A program made the position numbers and the translations under genes. Positions 1 through 55,581 of a stretch of 55,581 nt of DNA are shown here, in pieces. The notes under the pieces are model-generated. The model searched no databases. It was not told the origin of the DNA and saw nothing but the letters and a program-made list of their open reading frames with translations. The DNA is from Pelagibius sp. (GTDB taxonomy: Bacteria > Pseudomonadota > Alphaproteobacteria > Kiloniellales > Kiloniellaceae). The DNA is taken from contig NZ_JANQOI010000180.1 of assembly GCF_028289705.1 (NCBI RefSeq), positions 1-55,581 of the forward strand, read 5' to 3'. Numbering within the stretch: the first letter of the stretch is position 1; each line of letters starts with the position of its first letter.

Positions 1-72
1 CGCGGCGTCGCGGTCCTCAACCGTAGTCCCCGCTACGCTTTTCGGACCGCTCCTGGCGGCCCGGACGCCTGA
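1..72 (+). CDS. Possible C-terminal tail of a gene cut by the window edge
   Basis: The first frame is open for 23 codons from the window edge and stops at TGA 70-72. The residues are rich in Arg, Pro and Ala (ending TAPGGPDA). Its start lies outside the window, and nothing in the fragment identifies a family. It could equally be non-coding. Confidence 0.25.
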   Translation, partial: RGVAVLNRSPRYAFRTAPGGPDA

Positions 73-109
73 ACACGACGCAGACCGTGGAGGGGGGGAG
101 AAGTGCGGG

Positions 110-523
110 CTAGAGGAATGCCTGCAAGAGAAAGGCCGCGGCAACGGCAGGGACCAGCCACAGGGCCGCGGTGATTGCATAGCCCAGAACATTGAAAGCG
201 CCGGTGATCGCGCCTTCGCTGAACAGCCGGCCGAAGGCCCGGCGTTCGCGGCCCATCAGCAGGACAAGGTAGTAGCGGCGTTTGCCGATCGGGATGGAGC
301 GGCGCAGTTCGACCGCATGCTTGGCGACGCCGCGGGCGCCGAACATCGTCTTGATGGCGGCACATTGATCCGGGGTGAAGCTGGCCGCCAGGCGCGGATC
401 GATGCGTTTGAAATAGTGTTCGAGAAAGGGGTCGCGCGGGGCAGTTCGCGGGTCCGACGGTCCTTTGGGCTCGTTCTGCGCCGGGCTTGCGACGTCATCC
501 GAAGCGGCGGACTGCTGGAACAT
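110..523 (-). CDS. Small membrane-anchored protein of unknown function
   Basis: The protein has 137 residues. The first 30 or so are polar and probably disordered. The middle carries a basic/aromatic block (RRSIPIGKRRYYLVLLMG, about residues 75-92). The last 30 residues are hydrophobic and can form one or two membrane helices, with the C-terminus at the very end of the helix. I do not recognise a named family, although the basic/aromatic block followed by a hydrophobic tail looks like a conserved small inner-membrane protein. It is transcribed away from yciB. No clear Shine-Dalgarno precedes the ATG at 523, so the start is uncertain. Coding bias supports this strand over the overlapping frames. 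Confidence 0.5.
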   Translation of the reverse strand: MFQQSAASDDVASPAQNEPKGPSDPRTAPRDPFLEHYFKRIDPRLAASFTPDQCAAIKTMFGARGVAKHAVELRRSIPIGKRRYYLVLLMGRERRAFGRLFSEGAITGAFNVLGYAITAALWLVPAVAAAFLLQAFL

Positions 524-756
524 TCTGAATGGGCCCCATGGTCAGGTTGAATAGTCCCAAGGAAAATGTCACGCCAGCCTCTAAGAAGCTGTTAAGGACT
601 TGCGGACTTTTCGCCGAACTTCGTTTAATTCCCGGGCATTGCGCAGGGCTGTGGCGGGACGGGTGCAAGCGGCTGGCGGCGTGCCTATATTGAGGTGGCC
701 GCGCCGGGGCCCCGTGGGACCATCGACAGGCGCGGGTCGAACTGAAAGGACCGAGC

Positions 757-1350
757 ATGACAGCAAAGGCGAGCCCCTGGATCAGGCCCACCGTCGACTA
801 CGGGCCCCTGGCGGTGTTCTTTGCGGTCTACTGGTTGAGCGATCTGATGACGGCGACCCTCGCCATCATGATCGCCACCGCCGCGGCCCTGGCGCTTTCC
901 TACCTCAGCGAGCGCCGGCTGGCGCCGATGCCGCTGGTCACCGCGGTCGTGGTGGGCGTCTTCGGCGGCCTAACGCTCTGGCTTGAGGACGAGACCTTCT
1001 TCAAGATGAAGCCGACCATCGTGCAGGTCCTGTTCGCGGCCGTTCTCTTCGCCGGACTGCTGTTCAAGCGTCCGCTGCTGAAGCCGCTGCTCGGTTCGGC
1101 CTGGCCGCTGGACGAGGCGGGCTGGAACAAGCTTTCCAGCCGCTTTGCCTGGTTCTTCGTGGCCATGGCCGGCCTCAACGAAGCGGTTTGGCGGACCCAG
1201 TCGACCGACTTCTGGGTCACCTTCAAGGTCTTCGGCATCATGGGGCTGACCTTCGTCTTCGTGATCTCCCAAGTCTTCTTCATGCGTCACCACATGATGA
1301 ACCTGGAAGAAGAGGAGCAAGGACAGGGCTCCGGCGGCGTCAGCGATTAA
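757..1350 (+). CDS. yciB: Inner-membrane septation protein (YciB/IspA family)
   Basis: This 197-residue protein is mostly hydrophobic, with five or six membrane helices. It carries the family hallmarks LEDETFFKMKPTIVQ (about residues 76-90), a WxKLSxRFAWFF segment (about 127-138), and a NEAVWR motif followed by WVTFKVFG (about 145-160). YciB proteins are inner-membrane proteins linked to cell-envelope assembly and division; the biochemical role is not settled. The length is typical of the family. The ATG at 757 follows GAAAGGA with suitable spacing. The C-terminus is a short acidic, cytoplasmic-type tail. It appears to be a single-gene unit; in other alphaproteobacteria it often follows ftsY, which would lie outside this window. 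Confidence 0.9.
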   Translation: MTAKASPWIRPTVDYGPLAVFFAVYWLSDLMTATLAIMIATAAALALSYLSERRLAPMPLVTAVVVGVFGGLTLWLEDETFFKMKPTIVQVLFAAVLFAGLLFKRPLLKPLLGSAWPLDEAGWNKLSSRFAWFFVAMAGLNEAVWRTQSTDFWVTFKVFGIMGLTFVFVISQVFFMRHHMMNLEEEEQGQGSGGVSD

Positions 1351-1538
1351 AGGAAAATAGACCTGGATTGGATTTCAGACCGCTCTACGGAGCCGGGCCT
1401 CAATAATCATGGTTGTCGGACTTGGAGTTTATTCTATCTGCTTGAGGTAACTTAGTAACTTTCAGCATTTATTAACCGCAGCTTTCCTAACGTACCCCTA
1501 AGCATGCAGACCCATGGTGTCATGACGGGGTACATATC

Positions 1539-2426
1539 ATGATATTCTCAGCCTTGCGCAGGAGCGCCCTGCGCCCGCTGGCGGCCGCCCTGGTCCTTGC
1601 CGCGATCACAGGATTTGCGCCCGGGCCGGTCGAAGCGAAGGTGGTGCTGACCTTCGGAACCTACGCGCCGGACAAGCCTTCGGCGATGGTTGCCCAACTT
1701 CGGCCCACGCTCAATGCCATCGCCCGCGAAGCTTCGGAGATCCTGGGCGAGGACGTTGAAATCAAGATGCAGCTCGTGAAGGGCTATGAAGCCGGCGTCG
1801 CCCTCATCGTCAACGGCGAGGTCGATTTCACCCGCCTTGGTCCTGCCTCCTACGTCTTCGCCAAGGAGGAAAATCCTGGGCTTTCGGTGCTGGCGATGGA
1901 GAGCAAGAACGGGGCGAAATCGTTCAACGGGGTGATCGCCGTTCACCGCGACAGCGATCTCAGCAGCGTTGAGCAGCTCCGCGGCCACAGCTTTGCGTTT
2001 GGCTCCAAGCGCTCGACCCTTGGGCGATACTTCTCGCAGCTCACCCTGATGCGCGCCGGGCTCTATGCCCGCGACCTGGAGCGCTACGAGTACCTCGGCC
2101 GCCATGACAAGGTCGGCCGCGCCGTCGGATCGGGCCTGTTCGACGCCGGCGCCCTCGAAGAAACCACCTTCGAAAAGCTGGTGAAGAAAGGCGTTCCGAT
2201 CCGGGCGTTGAAGACCTTCCCCAACTCGACCCGGCCCTGGGTTGCCCGCGCCGGCCTGGCTCCGCGCGTCCGCGATGCCCTGCGTCAGGCGCTTTTGAAC
2301 GTCGATGACCGCACTGCCCTCCAGGCCTTGCGGTTCGACGGTTTCTTCGAAGGCAGCGACAGCGACTATGAGCCGACGCGCGATGCCATCCGGCAGAACC
2401 CGCAGTTCTTCGCCCAGTTTCAGTAG
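1539..2426 (+). CDS. PhnD-like phosphate/phosphonate-type periplasmic binding protein
   Basis: This 295-residue protein starts with a signal peptide (basic n-region, hydrophobic stretch about residues 12-30, likely cut after VEA near 33). The mature part has the PhnD layout: TFGTYAPDKPS at the N-terminus, GYEAGVALIVNGEVDFTRLG (about 81-100) and a SFAFGSKRSTLGRYF ligand-loop segment (about 150-164). In the family such proteins bind phosphite, phosphonates or phosphate for an ABC importer. No permease or ATPase is adjacent; instead a histidine kinase gene starts 34 bases downstream. This suggests a sensory binding protein that presents a ligand to the kinase, which is inference. The ATG at 1539 has GACGGGGTA upstream as its ribosome site. 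Confidence 0.85.
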   Translation: MIFSALRRSALRPLAAALVLAAITGFAPGPVEAKVVLTFGTYAPDKPSAMVAQLRPTLNAIAREASEILGEDVEIKMQLVKGYEAGVALIVNGEVDFTRLGPASYVFAKEENPGLSVLAMESKNGAKSFNGVIAVHRDSDLSSVEQLRGHSFAFGSKRSTLGRYFSQLTLMRAGLYARDLERYEYLGRHDKVGRAVGSGLFDAGALEETTFEKLVKKGVPIRALKTFPNSTRPWVARAGLAPRVRDALRQALLNVDDRTALQALRFDGFFEGSDSDYEPTRDAIRQNPQFFAQFQ

Positions 2427-2459
2427 CTCCGGGGGGCCGACGGCACCCGCAAGCGGTAT

Positions 2460-3989
2460 ATGAAACCACATGCTTCCATGCCCAGAATTACCGGGCCCGA
2501 AGGCGATGCCGAACACCGGCATCGCCTTCGTCTCGGCACACAGCTGCTTCTGGGTCTGGCGGCCTTGGCCATCCTGCTCGCCACGCTGGCGGGCTATATC
2601 ATCCGCCACACCGAACAGGGCTACCTGACCAAACAGGCCGCCCAGGAGGCGGAGAAGAAGTTCGACCTCATCCGTCTCTCCTCCCTCGAAGACATCATCA
2701 GCGAAGACCTGCCGCGGCTCGAAACGACCATGAGCCAGATGATCGTCCGCGACCCCGATCTCTTTGCCGCCGAGATCGTCAACGAGGACGGCACGGTGCT
2801 CTATGCCTGGCAGCGCGCCCTCGGCCAGCCGGAGGAACTCTTCCGGATCTCCAAGTCGGTCGCTTTCGCCGGTGAAACCTTCGGGCGGATGACTTTTTCC
2901 TGGGACCATTCGCGTCTGCAGGCCCAGATCGCCAAGCACACCTTCCTGATCGCCGCCGCGGTCGGCGGCGCCTGTCTGCTGCTCTCACTGCTCATCTTTC
3001 TTCTCGTGGACGCCTTTGCCATTCGCCCGGTCAACCACCTTTCGGACCGCCTGCGCAGCTTCAGTCTGGGCATCTTCTCGGCGCCCCGCTCGATGCCGTC
3101 CTTCACCTCGGCGGAGCTGGCGCAGCTCGACGAGGCGGTTCAGTCGGTCGGCGCCCTGCTGGCCCAGAAGGCCCAGCGTGAAGTCGAGTTGGAGGAGGCC
3201 CGCGACCTTGCGGAGTCTGCCAACCGGGCGAAGACCTCGTTCCTGGCCAACATGAGCCATGAGCTGCGCACGCCGCTCAACGCCATCAACGGCTTCTCCG
3301 AGATCATGGTGATGGAGATCTTCGGCCCGCTGGGCGATCCGCGCTATGCCGACTATGCCAAACAGGTGCATGGCTCCGGCCTACATCTGCTGGCGCTGAT
3401 CAACGACATCCTCGACATCTCGAAAATCGAGGCGGGCAAGGCGGACCTCTCCGTCGAAGATGTGGACTTCGAGGCCGAGGCCGTCGCCTGTATCGAGTTG
3501 ATTCAGGAGCGGGCGAGTCAGAACTCACTGCGCCTGGTGGTCGACATGGCGGCAGGCCTGCCGATCCTGCGCGCTGACGGGCGCCGCCTGCGCCAGGTTC
3601 TCCTCAATCTGCTGAGCAACGCCGTGAAGTTCACCAAGCCTGGCGGCGAGGTCACCCTGGCCACCCAGTGGTCGGCGGCCAAGGGCCTGAGGGTCATGGT
3701 GCGGGACAACGGCATCGGCATTCCCGACGACAAGATGGAAACGGTGATGCAGCCCTTCGGCCAGGTCGAGAACGCCTACACGCGCCAGCACGAGGGCACC
3801 GGCCTCGGGCTTCCCATGGCCGCCGCGCTGGTCCGGCTCCACGGCGGCGAGCTGGCGATCGAAAGCGCCCCGGGCATCGGCACCACCGTGACCTTCGTCC
3901 TGCCGGCCAGCCTGGCCAAGCACGAAAGCGACGCGCCGGCCGCGGAGGAGCGGCCCCAAGCCGTCGCGATCGGCGGACGCTACAGCTAG
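2460..3989 (+). CDS. Membrane sensor histidine kinase, probably partnered with the PhnD-like protein
   Basis: The protein has 509 residues. Membrane helices lie at about 25-49 and 161-185 and enclose a periplasmic domain of some 110 residues. A HAMP-like linker and coiled coil (about 186-260) follow. The HisKA box NMSHELRTPLN places the phospho-accepting His at 267. The HATPase_c domain shows the N box (LLNLLSNAVKFTKPGG), the G1 box (DNGIGIP) and the G2 box (GTGLGL). No receiver domain or adjacent response regulator is seen, so its partner must be encoded elsewhere. It is co-oriented with the binding-protein gene 34 bases upstream. The ATG at 2460 has only a weak ribosome site; ATG 2478 is an alternative start. 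Confidence 0.9.
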   Translation: MKPHASMPRITGPEGDAEHRHRLRLGTQLLLGLAALAILLATLAGYIIRHTEQGYLTKQAAQEAEKKFDLIRLSSLEDIISEDLPRLETTMSQMIVRDPDLFAAEIVNEDGTVLYAWQRALGQPEELFRISKSVAFAGETFGRMTFSWDHSRLQAQIAKHTFLIAAAVGGACLLLSLLIFLLVDAFAIRPVNHLSDRLRSFSLGIFSAPRSMPSFTSAELAQLDEAVQSVGALLAQKAQREVELEEARDLAESANRAKTSFLANMSHELRTPLNAINGFSEIMVMEIFGPLGDPRYADYAKQVHGSGLHLLALINDILDISKIEAGKADLSVEDVDFEAEAVACIELIQERASQNSLRLVVDMAAGLPILRADGRRLRQVLLNLLSNAVKFTKPGGEVTLATQWSAAKGLRVMVRDNGIGIPDDKMETVMQPFGQVENAYTRQHEGTGLGLPMAAALVRLHGGELAIESAPGIGTTVTFVLPASLAKHESDAPAAEERPQAVAIGGRYS

Positions 3990-4026
3990 CGGGAGCTGCT
4001 TGTCGAAGGGCGCCGCGGTGCCGTGA

Positions 4027-5262
4027 TCAGCCGCCGCATTCCTGACGCCAGTTGCGCGGAATGGCGTCGGCGACGGCCTTGGCAAAGTCTCCCAAGGGGC
4101 ACATCACCGAGTCGCAGCCGGGCACCAGAATTGCCTGGGCGGCCTCGTCGGTCACGAACTTCAGGCGCACGGCGAAGTCACCCTTCGAGAGCTCATGGAG
4201 CTCGAAGGCGTAGTGGGAGGCCAGGGCCGGAACCCGGCCTGAGAACAACGGCCCGCTGGTCCGCGCGGTCTCGATGCCCAGGGCCGCATCGACGCCCAGC
4301 ATGGTGCGCTGATGGCCCGAGTAGAGATAGAGACGTCGGGCATCGGGGTGGGCCTCTGTGACCCTGGCGAAACGCTTCAGCACCTCACCGACGAAAGAGC
4401 CGCCGGTCAGTCTGCCGACGCTGGGACCGAGGAACTGATGGTGATAATTCCAATCGGCCAGCGCGCGCATCCGATCCATGTCTTCCCGGGTGATCCCCTC
4501 GGGCAGCGGCAGGTTGTGCTGCAGGTTTGCGGAAAGGGGTTCGTAGACCTCGTTGATCAGATAGAGGGCGGCACCGGGGCTCTTGCCTTCGTTGACCCCC
4601 ATGACCGCGGACACGCGCCTCAGGAAGGGCTCGTGCTCCTTGCCCTGTTGTTGGTAGAGCTCGGTGTTGGGCAGCCGCTTGACGAAGTCGCGGTAGCGCT
4701 TGCAGGCGGCGCGTCCGGTCCAGGGCCGCATCACCGCGTCGTTTTCCAGGGCGACGGCGTGGATCGGCACCGGCGTGAAGGCCAGGTCGGCGCGCGGCGC
4801 GGCCTCGGCATTGGAATCGTAGATCGAGGGGTCGGCACCGGTTCCCAAGGGATAGAGGCCGAGCACCAGCATCTGTGCCGATTGCAGACCGCGTTCGGTG
4901 TTGCTGGCACGCACATAGAGCTCGTCGCGGTGATAGCGCTCGCTCAAGAGGCCCAGCTCTTCGACATAACGCTTTCGCAGCCGGACCCCCTGGTCGAACA
5001 TCTGCCGCGCGCCGAGCGAGGTGAGCTGGCTGAAGCCCATGGGCCATTCGGTGGCGTTCTTCGGCGGCGCGTACTTCGGCGAAATCATGCCGTGCCGGTA
5101 TAGGAGGGCGGCGGCGCGGAGCGTTTCCTTGTCGTTTTGTGCCGACGCTCCATCCTGGGATCTGACGTCGCCGGCGTGTCCCAGAAGCAGCAGGCCCGCG
5201 CAGCCGAGGACAGCCGTAAGCCGCCGCGCAGTCTGCTTCAAACCCAAAGGCTGAGTGTTCAT
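4027..5262 (-). CDS. Secreted histidine-type phosphatase-like protein with altered active-site motifs
   Basis: This 411-residue protein has a signal peptide (about 1-36, hydrophobic core VLGCAGLLLLGHAG). The fold is that of the histidine acid phosphatase clade: an RHG motif near the mature N-terminus and a second His (LYSGHQRTMLG) near residue 340. In active members these motifs read RHGxRxP and HD or HE. Here they read RHGMISP and HQ, so the second Arg and the acidic proton donor are replaced. A reduced or different activity is possible. The start is ATG 5262, preceded by AGGAG five bases away; a longer open frame to 5568 overlaps the next gene and is not credible. It lies 74 bases downstream of the polyphosphate polymerase gene on the same strand, suggesting a role in phosphate or polyphosphate handling in the periplasm. 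Confidence 0.8.
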   Translation of the reverse strand: MNTQPLGLKQTARRLTAVLGCAGLLLLGHAGDVRSQDGASAQNDKETLRAAALLYRHGMISPKYAPPKNATEWPMGFSQLTSLGARQMFDQGVRLRKRYVEELGLLSERYHRDELYVRASNTERGLQSAQMLVLGLYPLGTGADPSIYDSNAEAAPRADLAFTPVPIHAVALENDAVMRPWTGRAACKRYRDFVKRLPNTELYQQQGKEHEPFLRRVSAVMGVNEGKSPGAALYLINEVYEPLSANLQHNLPLPEGITREDMDRMRALADWNYHHQFLGPSVGRLTGGSFVGEVLKRFARVTEAHPDARRLYLYSGHQRTMLGVDAALGIETARTSGPLFSGRVPALASHYAFELHELSKGDFAVRLKFVTDEAAQAILVPGCDSVMCPLGDFAKAVADAIPRNWRQECGG

Positions 5263-5336
5263 TGAATCTCCTGATTGGTTTGGCGCAAAGCACGCGCAGG
5301 CAAGCTCTGTGGAACGAAGACCATAGTCTTGTCGCC

Positions 5337-6200
5337 TCAGAGCGTGCGGCTTGCCCGCAGGCGGCGGCTGCGGAACTGGTCGAAGCAACGTTCCAGCGAC
5401 ACGGCGTACTTCGAGAAGGTGCGTTGCTGCAGGCCCAGAGCATGGAAACGGGACAGCAGGATCCGTGGGATCTGATCGTTGTACTTGACCTCGAGGACCG
5501 TTTCCCCGCCCGGAAGACCTTCGACGCAGCTGTCCGGGGGTGTGTCGGGCCGGGTCGCGAGGCTGCACTGCAGCCTGCTGTCCAGGGTGATTCGCAGGCT
5601 CTTGTACAGGCTGCTGAAGAAGGCCTCGCGGTGGTAGATCACCGTGGTGGCGGGCTGCAGGTTGAAGCGGTCGGCAAGGTAGGCGAACTCCATGGCGACG
5701 GCATCCCGGCTGTCGCCGAAAACGGCCCCGGGGCTGGCCCCGTTCAGCAGCGCTTCGGCCATCCCTTGGTCCAAGCCCGTGCGCCGCTTGGCGACAATGC
5801 GGTCGTAGCGGCCCTTCAGTTCCAGGAAGGTCGCCTTGGCCGGCGCGCCGTAGGCCGGACGATAGAAGCGCAGGCGCGGCTTGATGCGGGCAAGCTGGCC
5901 TTCGTGCTTTTCGCTGTAGTAGCGGTAGTTCGGCGTATCGAAGTAGATCGAGTGGTTGATGTAGCCGCCGCTCTCGCCGTTGTTGGCATCGGGCTCCAGA
6001 AGCCCGGCAAGCGCCCCGCGCACCCGCGCCACGTCGCGCGCCGCAACCAGGTATTTGATTTCGTATCGATTGGTATAGGCCTGGGGCAGGCTGGGGCCGG
6101 ACAGCGCGCCCGGCGCGGTGGCACCATTGGGCGCGCCGCCGCCGCCGAGAACCAATTGATCGATGGCGGCATCGCGCTTGGGATGGCGCCGGTTAGACAT
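5337..6200 (-). CDS. VTC-domain polyphosphate polymerase
   Basis: The protein has 287 residues and no membrane segment. It shows the tunnel-fold (VTC) signature: N-terminal NRYEIKYLV (about 41-49), a basic IKPRLRFYRPAY strand (about 106-117), FLELKGR (about 125-131), a RITLDSRL strand (about 206-213), and the metal-binding ETVLEVKYN (about 233-241). Eukaryotic VTC4 uses such a tunnel to build polyphosphate from ATP; bacterial single-domain homologues are annotated as polyphosphate polymerases. The start at 6200 overlaps the stop of the DUF4956 gene by eight bases, so the two are translationally coupled. The pairing with a DUF4956 membrane protein recurs in bacteria and mirrors the synthase-plus-membrane layout of the eukaryotic complex. 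The ligand has not been shown here. Confidence 0.88.
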   Translation of the reverse strand: MSNRRHPKRDAAIDQLVLGGGGAPNGATAPGALSGPSLPQAYTNRYEIKYLVAARDVARVRGALAGLLEPDANNGESGGYINHSIYFDTPNYRYYSEKHEGQLARIKPRLRFYRPAYGAPAKATFLELKGRYDRIVAKRRTGLDQGMAEALLNGASPGAVFGDSRDAVAMEFAYLADRFNLQPATTVIYHREAFFSSLYKSLRITLDSRLQCSLATRPDTPPDSCVEGLPGGETVLEVKYNDQIPRILLSRFHALGLQQRTFSKYAVSLERCFDQFRSRRLRASRTL

Positions 6201-6885
6201 TCACCGCGCCTTCCCCGACCAGCAGATTGATGGACTGGGGATTGATCTTGCTGCGCAGCTGCTCGACGAAGTCGTCGTAGCTGGTGCGGGGCTTCAGCTC
6301 GATCTCGTAGACCACGTCCTCGGTGGCCGCGTCGTCGCCGGCCCGGCTGATGGAGACGACGGCAAAGTGCCGGCAGTGCTGGCGGCAGATCTCCGCCACG
6401 GCCTCCTTGTCCTGGGGCTGCAGACTGAGCTTCAGCACGTAGGAGCGATGGTCGAGATCACCGAACTTCAGCAGATGGAAGCCGAGCAGGACGGCGCCGA
6501 GGAAGCCGGTGAAGATCGCGGCATAGAGATGGAAGCCGGTTCCCGCTGCCATGCCCACGGCGATGGCCGCGAAGATGAAAACCAGATCGCGGCTGTCCTT
6601 GACCGGGGTGCGAAAGCGCACGATGGACATCGCGCCGACCAGTGCGAAGGCCCGGGCAATCTCTGAACCGATCACGATCATGATCAGGGACACGATCAGG
6701 CCGACCAGGACGATCGCCTGGACGAAGGACTTGGAGTAGGAGTAACCGCCATGGGTGCGGATATAGAGCCAGGCCAGGGCGAAGTTCAGAACGACACTGG
6801 TGACCAGGGCAAGGACCAGGTCCGTCAGGGTAACACTCGGGGCAAGCTCCAGGGTGGTCAGCAGATCCTGCGGCAGGTCTTCCAT
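6193..6885 (-). CDS. DUF4956 membrane protein partnered with the VTC polymerase
   Basis: This 230-residue protein has four hydrophobic helices in its first 140 residues, then a soluble alpha/beta domain of about 90 residues. It carries the family hallmark SIVRFRTPVKDSRDLVFIFA (about 85-104) followed by AIAVGMAAG. The family has no firm biochemical role. Its steady linkage to VTC-type polymerases suggests a membrane anchor or channel for polyphosphate, which is inference. It is the first gene of the minus-strand block DUF4956, VTC, histidine phosphatase. The AT-rich gap upstream (6886-7273) should hold the promoter of the block. Confidence 0.85.
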   Translation of the reverse strand: MEDLPQDLLTTLELAPSVTLTDLVLALVTSVVLNFALAWLYIRTHGGYSYSKSFVQAIVLVGLIVSLIMIVIGSEIARAFALVGAMSIVRFRTPVKDSRDLVFIFAAIAVGMAAGTGFHLYAAIFTGFLGAVLLGFHLLKFGDLDHRSYVLKLSLQPQDKEAVAEICRQHCRHFAVVSISRAGDDAATEDVVYEIELKPRTSYDDFVEQLRSKINPQSINLLVGEGAVNV

Positions 6886-7273
6886 ATAGGCGCCATCTCT
6901 CTACTTGATCGATCTGAACATCCGGAAGACCCCTGCGGCGAGCGCCCCCCCAAGTTCTTGATTCGCAAATACAAGCCGCAGGTTCGAAAACCTGTGACTC
7001 AACCACTGGCTTAAGTTACTTCGGCGATTCGCAAAATACCAAGATGAATTATGGCAGATTTGTTGCAAAATTGATTACTGATACGTTATTCCCGCAATAA
7101 GAGCGTTAATTAGGCCATACTTCCCATTTCATGTCCTATTCCTGAGCGTTTCTAAGCAGTCTCTGTAGATTCGAGGCCTTGGAGGGTCCGGCCGGGCCGT
7201 ATGGAGTACAACCGCCGCCGGGCGACAGCACGGCGCGCCAGCCTCCTGAAGCCCGCGATCCGACGAAAGCGCT
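6886..7273. other. Intergenic stretch, convergent/upstream of the polyphosphate block
   Basis: The stretch has no credible gene. Bases 7000-7130 are clearly AT-richer than the surroundings and probably contain the minus-strand promoter for the DUF4956-VTC-phosphatase genes. I could not assign a -35/-10 pair or a convincing operator. Confidence 0.4.
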
Positions 7274-7987
7274 CTAATGAGAGAAGATTTGGGTGCGCCA
7301 CCAGGGGGTCTGACTGCCCTCCTGGCGCCTTGCGTCCTGGGCCGCGGCGGGCGAAACCGGATGGCGCGCCAGCAGGGCCTGCCGCAGGCGCGGGCCCAAA
7401 AGACCGAGCAGGGCGTCACCCACCGACTGCGGCAGCCAGTCGCGTTCGACGAGCTTCTCGTGCACCGTCTCGTCGTCGGCAAAACGGCTGAGACAGCGCT
7501 GCAAGGAGGCCTCGTCGATCTCGGCGCTGCGGTTTCCCAAGAGGGAAAGCACCACCCGGGCACCGGCGAGCTCGATGAGCGCGCTGCCGACCGCAGCCGG
7601 CAGGCCCGGCCGCGCCGCGATGGTGACCCTCTGGCTGGCATCGCCGCTCCACACCAGCTTCACCAAGTCCTCGTCAGTGAGCAGCGGCGAATGGGCAATG
7701 AAGGGCAAGGCCACGGAGGGCTGGTCGCTGGCCAGGGCGAGCACGATGTCGTGGGGCAGCACGGTGAGCGACTTGACGGCATCGCAGAGACGCCGCCGTC
7801 CGGCCTCGTCGCTGTCGCGCAAGGCCTGGCGCAGCAGGCCAGCCGCCGCCGCGGCGTCTTGGGGTGAGGGTTCTTCATCGCGCAGGCGCAGGGCCTGATG
7901 CAGAGCGGCCTGTAGAAGAGCGCCGTCTTCGTCTGCGGTTGCTGGCTGTGGGCTTGCGGAGTCCGGTCTGCGGATGAAGGGGGGCAT
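7274..7987 (-). CDS. DUF2336-like helical-repeat protein
   Basis: This predicted 237-residue protein is built of short amphipathic helices (for example KSLTVLPHDIVLALASDQPS and HSPLLTDEDLVKLVWSGD), the pattern of the DUF2336 family, which is abundant in Rhodospirillales and resembles HEAT repeats. The family probably mediates protein contacts; no enzyme residues are visible. I chose ATG 7987 because the open frame beyond it (to 8143) crosses a palindromic, non-coding-looking region; GGAG lies 12-15 bases upstream. A second helical protein with similar texture lies at 11921-12493. Confidence 0.7.
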   Translation of the reverse strand: MPPFIRRPDSASPQPATADEDGALLQAALHQALRLRDEEPSPQDAAAAAGLLRQALRDSDEAGRRRLCDAVKSLTVLPHDIVLALASDQPSVALPFIAHSPLLTDEDLVKLVWSGDASQRVTIAARPGLPAAVGSALIELAGARVVLSLLGNRSAEIDEASLQRCLSRFADDETVHEKLVERDWLPQSVGDALLGLLGPRLRQALLARHPVSPAAAQDARRQEGSQTPWWRTQIFSH

Positions 7988-8350
7988 GGCGACGTCCGCT
8001 CCGGACCTGGGAAAGGCTTCTTTACCCGGGGTTAAACCCCGGCCGATGAGCGGGAAGTATCGGTGCGATTTCGTAAAGGAGATCCTAACGGGGGCGGCCG
8101 GCGTTTCTCTGTATCTGCAGCCGGCAAGTGATATTCTTGCCACGACACAAGACTTTTACGGGAATCGCGGAATTTTGTGGACTTCCGACCGGGCGGCACC
8201 TCCGCGCGTGAACCGCTTGAATTCGCAGCCCCCTCTGTGGCCCGCGGACGGTTGGCAGACATGGCACGATATGGCGGCGGCCTGGTGCGTCGCTTGTCAG
8301 CGGTCCGCCATGTCGGTCAGGATGCCGGTTCGTCGAGAGGAGATACCTGG
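7988..8350. other. Divergent promoter region between the DUF2336 and ECF sigma genes
   Basis: The region has no credible gene. It contains a perfect palindrome at 8026-8042 (arms CCGGGGTT and AACCCCGG around one A), about 40 bases from the DUF2336 start, which may be an operator. The sequence from 8130 to 8190 is AT-richer and is the likely promoter of the sigma factor gene, although no clear ECF-type -35/-10 could be assigned. Confidence 0.4.
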
Positions 8351-8902
8351 GTGCACAAAACGGGGAGCCACCGGCTGGAGGCCTATCTGGACCGCCTCTT
8401 CGGGTTTGCCGTCAGCCTGGCCGGAGACCGCGAGATGGCCCGCGACCTGGTTCAGGATTGCGCCGTCAAGGCGCTCTCCGCGCGGCGCGTTCCGCGCGAC
8501 GAGCCGGCCTACCGGGCCTGGCTGTTCCGGGTGCTGCGCAACGGTTTCATCGACAGTCTGAGGCGCGATCGGCGCCGGCCGGAGACCGTCGAACTGGACG
8601 GTGAAGAGGCGCCGCTGCCACAGGTCAGGGAGGAGGCCGCCCTTTGGCGCTGCGACCAGGAGCTGGTCAACCGGATCGCCGTCAAGCTGGCGATGGATCG
8701 CCTGAACGACCGCGACCGGGAGATCATCGCTTTGATCGACGTGGCGGGGCTCACCTACGGCGAAGCCGCGCAGGTTCTGGCCATACCCGTGGGAACGGTG
8801 ATGAGCCGCATCAGCCGGGCGCGCCATGCTCTGCTTGCGGTGCTCGGTGAAAGCAATGTCCGCGTCCTGCCGAGGCGCGCAAGTGGAGGGTCCGCGTCGT
8901 GA
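8351..8902 (+). CDS. ECF-type RNA polymerase sigma factor
   Basis: This 183-residue protein has region 2 (LEAYLDRLFGFAVSLAGDRE, then MARDLVQDCAVKALS and YRAWLFRVLRNGFIDSLRR) and region 4 (MDRLNDRDREIIALIDVAGLTYGEAAQVL followed by GTVMSRISRARHAL). The start is GTG 8351, preceded by GAGAGGAGA about eight bases away; a longer frame from 8177 lacks such a site and adds residues unlike the family. The gene overlaps the anti-sigma gene by four bases (GTGA), so the two are coupled. The sulfite dehydrogenase genes follow, and in Sinorhizobium the ECF factors RpoE1 and RpoE4 respond to sulfite, so a similar role is plausible here. Confidence 0.88.
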   Translation: MHKTGSHRLEAYLDRLFGFAVSLAGDREMARDLVQDCAVKALSARRVPRDEPAYRAWLFRVLRNGFIDSLRRDRRRPETVELDGEEAPLPQVREEAALWRCDQELVNRIAVKLAMDRLNDRDREIIALIDVAGLTYGEAAQVLAIPVGTVMSRISRARHALLAVLGESNVRVLPRRASGGSAS

Positions 8903-9738
8903 ATCCCGACGAGCCCACCTGGGAAGATCTCAACGCCTACGCCGACGGCGAGTTGAGCGACGAACGCGCCGCCGAGGTGGCCGCCGCCCTGGGGCGGGAC
9001 CCGGAGCTGGCGGACCAGCTCGCCGTGCTGCACCGCCTGAAGGGGGCGACGCAGGACATGGCACGGGATCTGGCCCAGGACGCGCCGGCCGATCTGACGG
9101 CCGCGCTGCCGGCGGTCCAGTCTCGCCCCGCGGCCTGGATCCGCTCCGGCATCGCCCTTGCGGCGGCCGTCGCTCTGGTCATGCTGGTCGGCTCTCTGTG
9201 GATCTTCGTGAAGCCGCCGCCGCATCCGCATGAGGTCTGGGCCGACCGCGCCTGGGACGCGCACGCGCTGTGGGACGTGGCGGCGGAGCACCGGCCGCAG
9301 GATCAGCCGGCGGCCCTGCGCGCCGCGCAGCAGAAGGTCGGCCCGGCCGCCTTTGTGCCTGATCTGCTGTCCGCCGGTCTGGTCTTGGAACGGGTCGCCC
9401 AGGGCCCGAAGATCGATGGCCGCCTGTCCTTTCATCTCGGCTACCGCGGCGCCCGGGGATGCCGCCTCAGCCTCTTCATGCTGCCCGGCAGCATCGGCCT
9501 GACGGCGCAGATGCAGGATCTCGGCGTGGCGGAAACCCAGGTCCCCGGCCGTCAGGCCGTGGCCTGGCAGGCCGGCGGCGTCAGCACGCTGCTGCTGGCG
9601 GAGGGCATGGACCCCCTGCGCTTTGCCGAGATTGCCAGACGGATCTTTCACGCCAGTCTGGAGCAGCGCACCTTCGATGCGGAAACGCGCCAGGCGCTGC
9701 AGCGCAGCCACAGCGAAAGCGAACGCTGCCGCGCCTGA
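8899..9738 (+). CDS. Membrane anti-sigma factor for the upstream ECF sigma
   Basis: The protein has 279 residues. The N-terminal cytoplasmic part (1-75) has the anti-sigma layout LNAYADGELSDERAAEVAA, with no Cys, so it is not a zinc-binding ZAS domain. One membrane helix lies at about 83-104. A periplasmic domain of about 175 residues follows; it contains a compact LSFHLGYRGARGCRLSLFML segment and no recognised enzyme motif. The GTG start overlaps the sigma gene stop. The periplasmic domain is the likely signal-sensing part, and the target genes probably include the sulfite dehydrogenase pair that starts 195 bases downstream. Confidence 0.82.
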   Translation: MNPDEPTWEDLNAYADGELSDERAAEVAAALGRDPELADQLAVLHRLKGATQDMARDLAQDAPADLTAALPAVQSRPAAWIRSGIALAAAVALVMLVGSLWIFVKPPPHPHEVWADRAWDAHALWDVAAEHRPQDQPAALRAAQQKVGPAAFVPDLLSAGLVLERVAQGPKIDGRLSFHLGYRGARGCRLSLFMLPGSIGLTAQMQDLGVAETQVPGRQAVAWQAGGVSTLLLAEGMDPLRFAEIARRIFHASLEQRTFDAETRQALQRSHSESERCRA

Positions 9739-9933
9739 GCCCGGACGCGTTCCGATGGCGCTGCCGCAGTCGGGCAATTCGTCGCTGAACCGAAGTTTCT
9801 TGGAATAGTTCGCTGCCCGGCGGCGTTTCCTCCCTTATCCGCGGGCTGCCTGCAGTCCGCTTTCGATGACTGCGTCGATGGTTCAGGGGGCTCGCCGCAA
9901 TGAAAGTCCCGCACGACAGAGAGGAGGAGTGAG

Positions 9934-11250
9934 ATGGCACGTCGCATGGGTGAACGTGGTCTTTACGAACTCTATGAGGAGGATCCCGAGCGCGCCGACT
10001 ATCTCGTATTCGGGCGCGTGTCCCATGCCGACCGGCGTGGGTTCCTGCGCGGTGCGGGGCTTGCGGCCATGGGTGCCCTTGTCGGGGCGGGCATTCCCTT
10101 TCATCGGAATATGCCGGCTGGTCTGATCCCTGCCGCCTTCGCGGCGGAGACCGAGCTTGAGCTCTTCGAGGGCAAGGATGGCCTGGTGCTGCTGAACGAC
10201 CGTCCGGTCAACGCCGAAACGCCGCCCCACCTCTTGGATGATTCGGTCACCCCCAACGCCCGGCACTTCGTGCGCAACAACGGCATCGTGCCGGACATGG
10301 CGCTGGCGATGAACGCCGAGGGCTGGCGCCTTACCGTCGACGGCGCCGTCGACACGCCGCTGGAACTCAGCCTCGACGATCTGCGCAGCCGCTTCGAGGT
10401 GGTGAAACTCAAGCTGCAGATCGAATGCGGCGGTAATGGCCGCGCCGGCTTCAATCCGCCGGCCAAGGGCAACCAATGGACCCTCGGCGCCGTGGGCAAC
10501 GCGGAGTGGACCGGCGTGCGCTATGCCGACGTGCTGAAAGCCGCCGGGGTGAAGGGCGACGCGATTTACACCGCCCACTACGGCATGGACGGCCATCTTT
10601 CCGGCAATCCGGACAAGCTGCCGATTTCCCGCGGCGTGCCCCTGGCCAAGGCCATGGAACCGCACTCGCTCATCGCCTTCGAGATGAATGGCGAGCCGAT
10701 CCCCGCGCTGAACGGCTTTCCGGTGCGCACCATCTGTCCGGGTTGGCCGGGCTCGACCTCGCAGAAGTGGCTGCGGCGCATCCAACTGCGCGATGTGGTG
10801 CACGACGGGCCCAAGATGACAGGCACCTCCTACCGGGTGCCGTACTACAACGTCGCCCCCGGCACCAAGGTCGACAAGCAGGACTTCAAGATCATCGAGT
10901 CGATGCCGGTCAAGTCCCTGATCACCGCGCCGCAGAGCAACCTGACCCTCGATAGGCGCGAGCTGCAGGTGCGCGGCCATGCCTGGGCCGGCGACCGCAG
11001 CGTCGCCAGGATGCACATCTCCGTCGACTTCGGTGCAAGCTGGATCGAAGCCGATCTCGACGCGCCGCCCAATCCTTACTCGTGGCAGGACTGGCGTGCC
11101 ACGGTCCGCTTTCCCGAGAAGGGTTACTACGAGATCTGGGCCCGGGCGACCGACGACCAGGGCCACATGCAGCCCTTTGCCGTGAACTGGAACCCCAAGG
11201 GCTATCTCAACAACTCCATGCACCGCATCGCGGTGACTGTGAGCGCATGA
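9934..11250 (+). CDS. Tat-exported molybdopterin sulfite dehydrogenase (SorA/SorT type)
   Basis: This 438-residue protein has a twin-arginine leader (DRRGFLRGAGLAAMGALVG, about 33-51). The molybdopterin oxidoreductase domain holds the Mo-ligating Cys at 165 in LQIECGGNGRAGF and a later TVRTICPGWPGSTSQKWLRR-like segment (about 264-282) typical of sulfite oxidases. The C-terminal Mo-co dimerisation domain runs from about 325 to the end. It oxidises sulfite to sulfate in the periplasm and passes electrons to cytochrome c. GAGGAGGAG precedes the ATG at 9934. Its stop overlaps the start of the cytochrome gene by four bases (ATGA). Confidence 0.9.
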   Translation: MARRMGERGLYELYEEDPERADYLVFGRVSHADRRGFLRGAGLAAMGALVGAGIPFHRNMPAGLIPAAFAAETELELFEGKDGLVLLNDRPVNAETPPHLLDDSVTPNARHFVRNNGIVPDMALAMNAEGWRLTVDGAVDTPLELSLDDLRSRFEVVKLKLQIECGGNGRAGFNPPAKGNQWTLGAVGNAEWTGVRYADVLKAAGVKGDAIYTAHYGMDGHLSGNPDKLPISRGVPLAKAMEPHSLIAFEMNGEPIPALNGFPVRTICPGWPGSTSQKWLRRIQLRDVVHDGPKMTGTSYRVPYYNVAPGTKVDKQDFKIIESMPVKSLITAPQSNLTLDRRELQVRGHAWAGDRSVARMHISVDFGASWIEADLDAPPNPYSWQDWRATVRFPEKGYYEIWARATDDQGHMQPFAVNWNPKGYLNNSMHRIAVTVSA

Positions 11251-11639
11251 GGCTGCGGGTGTTCCTGCCGCAGCGGCGGCGGACCGGATCGCTGATGCTG
11301 GTGGCTGGTCTTGTGATCGGGCTTTTGACGGCGCCGGGCCAGCCGCTGGCCGAGGACGATCCCTTCGGCAGCGACTGGCCCGAGGGGCCGGGCCGTGAGG
11401 AAACCGGCTACCTCTGCGGCGCCTGTCATTCCCTGCGCCTGGTCACCCAACAGGGGCTCTCCCGCCGCGACTGGGACGAGACCCTGGACTGGATGGTCGA
11501 GGAGCAGGAGATGGAGCCCCTGGACGCCGAGGAGCGCGAGATCATTCTCAGCTACCTCAGCGAGCACTTCGGGGTTGACCACCGCCCTGCCCGCCTGCAG
11601 GCCGTGCCGGGTTTTCAAGCGATCCCTACCAATCAGTAG
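11247..11639 (+). CDS. Periplasmic monohaem cytochrome c, electron acceptor of the sulfite dehydrogenase (SorB-like)
   Basis: The protein has 130 residues with a signal peptide (basic n-region RRRTGSL, hydrophobic core to about 35). There is one haem site CGACH at 57-61 and a plausible distal Met in the EQEMEPLD segment (about 84-91). The family's C-terminal helix ILSYLSEHFG follows. The translational overlap with the molybdoenzyme gene matches the sorAB arrangement of sulfite-oxidising bacteria. The product should be an exported partner that carries electrons towards the respiratory chain. Confidence 0.88.
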   Translation: MRLRVFLPQRRRTGSLMLVAGLVIGLLTAPGQPLAEDDPFGSDWPEGPGREETGYLCGACHSLRLVTQQGLSRRDWDETLDWMVEEQEMEPLDAEEREIILSYLSEHFGVDHRPARLQAVPGFQAIPTNQ

Positions 11640-11769
11640 ATAAATCGTGGTTTCCCCTTATTCGCAAAGCTGTCCGGCCGCTGCCCGCCGGTGCGGCGGA
11701 GGACGCCCACCTGCTGCTGAGCAAAAGGGGTAGACCGGGCTTCATCTGCGCATAGCGTGGCGCGCGGCC

Positions 11770-11915
11770 CTACCCCCAAAGGAACTACCCCCACGGCGCG
11801 ATTGCCCCCGCACGCGCCCCTTTTCATACTCTCAGTTGACGTTCCGTCAGGTTCGGGCATCGGGGGGTGCCGCAGATTGCGGTCTGGAGACAGCTTTGTC
11901 GTGCCGCGGGGGTAG
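11770..11915. repeat. Two CTACCCCCA copies and one inverted copy overlapping a ribosome site
   Basis: CTACCCCCA occurs at 11770-11778 and 11785-11793. The inverse GGGGGTAG lies at 11908-11915, directly before the ATG at 11921 and in the ribosome-site position. The upstream copies could base-pair with the downstream one in RNA. This is only a pairing possibility; the spacing is over 110 bases. Confidence 0.3.
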
Positions 11916-11920
11916 TGTTC

Positions 11921-12493
11921 ATGGGAGCAACGACCGAGAAGATCGTGAGGGCCTTTACGCAGGGCTCGCCAAACGAACGGCAGGCCGTGCTGGCCGCCAT
12001 GCCGCCGACCATGACCCGGGAAGTGGCGATCCAGCTTGCCGGCTCGGACGAACCGAGCATTGCGGTAGTGGGTCTGGACCAGATCACCGCCGATCATGTC
12101 GGCGATCGCGACCCGGAGCTCTGCCTCAGCCTGGCGACGGCCTGCTACCAGGTCTGCCGGCGGCTTTACGAGGACCACGGCGCCGGGCCGGCGCAGGTCT
12201 ATGTCAACACCGCCGGGCGCAGCGCGCACTTCGTCATCACCGCCCTGCGCAGCCTGTCGCGCTACCACGAAATTCTGGAATTCCTGGAGGGCGCCCTGCC
12301 CTGGCTGGAGGCGGCGCGCCATCACAGTCATCTCACCGACCTGATGATCGCCCGCATCGAGGCGCACCTGCAGCTCAGCCACGAAAGCGAGGCGGCCGCC
12401 CTGCTCTTGCAGGTGCCCGAAGAGCTGCGCAGCCAGGACGTGCGCTTCGCCTCCCTGCGGCGCCGCCTGAACTTGGCCTCGGCGCAGGATTGA
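11921..12493 (+). CDS. Helical-repeat protein of unknown function
   Basis: This 190-residue protein is made of amphipathic helices without membrane segments or catalytic motifs. The pattern (KIVRAFTQGSPNERQAVLAA near the start; helix pairs such as RYHEILEFLEGALPWLEAAR and ARIEAHLQLSHESEAAALLL) resembles TPR-like helical repeats. I do not recognise the family. I chose ATG 11921, which follows GGGGGTA; an ATG at 11867 in the same frame is possible but adds 18 residues of low similarity to coding sequence. It stands alone between the sulfite genes and the convergent sugar-uptake operon. Confidence 0.6.
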   Translation: MGATTEKIVRAFTQGSPNERQAVLAAMPPTMTREVAIQLAGSDEPSIAVVGLDQITADHVGDRDPELCLSLATACYQVCRRLYEDHGAGPAQVYVNTAGRSAHFVITALRSLSRYHEILEFLEGALPWLEAARHHSHLTDLMIARIEAHLQLSHESEAAALLLQVPEELRSQDVRFASLRRRLNLASAQD

Positions 12494-12529
12494 GCCGGCC
12501 GCCGCGCCAGCCGCGATCGCTGCTGCGCG

Positions 12530-13621
<1,092 letters not shown>

Positions 13622-13632
13622 GGTCTTCCTCC

Positions 13633-15306
13633 CTAATCTCCGTTGCCGGATGCTTGTTGTATGGCGCCAAAGAACACGCCGTAGCGGGGTACCTGCAGCC
13701 TAGCGTTTTCCAGGCTGGCCGCAAAGCCGTGCCCGTCGAGGGCTGCCAGCCCCGGCCAGGCCGTCAGCCTGGCGCTTTGCGGCTCGGGGCTGCAGTTGAA
13801 GAGGGCGAGCAGCTGCTGGCCGGCATGGCGGCGTTCGAAGGCGAGCAGCGGTTCGTCGAGATCGGCAAAGCGCAGGCTGCCCCAGCGCAGCGCCGGCTGG
13901 CGCCGCCGCCAGGCGAGAAAGCCGCGGTAAGCGTTGAGCAGCGAGCCGGGCACGTGGTCCTGCCGGTCGACCGCCCGCTCCAGATGGCGCGGGTCGATGG
14001 GCAGCCAGGGTTCGGCCGGCGAGAAGCCGGCATGGTCCTCGGCGGCACGCCACGGCATCGGTGTGCGGCAGCCGTCGCGGCCCTTGAACTCGGGCCAGAA
14101 GGCTTTGCCATAGGGGTCCTGCAGGCGCTCGAAGGGCACCTCGGCTTCCGGCAGCCCCAGTTCCTCGCCCTGGTAGAGACAGACGGAGCCGCGCAGGCTG
14201 AGCAGCAAAGCCATCAGAAGCCGCGCAAAGTCGTCGTCTCCGTCGCCATCATTTGACCAGCGAGACACCGCGCGCACCACGTCGTGATTGCTGAAGGCCC
14301 AGCAGGGCCAGCCGTCGTCGATGCCGCCCTCCATCTCCTCGACCACGGCGCGCAGGTGCGCCGCGGAGAACGTCGGCGTCAGCAGGTTGAAGGTGTAGGC
14401 CATGTTCAGGCGGTCGCCGCCCTTGGTGTAGTCGGCGGCGATGGCCAGGGAATTGTCGCCGCTGACCTCGCCCATGGTCGCCCGGCGGTCGTAGCGGTCC
14501 GTGAGGCTGCGCAGGCGCTTCAGGATTGTCAGGGTTTCCGGTTGGGTCTTGTCGTAGAGATGGCGCTGATAGGCGTAGGGATTGTCGAGGTGAACCCCGT
14601 CGGTGGGCCGCTCGCCGGGCTGCAGCGGCGGGTTGTCGCGCAGCGCCGGATCATGGGTGCAGAAGTTGACGGCATCCAGGCGAAAGCCGTCGACCCCCAG
14701 ATCGAGCCAGAAGGCGGCGTCGGACAACAACTGGTCCTGCACCGCCGTGTTGTGCAGATTGAGGTCCGGCTGGGTGGCGAGGAAGTTGTGCAGATAGTAC
14801 TGCCGTCGCCGCGGCTCCCAGCTCCAGGCCACACCGCCGAAGACCGACAGCCAGTTGTTGGGCGCTGTCCCGTCGGCCTTGGGGTCGGCCCAGACGTACC
14901 AGTCCGCCTTGGGATTGTCGCGGCTCTGTCGGCTTTCGGCGAACCAGGGGTGCTCGTCGGAGGTGTGGCTGAGCACCAGGTCGATGAGGACCTTGAGGTT
15001 CAGATCATGGGCCTTGTCCAGCAGACGCCGAAAGTCGTCGAGGGTGCCGAAGAGCGGATCGACGGCGCGGTGGTCGGCGATGTCGTAGCCGAAGTCGCGC
15101 ATCGGCGACTTGTAGAAGGGCGAGATCCAGATGGCCTCGACCCCCAGCCCCGCGACGTAGTCGAGCGTCTCGGTGATGCCGGCGAGATCGCCCAGGCCGT
15201 CGCCGCTGGCATCGCGGAAGCTGCGCGGATAGATCTGATAGATCACGGCGCCGCGCCACCATTCGGCCCCCGTGCCCGTGCCTGTGCCGTTGCCGGTCAC
15301 TGTCAT
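13633..15306 (-). CDS. GH13 alpha-glucosidase (AglA-like)
   Basis: This 557-residue protein has the GH13 conserved regions in order: DLVLSHTSDEHPWF (region I), GFRLDAVNF with the nucleophile Asp (region II), TMGEVSGDN with the acid/base Glu (region III) and FSNHDVVRA with the third Asp (region IV). N-terminal WWRGAVIYQIYPRSF is typical of oligo-1,6- and alpha-glucosidases. There is no signal peptide, so it acts in the cytoplasm on imported alpha-glucosides such as maltose, trehalose or sucrose. The start is ATG 15306, overlapping the permease stop by four bases (ATGA). The open frame continues to 16173 but that part is antisense/out of frame with the permease and is not coding. Gene order matches rhizobial aglEFGAK. 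Confidence 0.9.
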   Translation of the reverse strand: MTVTGNGTGTGTGAEWWRGAVIYQIYPRSFRDASGDGLGDLAGITETLDYVAGLGVEAIWISPFYKSPMRDFGYDIADHRAVDPLFGTLDDFRRLLDKAHDLNLKVLIDLVLSHTSDEHPWFAESRQSRDNPKADWYVWADPKADGTAPNNWLSVFGGVAWSWEPRRRQYYLHNFLATQPDLNLHNTAVQDQLLSDAAFWLDLGVDGFRLDAVNFCTHDPALRDNPPLQPGERPTDGVHLDNPYAYQRHLYDKTQPETLTILKRLRSLTDRYDRRATMGEVSGDNSLAIAADYTKGGDRLNMAYTFNLLTPTFSAAHLRAVVEEMEGGIDDGWPCWAFSNHDVVRAVSRWSNDGDGDDDFARLLMALLLSLRGSVCLYQGEELGLPEAEVPFERLQDPYGKAFWPEFKGRDGCRTPMPWRAAEDHAGFSPAEPWLPIDPRHLERAVDRQDHVPGSLLNAYRGFLAWRRRQPALRWGSLRFADLDEPLLAFERRHAGQQLLALFNCSPEPQSARLTAWPGLAALDGHGFAASLENARLQVPRYGVFFGAIQQASGNGD

Positions 15307-16144
15307 CCCTTCACCGCCCCCGCGGTCAGGCCGGAGACGATCTTGCGCTGGAAGATCAGCACCAGGGCGATGATCGGCAGGGTGACGATGACCGAGGCCG
15401 CCATGATGTTGCCCCAGGGCAGTTCGTGCTCGCTGGCGCCGGTGATCAGGGCAATGGCCACCGGCACCGTGCGCTGGTCGTTGGTCAGGGTGAAGGTGAG
15501 CGCGAAGAGGAACTCGTTCCAGGCGGCGATGAATGCGAGCAGGCCGGTGGTCACCATGGCCGGCCACATCAATGGCATGAAGACCTGGGTGACGATCACC
15601 CAGGGCGTGGCGCCGTCCACCAGGGCGGCCTCCTCCAGCTCCACCGGCATTTCGCGCATGAAGGTGGTCAGCACCCAGACGGTGAAGGGCAGGGTGAGGA
15701 TCATGTTGGCGAGGATCAGGCCCAGCGGGTTGTTGTAGAGGCCGAAGAGGCGGACCATCTCGAACATGCCCGACAGCACGGCGACCTGCGGGAACATGGA
15801 AACGCTGAGGATGGTCAGCAACAACAGGCCGCGGCCGCGGAACTTCACCCGGCCCAGAGCATAGGCGCCGGTCATGCCGAGGAAGAGGGAGAGGGCGACG
15901 ACGGCGGCGGCCACCAGGACCGAGTTGGCGATGTTGCGGGCGAAGGGCTGCTCGCGGAACACCGAGGCGTAGTTGTCCCAGTTCCAGTTCAGGGGAAAGT
16001 AGTCGACGCGGAACAGTTCCGAGCCGACTTTGAACGAAGAGACGATGGCGTAATAGAAGGGAAAGACGGCAAAGAGAATGATGGCGACCAGCAGCAGCAC
16101 GAAGGCGCCGCGGAGCAGAAGTTTGCGGATCGCCATGGCCGGCA

Positions 16145-16145
<1 letters not shown>
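15303..16145 (-). CDS. ABC sugar permease, MalG type
   Basis: The protein has 280 residues and six membrane helices. The EAA loop reads ELEEAALVDGATPWVIVTQV (about 183-202), which contacts the ATPase. N-terminal LLLVAIILFAVFPFYYAIVSS is typical of the MalG/UgpE class. The start ATG 16145 shares one base with the stop of the MalF-type gene (TGATG), and its own stop overlaps the glucosidase start, so the middle of the operon is tightly coupled. ATG 16136 is an alternative start nine bases in. Confidence 0.9.
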
Positions 16146-17113
<968 letters not shown>

Positions 17114-17141
17114 GGCGCCGGGCCTCTGGGCGTCTGGCCTG

Positions 17142-18431
<1,290 letters not shown>

Positions 18432-18972
18432 GTCCTCTTTGTCCTCCCTGGCTTGAGTGTCTGCATCCTTCACGCCAAGCCCTCCGCACGCCGTTCTGCC
18501 GCGGCGTCTAGGAAGCCTGTCGGCACTCGCGATGCGCGCGAAAAGCGCATCGCTGCGCCGGGAAGATGTTCACCACAACCTTAAGAGGCTGGCTCCGGCA
18601 AGACCAGTGGTTAATAGGAGACTCCCACCGCTCGTCTTGAAGCTGACGTCCCTGGAGGAATGCTGCTGCGGTTCGGGCGTGGTGGCGCGCCAGCGGCAGC
18701 GAGGATTCACACCGTGCGGAGCGGGGTGGAGACGATTCGGATGGTGCGGCAGCACCCCCGTCTCCCTCCGGCAATCGACCTTCGAGCGAGAACTGGTCTA
18801 CGCTATGCGCGTAGTTGAGATATTTATAGATACTGATTTATTGTTTATTATCCATTGCGCGGAATAATAGAAGAAAATATAACATGACTGCATAAGCGGG
18901 AAATCTTCTCGGTCAGGTTCGGTTTTGTCTCTTATCAACACGTAAAAAGAGATCAAAGGAGAGCAGGTTTTC
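18432..18972. other. Intergenic region between the sugar operon and the first unknown paralogue
   Basis: This is a long divergent gap with no credible gene. Bases 18800-18960 are strongly AT-rich and probably hold the plus-strand promoter of the gene at 18973. The GC-rich half nearer the sugar operon should hold the operon promoter. No operator or local regulator for the sugar genes could be identified. Confidence 0.4.
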
Positions 18973-20070
18973 ATGGTCGACTCTGCGATGTCCGGTCGGA
19001 GCGGCTCAGTTGCTCAATCGCACCTGCGGTCCTATTCGAAACCGCCGGTGCGCACCGACGTCCCGCTGGGGATCGAACCGCCGGACAAGGACACCCTCCA
19101 CAGACTGCCGCTGAAGGGTCTGCCCCTGGTCACCAAAGGGCTGCGCGAGGCGCGGCTGATCAAGAACGCCCGCTTCGAAGGCGTCGTCGAGCTGTTCAAT
19201 GACGAGAAATCGGGCAGCGGACAGATCTCGCCGGACCGCCTGACCGAAGTCTTCCAATTCGACTCCCACAACCAGGATGACCTCGACCTGATCAAGCACC
19301 TCAGCCTGTTGAACAGCTACGATGTCTATACGGTGCGCGTCGCGCTGCGGCGCCTGGGGCTGGAGGTGGAAGACGTGGAGACGTTGCAGCTCACACCGGA
19401 ACTGCGCACCCAACTGGTGCCGCACATGCGCAGCTTCACCCAGCCGCTGCTCCATGCCGTTTACGGGTCGGCCACCGAGGAGCCGGAGGATCTGAAAGAC
19501 CTGATCAGTCTCTTCATATCGCCGGACAAGAACAAGGCGCGGGAAAACCTCGACCGGCTGTCGAAGCGCATGCGCATCGACGTGACCGCCATTCCCAAGT
19601 TCATTGAAGATTATGGCGACGTCTATCTCTCGCTCGCCTACTACCAGTATTGCCTGGACCAGAACAAGCCGCAGATCTTCAGCTTCCTCGACGCCATCGA
19701 GGAGATGCAGCGCTCCGCCAGTCTGAAGCAATCGGCGAACCTGATGGCCACTTGCAAGACACTGCAGACCAAGATCCTCGGCATTGTCCAGGACGTCGCC
19801 AGCATCCTGGAGATGTTCCGAATCCGCACCGTCGACATGTGGGAGAAGATGTCGGAGGAAACCTTCCGGCGCATGGAATCCATGATCATCGGCTACCAGA
19901 CCGCCATTGGCTCCGCGCTGTGCATCATCACGGTGAAGATGAACGCCTGGAACCAGCAGTTTCCGCAAAAGGAAAGCGGGGGTCCCTGGAGCCGGGCGGA
20001 CTTCCTCATGACCAACATGCGTCCCGGCCTCGAGATGGTCAAAGACATCAGCTACAACGATCTGGGCTGA
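18973..20070 (+). CDS. Protein of an unrecognised family, paralogue of 23888-24925
   Basis: This 365-residue soluble protein has no signal peptide, membrane helix or known motif. It is strongly alpha-helical. Conserved with its paralogue are a RLIKNARFEGVVELF segment (about 57-71), NSYDVYTVRVALRRLGLEVE (about 114-133), IPKFIEDYGDVYLSLAYYQ (about 202-220) and MFRIRTVDMWEKMSEETFRR (about 280-299). Residues 1-45 are polar and diverge. AAAGGAG lies 11 bases before the ATG at 18973. It is preceded by an AT-rich promoter region and stands as a single gene. No function can be proposed from sequence; the conserved tyrosine-rich DYGDVYLSLAYY core is the best handle. Confidence 0.75.
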   Translation: MVDSAMSGRSGSVAQSHLRSYSKPPVRTDVPLGIEPPDKDTLHRLPLKGLPLVTKGLREARLIKNARFEGVVELFNDEKSGSGQISPDRLTEVFQFDSHNQDDLDLIKHLSLLNSYDVYTVRVALRRLGLEVEDVETLQLTPELRTQLVPHMRSFTQPLLHAVYGSATEEPEDLKDLISLFISPDKNKARENLDRLSKRMRIDVTAIPKFIEDYGDVYLSLAYYQYCLDQNKPQIFSFLDAIEEMQRSASLKQSANLMATCKTLQTKILGIVQDVASILEMFRIRTVDMWEKMSEETFRRMESMIIGYQTAIGSALCIITVKMNAWNQQFPQKESGGPWSRADFLMTNMRPGLEMVKDISYNDLG

Positions 20071-20186
20071 AGGCAGGCTCGTGGTAGCGTCCCGCACACC
20101 GAACGTAGTGATCACCGCCTCCGGCGGGGCGCGGGCCCTGCCGCGGCGGCCGGGATCAATCGCCTTGAAGGGTCAGGTTTACGCGG

Positions 20187-20390
20187 TCAGTGGTGTTGCA
20201 GGCTCATGGGCGGCGCCGTGCGCTGCAACTCCTGGACCGCGGCAACGACGCGGCGCCACACCCGGTGCTCGTCCCAGTCGTCCGAATCCAGGAAGCGGTC
20301 GGCCTGCCGTTCGGCGGCCTGGGCTGCATCGAAGCCGTGTTCACGGATAAGCAGGCTCGCAGTACGGTAAACGTTAACGTCTGGAATCAT
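20187..20390 (-). CDS. Small helical protein of unknown function
   Basis: This 67-residue protein starts MIPDVNVYRTASLLIREHG and ends in Leu/Gln-rich helix (VVAAVQELQR). It matches my recollection of a small family widespread in alphaproteobacteria (nVYR.A..LI..HG..A...A...AD, then VW.RI..AI.ELQ), for which no function is known. GGGGA lies six bases before ATG 20390; an in-frame ATG at 20417 lies inside a palindrome and is less likely. It is convergent with the unknown paralogue upstream. Confidence 0.65.
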   Translation of the reverse strand: MIPDVNVYRTASLLIREHGFDAAQAAERQADRFLDSDDWDEHRVWRRVVAAVQELQRTAPPMSLQHH

Positions 20391-20410
20391 TGGTCCCCAC
20401 CAATAATGAC

Positions 20411-20425
20411 TAGACATTTTGTCTA
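20411..20425. promoter_or_regulatory. Perfect inverted repeat TAGACA-TTT-TGTCTA upstream of the small gene
   Basis: Six-base arms around a TTT centre sit in an AT-rich patch 21 bases upstream of the start at 20390. This is the position of an operator or core promoter element. No regulator can be assigned. Confidence 0.3.
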
Positions 20426-20832
20426 AAGATACTGACTAAACACCTATTACAAGATTCGCGTATTCAGAGTAAAGGAATTAATTATTAACAATCATAAGGA
20501 CTCATTCCTAGGCGAGTGGTGAGGCCGAGTCAAGGGTCGACTCGAACAGGGAAATGTAGGTTTTTCAATGGCTCGCGCTATGGTGCGCGGGGCTGCGGGA
20601 TGCCGTGATTCGGCCTGAAAACAGGCCCGCTGACTCAAGTTTAAATGGTATAGAGGCCAAGACCCGATCGGTCAGCCGAGAGGGCGATCGTCCATCATCG
20701 CGCTATGACTATATTCGCCGCCGCGGGCCTGGGTTGTCGGGCCCGTTTTCGGGCCAGACTGAAGTGTTGGGGCGGGCCTGGGGATTCTTGCCCGCGCGTC
20801 CGGCCGCCGGCAGGCGGCCGCGGTCTGGCGGG
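20426..20832. other. Intergenic region without a gene
   Basis: Bases 20430-20520 are AT-rich and the rest is GC-rich. A short hairpin GGCCCG-TTTT-CGGGCC lies near 20740-20755, downstream of the ketopantoate-reductase-like gene, without a T-run. I see no credible reading frame. Confidence 0.35.
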
Positions 20833-21846
20833 TCAGGCGGCGGCGGCCGTGCGGTGTTCGGGGAACACGGGATAGAGGCCTTGGGTCCGGCCAAGCTGTT
20901 GCACCAGGGCGAGCACGGCATCGATGTAGGGAGTCTCGGCGCCCACCAGGCGGCCCATCTCCTGGACAGCGGTCAGCAGGGCGCCGACCTCCAGGGGCCG
21001 GCCCCGCTCGAGATCCTGCAGCATGGAGGTCCGGTGTGCGCCGACTCTTGCGGCGCCGTTGATCCGGCGTTCGATATCCACGCGGAAATCGGCCCCCAGG
21101 GTGCGGGCAATGCCCTCGGCCTCGGTCATCATGGCCCGTGAAAGGGCGCGGGTGCCGGGATCGGTGGCCACCGTCTCCAGGGTCGCGCGGGTCAGCGCGC
21201 TGATGGGATTGAAACAGAGGTTGCCCCAGAGCTTCAGCCAGATCTCGTCGCGGATGTTGTCTAACAAGGGCGCCTTCAGGCCGCCGGCGGACAGTGCCTC
21301 GCTGAGCGCCCGGCTGCGCGGCGAGAGGCTGCCGTCCGGCTCGCCCAGGGCGAACTTGTCACCGTAGGTGTGCTTGATGATGCCCGGCGCCACGATCTCG
21401 GTGGCGGGATAGACGACACAGCCGATGGCGCGCTGCGGGCCGATGGCCCGCCATTGCCGGTCTTCAGGGTCGACGCTGGCCAGGCGCTGCTCGGCGAAGC
21501 GGCCCTCCAGGGCGTGGAAGTACCACCAGGGCACGCCGTTCTGGCAGGTCACCACCGCGGTCTTGGCGTCCAGCAGAGGTTTCATGCGCTCCGCCACCTC
21601 CCAGGCCTGATGAGCCTTCAAGGCGACGATCACATAGTCCTGCGGCCCCAGGGCCTGCGGGTCGTCGGTGGCGGTGATCTGGGCCACCCGCGTCTGCTCG
21701 CCGATCAGCAGCTTCAGCCCGTTCTCGCGCATCGCCGCCAGATGGGCGCCGCGGGCGATCAGCGACACCTCAACCCCGGGGACCTGGGCCAGCTGTACGC
21801 CGAGGTATCCGCCGATGGCACCGGCTCCGTAGATCGCGATCTTCAT
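20833..21846 (-). CDS. 2-dehydropantoate 2-reductase family oxidoreductase (PanE/ApbA)
   Basis: This 337-residue protein starts with the NADP-binding Rossmann motif IAIYGAGAIGGYLG (3-16). The C-terminal ApbA domain carries DEIWLKLWGNLCFNPISALT (about 206-225), whose Lys corresponds to the catalytic Lys of PanE. The family reduces ketopantoate to pantoate for CoA synthesis, but many paralogues act on other 2-oxo acids, so the substrate is open. It diverges from a LysR gene, which probably controls it; the gap holds symmetric repeats. Coordinated location next to a GcvA-like regulator favours a catabolic paralogue rather than the housekeeping panE. Confidence 0.85.
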   Translation of the reverse strand: MKIAIYGAGAIGGYLGVQLAQVPGVEVSLIARGAHLAAMRENGLKLLIGEQTRVAQITATDDPQALGPQDYVIVALKAHQAWEVAERMKPLLDAKTAVVTCQNGVPWWYFHALEGRFAEQRLASVDPEDRQWRAIGPQRAIGCVVYPATEIVAPGIIKHTYGDKFALGEPDGSLSPRSRALSEALSAGGLKAPLLDNIRDEIWLKLWGNLCFNPISALTRATLETVATDPGTRALSRAMMTEAEGIARTLGADFRVDIERRINGAARVGAHRTSMLQDLERGRPLEVGALLTAVQEMGRLVGAETPYIDAVLALVQQLGRTQGLYPVFPEHRTAAAA

Positions 21847-21927
21847 GTCTGAAACTCCCTGGGTGTCGTGGCCCGGCGTCTGCCCACCGGGGCGCCTGCG
21901 GCGGGCGGCCGCAGCGCCTAAGCAGTC

Positions 21928-21967
21928 TGTTTCAAGGTCTTCTGAAACAACCTCAGCTCATGAAACA
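21928..21967. promoter_or_regulatory. TGTTTCA/TGAAACA inverted repeat with a third half-site
   Basis: TGTTTCA (21928-21934) and TGAAACA (21943-21949) form a perfect seven-base inverted repeat with eight bases between. A third TGAAACA lies at 21961-21967. The position between the PanE-like gene and the LysR gene makes it a candidate LysR operator. Confidence 0.45.
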
Positions 21968-21997
21968 ACAAGCCGATTGCTTTGTAAATTGCACCAA

Positions 21998-22028
21998 AGA
22001 TCATGACGCGATAACTTCAGATCATGAC
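21998..22028 (+). repeat. Direct repeat AGATCATGAC spaced two helical turns apart
   Basis: AGATCATGAC occurs at 21998-22007 and 22019-22028, a period of 21 bases. The second copy contains the start codon of the LysR gene (ATG 22024). The arrangement could be an autoregulatory site, or simply a local duplication. Confidence 0.35.
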
Positions 22029-22938
22029 GGCACTGCGCGGACGGCTGCCCCCGGCCAACAGCCTCGTCACCTTCGAAGCGGCCGCGCGGCATCTCAACTT
22101 CACCCGCGCGGCGGCGGAGCTTTCGGTGACTCAGGCGGCGGTCAGCCGGCAGGTGCAACTGTTGGAGGACAACCTGGGCTGCACGCTCTTCGAGCGGCGG
22201 CCACGGGGGCTGGAGCTGACCGCGGCCGGGCGGCGCCTGCGCGAGGCGGTGACCATGGGGCTCGGTCATATCGCCACCACGGCGGCCGACCTGCGGCGGG
22301 TGCGCCGGCCGGGGGAGCTGACCGTCTCCACCTCCGTGACCTTCGCCAACTACTGGCTGATGTCGCGCATCGCCAAGTTCCGCGCCACCCACCCGCAGGT
22401 GCAGTTGCGTCTGGTGGCCTCGGCGCCGGTGCGCGACCTCGCGGCTTCGGGCATCGATCTGGCGGTGCGTTACGGCAGCGGGGCCTGGGATGGCGCCGAG
22501 GCGACCCGCCTGATGGACAACGAGGTCTTCCCGGTCTGCGCGCCCGGCTACATGGCCGGCCGGCGGCCGCTTGCCGCGCTCACCGACCTTCTCGACGAGA
22601 CGCTGCTGCATCTCATCGAGTACGACAGCAACTGGGTCACCTGGGAGGCCTGGCTGGCGGCGCTCGGGATCCGCGCGCCGGCCCGCGGGCCCAGCCTGGA
22701 GTTCGACAACTACCTGGTGCTCACCCAGGCGGTGCTCGACGGCCAGGGCATCGCCCTCGGCGGCGGCCGCCTGGCGGAGGACTTCCTCGCACGGGGCCGT
22801 CTGGTCCGCCCCATCGAGGCGCGCCTGCGCTCCGAACGGGCGTTCTATCTGCTGGTGCCCAGCGATCAGCCGATGACGCCCCAGGCCGAGGCCTTCCGCG
22901 ACTGGATCCTGTCAGAGTCGCGCAACGGAGCGGTCTAG
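22024..22938 (+). CDS. LysR-family transcriptional regulator (GcvA-like)
   Basis: This 304-residue protein has the N-terminal winged helix-turn-helix PPANSLVTFEAAARHLNFTRAAAELSVTQAAVSRQVQLLE (about 9-50) and a LysR substrate-binding domain (about 90-295). The opening pattern and the TRLMDNEVFPVCAPGYM segment are of the GcvA type. It diverges from the PanE-like oxidoreductase, the usual layout for a LysR protein and its target. ATG 22024 has a weak ribosome site. Confidence 0.88.
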   Translation: MTALRGRLPPANSLVTFEAAARHLNFTRAAAELSVTQAAVSRQVQLLEDNLGCTLFERRPRGLELTAAGRRLREAVTMGLGHIATTAADLRRVRRPGELTVSTSVTFANYWLMSRIAKFRATHPQVQLRLVASAPVRDLAASGIDLAVRYGSGAWDGAEATRLMDNEVFPVCAPGYMAGRRPLAALTDLLDETLLHLIEYDSNWVTWEAWLAALGIRAPARGPSLEFDNYLVLTQAVLDGQGIALGGGRLAEDFLARGRLVRPIEARLRSERAFYLLVPSDQPMTPQAEAFRDWILSESRNGAV

Positions 22939-22990
22939 AGTCTTTCCTGTTTTGACGGCACCGGCCCGCGCGCCCTCACCGTAAAGGTCT

Positions 22991-23518
22991 CTAAACGAGC
23001 TGGTGTTCCAGCCGCCGGAAGCTGTCTTCCTGGGCATCGGAGAGCGCGCCGTCCTCGATCTCCGCGATCTCCCGGATCGTTGCCAGCAACTGGCCCCGCT
23101 CCTCGGCGGTCAACTGGCCGATCAGGTTGCGCGCTAGGCGGCGGATGACCTCGTCCATGTTGCCGGCGGACTGCTGCACCAGCCAGCGCCCGTAGGCGCC
23201 TATCTGCCGGGCATCCTCGGCGCTGCATGCGAAGGCCTTGCCGCAGGCCTCGTCGATGGCGTCGATCTCCTCGCGGCTGAGTGCGCCGTCCATATTGGCG
23301 AAGGCGGCGAGGATGCCCGCCGCGGCGAGGCGCGGGTCTTCGATGCCGTCGAGCGGGTTCTGGTTGGCCTTGCGGCGGTAGCCGAAACGGCGCACCGCGG
23401 CGCGCATGTCGTCGGCGATCTCGACGACCTCGCGGGCCGCTGTGGCGGCATTGCGCATGCGCCAGTACCAGAACAGGGCGACGCCGACGACGCCCAGGAT
23501 GCCGAGCAGGATGTGCAT
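22991..23518 (-). CDS. Membrane-anchored TerB-like protein
   Basis: This 175-residue protein has an N-terminal membrane helix (HILLGILGVVGVALFWYW, 2-19) and a C-terminal helical domain. The helical domain has the TerB/DjlA-N texture: LAAAGILAAFANMDGALSREEIDAI (acidic MDG loop) and a second half LLATIREIAEIEDGALSDAQ. TerB-like domains may bind metal at the membrane and are found in stress proteins; the role here is unknown. It is convergent with the LysR gene and 53 bases from its end. Confidence 0.6.
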   Translation of the reverse strand: MHILLGILGVVGVALFWYWRMRNAATAAREVVEIADDMRAAVRRFGYRRKANQNPLDGIEDPRLAAAGILAAFANMDGALSREEIDAIDEACGKAFACSAEDARQIGAYGRWLVQQSAGNMDEVIRRLARNLIGQLTAEERGQLLATIREIAEIEDGALSDAQEDSFRRLEHQLV

Positions 23519-23887
23519 GGAGGCCGTCCCCGAAGACTTGACATGAACCCTGGATTGAGCCGCAGCCTACGCGAGAAACTCTCGATATCAAAGCGTCGGG
23601 CTGTCATTTCGGAACCGCCGCCCGCTGCCTTGGCCCCGGGCACCGCGGCAACAGGGGCTCTGCCGCTAACATCCTGGGGTTTAGGAATAGTTCACTCCTG
23701 TCTGGCTAAATCGACTCTCAGAGAACCAATCAAAAAGAGCTAATTGTTTTGACCAGTTGGTCGGATGTCTGCGACCGGTTGTTGAGTCCCACCGTGGGCT
23801 GCCTGCGCGGGGGCGGGGCCTCTGGCGCGGCGCGCGGAGGCTGCCACGAGGCGGCGATCGGGACTGTCGGGAAAGGAACGCTGCGTC
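23519..23887. other. Divergent gap before the second unknown paralogue
   Basis: This stretch has no credible gene. An AT-richer patch lies at 23680-23750, and an interrupted palindrome GACCAGTTGGTC at 23750-23761 resembles a TetR-type operator but could be chance. Confidence 0.3.
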
Positions 23888-24925
23888 TTGTCGGTTAGCA
23901 ACGCCTCATCATTCGCTGCAGCCTCCGCGGACCCCGCTTGCACGGGGGTGGCGGCGAAAGATTCACTGCACATCCTGCCGCTCTCCAGCCTTCCTTTGGC
24001 GACCCCGGGACTGCACCGGGCGCGGCTGATCAAGAACGCCCACTTCGACGGGGTCGTGGAGCTCTTCGCCGATGTCCAGACCGGCAGCGGCCAGGTCGCG
24101 CCGCAGGATCTGCCCCGGGTGTTTCAGTTCGGTGCCGATAACCTTGGGGACCTGTCGCTGCTGGTGAACCTCAGCCAGAGTTCCAGCTATGACGTCTACA
24201 GCCTGCGGGGCGAGCTGCGGCGCCTGGGCGTCGACGTTGAGAACGTCGACGACCTGCGCCTTTCCGAGGCCAAGGCGCGTGAGGTCACCCCCCACATGGC
24301 GGCCTTCACCCGCCCGCTGGTACGGGCCGTCTTCGGCAGCGCCGGCGACGAGCAGTCGCCGGGCGATCTGATGCAGCTCTTCGCCGCGCCGGATGTGGAA
24401 ACCACCCAGAACAACCTGGCCAAGCTGGCACAACAGGTGGATATCGAGATCCCCGCCATTCCGAAGTTCCTGCAGGACTACGGCGACGTCTATCTCTCCC
24501 TGGCCTACTACCAGTCCTGCCTTGATGCCTCGCGGCCGAAGCTGGAGGCCTTTCTGGAGGCGCTGGCCGAACTGAAGAAGGACCGCAACCTGGCCCAGGA
24601 CCGCGGCGTCATGGCCGCCTGCCGGGAGGTCCAGGAGAATGTCGAAAACGTGGTCGAGGAGGTGGGCGACATCCTGGCCATGTTCCGCGACCGCACCGAG
24701 GACATGTGGACGGACATGTCCTCCGATAAGTTCCGGCGTATGGAGCAGATGATCACCGACTACCAGAAAAAGGTGGGCGGCGCGCTCTGCTTCACCAGCG
24801 TGAAGCTGGACGCCTGGAGCGAACGCTTTCCGCGCCCGGACGTCGGTGGCCCGAGGCGACGGGCCGACTTCGTGATGAACACCATGCGCCACGGCCTGGA
24901 GCGCGTGCAGTCCATCGACGACTAG
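23888..24925 (+). CDS. Protein of an unrecognised family, paralogue of 18973-20070
   Basis: This 345-residue soluble helical protein matches the paralogue at 18973 along nearly its whole length, roughly half of the residues by eye. Shared blocks include RLIKNAHFDGVVELF, SSYDVYSLRGELRRLGVDVE, IPKFLQDYGDVYLSLAYYQ and MFRDRTEDMWTDMSSDKFRR. The divergent N-termini have different lengths. The start is probably TTG 23888 with AAAGGAA upstream, since no ATG or GTG precedes the conserved part in frame. Conservation of the DYGDVYLSLAYY core across two loci 3.8 kb apart suggests the family has a specific role. I cannot assign one. Confidence 0.72.
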   Translation: MSVSNASSFAAASADPACTGVAAKDSLHILPLSSLPLATPGLHRARLIKNAHFDGVVELFADVQTGSGQVAPQDLPRVFQFGADNLGDLSLLVNLSQSSSYDVYSLRGELRRLGVDVENVDDLRLSEAKAREVTPHMAAFTRPLVRAVFGSAGDEQSPGDLMQLFAAPDVETTQNNLAKLAQQVDIEIPAIPKFLQDYGDVYLSLAYYQSCLDASRPKLEAFLEALAELKKDRNLAQDRGVMAACREVQENVENVVEEVGDILAMFRDRTEDMWTDMSSDKFRRMEQMITDYQKKVGGALCFTSVKLDAWSERFPRPDVGGPRRRADFVMNTMRHGLERVQSIDD

Positions 24926-24968
24926 AACAGGCCATAGGGGCCGATGTGTTCTAGCGGCGCCAGTCCGC

Positions 24969-25253
24969 TCACAGACCGTAGCGGCCGAAGTCGGCTTCAC
25001 CGGTCTGTGGGGCGCCGCGCACCATCTCGCTCAGTCCGAGGTTCCGCAGCATGTGCTCGCTCATGGCCTCCGGGCGTGCCGGTCGGCGGCGGCGCCTGAG
25101 GCGCGCCCCCAGTCTGGCTCCCAGCCGGGCCAGGACCTGCAGGCCCAGGACCCGCAGGCCCAGGACCCGCAAGCCCAGGATCCGTAACCACAGCCGCCGC
25201 AGGGCCGATCCTCCACGCTGCAATCCAAGGCTCTCCCCCATCGTTTCCTCCAT
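24969..25253 (-). CDS. Small protein with a tandem LGLRV-type repeat
   Basis: This predicted 94-residue protein has a middle section of Leu/Arg repeats (LRILGLRVLGLRVLGLQVL) encoded by four 15-base DNA repeats. A basic RLRRRRRPARP stretch comes next. The C-terminus MLRNLGLSEM resembles the end of DUF1127-type small proteins, but the similarity is weak. No clear ribosome site precedes ATG 25253, so it may be a chance frame over the repeat. It diverges from the LysR gene at 25334. Confidence 0.4.
   Translation of the reverse strand: MEETMGESLGLQRGGSALRRLWLRILGLRVLGLRVLGLQVLARLGARLGARLRRRRRPARPEAMSEHMLRNLGLSEMVRGAPQTGEADFGRYGL
25131..25190 (+). repeat. Four tandem copies of a 15-base unit
   Basis: The unit CAGGACCCGCAGGCC is repeated at 25131, 25146, 25161 and 25176 with few changes; the last copy is degenerate. 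The period is a multiple of three, so copy-number change would keep the overlapping reading frame (24969-25253) in phase. Confidence 0.7.
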
Positions 25254-25333
25254 GGCCTGTCGAACAGGATCGCGAGCATCTGTTATTCAGTTTCCTATGG
25301 ATAGCTGTCATATGCGTAAGATATTATTCATGG

Positions 25334-26269
25334 ATGAATAATGGAGCCTTGAACTGGGATGACCTCCGGGTGTTCCTCACCCTGGTGCAGACCGGCAGCC
25401 TCTCTGCCGCGGCGCGCCGGCTTGGGCTCAGCCAGCCCACCGTTGGCCGGCGGGTCCAGGCGCTGGAGCGCGCGCTGGACAAGCGGCTGTTCGAGCGGCT
25501 GCGCAGCGGCTATACGCCCACCGCCGCCGGGGAGGCGCTGGTGCCCCTGGCGGAATCCATGGCCACGGCGGCGGAGGCGGTGGCGCGGCGCCGCGCCGAG
25601 AGCGATGAGCTGGCCGGCACGGTGCGGATCAGCGCCGGTGCCTCGGCCTGCCGCTTTCTATGCAGCCGGGTCGGCACCCTGCTGGACGGCCTGCCCGCGC
25701 TCTCGCTGGAGATCGCCGCCTCCTCCCAGTTCACCAACCTCTCCCGGCGGGAGGCCGACATCGCCATCCGCAACCGGCTGCCGGAGCGCGGCGACCTGAT
25801 CACCCGGGTGGTCGCCCATCCCGCCGTGGCCGCTTACGCCAGCCGGGACTATGTCGCCCGGCACCAAGTGGAGCTGGGCTCAGAGAGCCGGGAGCCGGCG
25901 GATTGGGCGCGCTGGGACTGGGTCGACTACGACGAGGCGCGCCAGCACCTCGCGACGGCGCGCTGGCTGGCGGCCAGGGCCAAGGGCGCGCGGCGCCGGG
26001 TGGCCTGCAGCACCCCCGCGGAAAAGCTGGACGCCGTCAAGGGCGGCGCCGGCCTCGGCCTGCTCTCCTGCTATGCCGCCGACGGCGATCCCGCCCTGCA
26101 GCGGGTCAGCGCGCCGATCCCGGAACTGCGCGGCAGCACCTGGCTGGTCGTCCACCAGGACCTGCGCCGCGTCCCGCGCATCCGCGCCGTCACCGAAAGA
26201 CTGGTCGATCTGTTCCGAGAAAATGCCGAACTCTTCGACGGCAAACGGCCCATAGCCCCGGCCCGCTAG
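25334..26269 (+). CDS. LysR-family transcriptional regulator
   Basis: This 311-residue protein has an N-terminal winged helix-turn-helix (LRVFLTLVQTGSLSAAARRL then QPTVGRRVQALERALDKRLFERL, about 10-60) and a LysR substrate-binding domain. The transporter gene at 26435 lies downstream on the same strand, but that pairing is only positional. ATG 25334 lies in an AT-rich promoter patch that also serves the opposite strand. Confidence 0.86.
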   Translation: MNNGALNWDDLRVFLTLVQTGSLSAAARRLGLSQPTVGRRVQALERALDKRLFERLRSGYTPTAAGEALVPLAESMATAAEAVARRRAESDELAGTVRISAGASACRFLCSRVGTLLDGLPALSLEIAASSQFTNLSRREADIAIRNRLPERGDLITRVVAHPAVAAYASRDYVARHQVELGSESREPADWARWDWVDYDEARQHLATARWLAARAKGARRRVACSTPAEKLDAVKGGAGLGLLSCYAADGDPALQRVSAPIPELRGSTWLVVHQDLRRVPRIRAVTERLVDLFRENAELFDGKRPIAPAR

Positions 26270-26434
26270 CCCCGACGCTGTGATGGTCTGAATCGATCTG
26301 GCGGACCCGTCAGGATTTGACCTTATGACCTTTGCTGTCGCGGAGACGCGACTGCAGGCAGCCTCCTGTTTGACAAAGCGGCCCCCTCCACCGATATGGG
26401 CAATGCCGATAAGTCACTGTCAGGGAATTCATCC

Positions 26435-27334
26435 GTGGACGTACTTGTTTCAGTTTTTCTGCCGCTGTCCCTCGGCATCATCATGCTGTCCTTGGGGCTC
26501 GGCCTCAGGGTTGCGGACTTTGTCCGTGTTATCCAACAGCCCCGCGCCGTGTTTGCGGGGCTCTTTGCGCAGGTCATCCTGCTGCCGATCATAGTTTATG
26601 GCTTTGTGGTTGCTTTCGGGGTCAGCGGTGAACTCGCCTTCGGGTTCATGCTGTTGGCGGCCAGCCCCGGCGGCGTGACGTCGAACATCCTGACCAAGCT
26701 GGTGGGCGGCACGCTGGCGCTGTCCATTTCTCTGACCGGGCTGATCAGCCTTCTCTCGGTCATCACCGTGCCTTTGTTGGCCGCCTTCTGGGCGGGGCTG
26801 TTCCTGGATGCGGGCGACGTCACCGTCAATGTCACCAGTCTTGCCCTGAAGATGTTTGCCATCACGGCGGTGCCGGTGGCGATTGGCATGGCCATACGGG
26901 CGGCTGCGAACCGTTTTGCCACCCGGATCGAGCCGGCACTTTCCTTCATGGCGGCGGTTCTCTTTGTGATCATCGTCATCGCTGCGGTGGCCGCATCCTG
27001 GGACGTTCTGGTCGCCAACTGGGCCACCTTGGCCCCGATGACGGCCTTGATGGTGCTCTGTCTGCTTGCCCTTGGCTGGAGCGTCGCCCGCGCTCTTGGC
27101 CTGCCGGTCGCCGACCGCGCGGCCATCGGGATGGAAACGGGCATTCAGAACAGCACCGTGGCCATCACCCTGGCCGGCATCCTGCACGCGGGGCCGGAGG
27201 CGCTGCCGGTCATTGCCCTGCCCGCCGCCATGTACGGCATACTGATGTATCTGGGGGCGTTGCCGGGGGGCTATCTGATGTACCGCGTCACGAAGGGGGC
27301 TGCACGGGCGCCGGCACAAGCGCCGTCATTCTGA
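26435..27334 (+). CDS. BASS-family (bile acid:sodium symporter-like) transporter
   Basis: The protein has about 299 residues and nine or ten membrane helices. It carries the family blocks FGFMLLAASPGGVTSNILTK (about 70-89) and GMETGIQNSTVAITLAGIL (about 232-250). BASS transporters move organic anions with sodium; the true substrates of bacterial members are mostly unknown and rarely bile acids. I prefer GTG 26435, which has AGGGAA seven bases upstream; ATG 26396 in the same frame lacks a ribosome site. No membrane helix is lost with the shorter start. Confidence 0.85.
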   Translation: MDVLVSVFLPLSLGIIMLSLGLGLRVADFVRVIQQPRAVFAGLFAQVILLPIIVYGFVVAFGVSGELAFGFMLLAASPGGVTSNILTKLVGGTLALSISLTGLISLLSVITVPLLAAFWAGLFLDAGDVTVNVTSLALKMFAITAVPVAIGMAIRAAANRFATRIEPALSFMAAVLFVIIVIAAVAASWDVLVANWATLAPMTALMVLCLLALGWSVARALGLPVADRAAIGMETGIQNSTVAITLAGILHAGPEALPVIALPAAMYGILMYLGALPGGYLMYRVTKGAARAPAQAPSF

Positions 27335-27431
27335 TTGGCGAGACTATGCCTTGAGAGACCGCTGGGGCAGAGTCATCAGGTTGATGGATCGCACCGCTTG
27401 GACGTTTTGGGCGCGATCCCCTCAGACCCGG

Positions 27432-27517
27432 ATCCGCTCTCATTCTTGAGTGTAGAGCGGATTCACATGTTTAGACGCAAACACCAAAGTGTTTCTGTCT
27501 AAACATGATCCGCTCTA
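27432..27517. repeat. Long imperfect palindrome with two competing hairpins
   Basis: The outer element (27453-27517) has arms TAGAGCGGAT/ATCCGCTCTA and inner arms CATGTTTAGAC/GTCTAAACATG, with only small mismatches. A second ATCCGCTCT at 27432 can pair with the same AGAGCGGAT (27454) to make a smaller alternative hairpin. It lies between two convergent genes, so it may act as a bidirectional terminator. The sequence also resembles a dispersed intergenic palindrome that I recall from other alphaproteobacteria. Confidence 0.6.
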
Positions 27518-27533
27518 GGCGCCGGCGCTTTGT

Positions 27534-28145
27534 TTACGCGAGGGCTTGGCGGTCTGTGCGGGTTTCCGTATTCGGTCCGGACGAGGCGGGCAGAGACGCG
27601 GCGGGGATAGTCGGGGCTGGGACGGGCTGGCGCCCGAAGGCCTCAATCCAGCCGCGCCGGGCGTCATCGTAGCGCTCGCCGAGGCGGAGGGCCCGCTCCC
27701 TGTCCAGCAGGGTCTTTGCCAGCGGGATGACCTCTTCTGCTTCCTGGGTGAACTGCGCCTTGAAAAGCCCGGTCAGCCGCTCGACGGCCGTCTGCCAGGC
27801 CGCGTCGGTCGTCTCCATGTCAGCCAGTTCGTCGACCAGCAGGGCCGCTTCGCCGTGGGCCTCCACGGCGCGGCGGGCGGGCTGCTCGTTGCCGGTACGC
27901 GCCAGAAGCTCGGCGTAAAAGCACTGCTCCGCGGCGCTGCTGTGCGCCTCCAGGGCGTCGCTCAGCCGGTCGATCAGCAGCGGGCGCATGGACTGCATCG
28001 GCGCGCCGTCCTGGGTCAGGCGCAGCGCGGCCGCCAGGAAGCGCAGCCGGTCATGTTCGGCCGTCATGCGATCGAAGATATCCGGGCGGCGCGTGTGCTC
28101 GGCCGCCGGCCGGAACGTCAGGACTGCAGCATCCGAAGAACCCAT
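27534..28145 (-). CDS. Hemerythrin-like helical-bundle protein
   Basis: This 203-residue protein has the HHE-type pattern: AEHDRLRFLAAAL (about 29-41), EAHSSAAEQCFYAELLAR (about 71-88) and AVEAHGEAALLVDEL (about 97-111). The last metal-binding helix, which in active members holds a His before an EEEE-P stretch, reads KAQFTQEAEEVIPLA, so a Gln replaces the His. Iron binding may be altered or lost. The Pro-rich C-terminal 30 residues are disordered. Start ATG 28145. Hemerythrin domains bind oxygen or sense iron or oxygen; the exact role here is unknown. Confidence 0.75.
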   Translation of the reverse strand: MGSSDAAVLTFRPAAEHTRRPDIFDRMTAEHDRLRFLAAALRLTQDGAPMQSMRPLLIDRLSDALEAHSSAAEQCFYAELLARTGNEQPARRAVEAHGEAALLVDELADMETTDAAWQTAVERLTGLFKAQFTQEAEEVIPLAKTLLDRERALRLGERYDDARRGWIEAFGRQPVPAPTIPAASLPASSGPNTETRTDRQALA

Positions 28146-28543
28146 CTTCCCTCAAAACCCCTTGGTGACCCGTTGAACCCCTCGGCCGCGAACGACCGGG
28201 GGCAGGAAACCACGGCCCCAAGATCCGGTCTGTGAGTTTTCCCATACTCCCGGGCAATTAGTTGCCGCGGTTTTGGGCGGGCGGAGAGGCGCTCCAATGC
28301 CGAGATCAGGGAGAAGATGCTTAAAGGGAGGTTAAGGTCCAGCGCCGCCGATGGGGGATGTTCGAACCAGCCCTCCTTTGCATGAACGCCTTCATGCTCC
28401 AGACCACAACAGTAACTTGCTGCCCGAAGCCAACGCGTAGGATGGCGGGCCATACGAGATGAAAATGCGAACGAGATCTCCCAAAGCGGCCAAGTCAACC
28501 TATGCTTCGACCGCCGATTGCTTATTAGAAAAAGAAGTGACTA
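28146..28543. other. Gap leading into the AT-rich accessory patch
   Basis: No credible gene is seen. Composition falls from GC-rich to AT-rich around 28480, which marks the left side of the accessory patch. Confidence 0.4.
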
Positions 28544-28699
28544 TCATTTCAGCCACAACGGAATAGCAGACATGAATGCCGTTGACAGTTCTCGGCGAGA
28601 TGCCCGTGCCAACGGATCGTCCTCACCAACATCGGAGAGAAATAGGCCGTCCGCAGTCTCCGCCTCGTCCAAAAACAATTTAGGATCATAGTCCTGCAT
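28544..28699 (-). CDS. Possible small protein in the accessory patch
   Basis: A 51-codon frame begins MQDYDPKLFLDEAETADGLF and ends AFMSAIPLWLK. It is acidic, with no membrane segment. It lies 49 bases after the stop of the zinc-ribbon gene, in the same direction, so it could share its transcript. An in-frame GTG at 28708 is an alternative start. The amino acid composition looks protein-like, but no strong ribosome site is visible and no family is recognised. Confidence 0.35.
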   Translation of the reverse strand: MQDYDPKLFLDEAETADGLFLSDVGEDDPLARASRRELSTAFMSAIPLWLK

Positions 28700-28748
28700 C
28701 GAATGCACTACTACCCATGAGGCGGTTAAAACCTAAGAATGCACGCAT

Positions 28749-30119
28749 CTAGTCAATAATTTGAAATGGGTATTTGCAATCCCAATGCATGTGAAATCTC
28801 TCGCCCAATCCGTTGGTTAATGTAGTTTGGCCAGCAGGGTTGCCACATTTAGGACACAACGAACCGCTATCAAGCCATTCTGTTCTTTGCACAATCGGAA
28901 TTGTGAGCTCTTCGATTACTGAGACACAATCCTCTTCTCGATCATACTGAACGCGCTTTTTGCAATCGTAGCAGATTTGCTTTCCTTCTCCCCTTTCCTG
29001 ATCAATCTTGAACGTAAGACTGGTCTCACAATTCTCGGTGGGGCATGGTCGTCGAACTACCGTCTTTGCGGCATCTTCGCCATCATAAATTGTATGGCAG
29101 GAGAAGCAGACAAAATAGACACTTCCTACGTCGGTTTCCTTAAATGCTGGAAGGAACTCCCTTCCACAATCGCAATGAAATCGCCCATCTGGCATGCGGT
29201 TTAATAGCTTCTCCTCATATCTTGGGCCTAGAAAAATTTCTCCTGTTTCTTGATTATGCAGGACGTTTGCTCGGCACCCCTCACAAAACCGGTCGTCAAC
29301 GACTCGACCGTACTTTCCTCGAAAGTCTACAACATGACCGCATCTTGGGCAGTTTGCTTCGATTGACCGTGGCGTTACCTTATGTGAAAGGAGCTCTCGA
29401 GCCCCGATCCTTGATCCAACATTCATTGATCTGCCGACCCCAGATGATCTATTGGACCATCGGTTAACAACCTTTGTACTTCCGTCCCCTAGGCGATGAA
29501 CGTTGAGATCCGTACCACAGTTTTTGCATTCTACAGCTTTAGTTGTTCCTGGTGCTTCTCTTAGGTTTGTGGAATTCACGATTCCACAACTCATGCAATT
29601 GAATGATACTTCTGTATCGATGCCAGATGACTTGTTTGCTTGTTCTAAGAGGGCTTCATTGCGTCTGGGCACATTTATCTGTGGGCGAGCCATCTCGGTC
29701 GGCTCATCACTCTTCACGTAACCCATTTCTTCGATTTCTTTCAGCGAGGTGCCAGAGTCGGCTGCTAAATTCTTCAATGTGAACGCAACAAGCCTGTGCA
29801 TTTCGCGAAGATCTTCAATTTCTGGAAGTTCGTTGCTAAGCGCTTCGATATTCGCCGTTGTCAAATCCACTCGACGTCCCGAAAAATTTGCGAGTCTCTG
29901 CATTTCCTTCTCGAACCGTGCGCGCTCGTTGTTATTAGTAATCAAATAGGACACTAGAACAGTGGCAATGAAGATCAATAGGTCACTGAAGAGCCCTGAA
30001 ACGCCAGTGAATTTCCCCGTGTAGGAGAGGATTATTGAGGTAATAGCTCCAATTGAGGCAACGGAAGCCAACAACCAAATGATATCAATTCTGAACCTGT
30101 CGCCCTCACGTTTCGGCAT
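28749..30119 (-). CDS. Membrane-anchored multi-zinc-ribbon protein, probably horizontally acquired
   Basis: This 456-residue protein has two N-terminal membrane helices (about 10-31 and 41-60), a short coiled segment, and then five or six zinc-ribbon-like units given by CMSC, CKNCG, CPRCG, CEGC, CDCG, CFSC, CPTENC, CYDCKK and CPKCG. No catalytic motif is visible. Codon use is clearly AT-richer than neighbouring genes, which argues for transfer. GGAGA precedes ATG 30119, and a strong terminator lies 17 bases upstream of that ATG. The ribbons could bind nucleic acid or metal at the membrane; a defence or signalling role is possible but unsupported. Confidence 0.8.
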   Translation of the reverse strand: MPKREGDRFRIDIIWLLASVASIGAITSIILSYTGKFTGVSGLFSDLLIFIATVLVSYLITNNNERARFEKEMQRLANFSGRRVDLTTANIEALSNELPEIEDLREMHRLVAFTLKNLAADSGTSLKEIEEMGYVKSDEPTEMARPQINVPRRNEALLEQANKSSGIDTEVSFNCMSCGIVNSTNLREAPGTTKAVECKNCGTDLNVHRLGDGSTKVVNRWSNRSSGVGRSMNVGSRIGARELLSHKVTPRSIEANCPRCGHVVDFRGKYGRVVDDRFCEGCRANVLHNQETGEIFLGPRYEEKLLNRMPDGRFHCDCGREFLPAFKETDVGSVYFVCFSCHTIYDGEDAAKTVVRRPCPTENCETSLTFKIDQERGEGKQICYDCKKRVQYDREEDCVSVIEELTIPIVQRTEWLDSGSLCPKCGNPAGQTTLTNGLGERFHMHWDCKYPFQIID

Positions 30120-30135
30120 TTCAGTTCTCCGAACG

Positions 30136-30159
30136 AAAAAAGGCTCCCTAAAGGGAGCC
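30136..30159 (-). terminator. Rho-independent terminator just upstream of the zinc-ribbon gene
   Basis: On the minus strand GGCTCCC (30159-30153) and GGGAGCC (30148-30142) form a seven-base stem with a four-base loop, followed by six T residues (30141-30136). It ends only 16 bases before the start codon at 30119. It either ends a transcript from the right or acts as an attenuator in the leader of the zinc-ribbon gene. Confidence 0.75.
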
Positions 30160-31013
30160 CACTATAATGCTATGTTAATACTAATTTTAGTATGTTGTGT
30201 GTCGCAACCAGTTCTAGAAGCCATATTTTTCAGCACCTGTCAATCCCGTATCCACATTCCTATAGCATCGATGCGGTAATCTTCGTAGAAATGGGTATTG
30301 GGTGGTAACGTTTTTGTGCCAAGGAGGCCATTTCCTTAAGCACTTAACCGTGAAGGCCGGTAGACCAACAAAAACGTCATAGCCGGGCTGAACAGTTTGA
30401 ATCCGGAGGACGCCGTGCTCGGAACGTTAAGTCGGCATCCTGCGCAGCCCCATCGCGAGCTTGAGGATAGCTTATGATCTTTATGAGTTGGCGGCGGTGG
30501 TCTGGGCGGTTTGGTTGGATGACTTATCGCGACCGGATAGCGGATTAAATCCAGCGGCTTCGGAAACTCCCTCATTCGGCAAGGAAACTGCCGTCATGGA
30601 GTGTCGCGAGAGACAGTATTGCGCCTTGGAGTATGGTGGAGACGGCGAGATTCGAACCGAGCGCTGTGAGCATCATCAAGAAGCTTGTTGGTGAGTACTT
30701 CTCTCGAACCCGTCTTGAAGCACTTCTCGAGTTGGTGCGTATTCCCCTCGATCTAAAAACAAAAGATTGGTCTCAGGTCCAACGGCAAGTGCGTCATTGT
30801 CAGCCTCACTTAGCCCCTCTTATGGAACGTCACTCTTCGCCGAAGATCGACCGTCAGCCCAACACAAATGTCGCCGCTGATCGACTGTTGCAACTAGGTG
30901 TACCACATAGCGACGATAGTCTCCCTTCGCCGCGGCTTCGGAGGACACGCCCAGCTCTAGCGACTTCGCGCGGTGTCCTGGCGTAAGCCGCCCGAAGCTC
31001 GAAGAGCGTAGGG
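30160..31013. other. AT-rich accessory stretch without a credible gene
   Basis: Open frames here are short, lack ribosome sites and look like chance or remnants, including one that begins over a tRNA-like 3' end at 30634. The region is AT-rich up to about 30300 and mixed after that, ending in tRNA-Arg. Confidence 0.45.
30634..30658 (-). other. Remnant of a tRNA or tmRNA 3' end
   Basis: The minus strand reads GGTTCGAATC, then CTCGCCGTCTCCACCA-like bases: a T-loop TTCGAAT followed by an acceptor 3' strand CGTCTCC, A and CCA. The bases before the T-loop do not form the rest of a T-arm, so this is not a complete tRNA. Such leftovers are typical attachment-site copies made by integrating elements. 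No matching full tRNA with a GGAGACG acceptor lies in the window. Confidence 0.55.
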
Positions 31014-31090
<77 letters not shown>

Positions 31091-31189
31091 CGCTTGAGGA
31101 AGGGCTCTTAAGAGCGCGGCGACCATACTGCATTGCGTGACTCGGCGCAAAGCCCTTTGCACGGGGCCTTTTCGCCCGCAAGGCGCGGT

Positions 31190-32290
31190 TCAGCAGGCCA
31201 CCTCGGCGCAGTCTTCGGGCTTTGTGGCGGCGGTTTCCTTCTCGCCTTCCGCCGCCAGTCCCGCCAGCACCTCGGCGGCGTAGGCTTCGGCCTGGGAGGG
31301 CAGGGGGGCGGCGCGGTCGCGGGTCCAGGCGGCGATGTCGTCGATCACCACCTGGGCCTGGAGGTCGCGCAGCAGCATGTGCCAGCCCTCGGTATAGAGG
31401 GCGCGGCGCTGGCGGGCGGCGGCCTCGGGCGGCAGGCGGCCCCAGAAGGCATAGGTCGGATCGGCGGGCACGACCTCGTCCTTCTCGCCGTAGAGCAGCA
31501 ACGCGTCGGTCTCGATCCGCGGGGCCGCCTCGTAGGCCGCATCCATCAGGTTCACCAGGCCGAAGACCGCATCGACCCGGGTTTCCTTGATGAACAGGGG
31601 GTCGCGGCCGAGGCCGCGCAGCATCTCGATGTTGTCGGAGGCCTGGATGCCCAGGCCGCGGCCGCTGAAGCGGGCCCAGGGGATCAGCCGGGCGCCGAGC
31701 CAGAGGGCGACGCGCTGGCCCAGCGGCATGGTGGTGCGGGCCCAGACCGCAGGCGATGACAGGATCACCCCCGCGGGCTGCGGCGGGTTCGGCCCGGCGA
31801 GCGCCGCCAGAACCACCGCACCGCCCATGGATTCGCCCAGCAGGAACAGCGGCAGCTCCGGATGGCGCGCCCTGAGGAGCGCCGCCGCGTCGCCGAGGTC
31901 GCCGGTCAGGCGGTCCACACCGGCCCAGAGCCCGCTATGGGGCGCTGCGCCGAAGCCGCGCTGGTCGTAGGCGTAGACCAGCAGGCCCTGCTCGGCGAGG
32001 GCGGGGCCGGAGGCGGAAAAGGCGTTGGAGTAATCGTTGAAGCCGTGGAGGGCCAGCACCACACCGTGGGGCGCCTCGCCCGCCGGCGGCTGCCAGGACT
32101 TCAGCGGCAGCGCCGTGGCGTCGGCGGTGATGAAATGTTCGGCGGTGAACTGCGGCCCGGCGACTTCCAGGCCCTGGCGCGCCGGACTGTCGAAGCCTGG
32201 GCCCGGCGGCGCCAGCCGCGGCGCGCAGGCGCCGGCCAGAAGCAGCAGGCTGAGGACCAGAAGGCGGACGGGACTACGCGCTCGCCTCAT
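31190..32290 (-). CDS. Lipoprotein alpha/beta hydrolase (monoacylglycerol-lipase-like)
   Basis: This 366-residue protein has a lipoprotein signal ending in LLAGAC (Cys about 22). The alpha/beta-hydrolase fold holds LALHGFNDYSNAF (oxyanion HG), the nucleophile elbow GESMGG, the Asp in LLYGEKDEVVP and the His in TEGWHMLLRD. The pattern is that of serine hydrolases such as monoacylglycerol lipase; the substrate is probably a lipid or ester at the envelope. Its start lies 17 bases inside the end of the ABC ATPase gene, so the two are coupled. Confidence 0.85.
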   Translation of the reverse strand: MRRARSPVRLLVLSLLLLAGACAPRLAPPGPGFDSPARQGLEVAGPQFTAEHFITADATALPLKSWQPPAGEAPHGVVLALHGFNDYSNAFSASGPALAEQGLLVYAYDQRGFGAAPHSGLWAGVDRLTGDLGDAAALLRARHPELPLFLLGESMGGAVVLAALAGPNPPQPAGVILSSPAVWARTTMPLGQRVALWLGARLIPWARFSGRGLGIQASDNIEMLRGLGRDPLFIKETRVDAVFGLVNLMDAAYEAAPRIETDALLLYGEKDEVVPADPTYAFWGRLPPEAAARQRRALYTEGWHMLLRDLQAQVVIDDIAAWTRDRAAPLPSQAEAYAAEVLAGLAAEGEKETAATKPEDCAEVAC

Positions 32291-33341
32291 GGCCGCCCTG
32301 GCTGTCGCTGTCCTCCCGGTCGTGGGCGCCGCGGGTGAGCTGCAGGAAGATGTCCTCCAGGTCGGTCTCCTCGGTGGACATGTCGATCACCGAGAGGCCG
32401 GCGCCGCAGACCGCATCGAGGATCTGGGGCACCGGGCTGTCGCTGGCGTGGTAGTGGAACAACAGGCGCCGCGGGCCGGTCTGTTCCGGGTTGAAGGCCG
32501 TCAGCGTTTCCGGGATGCCGGGCAGGTCGCGGTCGAAGATCAGGGTGAGGGCCTTGTTGTCGAGGCGGGCCAGAAGGCTCTCGGTGCGGTCGCAGGCGAT
32601 CACCTTGCCGTGGTTGATGATGGCGATGCGGTCGCAGAGCTCCTCGGCCTCTTCCAGGTAGTGGGTGGTCAGCAGCACCGTGGTGCCGGCGCGGTTCAGC
32701 TCGCGCACATTGGCCCAGAGCTGCTGGCGCAGCTCGATGTCGACGCCGGCCGTGGGCTCGTCGAGCACCAGCACCGGCGGCTGGTGCACCATGGCCTTGG
32801 CCACCATGAGGCGCCGGCGCATGCCGCCGGAAAGCGTGCGGGCATAGGCCTTTTCCTTGTCGGCCAGGCCCATGGCCGCCAGGATTTCGCGGCTGCGCCG
32901 CTCGGCGGGCGGCACACCGTAGAGCCCGGCCTGCAGCTCCAGCAGCTCCAGCGGCGTGAAGAACGGGTCGATGTTCAGTTCCTGCGGCACCACGCCGATG
33001 GCGGCGCGCGCCTGGCGGGTGTCGCGGTCGATGTCGTAGCCCCAGACCGCGGCGCTGCCGGAGCTCTTGTTCACCAGCCCCGCCAGGATGTTGATCAGGG
33101 TCGACTTGCCGGCGCCGTTGGGGCCCAGCAGGCCGAAGAGGGAGCCGCGGGGGATGTCCAGGTCGACGTCGCTGAGGGCCAGCTTGGCCGGCGCCTTGCC
33201 GGCGGCCTTGTAGGTCTTGGTCAGCCCCGTCACCGAGACCGCCTGCTCCGGCTGGGCGGCGGGCAGCCCCGACAGGCCGGCCGCGGCGCTCTCGGGCGCC
33301 GGCCGGGCGGCCGGCTCGGCTCTGGGGGACTCGCTGTTCAT
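32274..33341 (-). CDS. ABC transporter ATPase (CcmA/DrrA type)
   Basis: This 355-residue protein has Walker A GPNGAGKST (about 74-82), the signature LSGGMRRRL (about 172-180) and Walker B VLVLDEPTAGVD (about 192-203), plus a C-terminal domain of about 90 residues. The class exports lipids, drugs or polysaccharides with a separate ABC-2 permease, but no permease gene lies next to it. It is followed by the coupled lipoprotein hydrolase gene. The start is ATG 33341 after AAGG. Confidence 0.88.
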   Translation of the reverse strand: MNSESPRAEPAARPAPESAAAGLSGLPAAQPEQAVSVTGLTKTYKAAGKAPAKLALSDVDLDIPRGSLFGLLGPNGAGKSTLINILAGLVNKSSGSAAVWGYDIDRDTRQARAAIGVVPQELNIDPFFTPLELLELQAGLYGVPPAERRSREILAAMGLADKEKAYARTLSGGMRRRLMVAKAMVHQPPVLVLDEPTAGVDIELRQQLWANVRELNRAGTTVLLTTHYLEEAEELCDRIAIINHGKVIACDRTESLLARLDNKALTLIFDRDLPGIPETLTAFNPEQTGPRRLLFHYHASDSPVPQILDAVCGAGLSVIDMSTEETDLEDIFLQLTRGAHDREDSDSQGGHEASA

Positions 33342-33551
33342 GGCTGCCTTTCCTTAGGCGCGCCGCGGGGCCGGGTCCGCGCGGCTCGTCGCCGATCTTG
33401 CTGCGGCGGCCATGGGTAGCACCCGCTCTCCCCGGTGGTCAATCAGAGGGGGTCAATGAGGGGGCAGTGGCGCAGCCCGAAAGGCGTAGGAACCGGGAGT
33501 ACGGCGCCCCCGGGCTTTACCTGGCGACCGCACCTCTGTTATCCGGGGTTC

Positions 33552-34940
33552 ATGGTTGCCCCGCCGCCCCTCTACCGGCCCCTGCCCAGCGCCCATCAGT
33601 CCGTTGCCTGGCCGGCGCTGCCGGGCCCGGAGGCGGCGCTGATGAGCGCCATGCTGCAGCAGCTCGACCAGAGCCAGTGGTGGCCCCCCGAGGCGATGCG
33701 CCGCCAGCAGCTCAACCAGGCCGGCGCCCTGATGACCCATGCCTACCGCACGGTGCCCTACTACCGCGACCGCCTGGCGCAGGCCGGCTTCGTGCCCGGG
33801 CATCCGCTGACCGAGGAGATCTGGGCCGCGGTTCCGGTGCTGAGCCGCGCCGAGGTGCAGGACGCCGGCGAGAGCCTGTTCAGCAGCGAGATCCCGCAGC
33901 GCCACGGGCAGACCTACGAGATCTCCACCAGCGGATCGACGGGCCGGCCGATCAAGGCCAAGGGCACCCGTCTGGTGCAGTTCCTCTGGGATGCCATGAC
34001 CCTGCGGGAGCATCTCTGGCACCGCCGCGACTTCAGCGGCAAGCTGGCGGCCATCCGCTCCTTTCCCAGCGGGACGGCCGAATACCCAGACGGCGCCAAA
34101 GCCAAGAACTGGGGCCGCTCCACCAAGGACGTCTTCACCTCCGGGCCCAGCGCCGTCCTGCACATCGGCACCAAGATCGAAGACCAGGCGGAATGGCTGG
34201 GCCGCCAGCAGCCGGACTACCTGCTCACCTATCCCTCGGCGCTGCGCGAGCTGCTGCTGTACTGCAAGCGCAAGGGCTTGCGCTATCCCAGCATCCGCGA
34301 GGTGCGCACCCTCTCCGAACTGCTGAGCCCGGAAATCCGCGACCTCTGCCGGGAGGTCTGGGACCTGCCCATCGCCGATCTCTACAGCACCCAGGAGAAC
34401 GGCTACCTCGCCTTCCAGTGTGCCGAGGAGGGCTCCTATCATGTGCAGTCGGAATCGGTCCTGCTGGAGGTGCTGGACGACGATGGCCGGCCCTGCAGAC
34501 CTGGCGAGATCGGCAAGGTGGTGGTGACCTCCCTGCACAACTTCGCCATGCCGATGTTCCGCTATGCGGTGGGCGACCTGGCGGAACCGGGCGAGCCCTG
34601 CCCCTGCGGGCGCGGCCTGCCGGTGCTGCGGCGCATTCTCGGGCGGGTGCGCAACGTCCTGGTCTATCCCGACGGGCGCAAGGCCTGGGCCCTGCTGGGC
34701 GACATGTACTACACCGAGATCCCGGTGATCCGGCAGTTCCAGATCGTGCAGAAGACGGTGCGGGACATCGAGATCAGGATGGTCGCCGAGCGCAGCCTGA
34801 CGGCGGCGGAGGAAGAGCGGGTGCGCGGCTGGTTCCGCGAACGCAGCGGCCACCCCTTCGCCATCGCCATCACCTACCACCGGGAAATCCCCCGCGGCCC
34901 CAGCGGCAAGTTCGAGGACTTCCGCAGCGAGATCGCGTGA
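33552..34940 (+). CDS. PaaK-like CoA ligase / adenylate-forming enzyme
   Basis: This 462-residue protein has the adenylation motif STSGSTGRPIKAKG (about 125-138), a YSTQENGY motif (about 278-285), and RYAVGDLAE (about 338-346), followed by a CPCGRGLP segment. The layout matches phenylacetate-CoA ligase and coenzyme F390 synthetase-like proteins, which activate acids as adenylates and usually form CoA thioesters. The substrate is unknown. I chose ATG 33552; the open frame further upstream to 33435 shows no coding signal. It diverges from the ABC ATPase gene. Confidence 0.82.
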   Translation: MVAPPPLYRPLPSAHQSVAWPALPGPEAALMSAMLQQLDQSQWWPPEAMRRQQLNQAGALMTHAYRTVPYYRDRLAQAGFVPGHPLTEEIWAAVPVLSRAEVQDAGESLFSSEIPQRHGQTYEISTSGSTGRPIKAKGTRLVQFLWDAMTLREHLWHRRDFSGKLAAIRSFPSGTAEYPDGAKAKNWGRSTKDVFTSGPSAVLHIGTKIEDQAEWLGRQQPDYLLTYPSALRELLLYCKRKGLRYPSIREVRTLSELLSPEIRDLCREVWDLPIADLYSTQENGYLAFQCAEEGSYHVQSESVLLEVLDDDGRPCRPGEIGKVVVTSLHNFAMPMFRYAVGDLAEPGEPCPCGRGLPVLRRILGRVRNVLVYPDGRKAWALLGDMYYTEIPVIRQFQIVQKTVRDIEIRMVAERSLTAAEEERVRGWFRERSGHPFAIAITYHREIPRGPSGKFEDFRSEIA

Positions 34941-35037
34941 ACCTGGGCTTTGCCGGCGGAACCGCGGACCAAGGGGGATTGAACCCTGCGCCCGCGGCGC
35001 TATCATCGCCTGCAAGACGCCTTTTGGAGTGAAGCCC

Positions 35038-35208
35038 ATGGAGCCGCCTGAAATCATCACCGTGGACAGCGAGCAGGTTGCCTGCGACGGCGGCAAGGGT
35101 GCCCTCGGCCACCCGCTCATTTTCCTCAACATGGAGGGCAAGGGCCAGATCGACTGCCCCTACTGCGGTCGCCGTTTCGTGTTGAAGCAGGATACCGCGG
35201 CGGAGTAG
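35038..35208 (+). CDS. Small zinc-finger protein (zf-CHCC, NDUFS6-like)
   Basis: This 56-residue protein carries ACDGGKGALGHPLIFLNM and, near the end, IDCPYCGRRFVL. The spacing of one Cys, one His and the CPYC pair is that of the zf-CHCC family, related to the complex I subunit NDUFS6 of mitochondria and found in many alphaproteobacteria. GGAG lies nine bases before ATG 35038. In relatives it often sits alone or near unrelated genes; it may help complex I assembly. Confidence 0.8.
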   Translation: MEPPEIITVDSEQVACDGGKGALGHPLIFLNMEGKGQIDCPYCGRRFVLKQDTAAE

Positions 35209-35288
35209 CCGGGGCGGACCGTCAGGGGTCTGTCAGCGGCCCCTCGGGGGCGCGGTTTCAGCCCTCGACTCAGGCAGAGCCCTCCGGC

Positions 35289-38200
35289 ATGCTCGCCGGG
35301 ATGACGTCCCTCCCTTACAAGCACCTCTATCTGGTCGACGGCTCCGGTTATATCTTCCGGGCCTATTTCGCCATTCCGCCGCGCAGCACCGCCGACGGCA
35401 CGCCGACCAACGCGACCTTCGGCTTCACCAACATGCTGATCAAGCTGCTGCGGGACAGCGAGGCGGACGCCCTGGCGGTGATCTTCGACAAGTCCTCCAA
35501 GTCCTTCCGCAACGAGATCTACGGCGACTACAAGGCGCAGCGCCCGGACCCGCCGGAGGATCTGGTTCCCCAGTTCGCGGCGATCCGCGAGGCGACCAAG
35601 GCCTTCAACCTGCCCTGCATCGAGATGGAGGGCTACGAGGCCGACGACCTGATCGCCACCTACGCGCGCCAGGCCAAGGATGCCGGCGCCGAGGTGACCA
35701 TCGTCTCCTCCGACAAGGACCTGATGCAGCTTGTCGACGGCGGCATCGCCATGCTGGACCCGATGAAGGACAAGGCCATCGACCAGAGTGGTGTTAGAGA
35801 GAGATTTGGAGTTGCACCTGAGAGAGTCGTGGATGTGCAGGCGATTGCAGGCGACAACATTGACAATGTTCCAGGCGTTGCGGGGATTGGTGAGAAAATA
35901 GCAATTCAGCTTGTTCAGGAGTTTGGTGATCTTGACGCAATCCTGAACCTGACCGACGGCGAAGTCGTTGAACGACTGAAAGTGGTTCAGACCCAGGCCG
36001 ATGAGTTGGCGGGTGAGCCAGTGAAACTCGGCTCTGCCGAGCAGGTCGGGCGAATCTTATTTGACAAGCTCGGCCTTTCCAGACCGAAAGGTCAAGGAGC
36101 AGAGAATCCGAAGGCGAAGACAGAGGTTATCGAAGACTTTGCCGCGAGTGGCGTTGAGTTTGCCAACTTGGTGCTTCGTGGGCGCCTCCTAGGAAGAGCG
36201 AAGAGTTCTCTCCTGGGAAAGTTACGAAACAACCAAGAGATGGCGCGCATCTCCAAGCGACTCGTCACCCTGGAGCGCTATGCCCCGGTCGAGGAGGGGC
36301 TGGACGGTTTCGGCCTGCAGGAGCCGGAGCCGGAGACCCTGCGCGCCTTTCTGGAGCGCTATGAGTTCCGCTCCGTGCTGCGCCGCCTCTCCGACCAACT
36401 GGGCGGCGAGGCGGCGGCGGAGGCGGCCCCCGAGGCGCCGCCCCCCGGCGAGGCCAAGTACGAGCTGGTGCAGGACCTTGCGGCGCTGGAGCGCTGGGTG
36501 GCGGCGGCGCCGAAGCGTGGGGTGCTGGCGGTCGATACCGAAACCACCTCCCTGGATGCGGTGGCCGCGGAACTGGTCGGCATCTCCCTGGCCACCGAGG
36601 CGGGCAAGGCCTGCTACATCCCGCTGGCCCACAAGGGCGGAACGCCGGGCGACGGCGGCCTGGACCTGGAGGGCGGCGACGCCGAGGCGCCCAAACAGAT
36701 CCCCCTGAAAGACGCCATCGCCGCGGTGAAACCGCTGCTCGAAGACCCCGGCGTTCTGAAGATCGGCCAGAACATCAAGTACGACATGCTGATCTTCGCC
36801 CGCCAGGGCATCCAGGTCGCCCCCATCGACGACACCATGCTGCTGTCCTATGTGCTGGACGGCGGGCTGCACGGCCACAAACTGGACGATCTGGCGCAGA
36901 TCCACCTGGACCACCAGACCATCAAGTTCAAGGAGGTGGCGGGGACCGGCAAGAACCAGGTGACCTTCGACTACGTGCCCCTCGACAAGGCGCTGGACTA
37001 TGCCGCCGAGGACGCAGACATCACCCTGCGCCTGCACCAGTCCCTGAAGCCGCGCTTGGTGAGCGAGCGCATGACCACGGTCTACGAGACCATCGAGCGG
37101 CCCCTGGTACCGGTGCTGGCGCAGATGGAACTGACCGGCATCAAGGCCGACCGCGATACCCTCAGGCGCATGTCCAACGACTTCGCCACGCGCATCGGCG
37201 AGCTGGAAGAGGAGATCCACAAGCTGGCCGGCCGGCCCTTCACCATCGGCTCACCCAAGCAGCTCGGCGAGATCCTCTTCGACGAGATGAGCCTGCCCGG
37301 CGGCAAGAAGGGCAAGTCCGGCGCCTATGCCACCGGCGCCGATGTGCTGGAGGGCCTGGCGGCCCAGGGCCACGACCTGCCGGCGCGGGTGCTGGACTGG
37401 CGCCAGCTCGCCAAGCTGAAGAGCACCTACACCGATGCTCTGCAAACCCAGATCAACGAGGAGACGGGGCGCGTCCACACCTCCTACTCCCAGGCGGTGG
37501 CCTCCACCGGGCGGCTCTCCTCCAACGATCCCAACCTACAGAACATCCCGATCCGCACCGAGGAGGGGCGCAAGATCCGCACCGCCTTCGTCGCCGAGAA
37601 GGGACACGTGCTGCTGTCGGTGGACTACAGCCAGATCGAGCTGCGCCTGACCGCCCACATCGCCGAGGTCGACGCTTTGAAGCAGGCCTTCCATGAGGGC
37701 CAGGACATCCACGCCATCACCGCCGCCCAGGTCTTCGACATTCCCGTCGAAGGCATGGATCCCATGGTCCGGCGCAAGGCCAAGGCCATCAACTTCGGCA
37801 TCATCTACGGCATCTCGGCCTTCGGCCTGGCGCAGAACCTGGGCATTCCCCAGGGCGAGGCCAGGGCCTATATCGAGGCCTACTTCAAGCGCTATCCCGG
37901 CATCCGCGGCTACATGGACCGCACCAAGACGCTGGCCCGCGAGCAGGGCGTCGTCACCACCCTCTTCGGACGCAAGATCCACATCCCGGGCATCAAGGAC
38001 AAGAACCCGGCCAGGCGCAGCTTCTCCGAGCGCGCGGCCATCAACGCGCCGATCCAGGGCACCGCTGCCGACATCATTAAGCGGGCGATGATCCGCGTGC
38101 CGCCGGCCCTCACCAAGGCCGGGCTCGGCGCGAAGATGCTGCTGCAGGTCCACGACGAGTTGCTGTTCGAGGTGCCGGAGACGGAGGTCGAGGAAACCTC

Positions 38201-38309
38201 GGCGGTGGTCCGCGCCGTCATGGAACAGGCCTGCGCCCCCGCCGTCGAACTCTCCGTGCCCCTGGTCGCCGACGCCGGCACCGGCGCCAACTGGGCCGAG
38301 GCGCATTAG
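35289..38309 (+). CDS. polA: DNA polymerase I with an internal insertion and mosaic codon use
   Basis: The protein has 1006 residues, longer than the usual 920-950. Domains are a 5'-3' exonuclease (about 5-310), a 3'-5' proofreading domain ([14 protein letters not shown], about 413-426, and KIGQNIKYD) and the polymerase ([11 protein letters not shown], about 777-787; [32 protein letters not shown]). Bases about 35791-36240 use AT-richer codons than the rest. Between GDLDAIL and [10 protein letters not shown] there are about 92 residues where relatives have about 20-30. That segment resembles the polymerase thumb. Start is ATG 35289 or ATG 35301; neither has a strong ribosome site. Confidence 0.93.
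   Translation: [1006 protein letters not shown]
35791..36240 (+). other. Foreign-looking mosaic segment and duplicated thumb-like insertion inside polA
   Basis: Codons here include many AGA, GTT, GCA, GAA, AAA and ATT choices, unlike the flanks. The first third still encodes normal exonuclease-domain sequence. The rest (about residues 221-312) is extra; its segment [20 protein letters not shown] matches [20 protein letters not shown] of the thumb encoded near 37216-37275. The frame is kept. A recombination with a distant polA, or an assembly chimera, could both produce it. Confidence 0.7.
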
Positions 38310-38335
38310 GCAAAGCGCAGCGCCCGTCGCCTCAC

Positions 38336-38749
38336 TCAGGCGTCGACAAGGAGTTCCTTGATCACCGGGCAGCCGGGTGTCTGTGTCGTGCGGCAGGTCT
38401 CCAACATGCGCGCCAGACTGTCTTCCAGCGTCCGCAGTTCGGCAATCTTGCGGCGCACCTCGGCCAAGTGCCCTTCGGTGACCGACTGTACTTCAGGGCA
38501 GCTTGGGGTCTCGGCATCGCTGAGGCTGAGCAGGTGGCGAACCTCCCCGGTCGAGAAGCCCAGACGGCGGCAGCGGACGATGAAGGAAAGACGCCTCACA
38601 TCTTCGGCTTCGTAGAGGCGGTGCCCGCCGGCGCTGCGCTGCGGCCGCGGCATCAGGCCGATCTTTTCGTAGTAGCGGATCGTCTCGATGGCGCAGCCGG
38701 TCTTCCCGGAAAGCGACCCGATACCGATGGCTGAACACTGTCTGGCCAT
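38336..38749 (-). CDS. MerR-family regulator with mercury-type cysteines
   Basis: This 137-residue protein has a MerR helix-turn-helix (GIGSLSGKTGCAIETIRYYE and IGLMPRPQRSAGGHRLYEAE) and a dimerisation helix. Three Cys sit where Hg-type MerR proteins have them: in TPSCPEVQ (about 81), LETCRTT (about 116) and TPGCPVI (about 125). It probably senses Hg(II) or a similar thiophilic metal. ATG 38749 diverges from the merF-like gene with the promoter between; the open frame beyond it runs across that promoter. Confidence 0.85.
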   Translation of the reverse strand: MARQCSAIGIGSLSGKTGCAIETIRYYEKIGLMPRPQRSAGGHRLYEAEDVRRLSFIVRCRRLGFSTGEVRHLLSLSDAETPSCPEVQSVTEGHLAEVRRKIAELRTLEDSLARMLETCRTTQTPGCPVIKELLVDA

Positions 38750-38771
38750 AACGTCTCTCTTGAATCTGGCT

Positions 38772-38802
38772 TGAATCTGGAGCGACTTCAGATTGTAGCA
38801 TC
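38772..38802 (+). promoter_or_regulatory. MerR-type promoter/operator with a 19-base spacer
   Basis: TTGAAT (38772-38777) and TAGCAT (38797-38802) are separated by exactly 19 bases, the long spacer typical of MerR-controlled promoters. The spacer holds the dyad AATCTG...CAGATT. The ATG of the merF-like gene is at 38808, just six bases after the -10, so the mRNA is probably leaderless. An extra TTGAATCTGG lies just upstream at 38761. Confidence 0.75.
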
Positions 38803-38807
38803 GCGCT

Positions 38808-39020
38808 ATGAGCGCAGACAGCCTCCTCAAGACCGGCGTGATCGGAACGGTGGTTGCCGCGCTGTGCTGCTTCACGCCGTTGCTGGTCGTCGTCCTTGGT
38901 GCGCTGGGGCTGTCGGCGCTGGTCGGCGTTCTCGACTATATCCTGCTGCCGGCCTTGGCTTTTTTTGTCGGCCTCACGGTTTACGCCCTATGGAAACGCA
39001 GACGCGCCGCATCCAACTGA
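38808..39020 (+). CDS. merF: MerF-like mercury transport protein lacking the C-terminal cysteine pair
   Basis: This 70-residue protein has two membrane helices. The first holds the vicinal cysteines ALCCFTPLLVVVLGALGLSAL; the second is LLPALAFFVGLTVYAL. MerF proteins of known type also have a second Cys pair in the cytoplasmic C-terminus, which is missing here: the protein ends WKRRRAASN. No ribosome site is visible and translation probably starts at or near the 5' end of the mRNA. The end of the gene overlaps the next gene by 31 bases. Confidence 0.82.
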   Translation: MSADSLLKTGVIGTVVAALCCFTPLLVVVLGALGLSALVGVLDYILLPALAFFVGLTVYALWKRRRAASN

Positions 39021-39214
39021 TCTCGACCCTCACCTGTCCGCACTGCGGGCATGTCGAGACCGAGACCATGCCCACCGACGCCTGCCAGTGGTACTACGAC
39101 TGCAAGGGCTGCGGGGTGCTCCTGCGGCCGAAGGCCGGCGACTGCTGCGTCTTCTGTTCCTACGGAACGGTGCCCTGCCCGCCGTCTCAGTTGGGCGACG
39201 GCTGCTGCTTCTGA
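38990..39214 (+). CDS. GDCCVxC-type cysteine-rich protein
   Basis: This 74-residue protein has an N-terminal CPHCG, then CKGCG, the signature GDCCVFCSYGTVPCPP (50-65) and a final GCCF. It matches the GDCCVxC family, some members of which are selenoproteins with Sec in place of Cys; here every position is Cys. Family members are often found with mer-type genes, consistent with a mercury or thiophilic-metal handling role. It overlaps merF by 31 bases in another frame, and may supply the cytosolic cysteine pair that this MerF lacks. Confidence 0.8.
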   Translation: METQTRRIQLISTLTCPHCGHVETETMPTDACQWYYDCKGCGVLLRPKAGDCCVFCSYGTVPCPPSQLGDGCCF

Positions 39215-39283
39215 ACGCGCCCGCTTGGTAGGGTGCTCTCCCGTGATAGGCTGCTCTCCACAGCCTCATCTGGCCGGAGAGCG

Positions 39284-40414
39284 ATGAACCCCAAGGACAC
39301 GAGCCGCAGCCTGCCCGCGCCGAAGAGCGATTTCATCGGCCTGGAGGGCAAGGTGCATCTGGCGACCGGCGGCGAGCCGCCCCTGCTGAAGGCGCACCGC
39401 GAAGCCTTCGAGCGCTTCGCCGCCGACAAGGCCGGCGGCTTCGACGGTTACCACCGCCACTGGGCGGAGGTCGACCGCGTGCGGGCGGACCTGGCGCGTC
39501 TGCTGCGGGCGGAGCCCGGCGATGTCGGCTTCGTCGGCAATGCTTCGGAGGGGATCATGCGCGTCGTCTCCGGCATCGACTGGCGGCCCGGCGACAGCGT
39601 GGTGGTGCCGGCGCTGGACTACGCCAGCGGCCGCTACGCGCTGGCGAGCCTCAAGGCGCGCGGGGTGGCAGTGCGGCTGGTCCCGGCGCGGGGCTGGTGG
39701 ATCGACCCCGGTGAGCTGCTCGCCGCCTGCGACGGACGCACCCGCCTGGTCTACCTCAGCCAGGTGAACGCGCTCACCGGCCAGCACTTCGACATCGCTG
39801 CCCTCGCGCGCGGGCTGGAGGGCTCGGACATCGTGCTGCTGGTGGACGTCAGCCACGCCCTGGGGGTGGTGCCGGTGGATGCCGGGGCCAGCGACTTCGT
39901 CGTGAGCTGCTGCTACAAGTTCGTGCTCGGCATCCACGACGGCATCGTCGTGTGGAACCGGCGGCGCCGGCCTGACTTCACGCCCTTCGGCGCCGGCTGG
40001 GCCGCGGCCGAGCCTGGCGAGACGCCTGCCGATTATGTCCTGAAGGACGACGCGCGGCGGGTCGAGTTCGGCAACGCCGGCCACCTCGGCGCCTATCTGC
40101 TGCGCGAATCCCTGGCCTATCTGGAAAGCTTCGGCATTGCCGCCATCGCCGCCCACACGCGCGCTTTGGCGGAACGCATGATCGCCGGCATGACCGACCT
40201 CGGTCTCGACGTCATGACTCCGGCGGGCCCGGCGAACCACGCCGGCAACGCCGCCTTTGCCTGCCCGGATGAGGCGGCGGTGGTGCGGAAGGCGGCAGCG
40301 GAAGATATCTTCCTCTGGGGCGACAACGGCCGCATCCGCGCCTCCGCCCACCTCTTCACCAATGAGGACGACGTGGAGTTGTTCCTCGAGCGTCTGCCGG
40401 CTTTCCTGGCGTGA
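39284..40414 (+). CDS. Class V aminotransferase family protein
   Basis: This 376-residue PLP-fold protein has GNASEGIMRVVSGI near residue 85, VDVSHALGVVPVDAG (cofactor Asp and His, about 187-201), and the PLP-binding Lys in VVSCCYKFVLGIHDG (about 206-220). The pattern is that of the cysteine-desulfurase/isopenicillin-epimerase-like class. Substrate cannot be inferred. The start is ATG 39284 after GGAGAG. It is separate from the mer-like genes, 69 bases after their end. Confidence 0.82.
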   Translation: MNPKDTSRSLPAPKSDFIGLEGKVHLATGGEPPLLKAHREAFERFAADKAGGFDGYHRHWAEVDRVRADLARLLRAEPGDVGFVGNASEGIMRVVSGIDWRPGDSVVVPALDYASGRYALASLKARGVAVRLVPARGWWIDPGELLAACDGRTRLVYLSQVNALTGQHFDIAALARGLEGSDIVLLVDVSHALGVVPVDAGASDFVVSCCYKFVLGIHDGIVVWNRRRRPDFTPFGAGWAAAEPGETPADYVLKDDARRVEFGNAGHLGAYLLRESLAYLESFGIAAIAAHTRALAERMIAGMTDLGLDVMTPAGPANHAGNAAFACPDEAAVVRKAAAEDIFLWGDNGRIRASAHLFTNEDDVELFLERLPAFLA

Positions 40415-40432
40415 CCGCTGCTTCGATGCGGG

Positions 40433-41011
40433 TCAGGCCTCGTCGGAGGGTTTCAGCACCCGCAGGAAGGCGTTGGTGGTTTTGTCGAAGCGGCCGGGAT
40501 CGTTGAGGCTGCGGGCCACCACCATGGCCCCTTCCAGAAGCGAGAGGAACTGATCGGCGACGGTCTGCGGACTGCCGAGAAAGGCAACCTCACCGTCCTT
40601 GCGGCCGCGCTTCAGCACGTTGGTCAGCCAGTTTTCGCAGAGCACGAAGAAGTCGCAGACCTGCTGGCTCACCGCTGGCGGCAGCCCGTCCTTCTCGGCC
40701 CCCAGCATGCCGCAGAGGCAGAGCCGCTCGTCGTTCAATGTCTGGCGGAAGAGACCGACGAAGGCCTTCAGCCGCTTCGAGGCCTCCTGGTCGCGGGTCG
40801 TGATGCTTTGCAGTTCGGCATCGAAGCGTTCCCGGTAACGCTGGACCAGGGCGACGCCGAGATCGCTCTTGCTGGGGAAGTAGTAGTGGATGCTCGCCGA
40901 CTTGATGCCGATCTCCTCGGCAATATCGCGGTAGCTGAAGCCGTTGAAGCCGCGGGTCTGAACGAGGCGCTGAGCCGAATCCAGAACCCTCTCTGCTGTG
41001 ATCGCCGTCAT
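40433..41011 (-). CDS. TetR/AcrR-family regulator
   Basis: The protein has about 192 residues. The N-terminal helix-turn-helix reads RVLDSAQRLVQTRGFNGFSYRDIAEEIGIKSASIHYYFPSK (about 7-47) and is followed by a helical ligand domain. I chose ATG 41011 because the family usually starts about ten residues before the first helix; ATG 41044 in frame adds 11 residues. Two Cys in ERLCLCGML are conserved in some AcuR/YxaF-like members. It ends 18 bases from the convergent aminotransferase gene and starts 173 bases downstream of pckA's stop. Confidence 0.85.
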   Translation of the reverse strand: MTAITAERVLDSAQRLVQTRGFNGFSYRDIAEEIGIKSASIHYYFPSKSDLGVALVQRYRERFDAELQSITTRDQEASKRLKAFVGLFRQTLNDERLCLCGMLGAEKDGLPPAVSQQVCDFFVLCENWLTNVLKRGRKDGEVAFLGSPQTVADQFLSLLEGAMVVARSLNDPGRFDKTTNAFLRVLKPSDEA

Positions 41012-41184
41012 AGGCGCGCTGCCCCCAACTGACTGTTGGTCCATACTGGGGAGACTGCGTTGAATGGCACCGAGGCCATTGCGTTAGTGGTAGGTCCCAG
41101 CGCCACAGTCGATTCTGGTGCAAGGACGCAGCCCGCCGATCAGCCTCCCCTTGCTGAGCGGCGGGCGGTGACTGGCGGTGCCGT

Positions 41185-42795
<1,611 letters not shown>

Positions 42796-43178
42796 GTGAA
42801 TGAACTCCCACTGTTGAGTTTTCCCTCTTTGACCCTTTTGCGGCGGCGGGCTTGGTTAACTGCCCCTTATGGCGCCGGGTCTTCCTGCTGTCTTCGGACC
42901 ACGAACCCGCTGAGAGATAGTTTATCCCGGCAGACTTGGCCACGGGTTTATTGGCATTCTCTAATAAGCGTCGCTCCCCGGACGATTGCCGGGCTGATCT
43001 GAGCGCCCGGCCAGAGGCTAGCGCATCGCTTCCGGCGATGCAGCCGCCAATCGGCGGCCTTTCTGGGGCAACTGTTGCCAGCTTGCGGCTTGGTCTCCGG
43101 GGTTGAATGGACTAAATCGAACATCGCTGCGTTGTTTCCGGCAGCGTCCCCTTCCGCCAAGCGACCGGATACCCTTTC
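42796..43178. other. Divergent region between pckA and sbtA
   Basis: This region holds the pckA promoter side (AT-rich near 42940-42970) and no credible gene. At 43043-43058 a perfect hairpin GCCGCC-AATC-GGCGGC followed by CTTTCT is read on the plus strand, upstream of sbtA. It could be a leader terminator, but this is weak. Confidence 0.4.
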
Positions 43179-44189
43179 GTGCCTGATCTCTTGCCCCTTG
43201 CCATCGACAACCTGCTCTCGCCGATCATCCTGTTCTTCGCCCTGGGATTCGCCGCTGCGCTGTTGCGCTCGGACCTCTCGGTGCCGGAGGCCTTGGCCAA
43301 GGCGATGGCGCTTTATCTGATGCTGGCCATCGGCTTCAAGGGCGGGGTCGAGCTGAGCAAGCAGGGCCTCGACTGGACCATCGCGGCGCTGCTGCTGACC
43401 GGGGCGGCGCTCTCCTTCGTCATTCCGCTGATCGCCTTTGCCCTGTTGCGCTCCTTCACCCGTCTCGGTCAGGCCGATGCGGCGGCGGTGGCGGCCCACT
43501 ACGGCTCGATCTCCGTGGTCACCTTCGTGGCCGGCACCGAATTCCTCACCCTGATGGGGGTCGGCTTCGAGGGCTACATGGTCGCGGTGATGGCGATCAT
43601 GGAAACCCCCGCCATCGTCACCGGCATCTGGCTGGCCTGGCGCGGCATGAATGGCGGCGCCGGGAATCGCTCGAGAGCCGAGCGCCGTGCCCTCATCGAC
43701 CGTGACCTGATGCGCGAGATCTTTCTCAACGGCAGCGTCGTGCTGCTGATCGGCGCCTTCGTGATCGGCTGGATCACCGGACCGCGGGGCTTCGAGACGA
43801 TCGCCCCCTTCGTCGACGCCCCCTTCAAGGGGGTGCTCTGCCTGTTCCTCCTGGACATGGGGCTGGTGGCCGCGACGCGCCTGCGGGGCGCCACGGAGCT
43901 GACCCCCGGCCTGCTGATGTTCGGCATCGCCATGCCGGTGATCGGCGCGTCCCTGGGTCTCGCGGCGGGCTGGGCCCTGGGGCTGGGGATGGGCGAGATG
44001 GCGCTGTTCGCGCTGCTCGCCGGCAGCGCCTCCTACATTGCCGTGCCCGCCTCGATGCGCCTTGCGGTGCCCGAGGCCAGCCCCGGCATCTATCTCACCC
44101 TGTCCCTTGCAATCACCTTCCCCTTCAACCTGACGCTGGGGATTCCGCTCTACTTTTCCGCGGCCGCGGCGTTATCGTCGGTGCCCTAG
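43179..44189 (+). CDS. sbtA: SbtA-like sodium-dependent bicarbonate transporter
   Basis: This 336-residue protein has about ten membrane helices in two halves. It shows the SbtA blocks LSPIILFFALGFAAALLRSDL (about 12-32), AAHYGSISVVTFVAGTEFL (about 106-124) and GSASYIAVPASMRLAVPEA (about 284-302). Cyanobacterial SbtA takes up HCO3- with Na+. It starts at GTG 43179. The next gene encodes a matching SbtB. In a heterotroph near pckA, it may supply bicarbonate for anaplerosis or pH balance; the substrate is inferred from the family. Confidence 0.88.
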   Translation: MPDLLPLAIDNLLSPIILFFALGFAAALLRSDLSVPEALAKAMALYLMLAIGFKGGVELSKQGLDWTIAALLLTGAALSFVIPLIAFALLRSFTRLGQADAAAVAAHYGSISVVTFVAGTEFLTLMGVGFEGYMVAVMAIMETPAIVTGIWLAWRGMNGGAGNRSRAERRALIDRDLMREIFLNGSVVLLIGAFVIGWITGPRGFETIAPFVDAPFKGVLCLFLLDMGLVAATRLRGATELTPGLLMFGIAMPVIGASLGLAAGWALGLGMGEMALFALLAGSASYIAVPASMRLAVPEASPGIYLTLSLAITFPFNLTLGIPLYFSAAAALSSVP

Positions 44190-44212
44190 GGCCTGTTCGA
44201 GGATCGAGACCC

Positions 44213-44521
44213 ATGGAAACCCATCCCCGCAAGAGGCTGGACATCATCGTCGAAACACCGCTGCAGCGCCGCGTCGTGGCGCTGCTGGAGGATCAGGCCG
44301 TGCGCGGCTACACCATCATGCCCTGCATGGCCGGCATGGGCGCCGAGGGGAGCTGGCATCGCGGTGAGATCAGCGATGCCTTTTCCAAGCGCCTGATCAT
44401 CGTGATCGCCCGGGAGGAGAAAGCGCGCGAGGTGATGGCCGCGGCCCGCGAACTCCTGCGCGACTACAGCGCGGTCATCACGCTTTCCGACGTCGAGGTG
44501 ATCCGCGCCGATCATTTCTAG
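44213..44521 (+). CDS. sbtB: SbtB-like PII-family regulator
   Basis: This 102-residue protein has the ferredoxin-like PII fold: KRLDIIVETPLQRRVVALLED, the RGYTIMPCMAGMGAEGSW T-loop region (about 31-48), and SKRLIIVIAREEKAREVM (about 58-75). In cyanobacteria SbtB binds adenine nucleotides including cAMP and controls SbtA. The 23-base gap to sbtA supports co-translation or coupling. The short C-terminus lacks the extra CGPxGC cysteine loop found in some SbtB. Confidence 0.85.
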   Translation: METHPRKRLDIIVETPLQRRVVALLEDQAVRGYTIMPCMAGMGAEGSWHRGEISDAFSKRLIIVIAREEKAREVMAAARELLRDYSAVITLSDVEVIRADHF

Positions 44522-44736
44522 GGTGTGTTCGCCTTGCGTCGAAGCGGGCCGGTGCCGTCACAACATGAATGACCTGATCGGCTGCCACAGAATCGCCTTA
44601 AGTTCTTGTTCATAAATCACAATTAGAACACTGGCGAGGCGCGCGCAGGGCCCCTTTGTTGTGGGGCATGAGCGCCATACGGTCGGCAAGAAACCGCTTC
44701 TGGTGGGGAATGCCCCGGACCTTGTCTGGAGGCATC

Positions 44737-45801
44737 ATGGCATTACGCAACGGCGTATCCCGTCTCGACTCGGCCCTGGCCGGCCCGCTCTGGCGCACGC
44801 GCCGTCGCCGCTCCCCAAGCGCCCGCTTGTCCCTGTCCTTCGCCCTGCAGGGCGGCGGCGCCCATGGTGCCTTCACCTGGGGCGCCTTGGACCGCCTGCT
44901 GGAGGAGGACTGGCTCGAGGTCGACGGTCTGAGCGGCGCGAGTGCCGGTGCGCTGAATGCCGCCGCCCTGGCCGGAGGTTGGCTGGAGGGCGGACGCAGC
45001 GGCGCGCGGGACAGCCTGGAGACCCTCTGGCGGCGGGTCAGCGGCCTGGGCGAATTCCGGCCGCCCAGTGCCGTTTCGCCGGCCCTGGACATGATGACCC
45101 GCCTCTTCTCGCCCTATCAGCTCAACCCCCTGGGACTCAATCCCCTGCGCGCGGTGCTCGAGGAGGTCATCGACTTCGAAGCCCTTCAGCTCGCGGAGAC
45201 GCCGCGGCTTTTCGTCTCCGCCACCGAGCTGAAGCGGGGCCGTGCCGTGCTGTTCGAGAACCCGGACATGACGGTGGAGACGCTGCTGGCCTCCGCCTGC
45301 CTGCCGCACCTCTATCGCGCGGTGGCCATCGACGGCGCCCACTACTGGGACGGCGGCTTCATGGCCAACCCGACCATCTTTCCCCTGGTCTTCCACTGCG
45401 ACAGCCGCGACGTGATGATCATCCAGATCGATTCGCTGACCACCGACGAGGTGCCGCAGAGCGCCCGCCAGATCAACAACCGGCGCAGCCAGATCGTGTT
45501 CAATGCGCCGCTGATGCGTGAGCTGGAAGCGCTCGGTTACATGGGGCGCATGGCCGGGCGCGGCCAGGGGCGCGGCGGCCTCGCCGGCAAGGTGCGGGGC
45601 CTGAACCTGCACCTCCTGGAAGGCGGGGAAGCGATGAGGGCGCTGGACGTCTCCAGCAAACAGCGCGCCGACTGGGGCTTTTTCAAGGAGCTGAGGTCCA
45701 TCGGGCGGGAGGCCGCCGCTGCCTGGCTGGAGCGCCACGCCGCGGAACTGGGCGCCCGCTCCACCCTGGTTCTCGACGAGACAGACGCACAGAGCGGCTG
45801 A
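44737..45801 (+). CDS. Patatin-like phospholipase
   Basis: This 354-residue protein has the patatin oxyanion motif LQGGGAHGAFTWG (about 38-50), the nucleophile elbow GASAG (about 67-71), and the catalytic Asp in DGGF (about 206-209). It hydrolyses acyl esters of phospholipids or lysophospholipids; no signal peptide is visible. The start ATG 44737 follows TGGAGG, a strong ribosome site; the open frame upstream to 44656 is not needed. It is convergent with pspF, 12 bases away. Confidence 0.88.
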   Translation: MALRNGVSRLDSALAGPLWRTRRRRSPSARLSLSFALQGGGAHGAFTWGALDRLLEEDWLEVDGLSGASAGALNAAALAGGWLEGGRSGARDSLETLWRRVSGLGEFRPPSAVSPALDMMTRLFSPYQLNPLGLNPLRAVLEEVIDFEALQLAETPRLFVSATELKRGRAVLFENPDMTVETLLASACLPHLYRAVAIDGAHYWDGGFMANPTIFPLVFHCDSRDVMIIQIDSLTTDEVPQSARQINNRRSQIVFNAPLMRELEALGYMGRMAGRGQGRGGLAGKVRGLNLHLLEGGEAMRALDVSSKQRADWGFFKELRSIGREAAAAWLERHAAELGARSTLVLDETDAQSG

Positions 45802-45813
45802 CAGCCCGTCGCT

Positions 45814-46908
<1,095 letters not shown>

Positions 46909-47042
46909 CACTTCAATATAGCTAACAAAAGGTAAATTTCACCAATAAATGGTTTTGAATACCATTCGGAGGGCAACTGGCGTTTGCCGGCTTGTTACGA
47001 AATTTCTATGTATTTCAATCAGATAGATGAGTTTTGCGGACT

Positions 47043-47057
47043 TGGCACGGTCCCTGC
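47043..47057 (+). promoter_or_regulatory. Sigma-54 promoter of the psp operon
   Basis: TGGCAC (47043-47048), five bases and CTGC (47054-47057) match the -24/-12 consensus TGGCAC-N5-TTGC with one mismatch. Transcription should start near 47068. The divergent PspF gene and the AT-rich upstream bases (46912-47030, candidate enhancer) support it. Confidence 0.85.
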
Positions 47058-47138
47058 AAAGGTAGGGGCGAGATGGACCACATCGACCCGAACAACCCCG
47101 AGAGCCGGGCCAACCCAGAGAGACAGAGACTGATTGCC

Positions 47139-47279
47139 ATGAACCACATGCACGAAGACCACAGACCGCGATCCCAGGACAACTGGATCGAACGCACCTG
47201 CGTCTATCTGCGCACCCGCACCGCCGACCACTGGATGATGTTTGCCGCCGGCATGCTGCTCGGCGCCATCCTGAGCTAA
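47139..47279 (+). CDS. Small membrane protein at the head of the psp operon
   Basis: This 46-residue protein has a polar start MNHMHEDHRPRSQDNW, a RTCVYLRTRTADHW basic segment and a C-terminal membrane helix (MMFAAGMLLGAIL). It is the first frame downstream of the sigma-54 promoter and lies 62 bases before pspA. ATG 47073 in the same frame would lie within a few bases of the expected transcription start, so 47139 is more likely. I do not recognise it as any named Psp protein. Confidence 0.45.
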   Translation: MNHMHEDHRPRSQDNWIERTCVYLRTRTADHWMMFAAGMLLGAILS

Positions 47280-47341
47280 CGCGGCGTCGCGCACACCCCA
47301 AGCCGAGACAAAGACGGACAGCAACAAGGAAAGACGGAACC

Positions 47342-48064
47342 ATGGGTATTTTTTCCCGCCTCGCCGACATCATCAATTCCAACCTCAACGCCATCCTCGA
47401 CCGCGCCGAGGAGCCGGAAAAGATCATCCGCCTGGTGATCCAGGAGATGGAAGACACCCTGGTCGAGGTCCGCAGCACGGCGGCCAAGACCATCGCCGAG
47501 AAGAAGGAGATCAATCGCCGGCTGATGCGCCTGCAGGAAGCCCAGCAGAGCTGGGAAGACAAGGCCGAGCTGGCGCTGACCAAGGGCCGCGAGGATCTCG
47601 CCAAGGGCGCGCTCCTGGAAAAGGCCAAGCTCGCCGAGACCGCGCAGGCGCTGCAGGACGAGCTGGACGAACTGGAGGCCATGCTGCGCCAGGGCGAGGA
47701 CGACATCGCCAAGCTGGAGAGCAAGCTGCGCGAGGCCAAGGCCAAGCAGCAGGCCCTGGCCGCCCGCCACGACACCGCCGGCTCGCGCCTGAAGGTGCGG
47801 CGCACCCTCTATGACGGCCGCGTCGAGGACGCCTTCAGCCGCTTCGAGCAGGTCGAAAAGAAGCTGGACGAGGCCGAGGGCCAGGTCGAAGCCTATGACC
47901 TGGGCCGCGGTGGCAAGTCCCTGGCCGACGAGATTTCCGAACTGGCCGCCGAGTCCGCCATCGAAGACGAGCTGGCGGCACTCAAGGCCCGCATCGGCAA
48001 GTCCGGTGCGAAGAAGGCGGCCCGCGGCGGAGACAGCGAGAGCGACGCGGCGGACGGCCAGTAA
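47342..48064 (+). CDS. pspA: Phage-shock protein A
   Basis: This 240-residue protein is a long coiled coil typical of PspA/IM30, starting GIFSRLADIINSNLNAILDR (2-21) with the amphipathic membrane-binding helix, then EKIIRLVIQEMEDTLVEVR (about 26-44). The last 20 residues are Gly/Ala/Asp-rich. PspA coats damaged inner membrane as an ESCRT-III-like polymer and keeps PspF inactive. GGAA precedes the ATG at 47342. It is the main gene of the sigma-54-driven operon. Confidence 0.95.
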   Translation: MGIFSRLADIINSNLNAILDRAEEPEKIIRLVIQEMEDTLVEVRSTAAKTIAEKKEINRRLMRLQEAQQSWEDKAELALTKGREDLAKGALLEKAKLAETAQALQDELDELEAMLRQGEDDIAKLESKLREAKAKQQALAARHDTAGSRLKVRRTLYDGRVEDAFSRFEQVEKKLDEAEGQVEAYDLGRGGKSLADEISELAAESAIEDELAALKARIGKSGAKKAARGGDSESDAADGQ

Positions 48065-48085
48065 GCCAGCGGGGGACCAAGGACC

Positions 48086-48307
48086 ATGGATTTCGAAGTA
48101 CCGGTCATACTCTTCCTCGCCGTCGTCGCACCGATTTGGATCATCGCCCACTATGCGACCCGCTGGCGGGCGACCAAATCGCTGTCGTCGGATGAGGAGC
48201 AACTGCTGGAGGAGCTCTGGCAGAGCGCCGAACGCATGGAGCAGCGGATCAATTCGCTGGAACGCATCCTCGATGCGGAGGTGACGGACTGGAGGAAGAA
48301 GCTATGA
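48086..48307 (+). CDS. pspB: Phage-shock protein B
   Basis: This 73-residue protein has one N-terminal membrane helix (EVPVILFLAVVAPIWIIAHY, 4-23) and a cytoplasmic helix with the leucine heptads of PspB (EEQLLEELWQSAERMEQRI). It works with PspC to free PspF from PspA under envelope stress. Its last four bases overlap pspC (ATGA), so the two are coupled. Confidence 0.93.
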   Translation: MDFEVPVILFLAVVAPIWIIAHYATRWRATKSLSSDEEQLLEELWQSAERMEQRINSLERILDAEVTDWRKKL

Positions 48308-48786
48308 GCTGCGGTCCCTGTCGACCCAGAGGTGGCCATTCCAGAGGGGGCCATCACGGCAAAGGGCCCGGCGGTGGACACCCGGGGAGTGGGCCCGGCG
48401 GGCAGACCCCGCCGCCCCAGCGCCCCAGCCGCCTCTACCGCAATCGGGCAAAGGGTAAGATCAGCGGCGTCTGTGCCGGCATTGCCGACTACTTCGGGAT
48501 CAGCACCTTCATCGTCCGGCTGATCGCCCTGATCTCGCTCTTCATGTTCACCTTCCCGACCCTGGTTTGCTATTTTCTGGCCACACTGCTCATCGACCCG
48601 GCGCCTGAGTTCACCTATCAGTCGGAAGAAGAAAAAGAGTTCTGGCGCCAGGTCCGGGTGAAGCCGAGCGAGTCGCTCTCCCGCCTGCGTCACAAGTTCC
48701 GCGATCAGGAACAGCGGGTCCGCGCCATGGAGGCCTTCGTAACCTCCGCCGAGGCGCGGTTGCATCGGGAGTTCCGGGACCTCTGA
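48304..48786 (+). CDS. pspC: Phage-shock protein C
   Basis: This 160-residue protein has a Gly/His-rich start (about 1-40, including GGHHGKGPGGG and a CGPC motif), then the PspC domain RLYRNRAKGKISGVCAGIAD (about 43-62) and a membrane helix (LIALISLFMFTFPTLVCYFL). The C-terminal third is a cytoplasmic helix. The Gly/His-rich N-terminus is unusual for PspC and might bind metal. It is the last gene before a strong terminator. Confidence 0.92.
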   Translation: MSCGPCRPRGGHSRGGHHGKGPGGGHPGSGPGGQTPPPQRPSRLYRNRAKGKISGVCAGIADYFGISTFIVRLIALISLFMFTFPTLVCYFLATLLIDPAPEFTYQSEEEKEFWRQVRVKPSESLSRLRHKFRDQEQRVRAMEAFVTSAEARLHREFRDL

Positions 48787-48806
48787 ACCGGGGCTCCCAA
48801 GCCGAG

Positions 48807-48833
48807 GGCGCGCGATTCGGTCGCGCGCCTTCT
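48807..48833 (+). terminator. Rho-independent terminator of the psp operon
   Basis: GGCGCGCGA (48807-48815) and TCGCGCGCC (48821-48829) form a perfect nine-base stem with a five-base loop, followed by TTCT. It lies 20 bases after the pspC stop. Confidence 0.8.
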
Positions 48834-48865
48834 ATATCGGGACAAAGACCCGGGGACAAAAAACA

Positions 48866-49012
48866 ATGAGACGTTCGAGACGCTGGTGGATTGCCGCGCT
48901 GGCGGCGACCTTCCTCAGCCTTCTGGCCGCCTTCGCCTCCCATCTGGCACAGGCCGAGGAGCGGTGCGCAGCGGTGCCGCCCGCCGCACCGGCCCTTGTG
49001 CACGAACGTTAG
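48866..49012 (+). CDS. Possible small exported protein
   Basis: A 48-residue frame begins MRRSRRWWIAALAATFLSLL and has a signal-peptide layout: basic start, hydrophobic core, then AFASHLAQA-EE as a plausible cleavage site. About 17 residues, with one Cys, remain after it. GGGGA lies nine bases before the ATG at 48866. It follows the psp terminator, so it would need its own promoter. No family recognised. Confidence 0.4.
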   Translation: MRRSRRWWIAALAATFLSLLAAFASHLAQAEERCAAVPPAAPALVHER

Positions 49013-49060
49013 AAGTGTCCAGGGATTGGTGGAACCGACCCGACGCAGGCCGCAACCCAG

Positions 49061-49588
49061 CTAATCGTCCGCTTCGAAGTCGCTGGATTGGGAGTAGACC
49101 AGAATCTGGCTGACGCTGCTGCCGTCCTCTGAAAACGGCATCAGCAGGCCGAACTCGCTGTGCCAGAGCCCATTGTCGGTCATGAACTCGATCAGCTCGT
49201 AGAGAAAGCTGCCTTCGCGGTAGACCATGCCATAGGTGGACATGACGCTTTCCAGGCTCGGGCCGAAGTAGGCGTCGCTGACCAGTCTGCCGGTCGGGTC
49301 TTGGCCGCGCAGCAGGCATTCCTCCGTACCCACCACCCGATAGCGCAGGACCGGCCATCCGCGGTCGTCGCTTCCCTCGACATCCACCAGCAGAATGTTG
49401 GGCAGGTGATGGACCACCCTGGCCGGATCGAAGTCCGACCGGCGCGGCATGCGCCGGTCCCCGCGCAGCCCGTCCCAGTAACGAAAGATCTCGGCAATGC
49501 GCGGCGGGCAACGGTCCAGGAACGAGCGATCGGTGCACCGCACCGGCGCATCGTAGGGCGTGTTGTGCAGGTCTTCGCGCAATGTCAC
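49061..49588 (-). CDS. PAS-domain protein of unknown signal
   Basis: The protein has about 175 residues. The PAS-type domain spans IAEIFRYWDGLRGDRRMPRR to the end, with the block LPNILLVDVEGSDDRGWPVL (about 63-82) and LRYRVVGTEECLLRGQDPTG. Relatives I recall are stand-alone PAS proteins of Rhodospirillales with DFDPARV...LP. I chose GTG 49588 as the start; an alternative TTG at 49663 lengthens it by 25 residues of low quality. It is a single gene; no output domain is present. Confidence 0.7.
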   Translation of the reverse strand: MTLREDLHNTPYDAPVRCTDRSFLDRCPPRIAEIFRYWDGLRGDRRMPRRSDFDPARVVHHLPNILLVDVEGSDDRGWPVLRYRVVGTEECLLRGQDPTGRLVSDAYFGPSLESVMSTYGMVYREGSFLYELIEFMTDNGLWHSEFGLLMPFSEDGSSVSQILVYSQSSDFEADD

Positions 49589-50295
49589 GACGCAGCCGAT
49601 CTCTGGCGGTATCCCCCGCGGCCATCTGAACCCCCAAGGCGTGCCCCAATACTTCGGCCGCAACTACTCTTGAGGGGCAAATACACCGAAAAAATTACAA
49701 TCCTCAATTGCAAAGTAATGTCTTGTAGAATAGCCCGTCTGTCAATCGGCGCTCCACTTGGGAACATATCTCAGCCATCTATATATATAATATTTTTCCA
49801 TCCAGGGAACCGTTCATCACCAGATTTGTTCTCATGCTTTGCCTTGGAGGATCAACGATTCAACTGAAACGGTGGCTTTGCCTTGGCTTCGCGGGGGTGA
49901 AGGCGCGAAAAAAATCTGCGCCGGCGGTCCGGGCCCGCGCGCGGCAACTGAGGACCGTAGTCCCATTGTTTCCACACTTTGCCGCAAAACCGCCACAGTC
50001 CCTGGGCAAGGTCCCGGCGAATCACCGACGTCTCGATCCTGCCTTTCCACCCCCCAACCGGCCCTTCGGGGCGACGTGGTTTGCCGTTGCCGCCGAGGTC
50101 TGATTAGGTGGACCGCGCGCGGCGCGGCTTCGGCACTGCGCGCTTGGATGACCTGAAACGAAGGTCGCGAGTGGAAAGACCGGACGCAGGCGCCGGTGTG
50201 AATGCGAAGATCGCGCAACCGGCGCCAGATCTGATTTAATGCCCAGTCCGGCGACCGCCCGGCCGGACGACGGGACACGACGGGGCAACAGACGC
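49589..50295. other. Gap between the PAS gene and chvI
   Basis: Bases 49670-49830 are strongly AT-rich (a TATATATATAATA run near 49780) and probably contain promoters for the PAS gene. The rest up to chvI is GC-rich with no credible gene. No terminator or operator could be assigned. Confidence 0.4.
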
Positions 50296-51000
50296 ATGCA
50301 AGACACCATCGCCTTGGTGGACGATGACCGGAACATCCTGACCTCGGTCTCCATCGCGCTGGAAGCCGAGGGTTTCAAGGTGCGCACCTACAACGACGGG
50401 GCGGAGGCGCTGCGCGCCATCGCCGCCAATCCGGTCGATCTCGCGGTGCTCGACATCAAGATGCCGCGCATGGACGGCATGGAACTCCTGGGGCATCTGC
50501 GCAAGGCCTCCAACCTGCCGATCATCTTTCTCACCTCGAAAGACGACGAGATCGACGAGGTCCTGGGACTGCGCATGGGCGCGGACGACTACATCACCAA
50601 GCCCTTTTCCCAGCGTCTCTTGATCGAGCGCATCCGCGCCCTGCTGCGGCGGGAGAAGGGCGGCGAAGACGGCATCGCCGGTGCCGCCACGGCGGAGGCC
50701 TCCATCCAGCGCGGCGACCTGGTGCTGGACCCGGCGCGCCACCTCTGCGCCTGGAAAGGCGAACGCATCAACCTGACGGTGACGGAGTTCCTGATCCTGA
50801 AGGCTCTGGCGCAGCGACCCGGCCACGTGAAGAACCGGGACCAGTTGATGGACGCGGCCTACGGCGAATCCATCTATGTCGACGACCGGACCATCGACAG
50901 CCACATCAAGCGGCTGCGCAAGAAATTCCGCGAAGCCGACGACAGCTTCCAGCAGATCGAGACGCTCTATGGCGTCGGCTATCGTTACCGCGAGCCTTAG
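50296..51000 (+). CDS. chvI: Response regulator ChvI (OmpR family)
   Basis: This 235-residue protein has a receiver domain with the acidic pocket DDDR (8-11), the phospho-acceptor Asp in [17 protein letters not shown] (about 53) and the Lys of YITKPF (about 103). A winged-helix DNA-binding domain (about 135-235, ending RYREP) follows. ChvI with ChvG controls envelope, acid and succinoglycan genes in rhizobia. ATG 50296 with GGGG upstream is the family start; the frame before it is not needed. chvG follows after 63 bases. Confidence 0.93.
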
Positions 51001-51063
51001 GTTTGCTCTCACCGGCGCAAGAAGGGCTGGCGATGTGGGAACCGCAGCGACGGATCTAGGCCG

Positions 51064-52773
51064 ATGACGGTCGGCAGCGAGGGGAAGCCCGGGGCCCTTG
51101 GCCCCCTGCTCGGCGGCGCCCGTCGCGAGGCGGCGCAGCGACCCCGCCGGCTTGCCGAAGGCCGGACCGACGAAGCGGCGGTGCCGCGGCGCCGGCGGCG
51201 CTGGCGCTCCCCCCTGACCCGGCGCATCCTGACCATCAACGTACTGGTCCTGCTGATTCCGGTCCTCGGCCTGCTGCACCTCGACCAATACCGGCAGAGC
51301 CTGATCGCCGCAGAGCTGGACGCCCTGCGCATCCAGGGCCGGGCCTTCTCCCTCTCCCTCGGCAGCACCGCGGTGGTGGCCACCCAGGTGGGCGACGAGG
51401 AACTGCTGCCGGAGGTCACCCGCAACCTGATGCGCGTGCTGCTGGTGGATACCGGCGTACGGGCGCGGATCTTCGCGCGCTCCGGCGAGCTACTGGCCGA
51501 CAGCTTCGTGCTCGGTGGGCCCGGCGGACAGGTGCAGGTCCAGGCGCTGCCGCCGGCGGAGAAGGGCGGGCTCAGTCTGCTCGGCCAGCTCTACGAGATG
51601 GCGCTGAAATGGGTGCCCGGCAAGGACGACTTTCCGCTTTACCAGGAAGCGCGGGTCCAGAAGGCTGCCCACTATGCCGAGGTCGCCGGGGCACTCGCCG
51701 GCGACAGCCCGGGCATGGTGCGCGCCGACCGCCAGGGCCGGCTGGTGCTTTCCATCGCCGTGCCGGTGCAGCGCTACCGCCAGGTTCTGGGCGCGCTCAT
51801 GCTGTCCAAGGACGGCGCCGACGTGGACGCGGCGGTGGACGACCGCCGCCGCGACATCCTGATCGTCTGCGGCGTCGCCTTCGCCGTGACGGTGCTGCTG
51901 TCGTTCTATCTGGCCGGCACCATCGCCCGGCCGATCCGCCGGCTGGCCCAGGCGGCGGACCTGGTGCGCTACGGCAAGGGCCGCCAGTTCGAGATCCCGG
52001 ACTTCCGCCGCCGCGGCGACGAGATCGGCGACCTCTCCAGCGCGCTGCGGTCGATGACCGAGGCCCTGTGGAACCGCATGGACGCCATCGAGGCCTTTGC
52101 CGCCGACGTCGCCCACGAGATCAAGAACCCGCTGACCTCGCTGCGCAGCGCGGTGGAGACCGTGGCCCGGGTCGAGGACCCGGAGCAGCAGCGCCGGCTG
52201 GTCTCGATCATCCTGGACGACGTGCACCGCCTCGACCGGCTGATCAGCGACATTTCCGATGCCTCGCGCCTGGATGCCGAACTGTCCCGCGCGGAGACCG
52301 AGCCGGTCGACGTGGGCGAGATGCTGCGGGCGATCGTTTCTTTGCACGAGGCAGTGGAGTCCCAGGAGGCGCCGCGCTTCGCGCTGGAACTGCTCGAACA
52401 CCAGGACCTGCAGGTGCCGGGCCTGGAAGGCCGCTTGGGACAGGTCTTTCGCAATCTCATCGCCAACGCCGTCACCTTCTCGCCGCCGCGCGGCAGGATC
52501 CGGCTCTCGGCTCAACGTCAGGGCGGCGACATCAAGGTTTCGATCTGTGACGACGGGCCGGGAATTCCCGACGGCAAGCTGGAGGCGGTCTTCGAACGCT
52601 TCTATTCGGAGCGCCCGGCGGGGGAGAAGTTCGGCACCCATTCCGGGCTCGGCCTATCCATCTCGAAACAGATCATCGAGGCCCATGGCGGCACCATCAG
52701 GGCGGAGAACCGGCGCGATCCCGACGGCGGGGTGATCGGCGCCTGCTTCGTCGTCACCCTGCCGGGCGAATAG
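51064..52773 (+). CDS. chvG: Sensor histidine kinase ChvG
   Basis: This 569-residue kinase has a membrane helix at about 57-75, a periplasmic domain (about 76-260), a second helix (DILIVCGVAFAVTVLLSFYL), HAMP (IARPIRRLAQAADLVRYGKG), a HisKA box with DVAHEIKNPLTSLRSAVET, and HATPase boxes IANAVTFSPP, DDGPGIPDG and GLGLSISKQII. It senses envelope or pH stress and phosphorylates ChvI. It is followed directly by the hprK-rapZ gene, 28 bases on, a conserved alphaproteobacterial order that ties ChvIG to nitrogen-type PTS signalling. Confidence 0.94.
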   Translation: MTVGSEGKPGALGPLLGGARREAAQRPRRLAEGRTDEAAVPRRRRRWRSPLTRRILTINVLVLLIPVLGLLHLDQYRQSLIAAELDALRIQGRAFSLSLGSTAVVATQVGDEELLPEVTRNLMRVLLVDTGVRARIFARSGELLADSFVLGGPGGQVQVQALPPAEKGGLSLLGQLYEMALKWVPGKDDFPLYQEARVQKAAHYAEVAGALAGDSPGMVRADRQGRLVLSIAVPVQRYRQVLGALMLSKDGADVDAAVDDRRRDILIVCGVAFAVTVLLSFYLAGTIARPIRRLAQAADLVRYGKGRQFEIPDFRRRGDEIGDLSSALRSMTEALWNRMDAIEAFAADVAHEIKNPLTSLRSAVETVARVEDPEQQRRLVSIILDDVHRLDRLISDISDASRLDAELSRAETEPVDVGEMLRAIVSLHEAVESQEAPRFALELLEHQDLQVPGLEGRLGQVFRNLIANAVTFSPPRGRIRLSAQRQGGDIKVSICDDGPGIPDGKLEAVFERFYSERPAGEKFGTHSGLGLSISKQIIEAHGGTIRAENRRDPDGGVIGACFVVTLPGE

Positions 52774-52801
52774 GCGGCGGACGGGGGGCGGCAGCCGGGT
52801 C

Positions 52802-54217
52802 ATGGCCGAGAACCTGCATGCCACGACCGTCGCGTTGGACGGCAGGGGAGTCGCCCTGCTCGGTCCGCCGGGCGCCGGCAAGTCGGACCTGGCTTTGCGG
52901 CTCATCGACCGCGGCGCAGTTCTGGTCAGCGACGACCAGACCCTGTTGGAACGGCGCGACGGCCGGCTTTTCGCCCGCGCCCCCGACAGCATCGCCGGCA
53001 AGCTTGAAGTCCGCGGCCTGGGAATCGTCGAGATGGCGTTCCGCTCTCCGGTACCGCTGGTGCTGCTGGCCGAACTGCAGCCCCAGGACCGGATCGAGCG
53101 GCTGCCCGAGCGCGCTTGGCGGGAGCTCTGCGGTCTGCCGGTCCCCCTTGTTGCCCTCGATCCGTCGAGCGTTTCGGCGCCGGAACGGCTGCAGCTTGCT
53201 CTGCGCGACCTGGGCACGCTTATAATGCCGGACGACGCTGTCGAGGGCCCGGCGAGGGCTGGCGAACCAGCAGGCGGGGAAAGCGTGAGCGACCAGACCG
53301 AAATCCAGGCCCAGTCCGAAAGCGAAACTCAGAGCGGCGGCGCACGGCGTCTCGTTCTGGTGACCGGCATGTCGGGGGCGGGGCGCTCCACGGCGCTGAG
53401 GATCCTGGAGGACGAGGGCTACGAGGCCATCGACAATCTGCCCCTCAACCTGCTCGAGGCGGTGGTGGGGGCGGTCGGCCTGAAGCGCCCCATCGCCGTG
53501 GGAGTCGACATCCGCACCCGCGACTTTGCCGTCGGCCCGGTGCTCGAACGGCTCGATGCGCTCACCGTCGACCCGCGCTTTGCCGCGACCCTGCTGTTCG
53601 TCGACTGCGAGGACGAGGTCCTCGGCCGGCGTTTCACCGAGACCCGGCGGCGCCATCCCTTGGCCCAGGATCGTCCGGTGGCCGACGGCATCGTGGCGGA
53701 GCGCCGGCTGCTCGCGCCTTTGCGCGAGCGCGCCGACCTGATGATCGATTCCTCGAACCTGACGCCGGCGGACTTCCGCACCTGGCTGCTGGGCCATGTG
53801 GGCCTGGACTCTGCCGGCGGGATGGCGGTCTTCGTCACCTCCTTTTCCTTCCGCCAGGGGTTGCCGCGCGAAGCGGATCTGGTGTTCGACGTGCGGTTCC
53901 TGGCCAACCCGCACTACGATCCGGAGCTGCGCCCGCTGTCCGGCCGCGATGCGGCGGTCGCCGACTACATCGGGCGCGATCCGGGCTTCGGACCTTTTCT
54001 CGATCACCTCACACAGATGCTGGCGCCGCTGCTGCCGCGCTACGAGCGTGAAGGCAAGAGCTACCTGACCATCGCCATCGGCTGCACCGGCGGACGGCAC
54101 CGTTCGGTTTTCCTGGCTGAGCGGCTTGCCGCCTGGTTGGGTGCGCAGGGGCGTTCCGTCCACCTCGACCACCGCGATATTGCGCGCGATCCGCAGCGCT
54201 CGGCCGCCCGGAAATGA
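52802..54217 (+). CDS. hprK-rapZ: HPr kinase/phosphorylase fused in frame to RapZ
   Basis: A single 471-residue frame covers two genes that are usually separate. Residues 1-145 are the short alphaproteobacterial HprK core: Walker A GPPGAGKSDL (about 21-30), LVSDDQTLL (about 41-49) and IAGKLEVRGLGIVEM (about 63-77). Residues 178-471 are RapZ: GMSGAGRS nucleotide site (about 185-192), EAIDNLPLNLLEA and the C-terminal IAIGCTGGRHRSVFLAERLA. No stop separates them. A GTG at 53285 with GGGGAAAGC just upstream (codon 162) can restart translation, so RapZ may also be made alone. HprK phosphorylates HPr on Ser; RapZ controls small-RNA-linked amino sugar pathways. Confidence 0.9.
   Translation: MAENLHATTVALDGRGVALLGPPGAGKSDLALRLIDRGAVLVSDDQTLLERRDGRLFARAPDSIAGKLEVRGLGIVEMAFRSPVPLVLLAELQPQDRIERLPERAWRELCGLPVPLVALDPSSVSAPERLQLALRDLGTLIMPDDAVEGPARAGEPAGGESVSDQTEIQAQSESETQSGGARRLVLVTGMSGAGRSTALRILEDEGYEAIDNLPLNLLEAVVGAVGLKRPIAVGVDIRTRDFAVGPVLERLDALTVDPRFAATLLFVDCEDEVLGRRFTETRRRHPLAQDRPVADGIVAERRLLAPLRERADLMIDSSNLTPADFRTWLLGHVGLDSAGGMAVFVTSFSFRQGLPREADLVFDVRFLANPHYDPELRPLSGRDAAVADYIGRDPGFGPFLDHLTQMLAPLLPRYEREGKSYLTIAIGCTGGRHRSVFLAERLAAWLGAQGRSVHLDHRDIARDPQRSAARK
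53275..53287 (+). promoter_or_regulatory. Candidate internal ribosome site and GTG start for RapZ
   Basis: GGGGA at 53277-53281 lies four bases before GTG 53285, in frame with the RapZ part of the fused gene. Initiation here would give a separate 310-residue RapZ. It sits in the linker between the two domains. Confidence 0.6.
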
Positions 54218-54394
54218 GCGCCGGCGCGCGGCGGCAGCGGTCGATGAAAAACCGAAGGTTGAGACAGGTCATTGACCGGCGGCTTTGCTTTGGGTCCTTA
54301 TCGTGACAATAAGAAGAAAGCCGCCAAAGAGAAAACCGCCAGCGGACGACGACAGCAGCAGGGCAATACTGCGGGGGTCGGCAGGGAGTAGAGG

Positions 54395-54802
54395 ATGATC
54401 GGTCTGGTCTTGGTAACCCATGGACGCCTTGCCGTTGAGTTCGTGCAGGCCCTGGAACATGTGGTGGGTCCGCAGGAGAACGTGGCGGCGATCTGCATCG
54501 GGCCGGAAGACGACATGGAGCAGCGCCGCCAAGACATCATCGATGCGGTCGCCGATGCCGAGCAGGGGGACGGCGTGGTGCTGCTGACGGATATGTTCGG
54601 CGGCACGCCGTCGAACCTGGCGATCTCGGTGCTGGACAAGGACCGGGTCGAGGTGATCGCCGGCATCAACCTGCCGATGCTGATCAAGCTGACCGGTCTG
54701 CGCAGCACCGCGAGTCTGGCCGAGGCGGTGACCCAGGCACAGCTTGCCGGGCGCAAGTACATCAACGTCGCCTCGCAGCTTCTCGATTCGGACAAGGACT
54801 GA
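54395..54802 (+). CDS. PTS system EIIA component, mannose family
   Basis: This 135-residue protein starts IGLVLVTHGRLAVEFVQALE (active His at 9), then DGVVLLTDMFGGTPSNLAIS (about 59-78). It is the EIIA-Man fold, but no EIIB, EIIC or EIID genes lie nearby, so it is a regulatory phosphate carrier rather than a sugar-transport part. It fits the conserved hprK-rapZ-EIIA-HPr-ptsP cluster. GGGAGTAGAGG precedes the ATG at 54395, and its last base is shared with the HPr start. Confidence 0.92.
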   Translation: MIGLVLVTHGRLAVEFVQALEHVVGPQENVAAICIGPEDDMEQRRQDIIDAVADAEQGDGVVLLTDMFGGTPSNLAISVLDKDRVEVIAGINLPMLIKLTGLRSTASLAEAVTQAQLAGRKYINVASQLLDSDKD

Positions 54803-55116
54803 TGGACAAGCCGGTCGAGACAAAAGAAGGGGCATTGGCGGAGGCGATGGTATCGCGCCGCCTGACGATTCAGAATCAGAAGGGCCTGCACGCCCGCGCG
54901 GCCGCCAAGTTCGTCAAGCTGGCGGAGACCTTCGATGCCGAGGTCACGGTGATCAAGAACGACACCCGGGTGTCCGGCTGCTCGATCATGGGTCTGATGA
55001 TGCTGGCCGCCGGCCCCGGATGCGATATCGACGTCGAGGCGACCGGCAGCGGCGCCGCCCAGGCCGTGGAGGCGCTGGCCAGTCTGGTCGACAACAAATT
55101 CGATGAAGGCGGATAG
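54802..55116 (+). CDS. ptsH: HPr phosphocarrier protein
   Basis: This 104-residue protein carries the active-site His in QKGLHARAAAKFVKLAE (about 36 counted from the start) and the Ser-phosphorylation loop VSGCSIMGLMMLAAGPG (about 64-80), the site used by HprK. The first 18 residues are an extra polar start. Start ATG 54802 overlaps the EIIA stop by one base. It passes phosphate between enzyme I and EIIA and is the target of the HprK encoded 2 kb upstream. Confidence 0.94.
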   Translation: MDKPVETKEGALAEAMVSRRLTIQNQKGLHARAAAKFVKLAETFDAEVTVIKNDTRVSGCSIMGLMMLAAGPGCDIDVEATGSGAAQAVEALASLVDNKFDEGG

Positions 55117-55581
55117 CAAAAGCCGGCGGCGCGGCCGCGAACAGGTCTTCGAGGGGCTCGGCGTCTCGCCCGGCGTCGGTATCGGCCCCGCCTATGTCCG
55201 CGAAGCCGGGGACCTCCACGTCCCCGAGTACCAGATCGCCGCCAACCGGGTGCCCCGAGAGAAAAAGCGCTTCGCCGAGGCGACCGCCAAGGCGGTGCGC
55301 CAGGTTGGAAAGCTGAAAGCGAAGTCGTTCGGCATCCACGGGCTGGCGGCGGAGGAACTGGGCTATCTGCTGGACGCCCACCTGCAGATGCTGAAGTCGC
55401 GGCGGCTGATCGGCGGCATCGAAAAGCGCATCGAGAAGGACCGGCGCAATGCCGAGGCCGCGGTGATGCAGGAGATCTCCGCCATCGCCCAGGAGTTCGC
55501 GGCCATGGACGATGCCTATCTCTCAGCGCGGGGCGACGACGTGCGCGAGGTCGGCCACCGTATTCTGCGCAACCTGACAGA
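55103..55581 (+). CDS. ptsP: PTS enzyme I (ptsP/ptsI), cut by the window edge
   Basis: The frame runs from ATG 55103, inside the end of the HPr gene, to the window edge (159 codons). It begins MKADSKSRRRGREQ, then FEGLGVSPGVGIGPAYVRE, the N-terminal pattern of enzyme I, followed by the start of the HPr-binding helices (LGYLLDAHLQMLKSRRLIGG). No GAF domain precedes it, so it is of the ptsI-like type. It would phosphorylate HPr from PEP. Confidence 0.92.
   Translation, partial: MKADSKSRRRGREQVFEGLGVSPGVGIGPAYVREAGDLHVPEYQIAANRVPREKKRFAEATAKAVRQVGKLKAKSFGIHGLAAEELGYLLDAHLQMLKSRRLIGGIEKRIEKDRRNAEAAVMQEISAIAQEFAAMDDAYLSARGDDVREVGHRILRNLT

Follow-up and report, generated by a model that had tools for sequence, protein, structure and literature searches.

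Few enzymes are as conserved or as thoroughly studied as DNA polymerase I (Pol I), the product of polA. In the window, as we call the whole stretch of 55,581 nucleotides from Pelagibius sp. that was analysed, polA lies on the forward strand (35289..38309) as a single uninterrupted open frame, which encodes 1006 amino acids plus a stop and matches the NCBIfam model for DNA polymerase I (NF004397) with 1187.8 bits. The encoded protein begins with a 5' nuclease, composed of an N-terminal domain (residues 13-174, 35325..35810; PF02739, E 1.6e-57) and a helix-hairpin-helix (HHH) part (residues 175-228, 35811..35972; PF01367), and continues with a 3'-5' exonuclease domain (residues 391-590, 36459..37058; PF01612, E 3.2e-32) and a polymerase domain (residues 623-1004, 37155..38300; PF00476, E 4e-170), with the regular polymerase thumb at 37149..37445. 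A pattern search, with patterns taken from general knowledge, found the active-site motifs of all three activities. Behind the HHH part lies a thumb-like second module of ~93 residues (residues 222-314, 35952..36230). Upstream of polA, and like all these features on the forward strand, is a small gene with a CPYC motif (35038..35208), which serves as a marker of the ordinary polA locus; it is 80-93% identical and adjoins polA in all six same-genus loci compared, so that the polA of the window is seen to occupy its ordinary place.

The first-pass annotation of this DNA had described a mosaic segment at 35791-36240, with an in-frame junction within one continuous polA frame, and the composition of the gene bears this out. 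The proportion of G or C at third codon positions (GC3) is 0.94 to the left, 0.54 within 35781-36245 and 0.93 to the right; 83 of the 155 codons inside these limits end in G or C versus 790 of the 851 outside (Fisher p 1.6e-30), and the 155-codon window with the lowest GC3 of the whole gene starts at 35772. Over the entire window, 4.4% of the 450-base windows are equally low in GC; the unusual point is the abrupt change inside one gene, not low GC as such. An AT-rich stretch is present at 28400-30950, where 450-base windows go down to GC 0.43 and which has the appearance of a small genomic island. It includes an ORF on the reverse strand (28749-30119, 456 aa) whose product is apparently Cys-rich and has no Pfam match at E 0.001, and it adjoins two overlapping tRNA-Arg calls made by ARAGORN on opposite strands at 31002-31090 (tcg on the forward, ccg on the reverse strand), which probably represent one real tRNA.

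To map the edges of the tract, the gene was compared without gaps to six polA genes of the genus, and identity was calculated per 30-nt block. Identity is 0.83-1.00 over 35580-35759, except in the block at 35670 (0.70-0.93), and falls to 0.47-0.60 at 35790; over the remainder of the HHH part it is 0.60-0.77 at 35820-35879 and 0.50-0.60 at 35880-35939, the lowest values (0.30-0.40) occur at 35940-35999 and 36159-36218, and at 36249 identity is back to 0.77-0.87. Compared with one same-genus gene (G005), the common sequence GACAAGGCCATCG stops at 35781 and the common sequence GAGATGGCGCGC starts at 36237; the core tract is therefore 35782..36236 (+), with edges slightly to the left of those first proposed. 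It measures 455 nt and stands in place of ~221 nt of the genus-typical gene, and the frame remains open across both homologous edges. From DNVPG to ISK the protein counts 129 amino acids versus 51 in G005, which means that 78 residues have been added, within the 70-90 claimed earlier. The spacing of 51 amino acids up to the IS..L or ISK helix is that of normal relatives, this short segment being a usual rather than a defining trait of Pol I. The tract does not only add these residues, it also swaps the HHH part of the 5' nuclease.

The nature of the additional residues was examined with two protein queries, P0002 for the module (35928-36245) and the longer P0001 for the HHH part and the module together. 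An intein or another self-splicing insert was considered and dropped, since no Hint or homing-endonuclease family was found in P0001 or P0002 (Pfam and NCBIfam, up to E 1). P0002 matches the N-terminal, thumb part of PF00476 (profile positions 7-98, E 7.7e-10) and positions 513-606 of the NCBIfam Pol I model (E 2.5e-10); it also matches the Klenow fragment (E 3.6e-5), other solved Pol I chains being weaker. P0001 matches the regular thumb within this very PolA at 31% identity (E 1.4e-7). The thumb homology that had been proposed for the extra residues is thus confirmed, and the coordinates given for the own thumb (37216-37275) do fall within it, set about 8 bases too early (LAGRPF starts at 37224).

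The module is rare among relatives. In a relatives search, polA was matched in 39 of 41 genomes, the own genome included, and in 37 of 37 polA genes from 36 relatives the two match pieces are only 15-54 nt apart, too close for the module to fit between them; in G025 and G034, two matched relatives outside this count, the distance is 18 and 24 nt. The module is absent from all seven other genus members in this search, and none of the relatives examined within the genus, the family or the order carries it. Close relatives all sharing the insertion with matching codon use, the outcome that the first-pass annotation had set against its own reading, were not seen. Among 60 genomes of the order, no other genome passed E 1e-25 with A2, a model of the HHH part and the module, and in a draw from the phylum 27 of 397 other genomes passed E 1e-22, mostly through the HHH part; the longest of these matches (G694, G081 and G776) have normal spacing on reading. 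In draws from the class (385 genomes), which overlap, are limited like all genome draws to the window's own phylum and could let strongly divergent modules escape, P0002 gave two thumb matches in one frame in one genome (G276) and A2 gave a module-spanning match in another (G161). With the three-sequence model A3, 27 matches were obtained at E 1e-26, of which three span the module, those of the window genome, G276 and G161; all three are included in A3, so their recovery by it is by construction.

Several other candidates were read and rejected. The strongest class hits of P0002 (G417 and G340) have the normal layout, as does G196, and four genomes in which the match extends beyond the HHH part (G213, G095, G216 and G243) are all normal on reading; a match reaching position 129 (G049) was taken as normal by distance only, with 1224 nt from HHH to thumb versus 1515 nt in G276. 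Two observations on relatives may be added. In a same-family genome, polA reads through one TAA stop within its 5' nuclease part (G008:C582:4355-5005), and a genome of the same order (G035) has two full-length polA genes, on contigs C119 and C125.

In the two other carriers, with PolA proteins of 1062 (G276) and 1066 (G161) amino acids, the module likewise lies between the HHH part and the next helix, and the spacing from DNVPG to IS..L is 137 and 139 residues, respectively, versus 51 in normal proteins. Taken on its own, each module aligns to the thumb portion of the PF00476 profile, with E 7.8e-8 and 32.1 bits for G276 and E 2.6e-7 and 30.3 bits for G161, both below the curated cut-off of 34.3 bits, and each matches positions ~515-610 of the NCBIfam Pol I model (E 8.5e-9 and 1.7e-8). 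GC3 of module and host gene is 0.67 versus 0.62 in G276 and 0.86 versus 0.87 in G161; the codon use of both modules is host-like. Sister species of G276 (G043 and G178) and of G161 (G264) are without the module. When G276 is compared with G043, and G161 with G264, similarity is high through DNVPGVPGIG, drops from the next block and is partly recovered at the IS..L helix. The second HHH helix, after GIG, is odd in the carriers, reading GGKSAGPII in G276 (L072), GPTAASACI in G161 (L102) and GEKIAIQLV in the window; normal relatives have a G[IV]KTAAQLI-like sequence there, of which G161 is without the usual lysine. The three carriers belong to three families of Alphaproteobacteria, a rare and patchy distribution, and their assemblies are all fragmented (193 contigs for the window genome, about 320 and about 350 for the others; contamination 2.09, 8 and 2). 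The same layout in G276 and G161 means that the architecture is not peculiar to the window's assembly, and the two-thumb layout looks like a real, rare variant of DNA polymerase I.

Alignment of the three modules with real thumbs gives a mixed picture of what has been retained. The R of helix I is kept in all three, with K or R four residues further; in Klenow-type enzymes this R and K contact the primer duplex. The Y of KSTY and the P of SPKQ are present in 62 of 62 thumbs and lost in 3/3 modules, and the F before that P is likewise lost in all three. Conversely, the K of 'KLG' is found in every module versus 1/62 real thumbs, and ten alignment columns are identical across the three modules. 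With the polymerase-specific Y, P and F lost, the module either has a function unlike the polymerase thumb's or no longer has one. A structural model of the window's module, computed from an alignment of the module with six real thumbs (the own thumb, two from Methylocystis and three from viral contigs), has four helices in thumb order with a mean pLDDT of 87.4. Of the 136 PDB matches that Foldseek gave for this model, the best 50 all come from Klentaq variants or large fragments of Pol I, with TMq 0.70-0.80; the lowest E is 5.9e-4, and 9 of the 136 reach E <=0.001. Because real thumbs are in the alignment, the model shows compatibility with the thumb fold and is not independent proof of it. 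In a full-length PolA model built with seven sequences in the alignment, residues 173-339 are below pLDDT 50, which makes it uninformative for the module; that the module folds as a thumb in the whole protein is a prediction from the isolated model.

Regarding the origin of the module, BLASTP among the fetched sequences gave for the window module a best real thumb at 60.8 bits, the G276 thumb at 53.1 bits, the G276 module at 47.8 bits and no match to the G161 module; for the G161 module, the matches listed besides itself are real thumbs. The thumb of G417 scores 53 bits against the window module versus 33.5 bits for the own thumb, the latter figure coming from a longer query. The earlier suggestion of duplicated thumb material accordingly stands as regards thumb homology, but not as regards a recent copy of the own thumb, since other alphaproteobacterial thumbs match better and the module belongs to a set of three divergent ones at this site. 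In a tree of 62 thumbs and the three modules, all three modules are on very long branches, and the program flags such rows as unsure; a search constraining the modules to one clade reached a likelihood 4.15 above that of the free search (p-AU 0.57), so a single origin of the three modules would be allowed by these sequences.

A donor was sought among genome contigs, viral contigs, phages and plasmids, and none was found in any of them; nor did a search of the window genome's assembly, at thresholds up to E 10, show a second PolA HHH. The best HHH match to the window is 37 of 52 residues among the fetched loci and 68.6% over 51 residues in plasmids. Genome contigs, searched with P0002 and peptide patterns, gave four loci: three are from Methylocystis, with 35% identity and a match to the regular thumb, and the fourth, on an actinobacterial contig (L042), has a shorter match to P0002 and no HHH motif found at the locus. 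In viral contigs, P0002 found one family A polymerase without a 5' nuclease, A1 and the G276 module had no match, and 15 loci matched A3, with alignments confined to the HHH part and ending by query residue 60. P0001 matched 205 phage and 144 plasmid records; five long or best hits among them (L034-L038) all have normal spacing. Erwinia phage hits extend to query residue 117, and the product of phage Y3, annotated as 'DNA polymerase I', has 323 amino acids, the size of a 5' nuclease only. A phage donor was considered and set aside. No plasmid or phage match was obtained with the G276 module, and with the G161 module there were matches, at 34.7%, to four Sinorhizobium records, of which one carries the annotation polA.

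The explanation that we favour, with a probability of roughly 0.6, is that ~220 nt of polA were exchanged for a module-bearing 455-nt stretch from another polA allele, giving a Pol I with two thumbs, of which the second may be an extra grip on DNA. An ancestor of the strain would have made this swap by what was presumably recombination; the incoming allele would stem from another alphaproteobacterium, lower in GC3 and outside the genomes sampled, and would already have had the second thumb module between the HHH part of its 5' nuclease and the following helix. Joined directly behind the HHH part, the thumb would add a putative duplex-binding helical hairpin to the nuclease itself, and one would then expect flap or nick substrates to be held more firmly and flap cutting to be weighted differently against synthesis. 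The weakest step, less likely than not even if the rest holds, is the proposed role of the module: as an additional hold on the duplex close to the 5' nuclease, it would stabilise flap or nick DNA or the passage from polymerase to flap-cutting mode. Still more speculative, and on balance unlikely, is the wider proposal of an undescribed Pol I architecture in which a second-thumb cassette moves among Alphaproteobacteria via recombination within polA, the window being a recent arrival and G276 and G161 older ones, and in which a putative 5' nuclease duplex clamp alters the transfer from synthesis to flap cutting.

The main functional rival accepts that the tract is real and regards the module as a passive passenger, an inert spacer that the protein tolerates. 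The very long branches of all three modules, the loss of nearly invariant polymerase-thumb residues and the rare and patchy occurrence fit such a spacer, whereas three modules that stay open and still fit the thumb profile, the R and the following K or R in 3/3 and the shared K of KLG speak against it, and we regard it as a serious contender with the odds somewhat against it. As to the module's origin, thumbs may have been duplicated independently in several lineages, each time at a site that permits it, instead of one cassette having spread. This would be compatible with the exchange in the window and is plausible without being the expected course of events. The modules resemble real thumbs about as much as each other, and the carriers are in three families with sisters that lack the module; on the other hand, the site is the same, G276 and G161 depart from the sister sequence straight after DNVPGVPGIG and until the IS..L helix, the K of KLG is common to the modules and a single clade was not rejected. 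An assembly chimera, in which the contig was routed through a 455-nt path of another organism's polA in the same sample, had been the main rival in the first-pass annotation and is now rather improbable. The fragmented assembly and a donor-like composition that stops abruptly at both sides would be expected of it, yet it requires two switches within 455 nt, each in frame at homologous positions, no native HHH is left elsewhere in the assembly, and G276 and G161 have the same odd architecture with native codon use. That a copy of the own thumb was inserted upstream within polA and then diverged is hardly credible in spite of its 31% identity to that thumb, since the codon use is unlike the rest of polA, the HHH part has been replaced too and other thumbs match better.

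To our knowledge, the thumb is known only as a part of the polymerase. A natural enzyme whose thumb adjoins the 5' nuclease would show the thumb to be a mobile module, and a core repair gene would be seen to have been altered through within-gene exchange between lineages. A two-thumb Pol I would also lend itself to testing how DNA is held by the 5' nuclease and how activities are switched. In the E. coli enzyme, a 16-residue linker tethers the 5' nuclease, and modelling cited in a single-molecule study of how Pol I switches activities places the acting 5' nuclease above the fingers and thumb (PMC7952088). No report of a second thumb in Pol I was found in the open-licence literature searched. 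A 2026 survey of bacterial polymerases describes most PolA1 proteins as canonical in layout and, in the part available, has no mention of a second thumb (PMC12926913).

Compared with known systems, the PolA of the window has, like the PolA1 group (E. coli Pol I, Taq Pol I), a 5' nuclease, a 3'-5' exonuclease and a polymerase in the usual order with their active-site motifs, and differs from it by the ~93-residue thumb-like module between the HHH part of the 5' nuclease and the next helix. With the stand-alone 5' nucleases of bacteria and phages (for example 6c33, Xni; the Erwinia phage Y3 product) it shares the HHH region; these have no polymerase downstream, and the match to their NCBIfam models ends near residue 59 of P0001, at the start of the module. 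Weak single-sequence alignments run past this residue. The module itself, as modelled, has the helix order of the family A polymerase thumb (the N-terminal part of PF00476); it matches its profile and keeps the R of helix I and the K or R that follows; unlike that thumb, it sits in the 5' nuclease part of the protein, is without the near-invariant Y, P and F, and has K where thumbs have T or N in 'KLG'.
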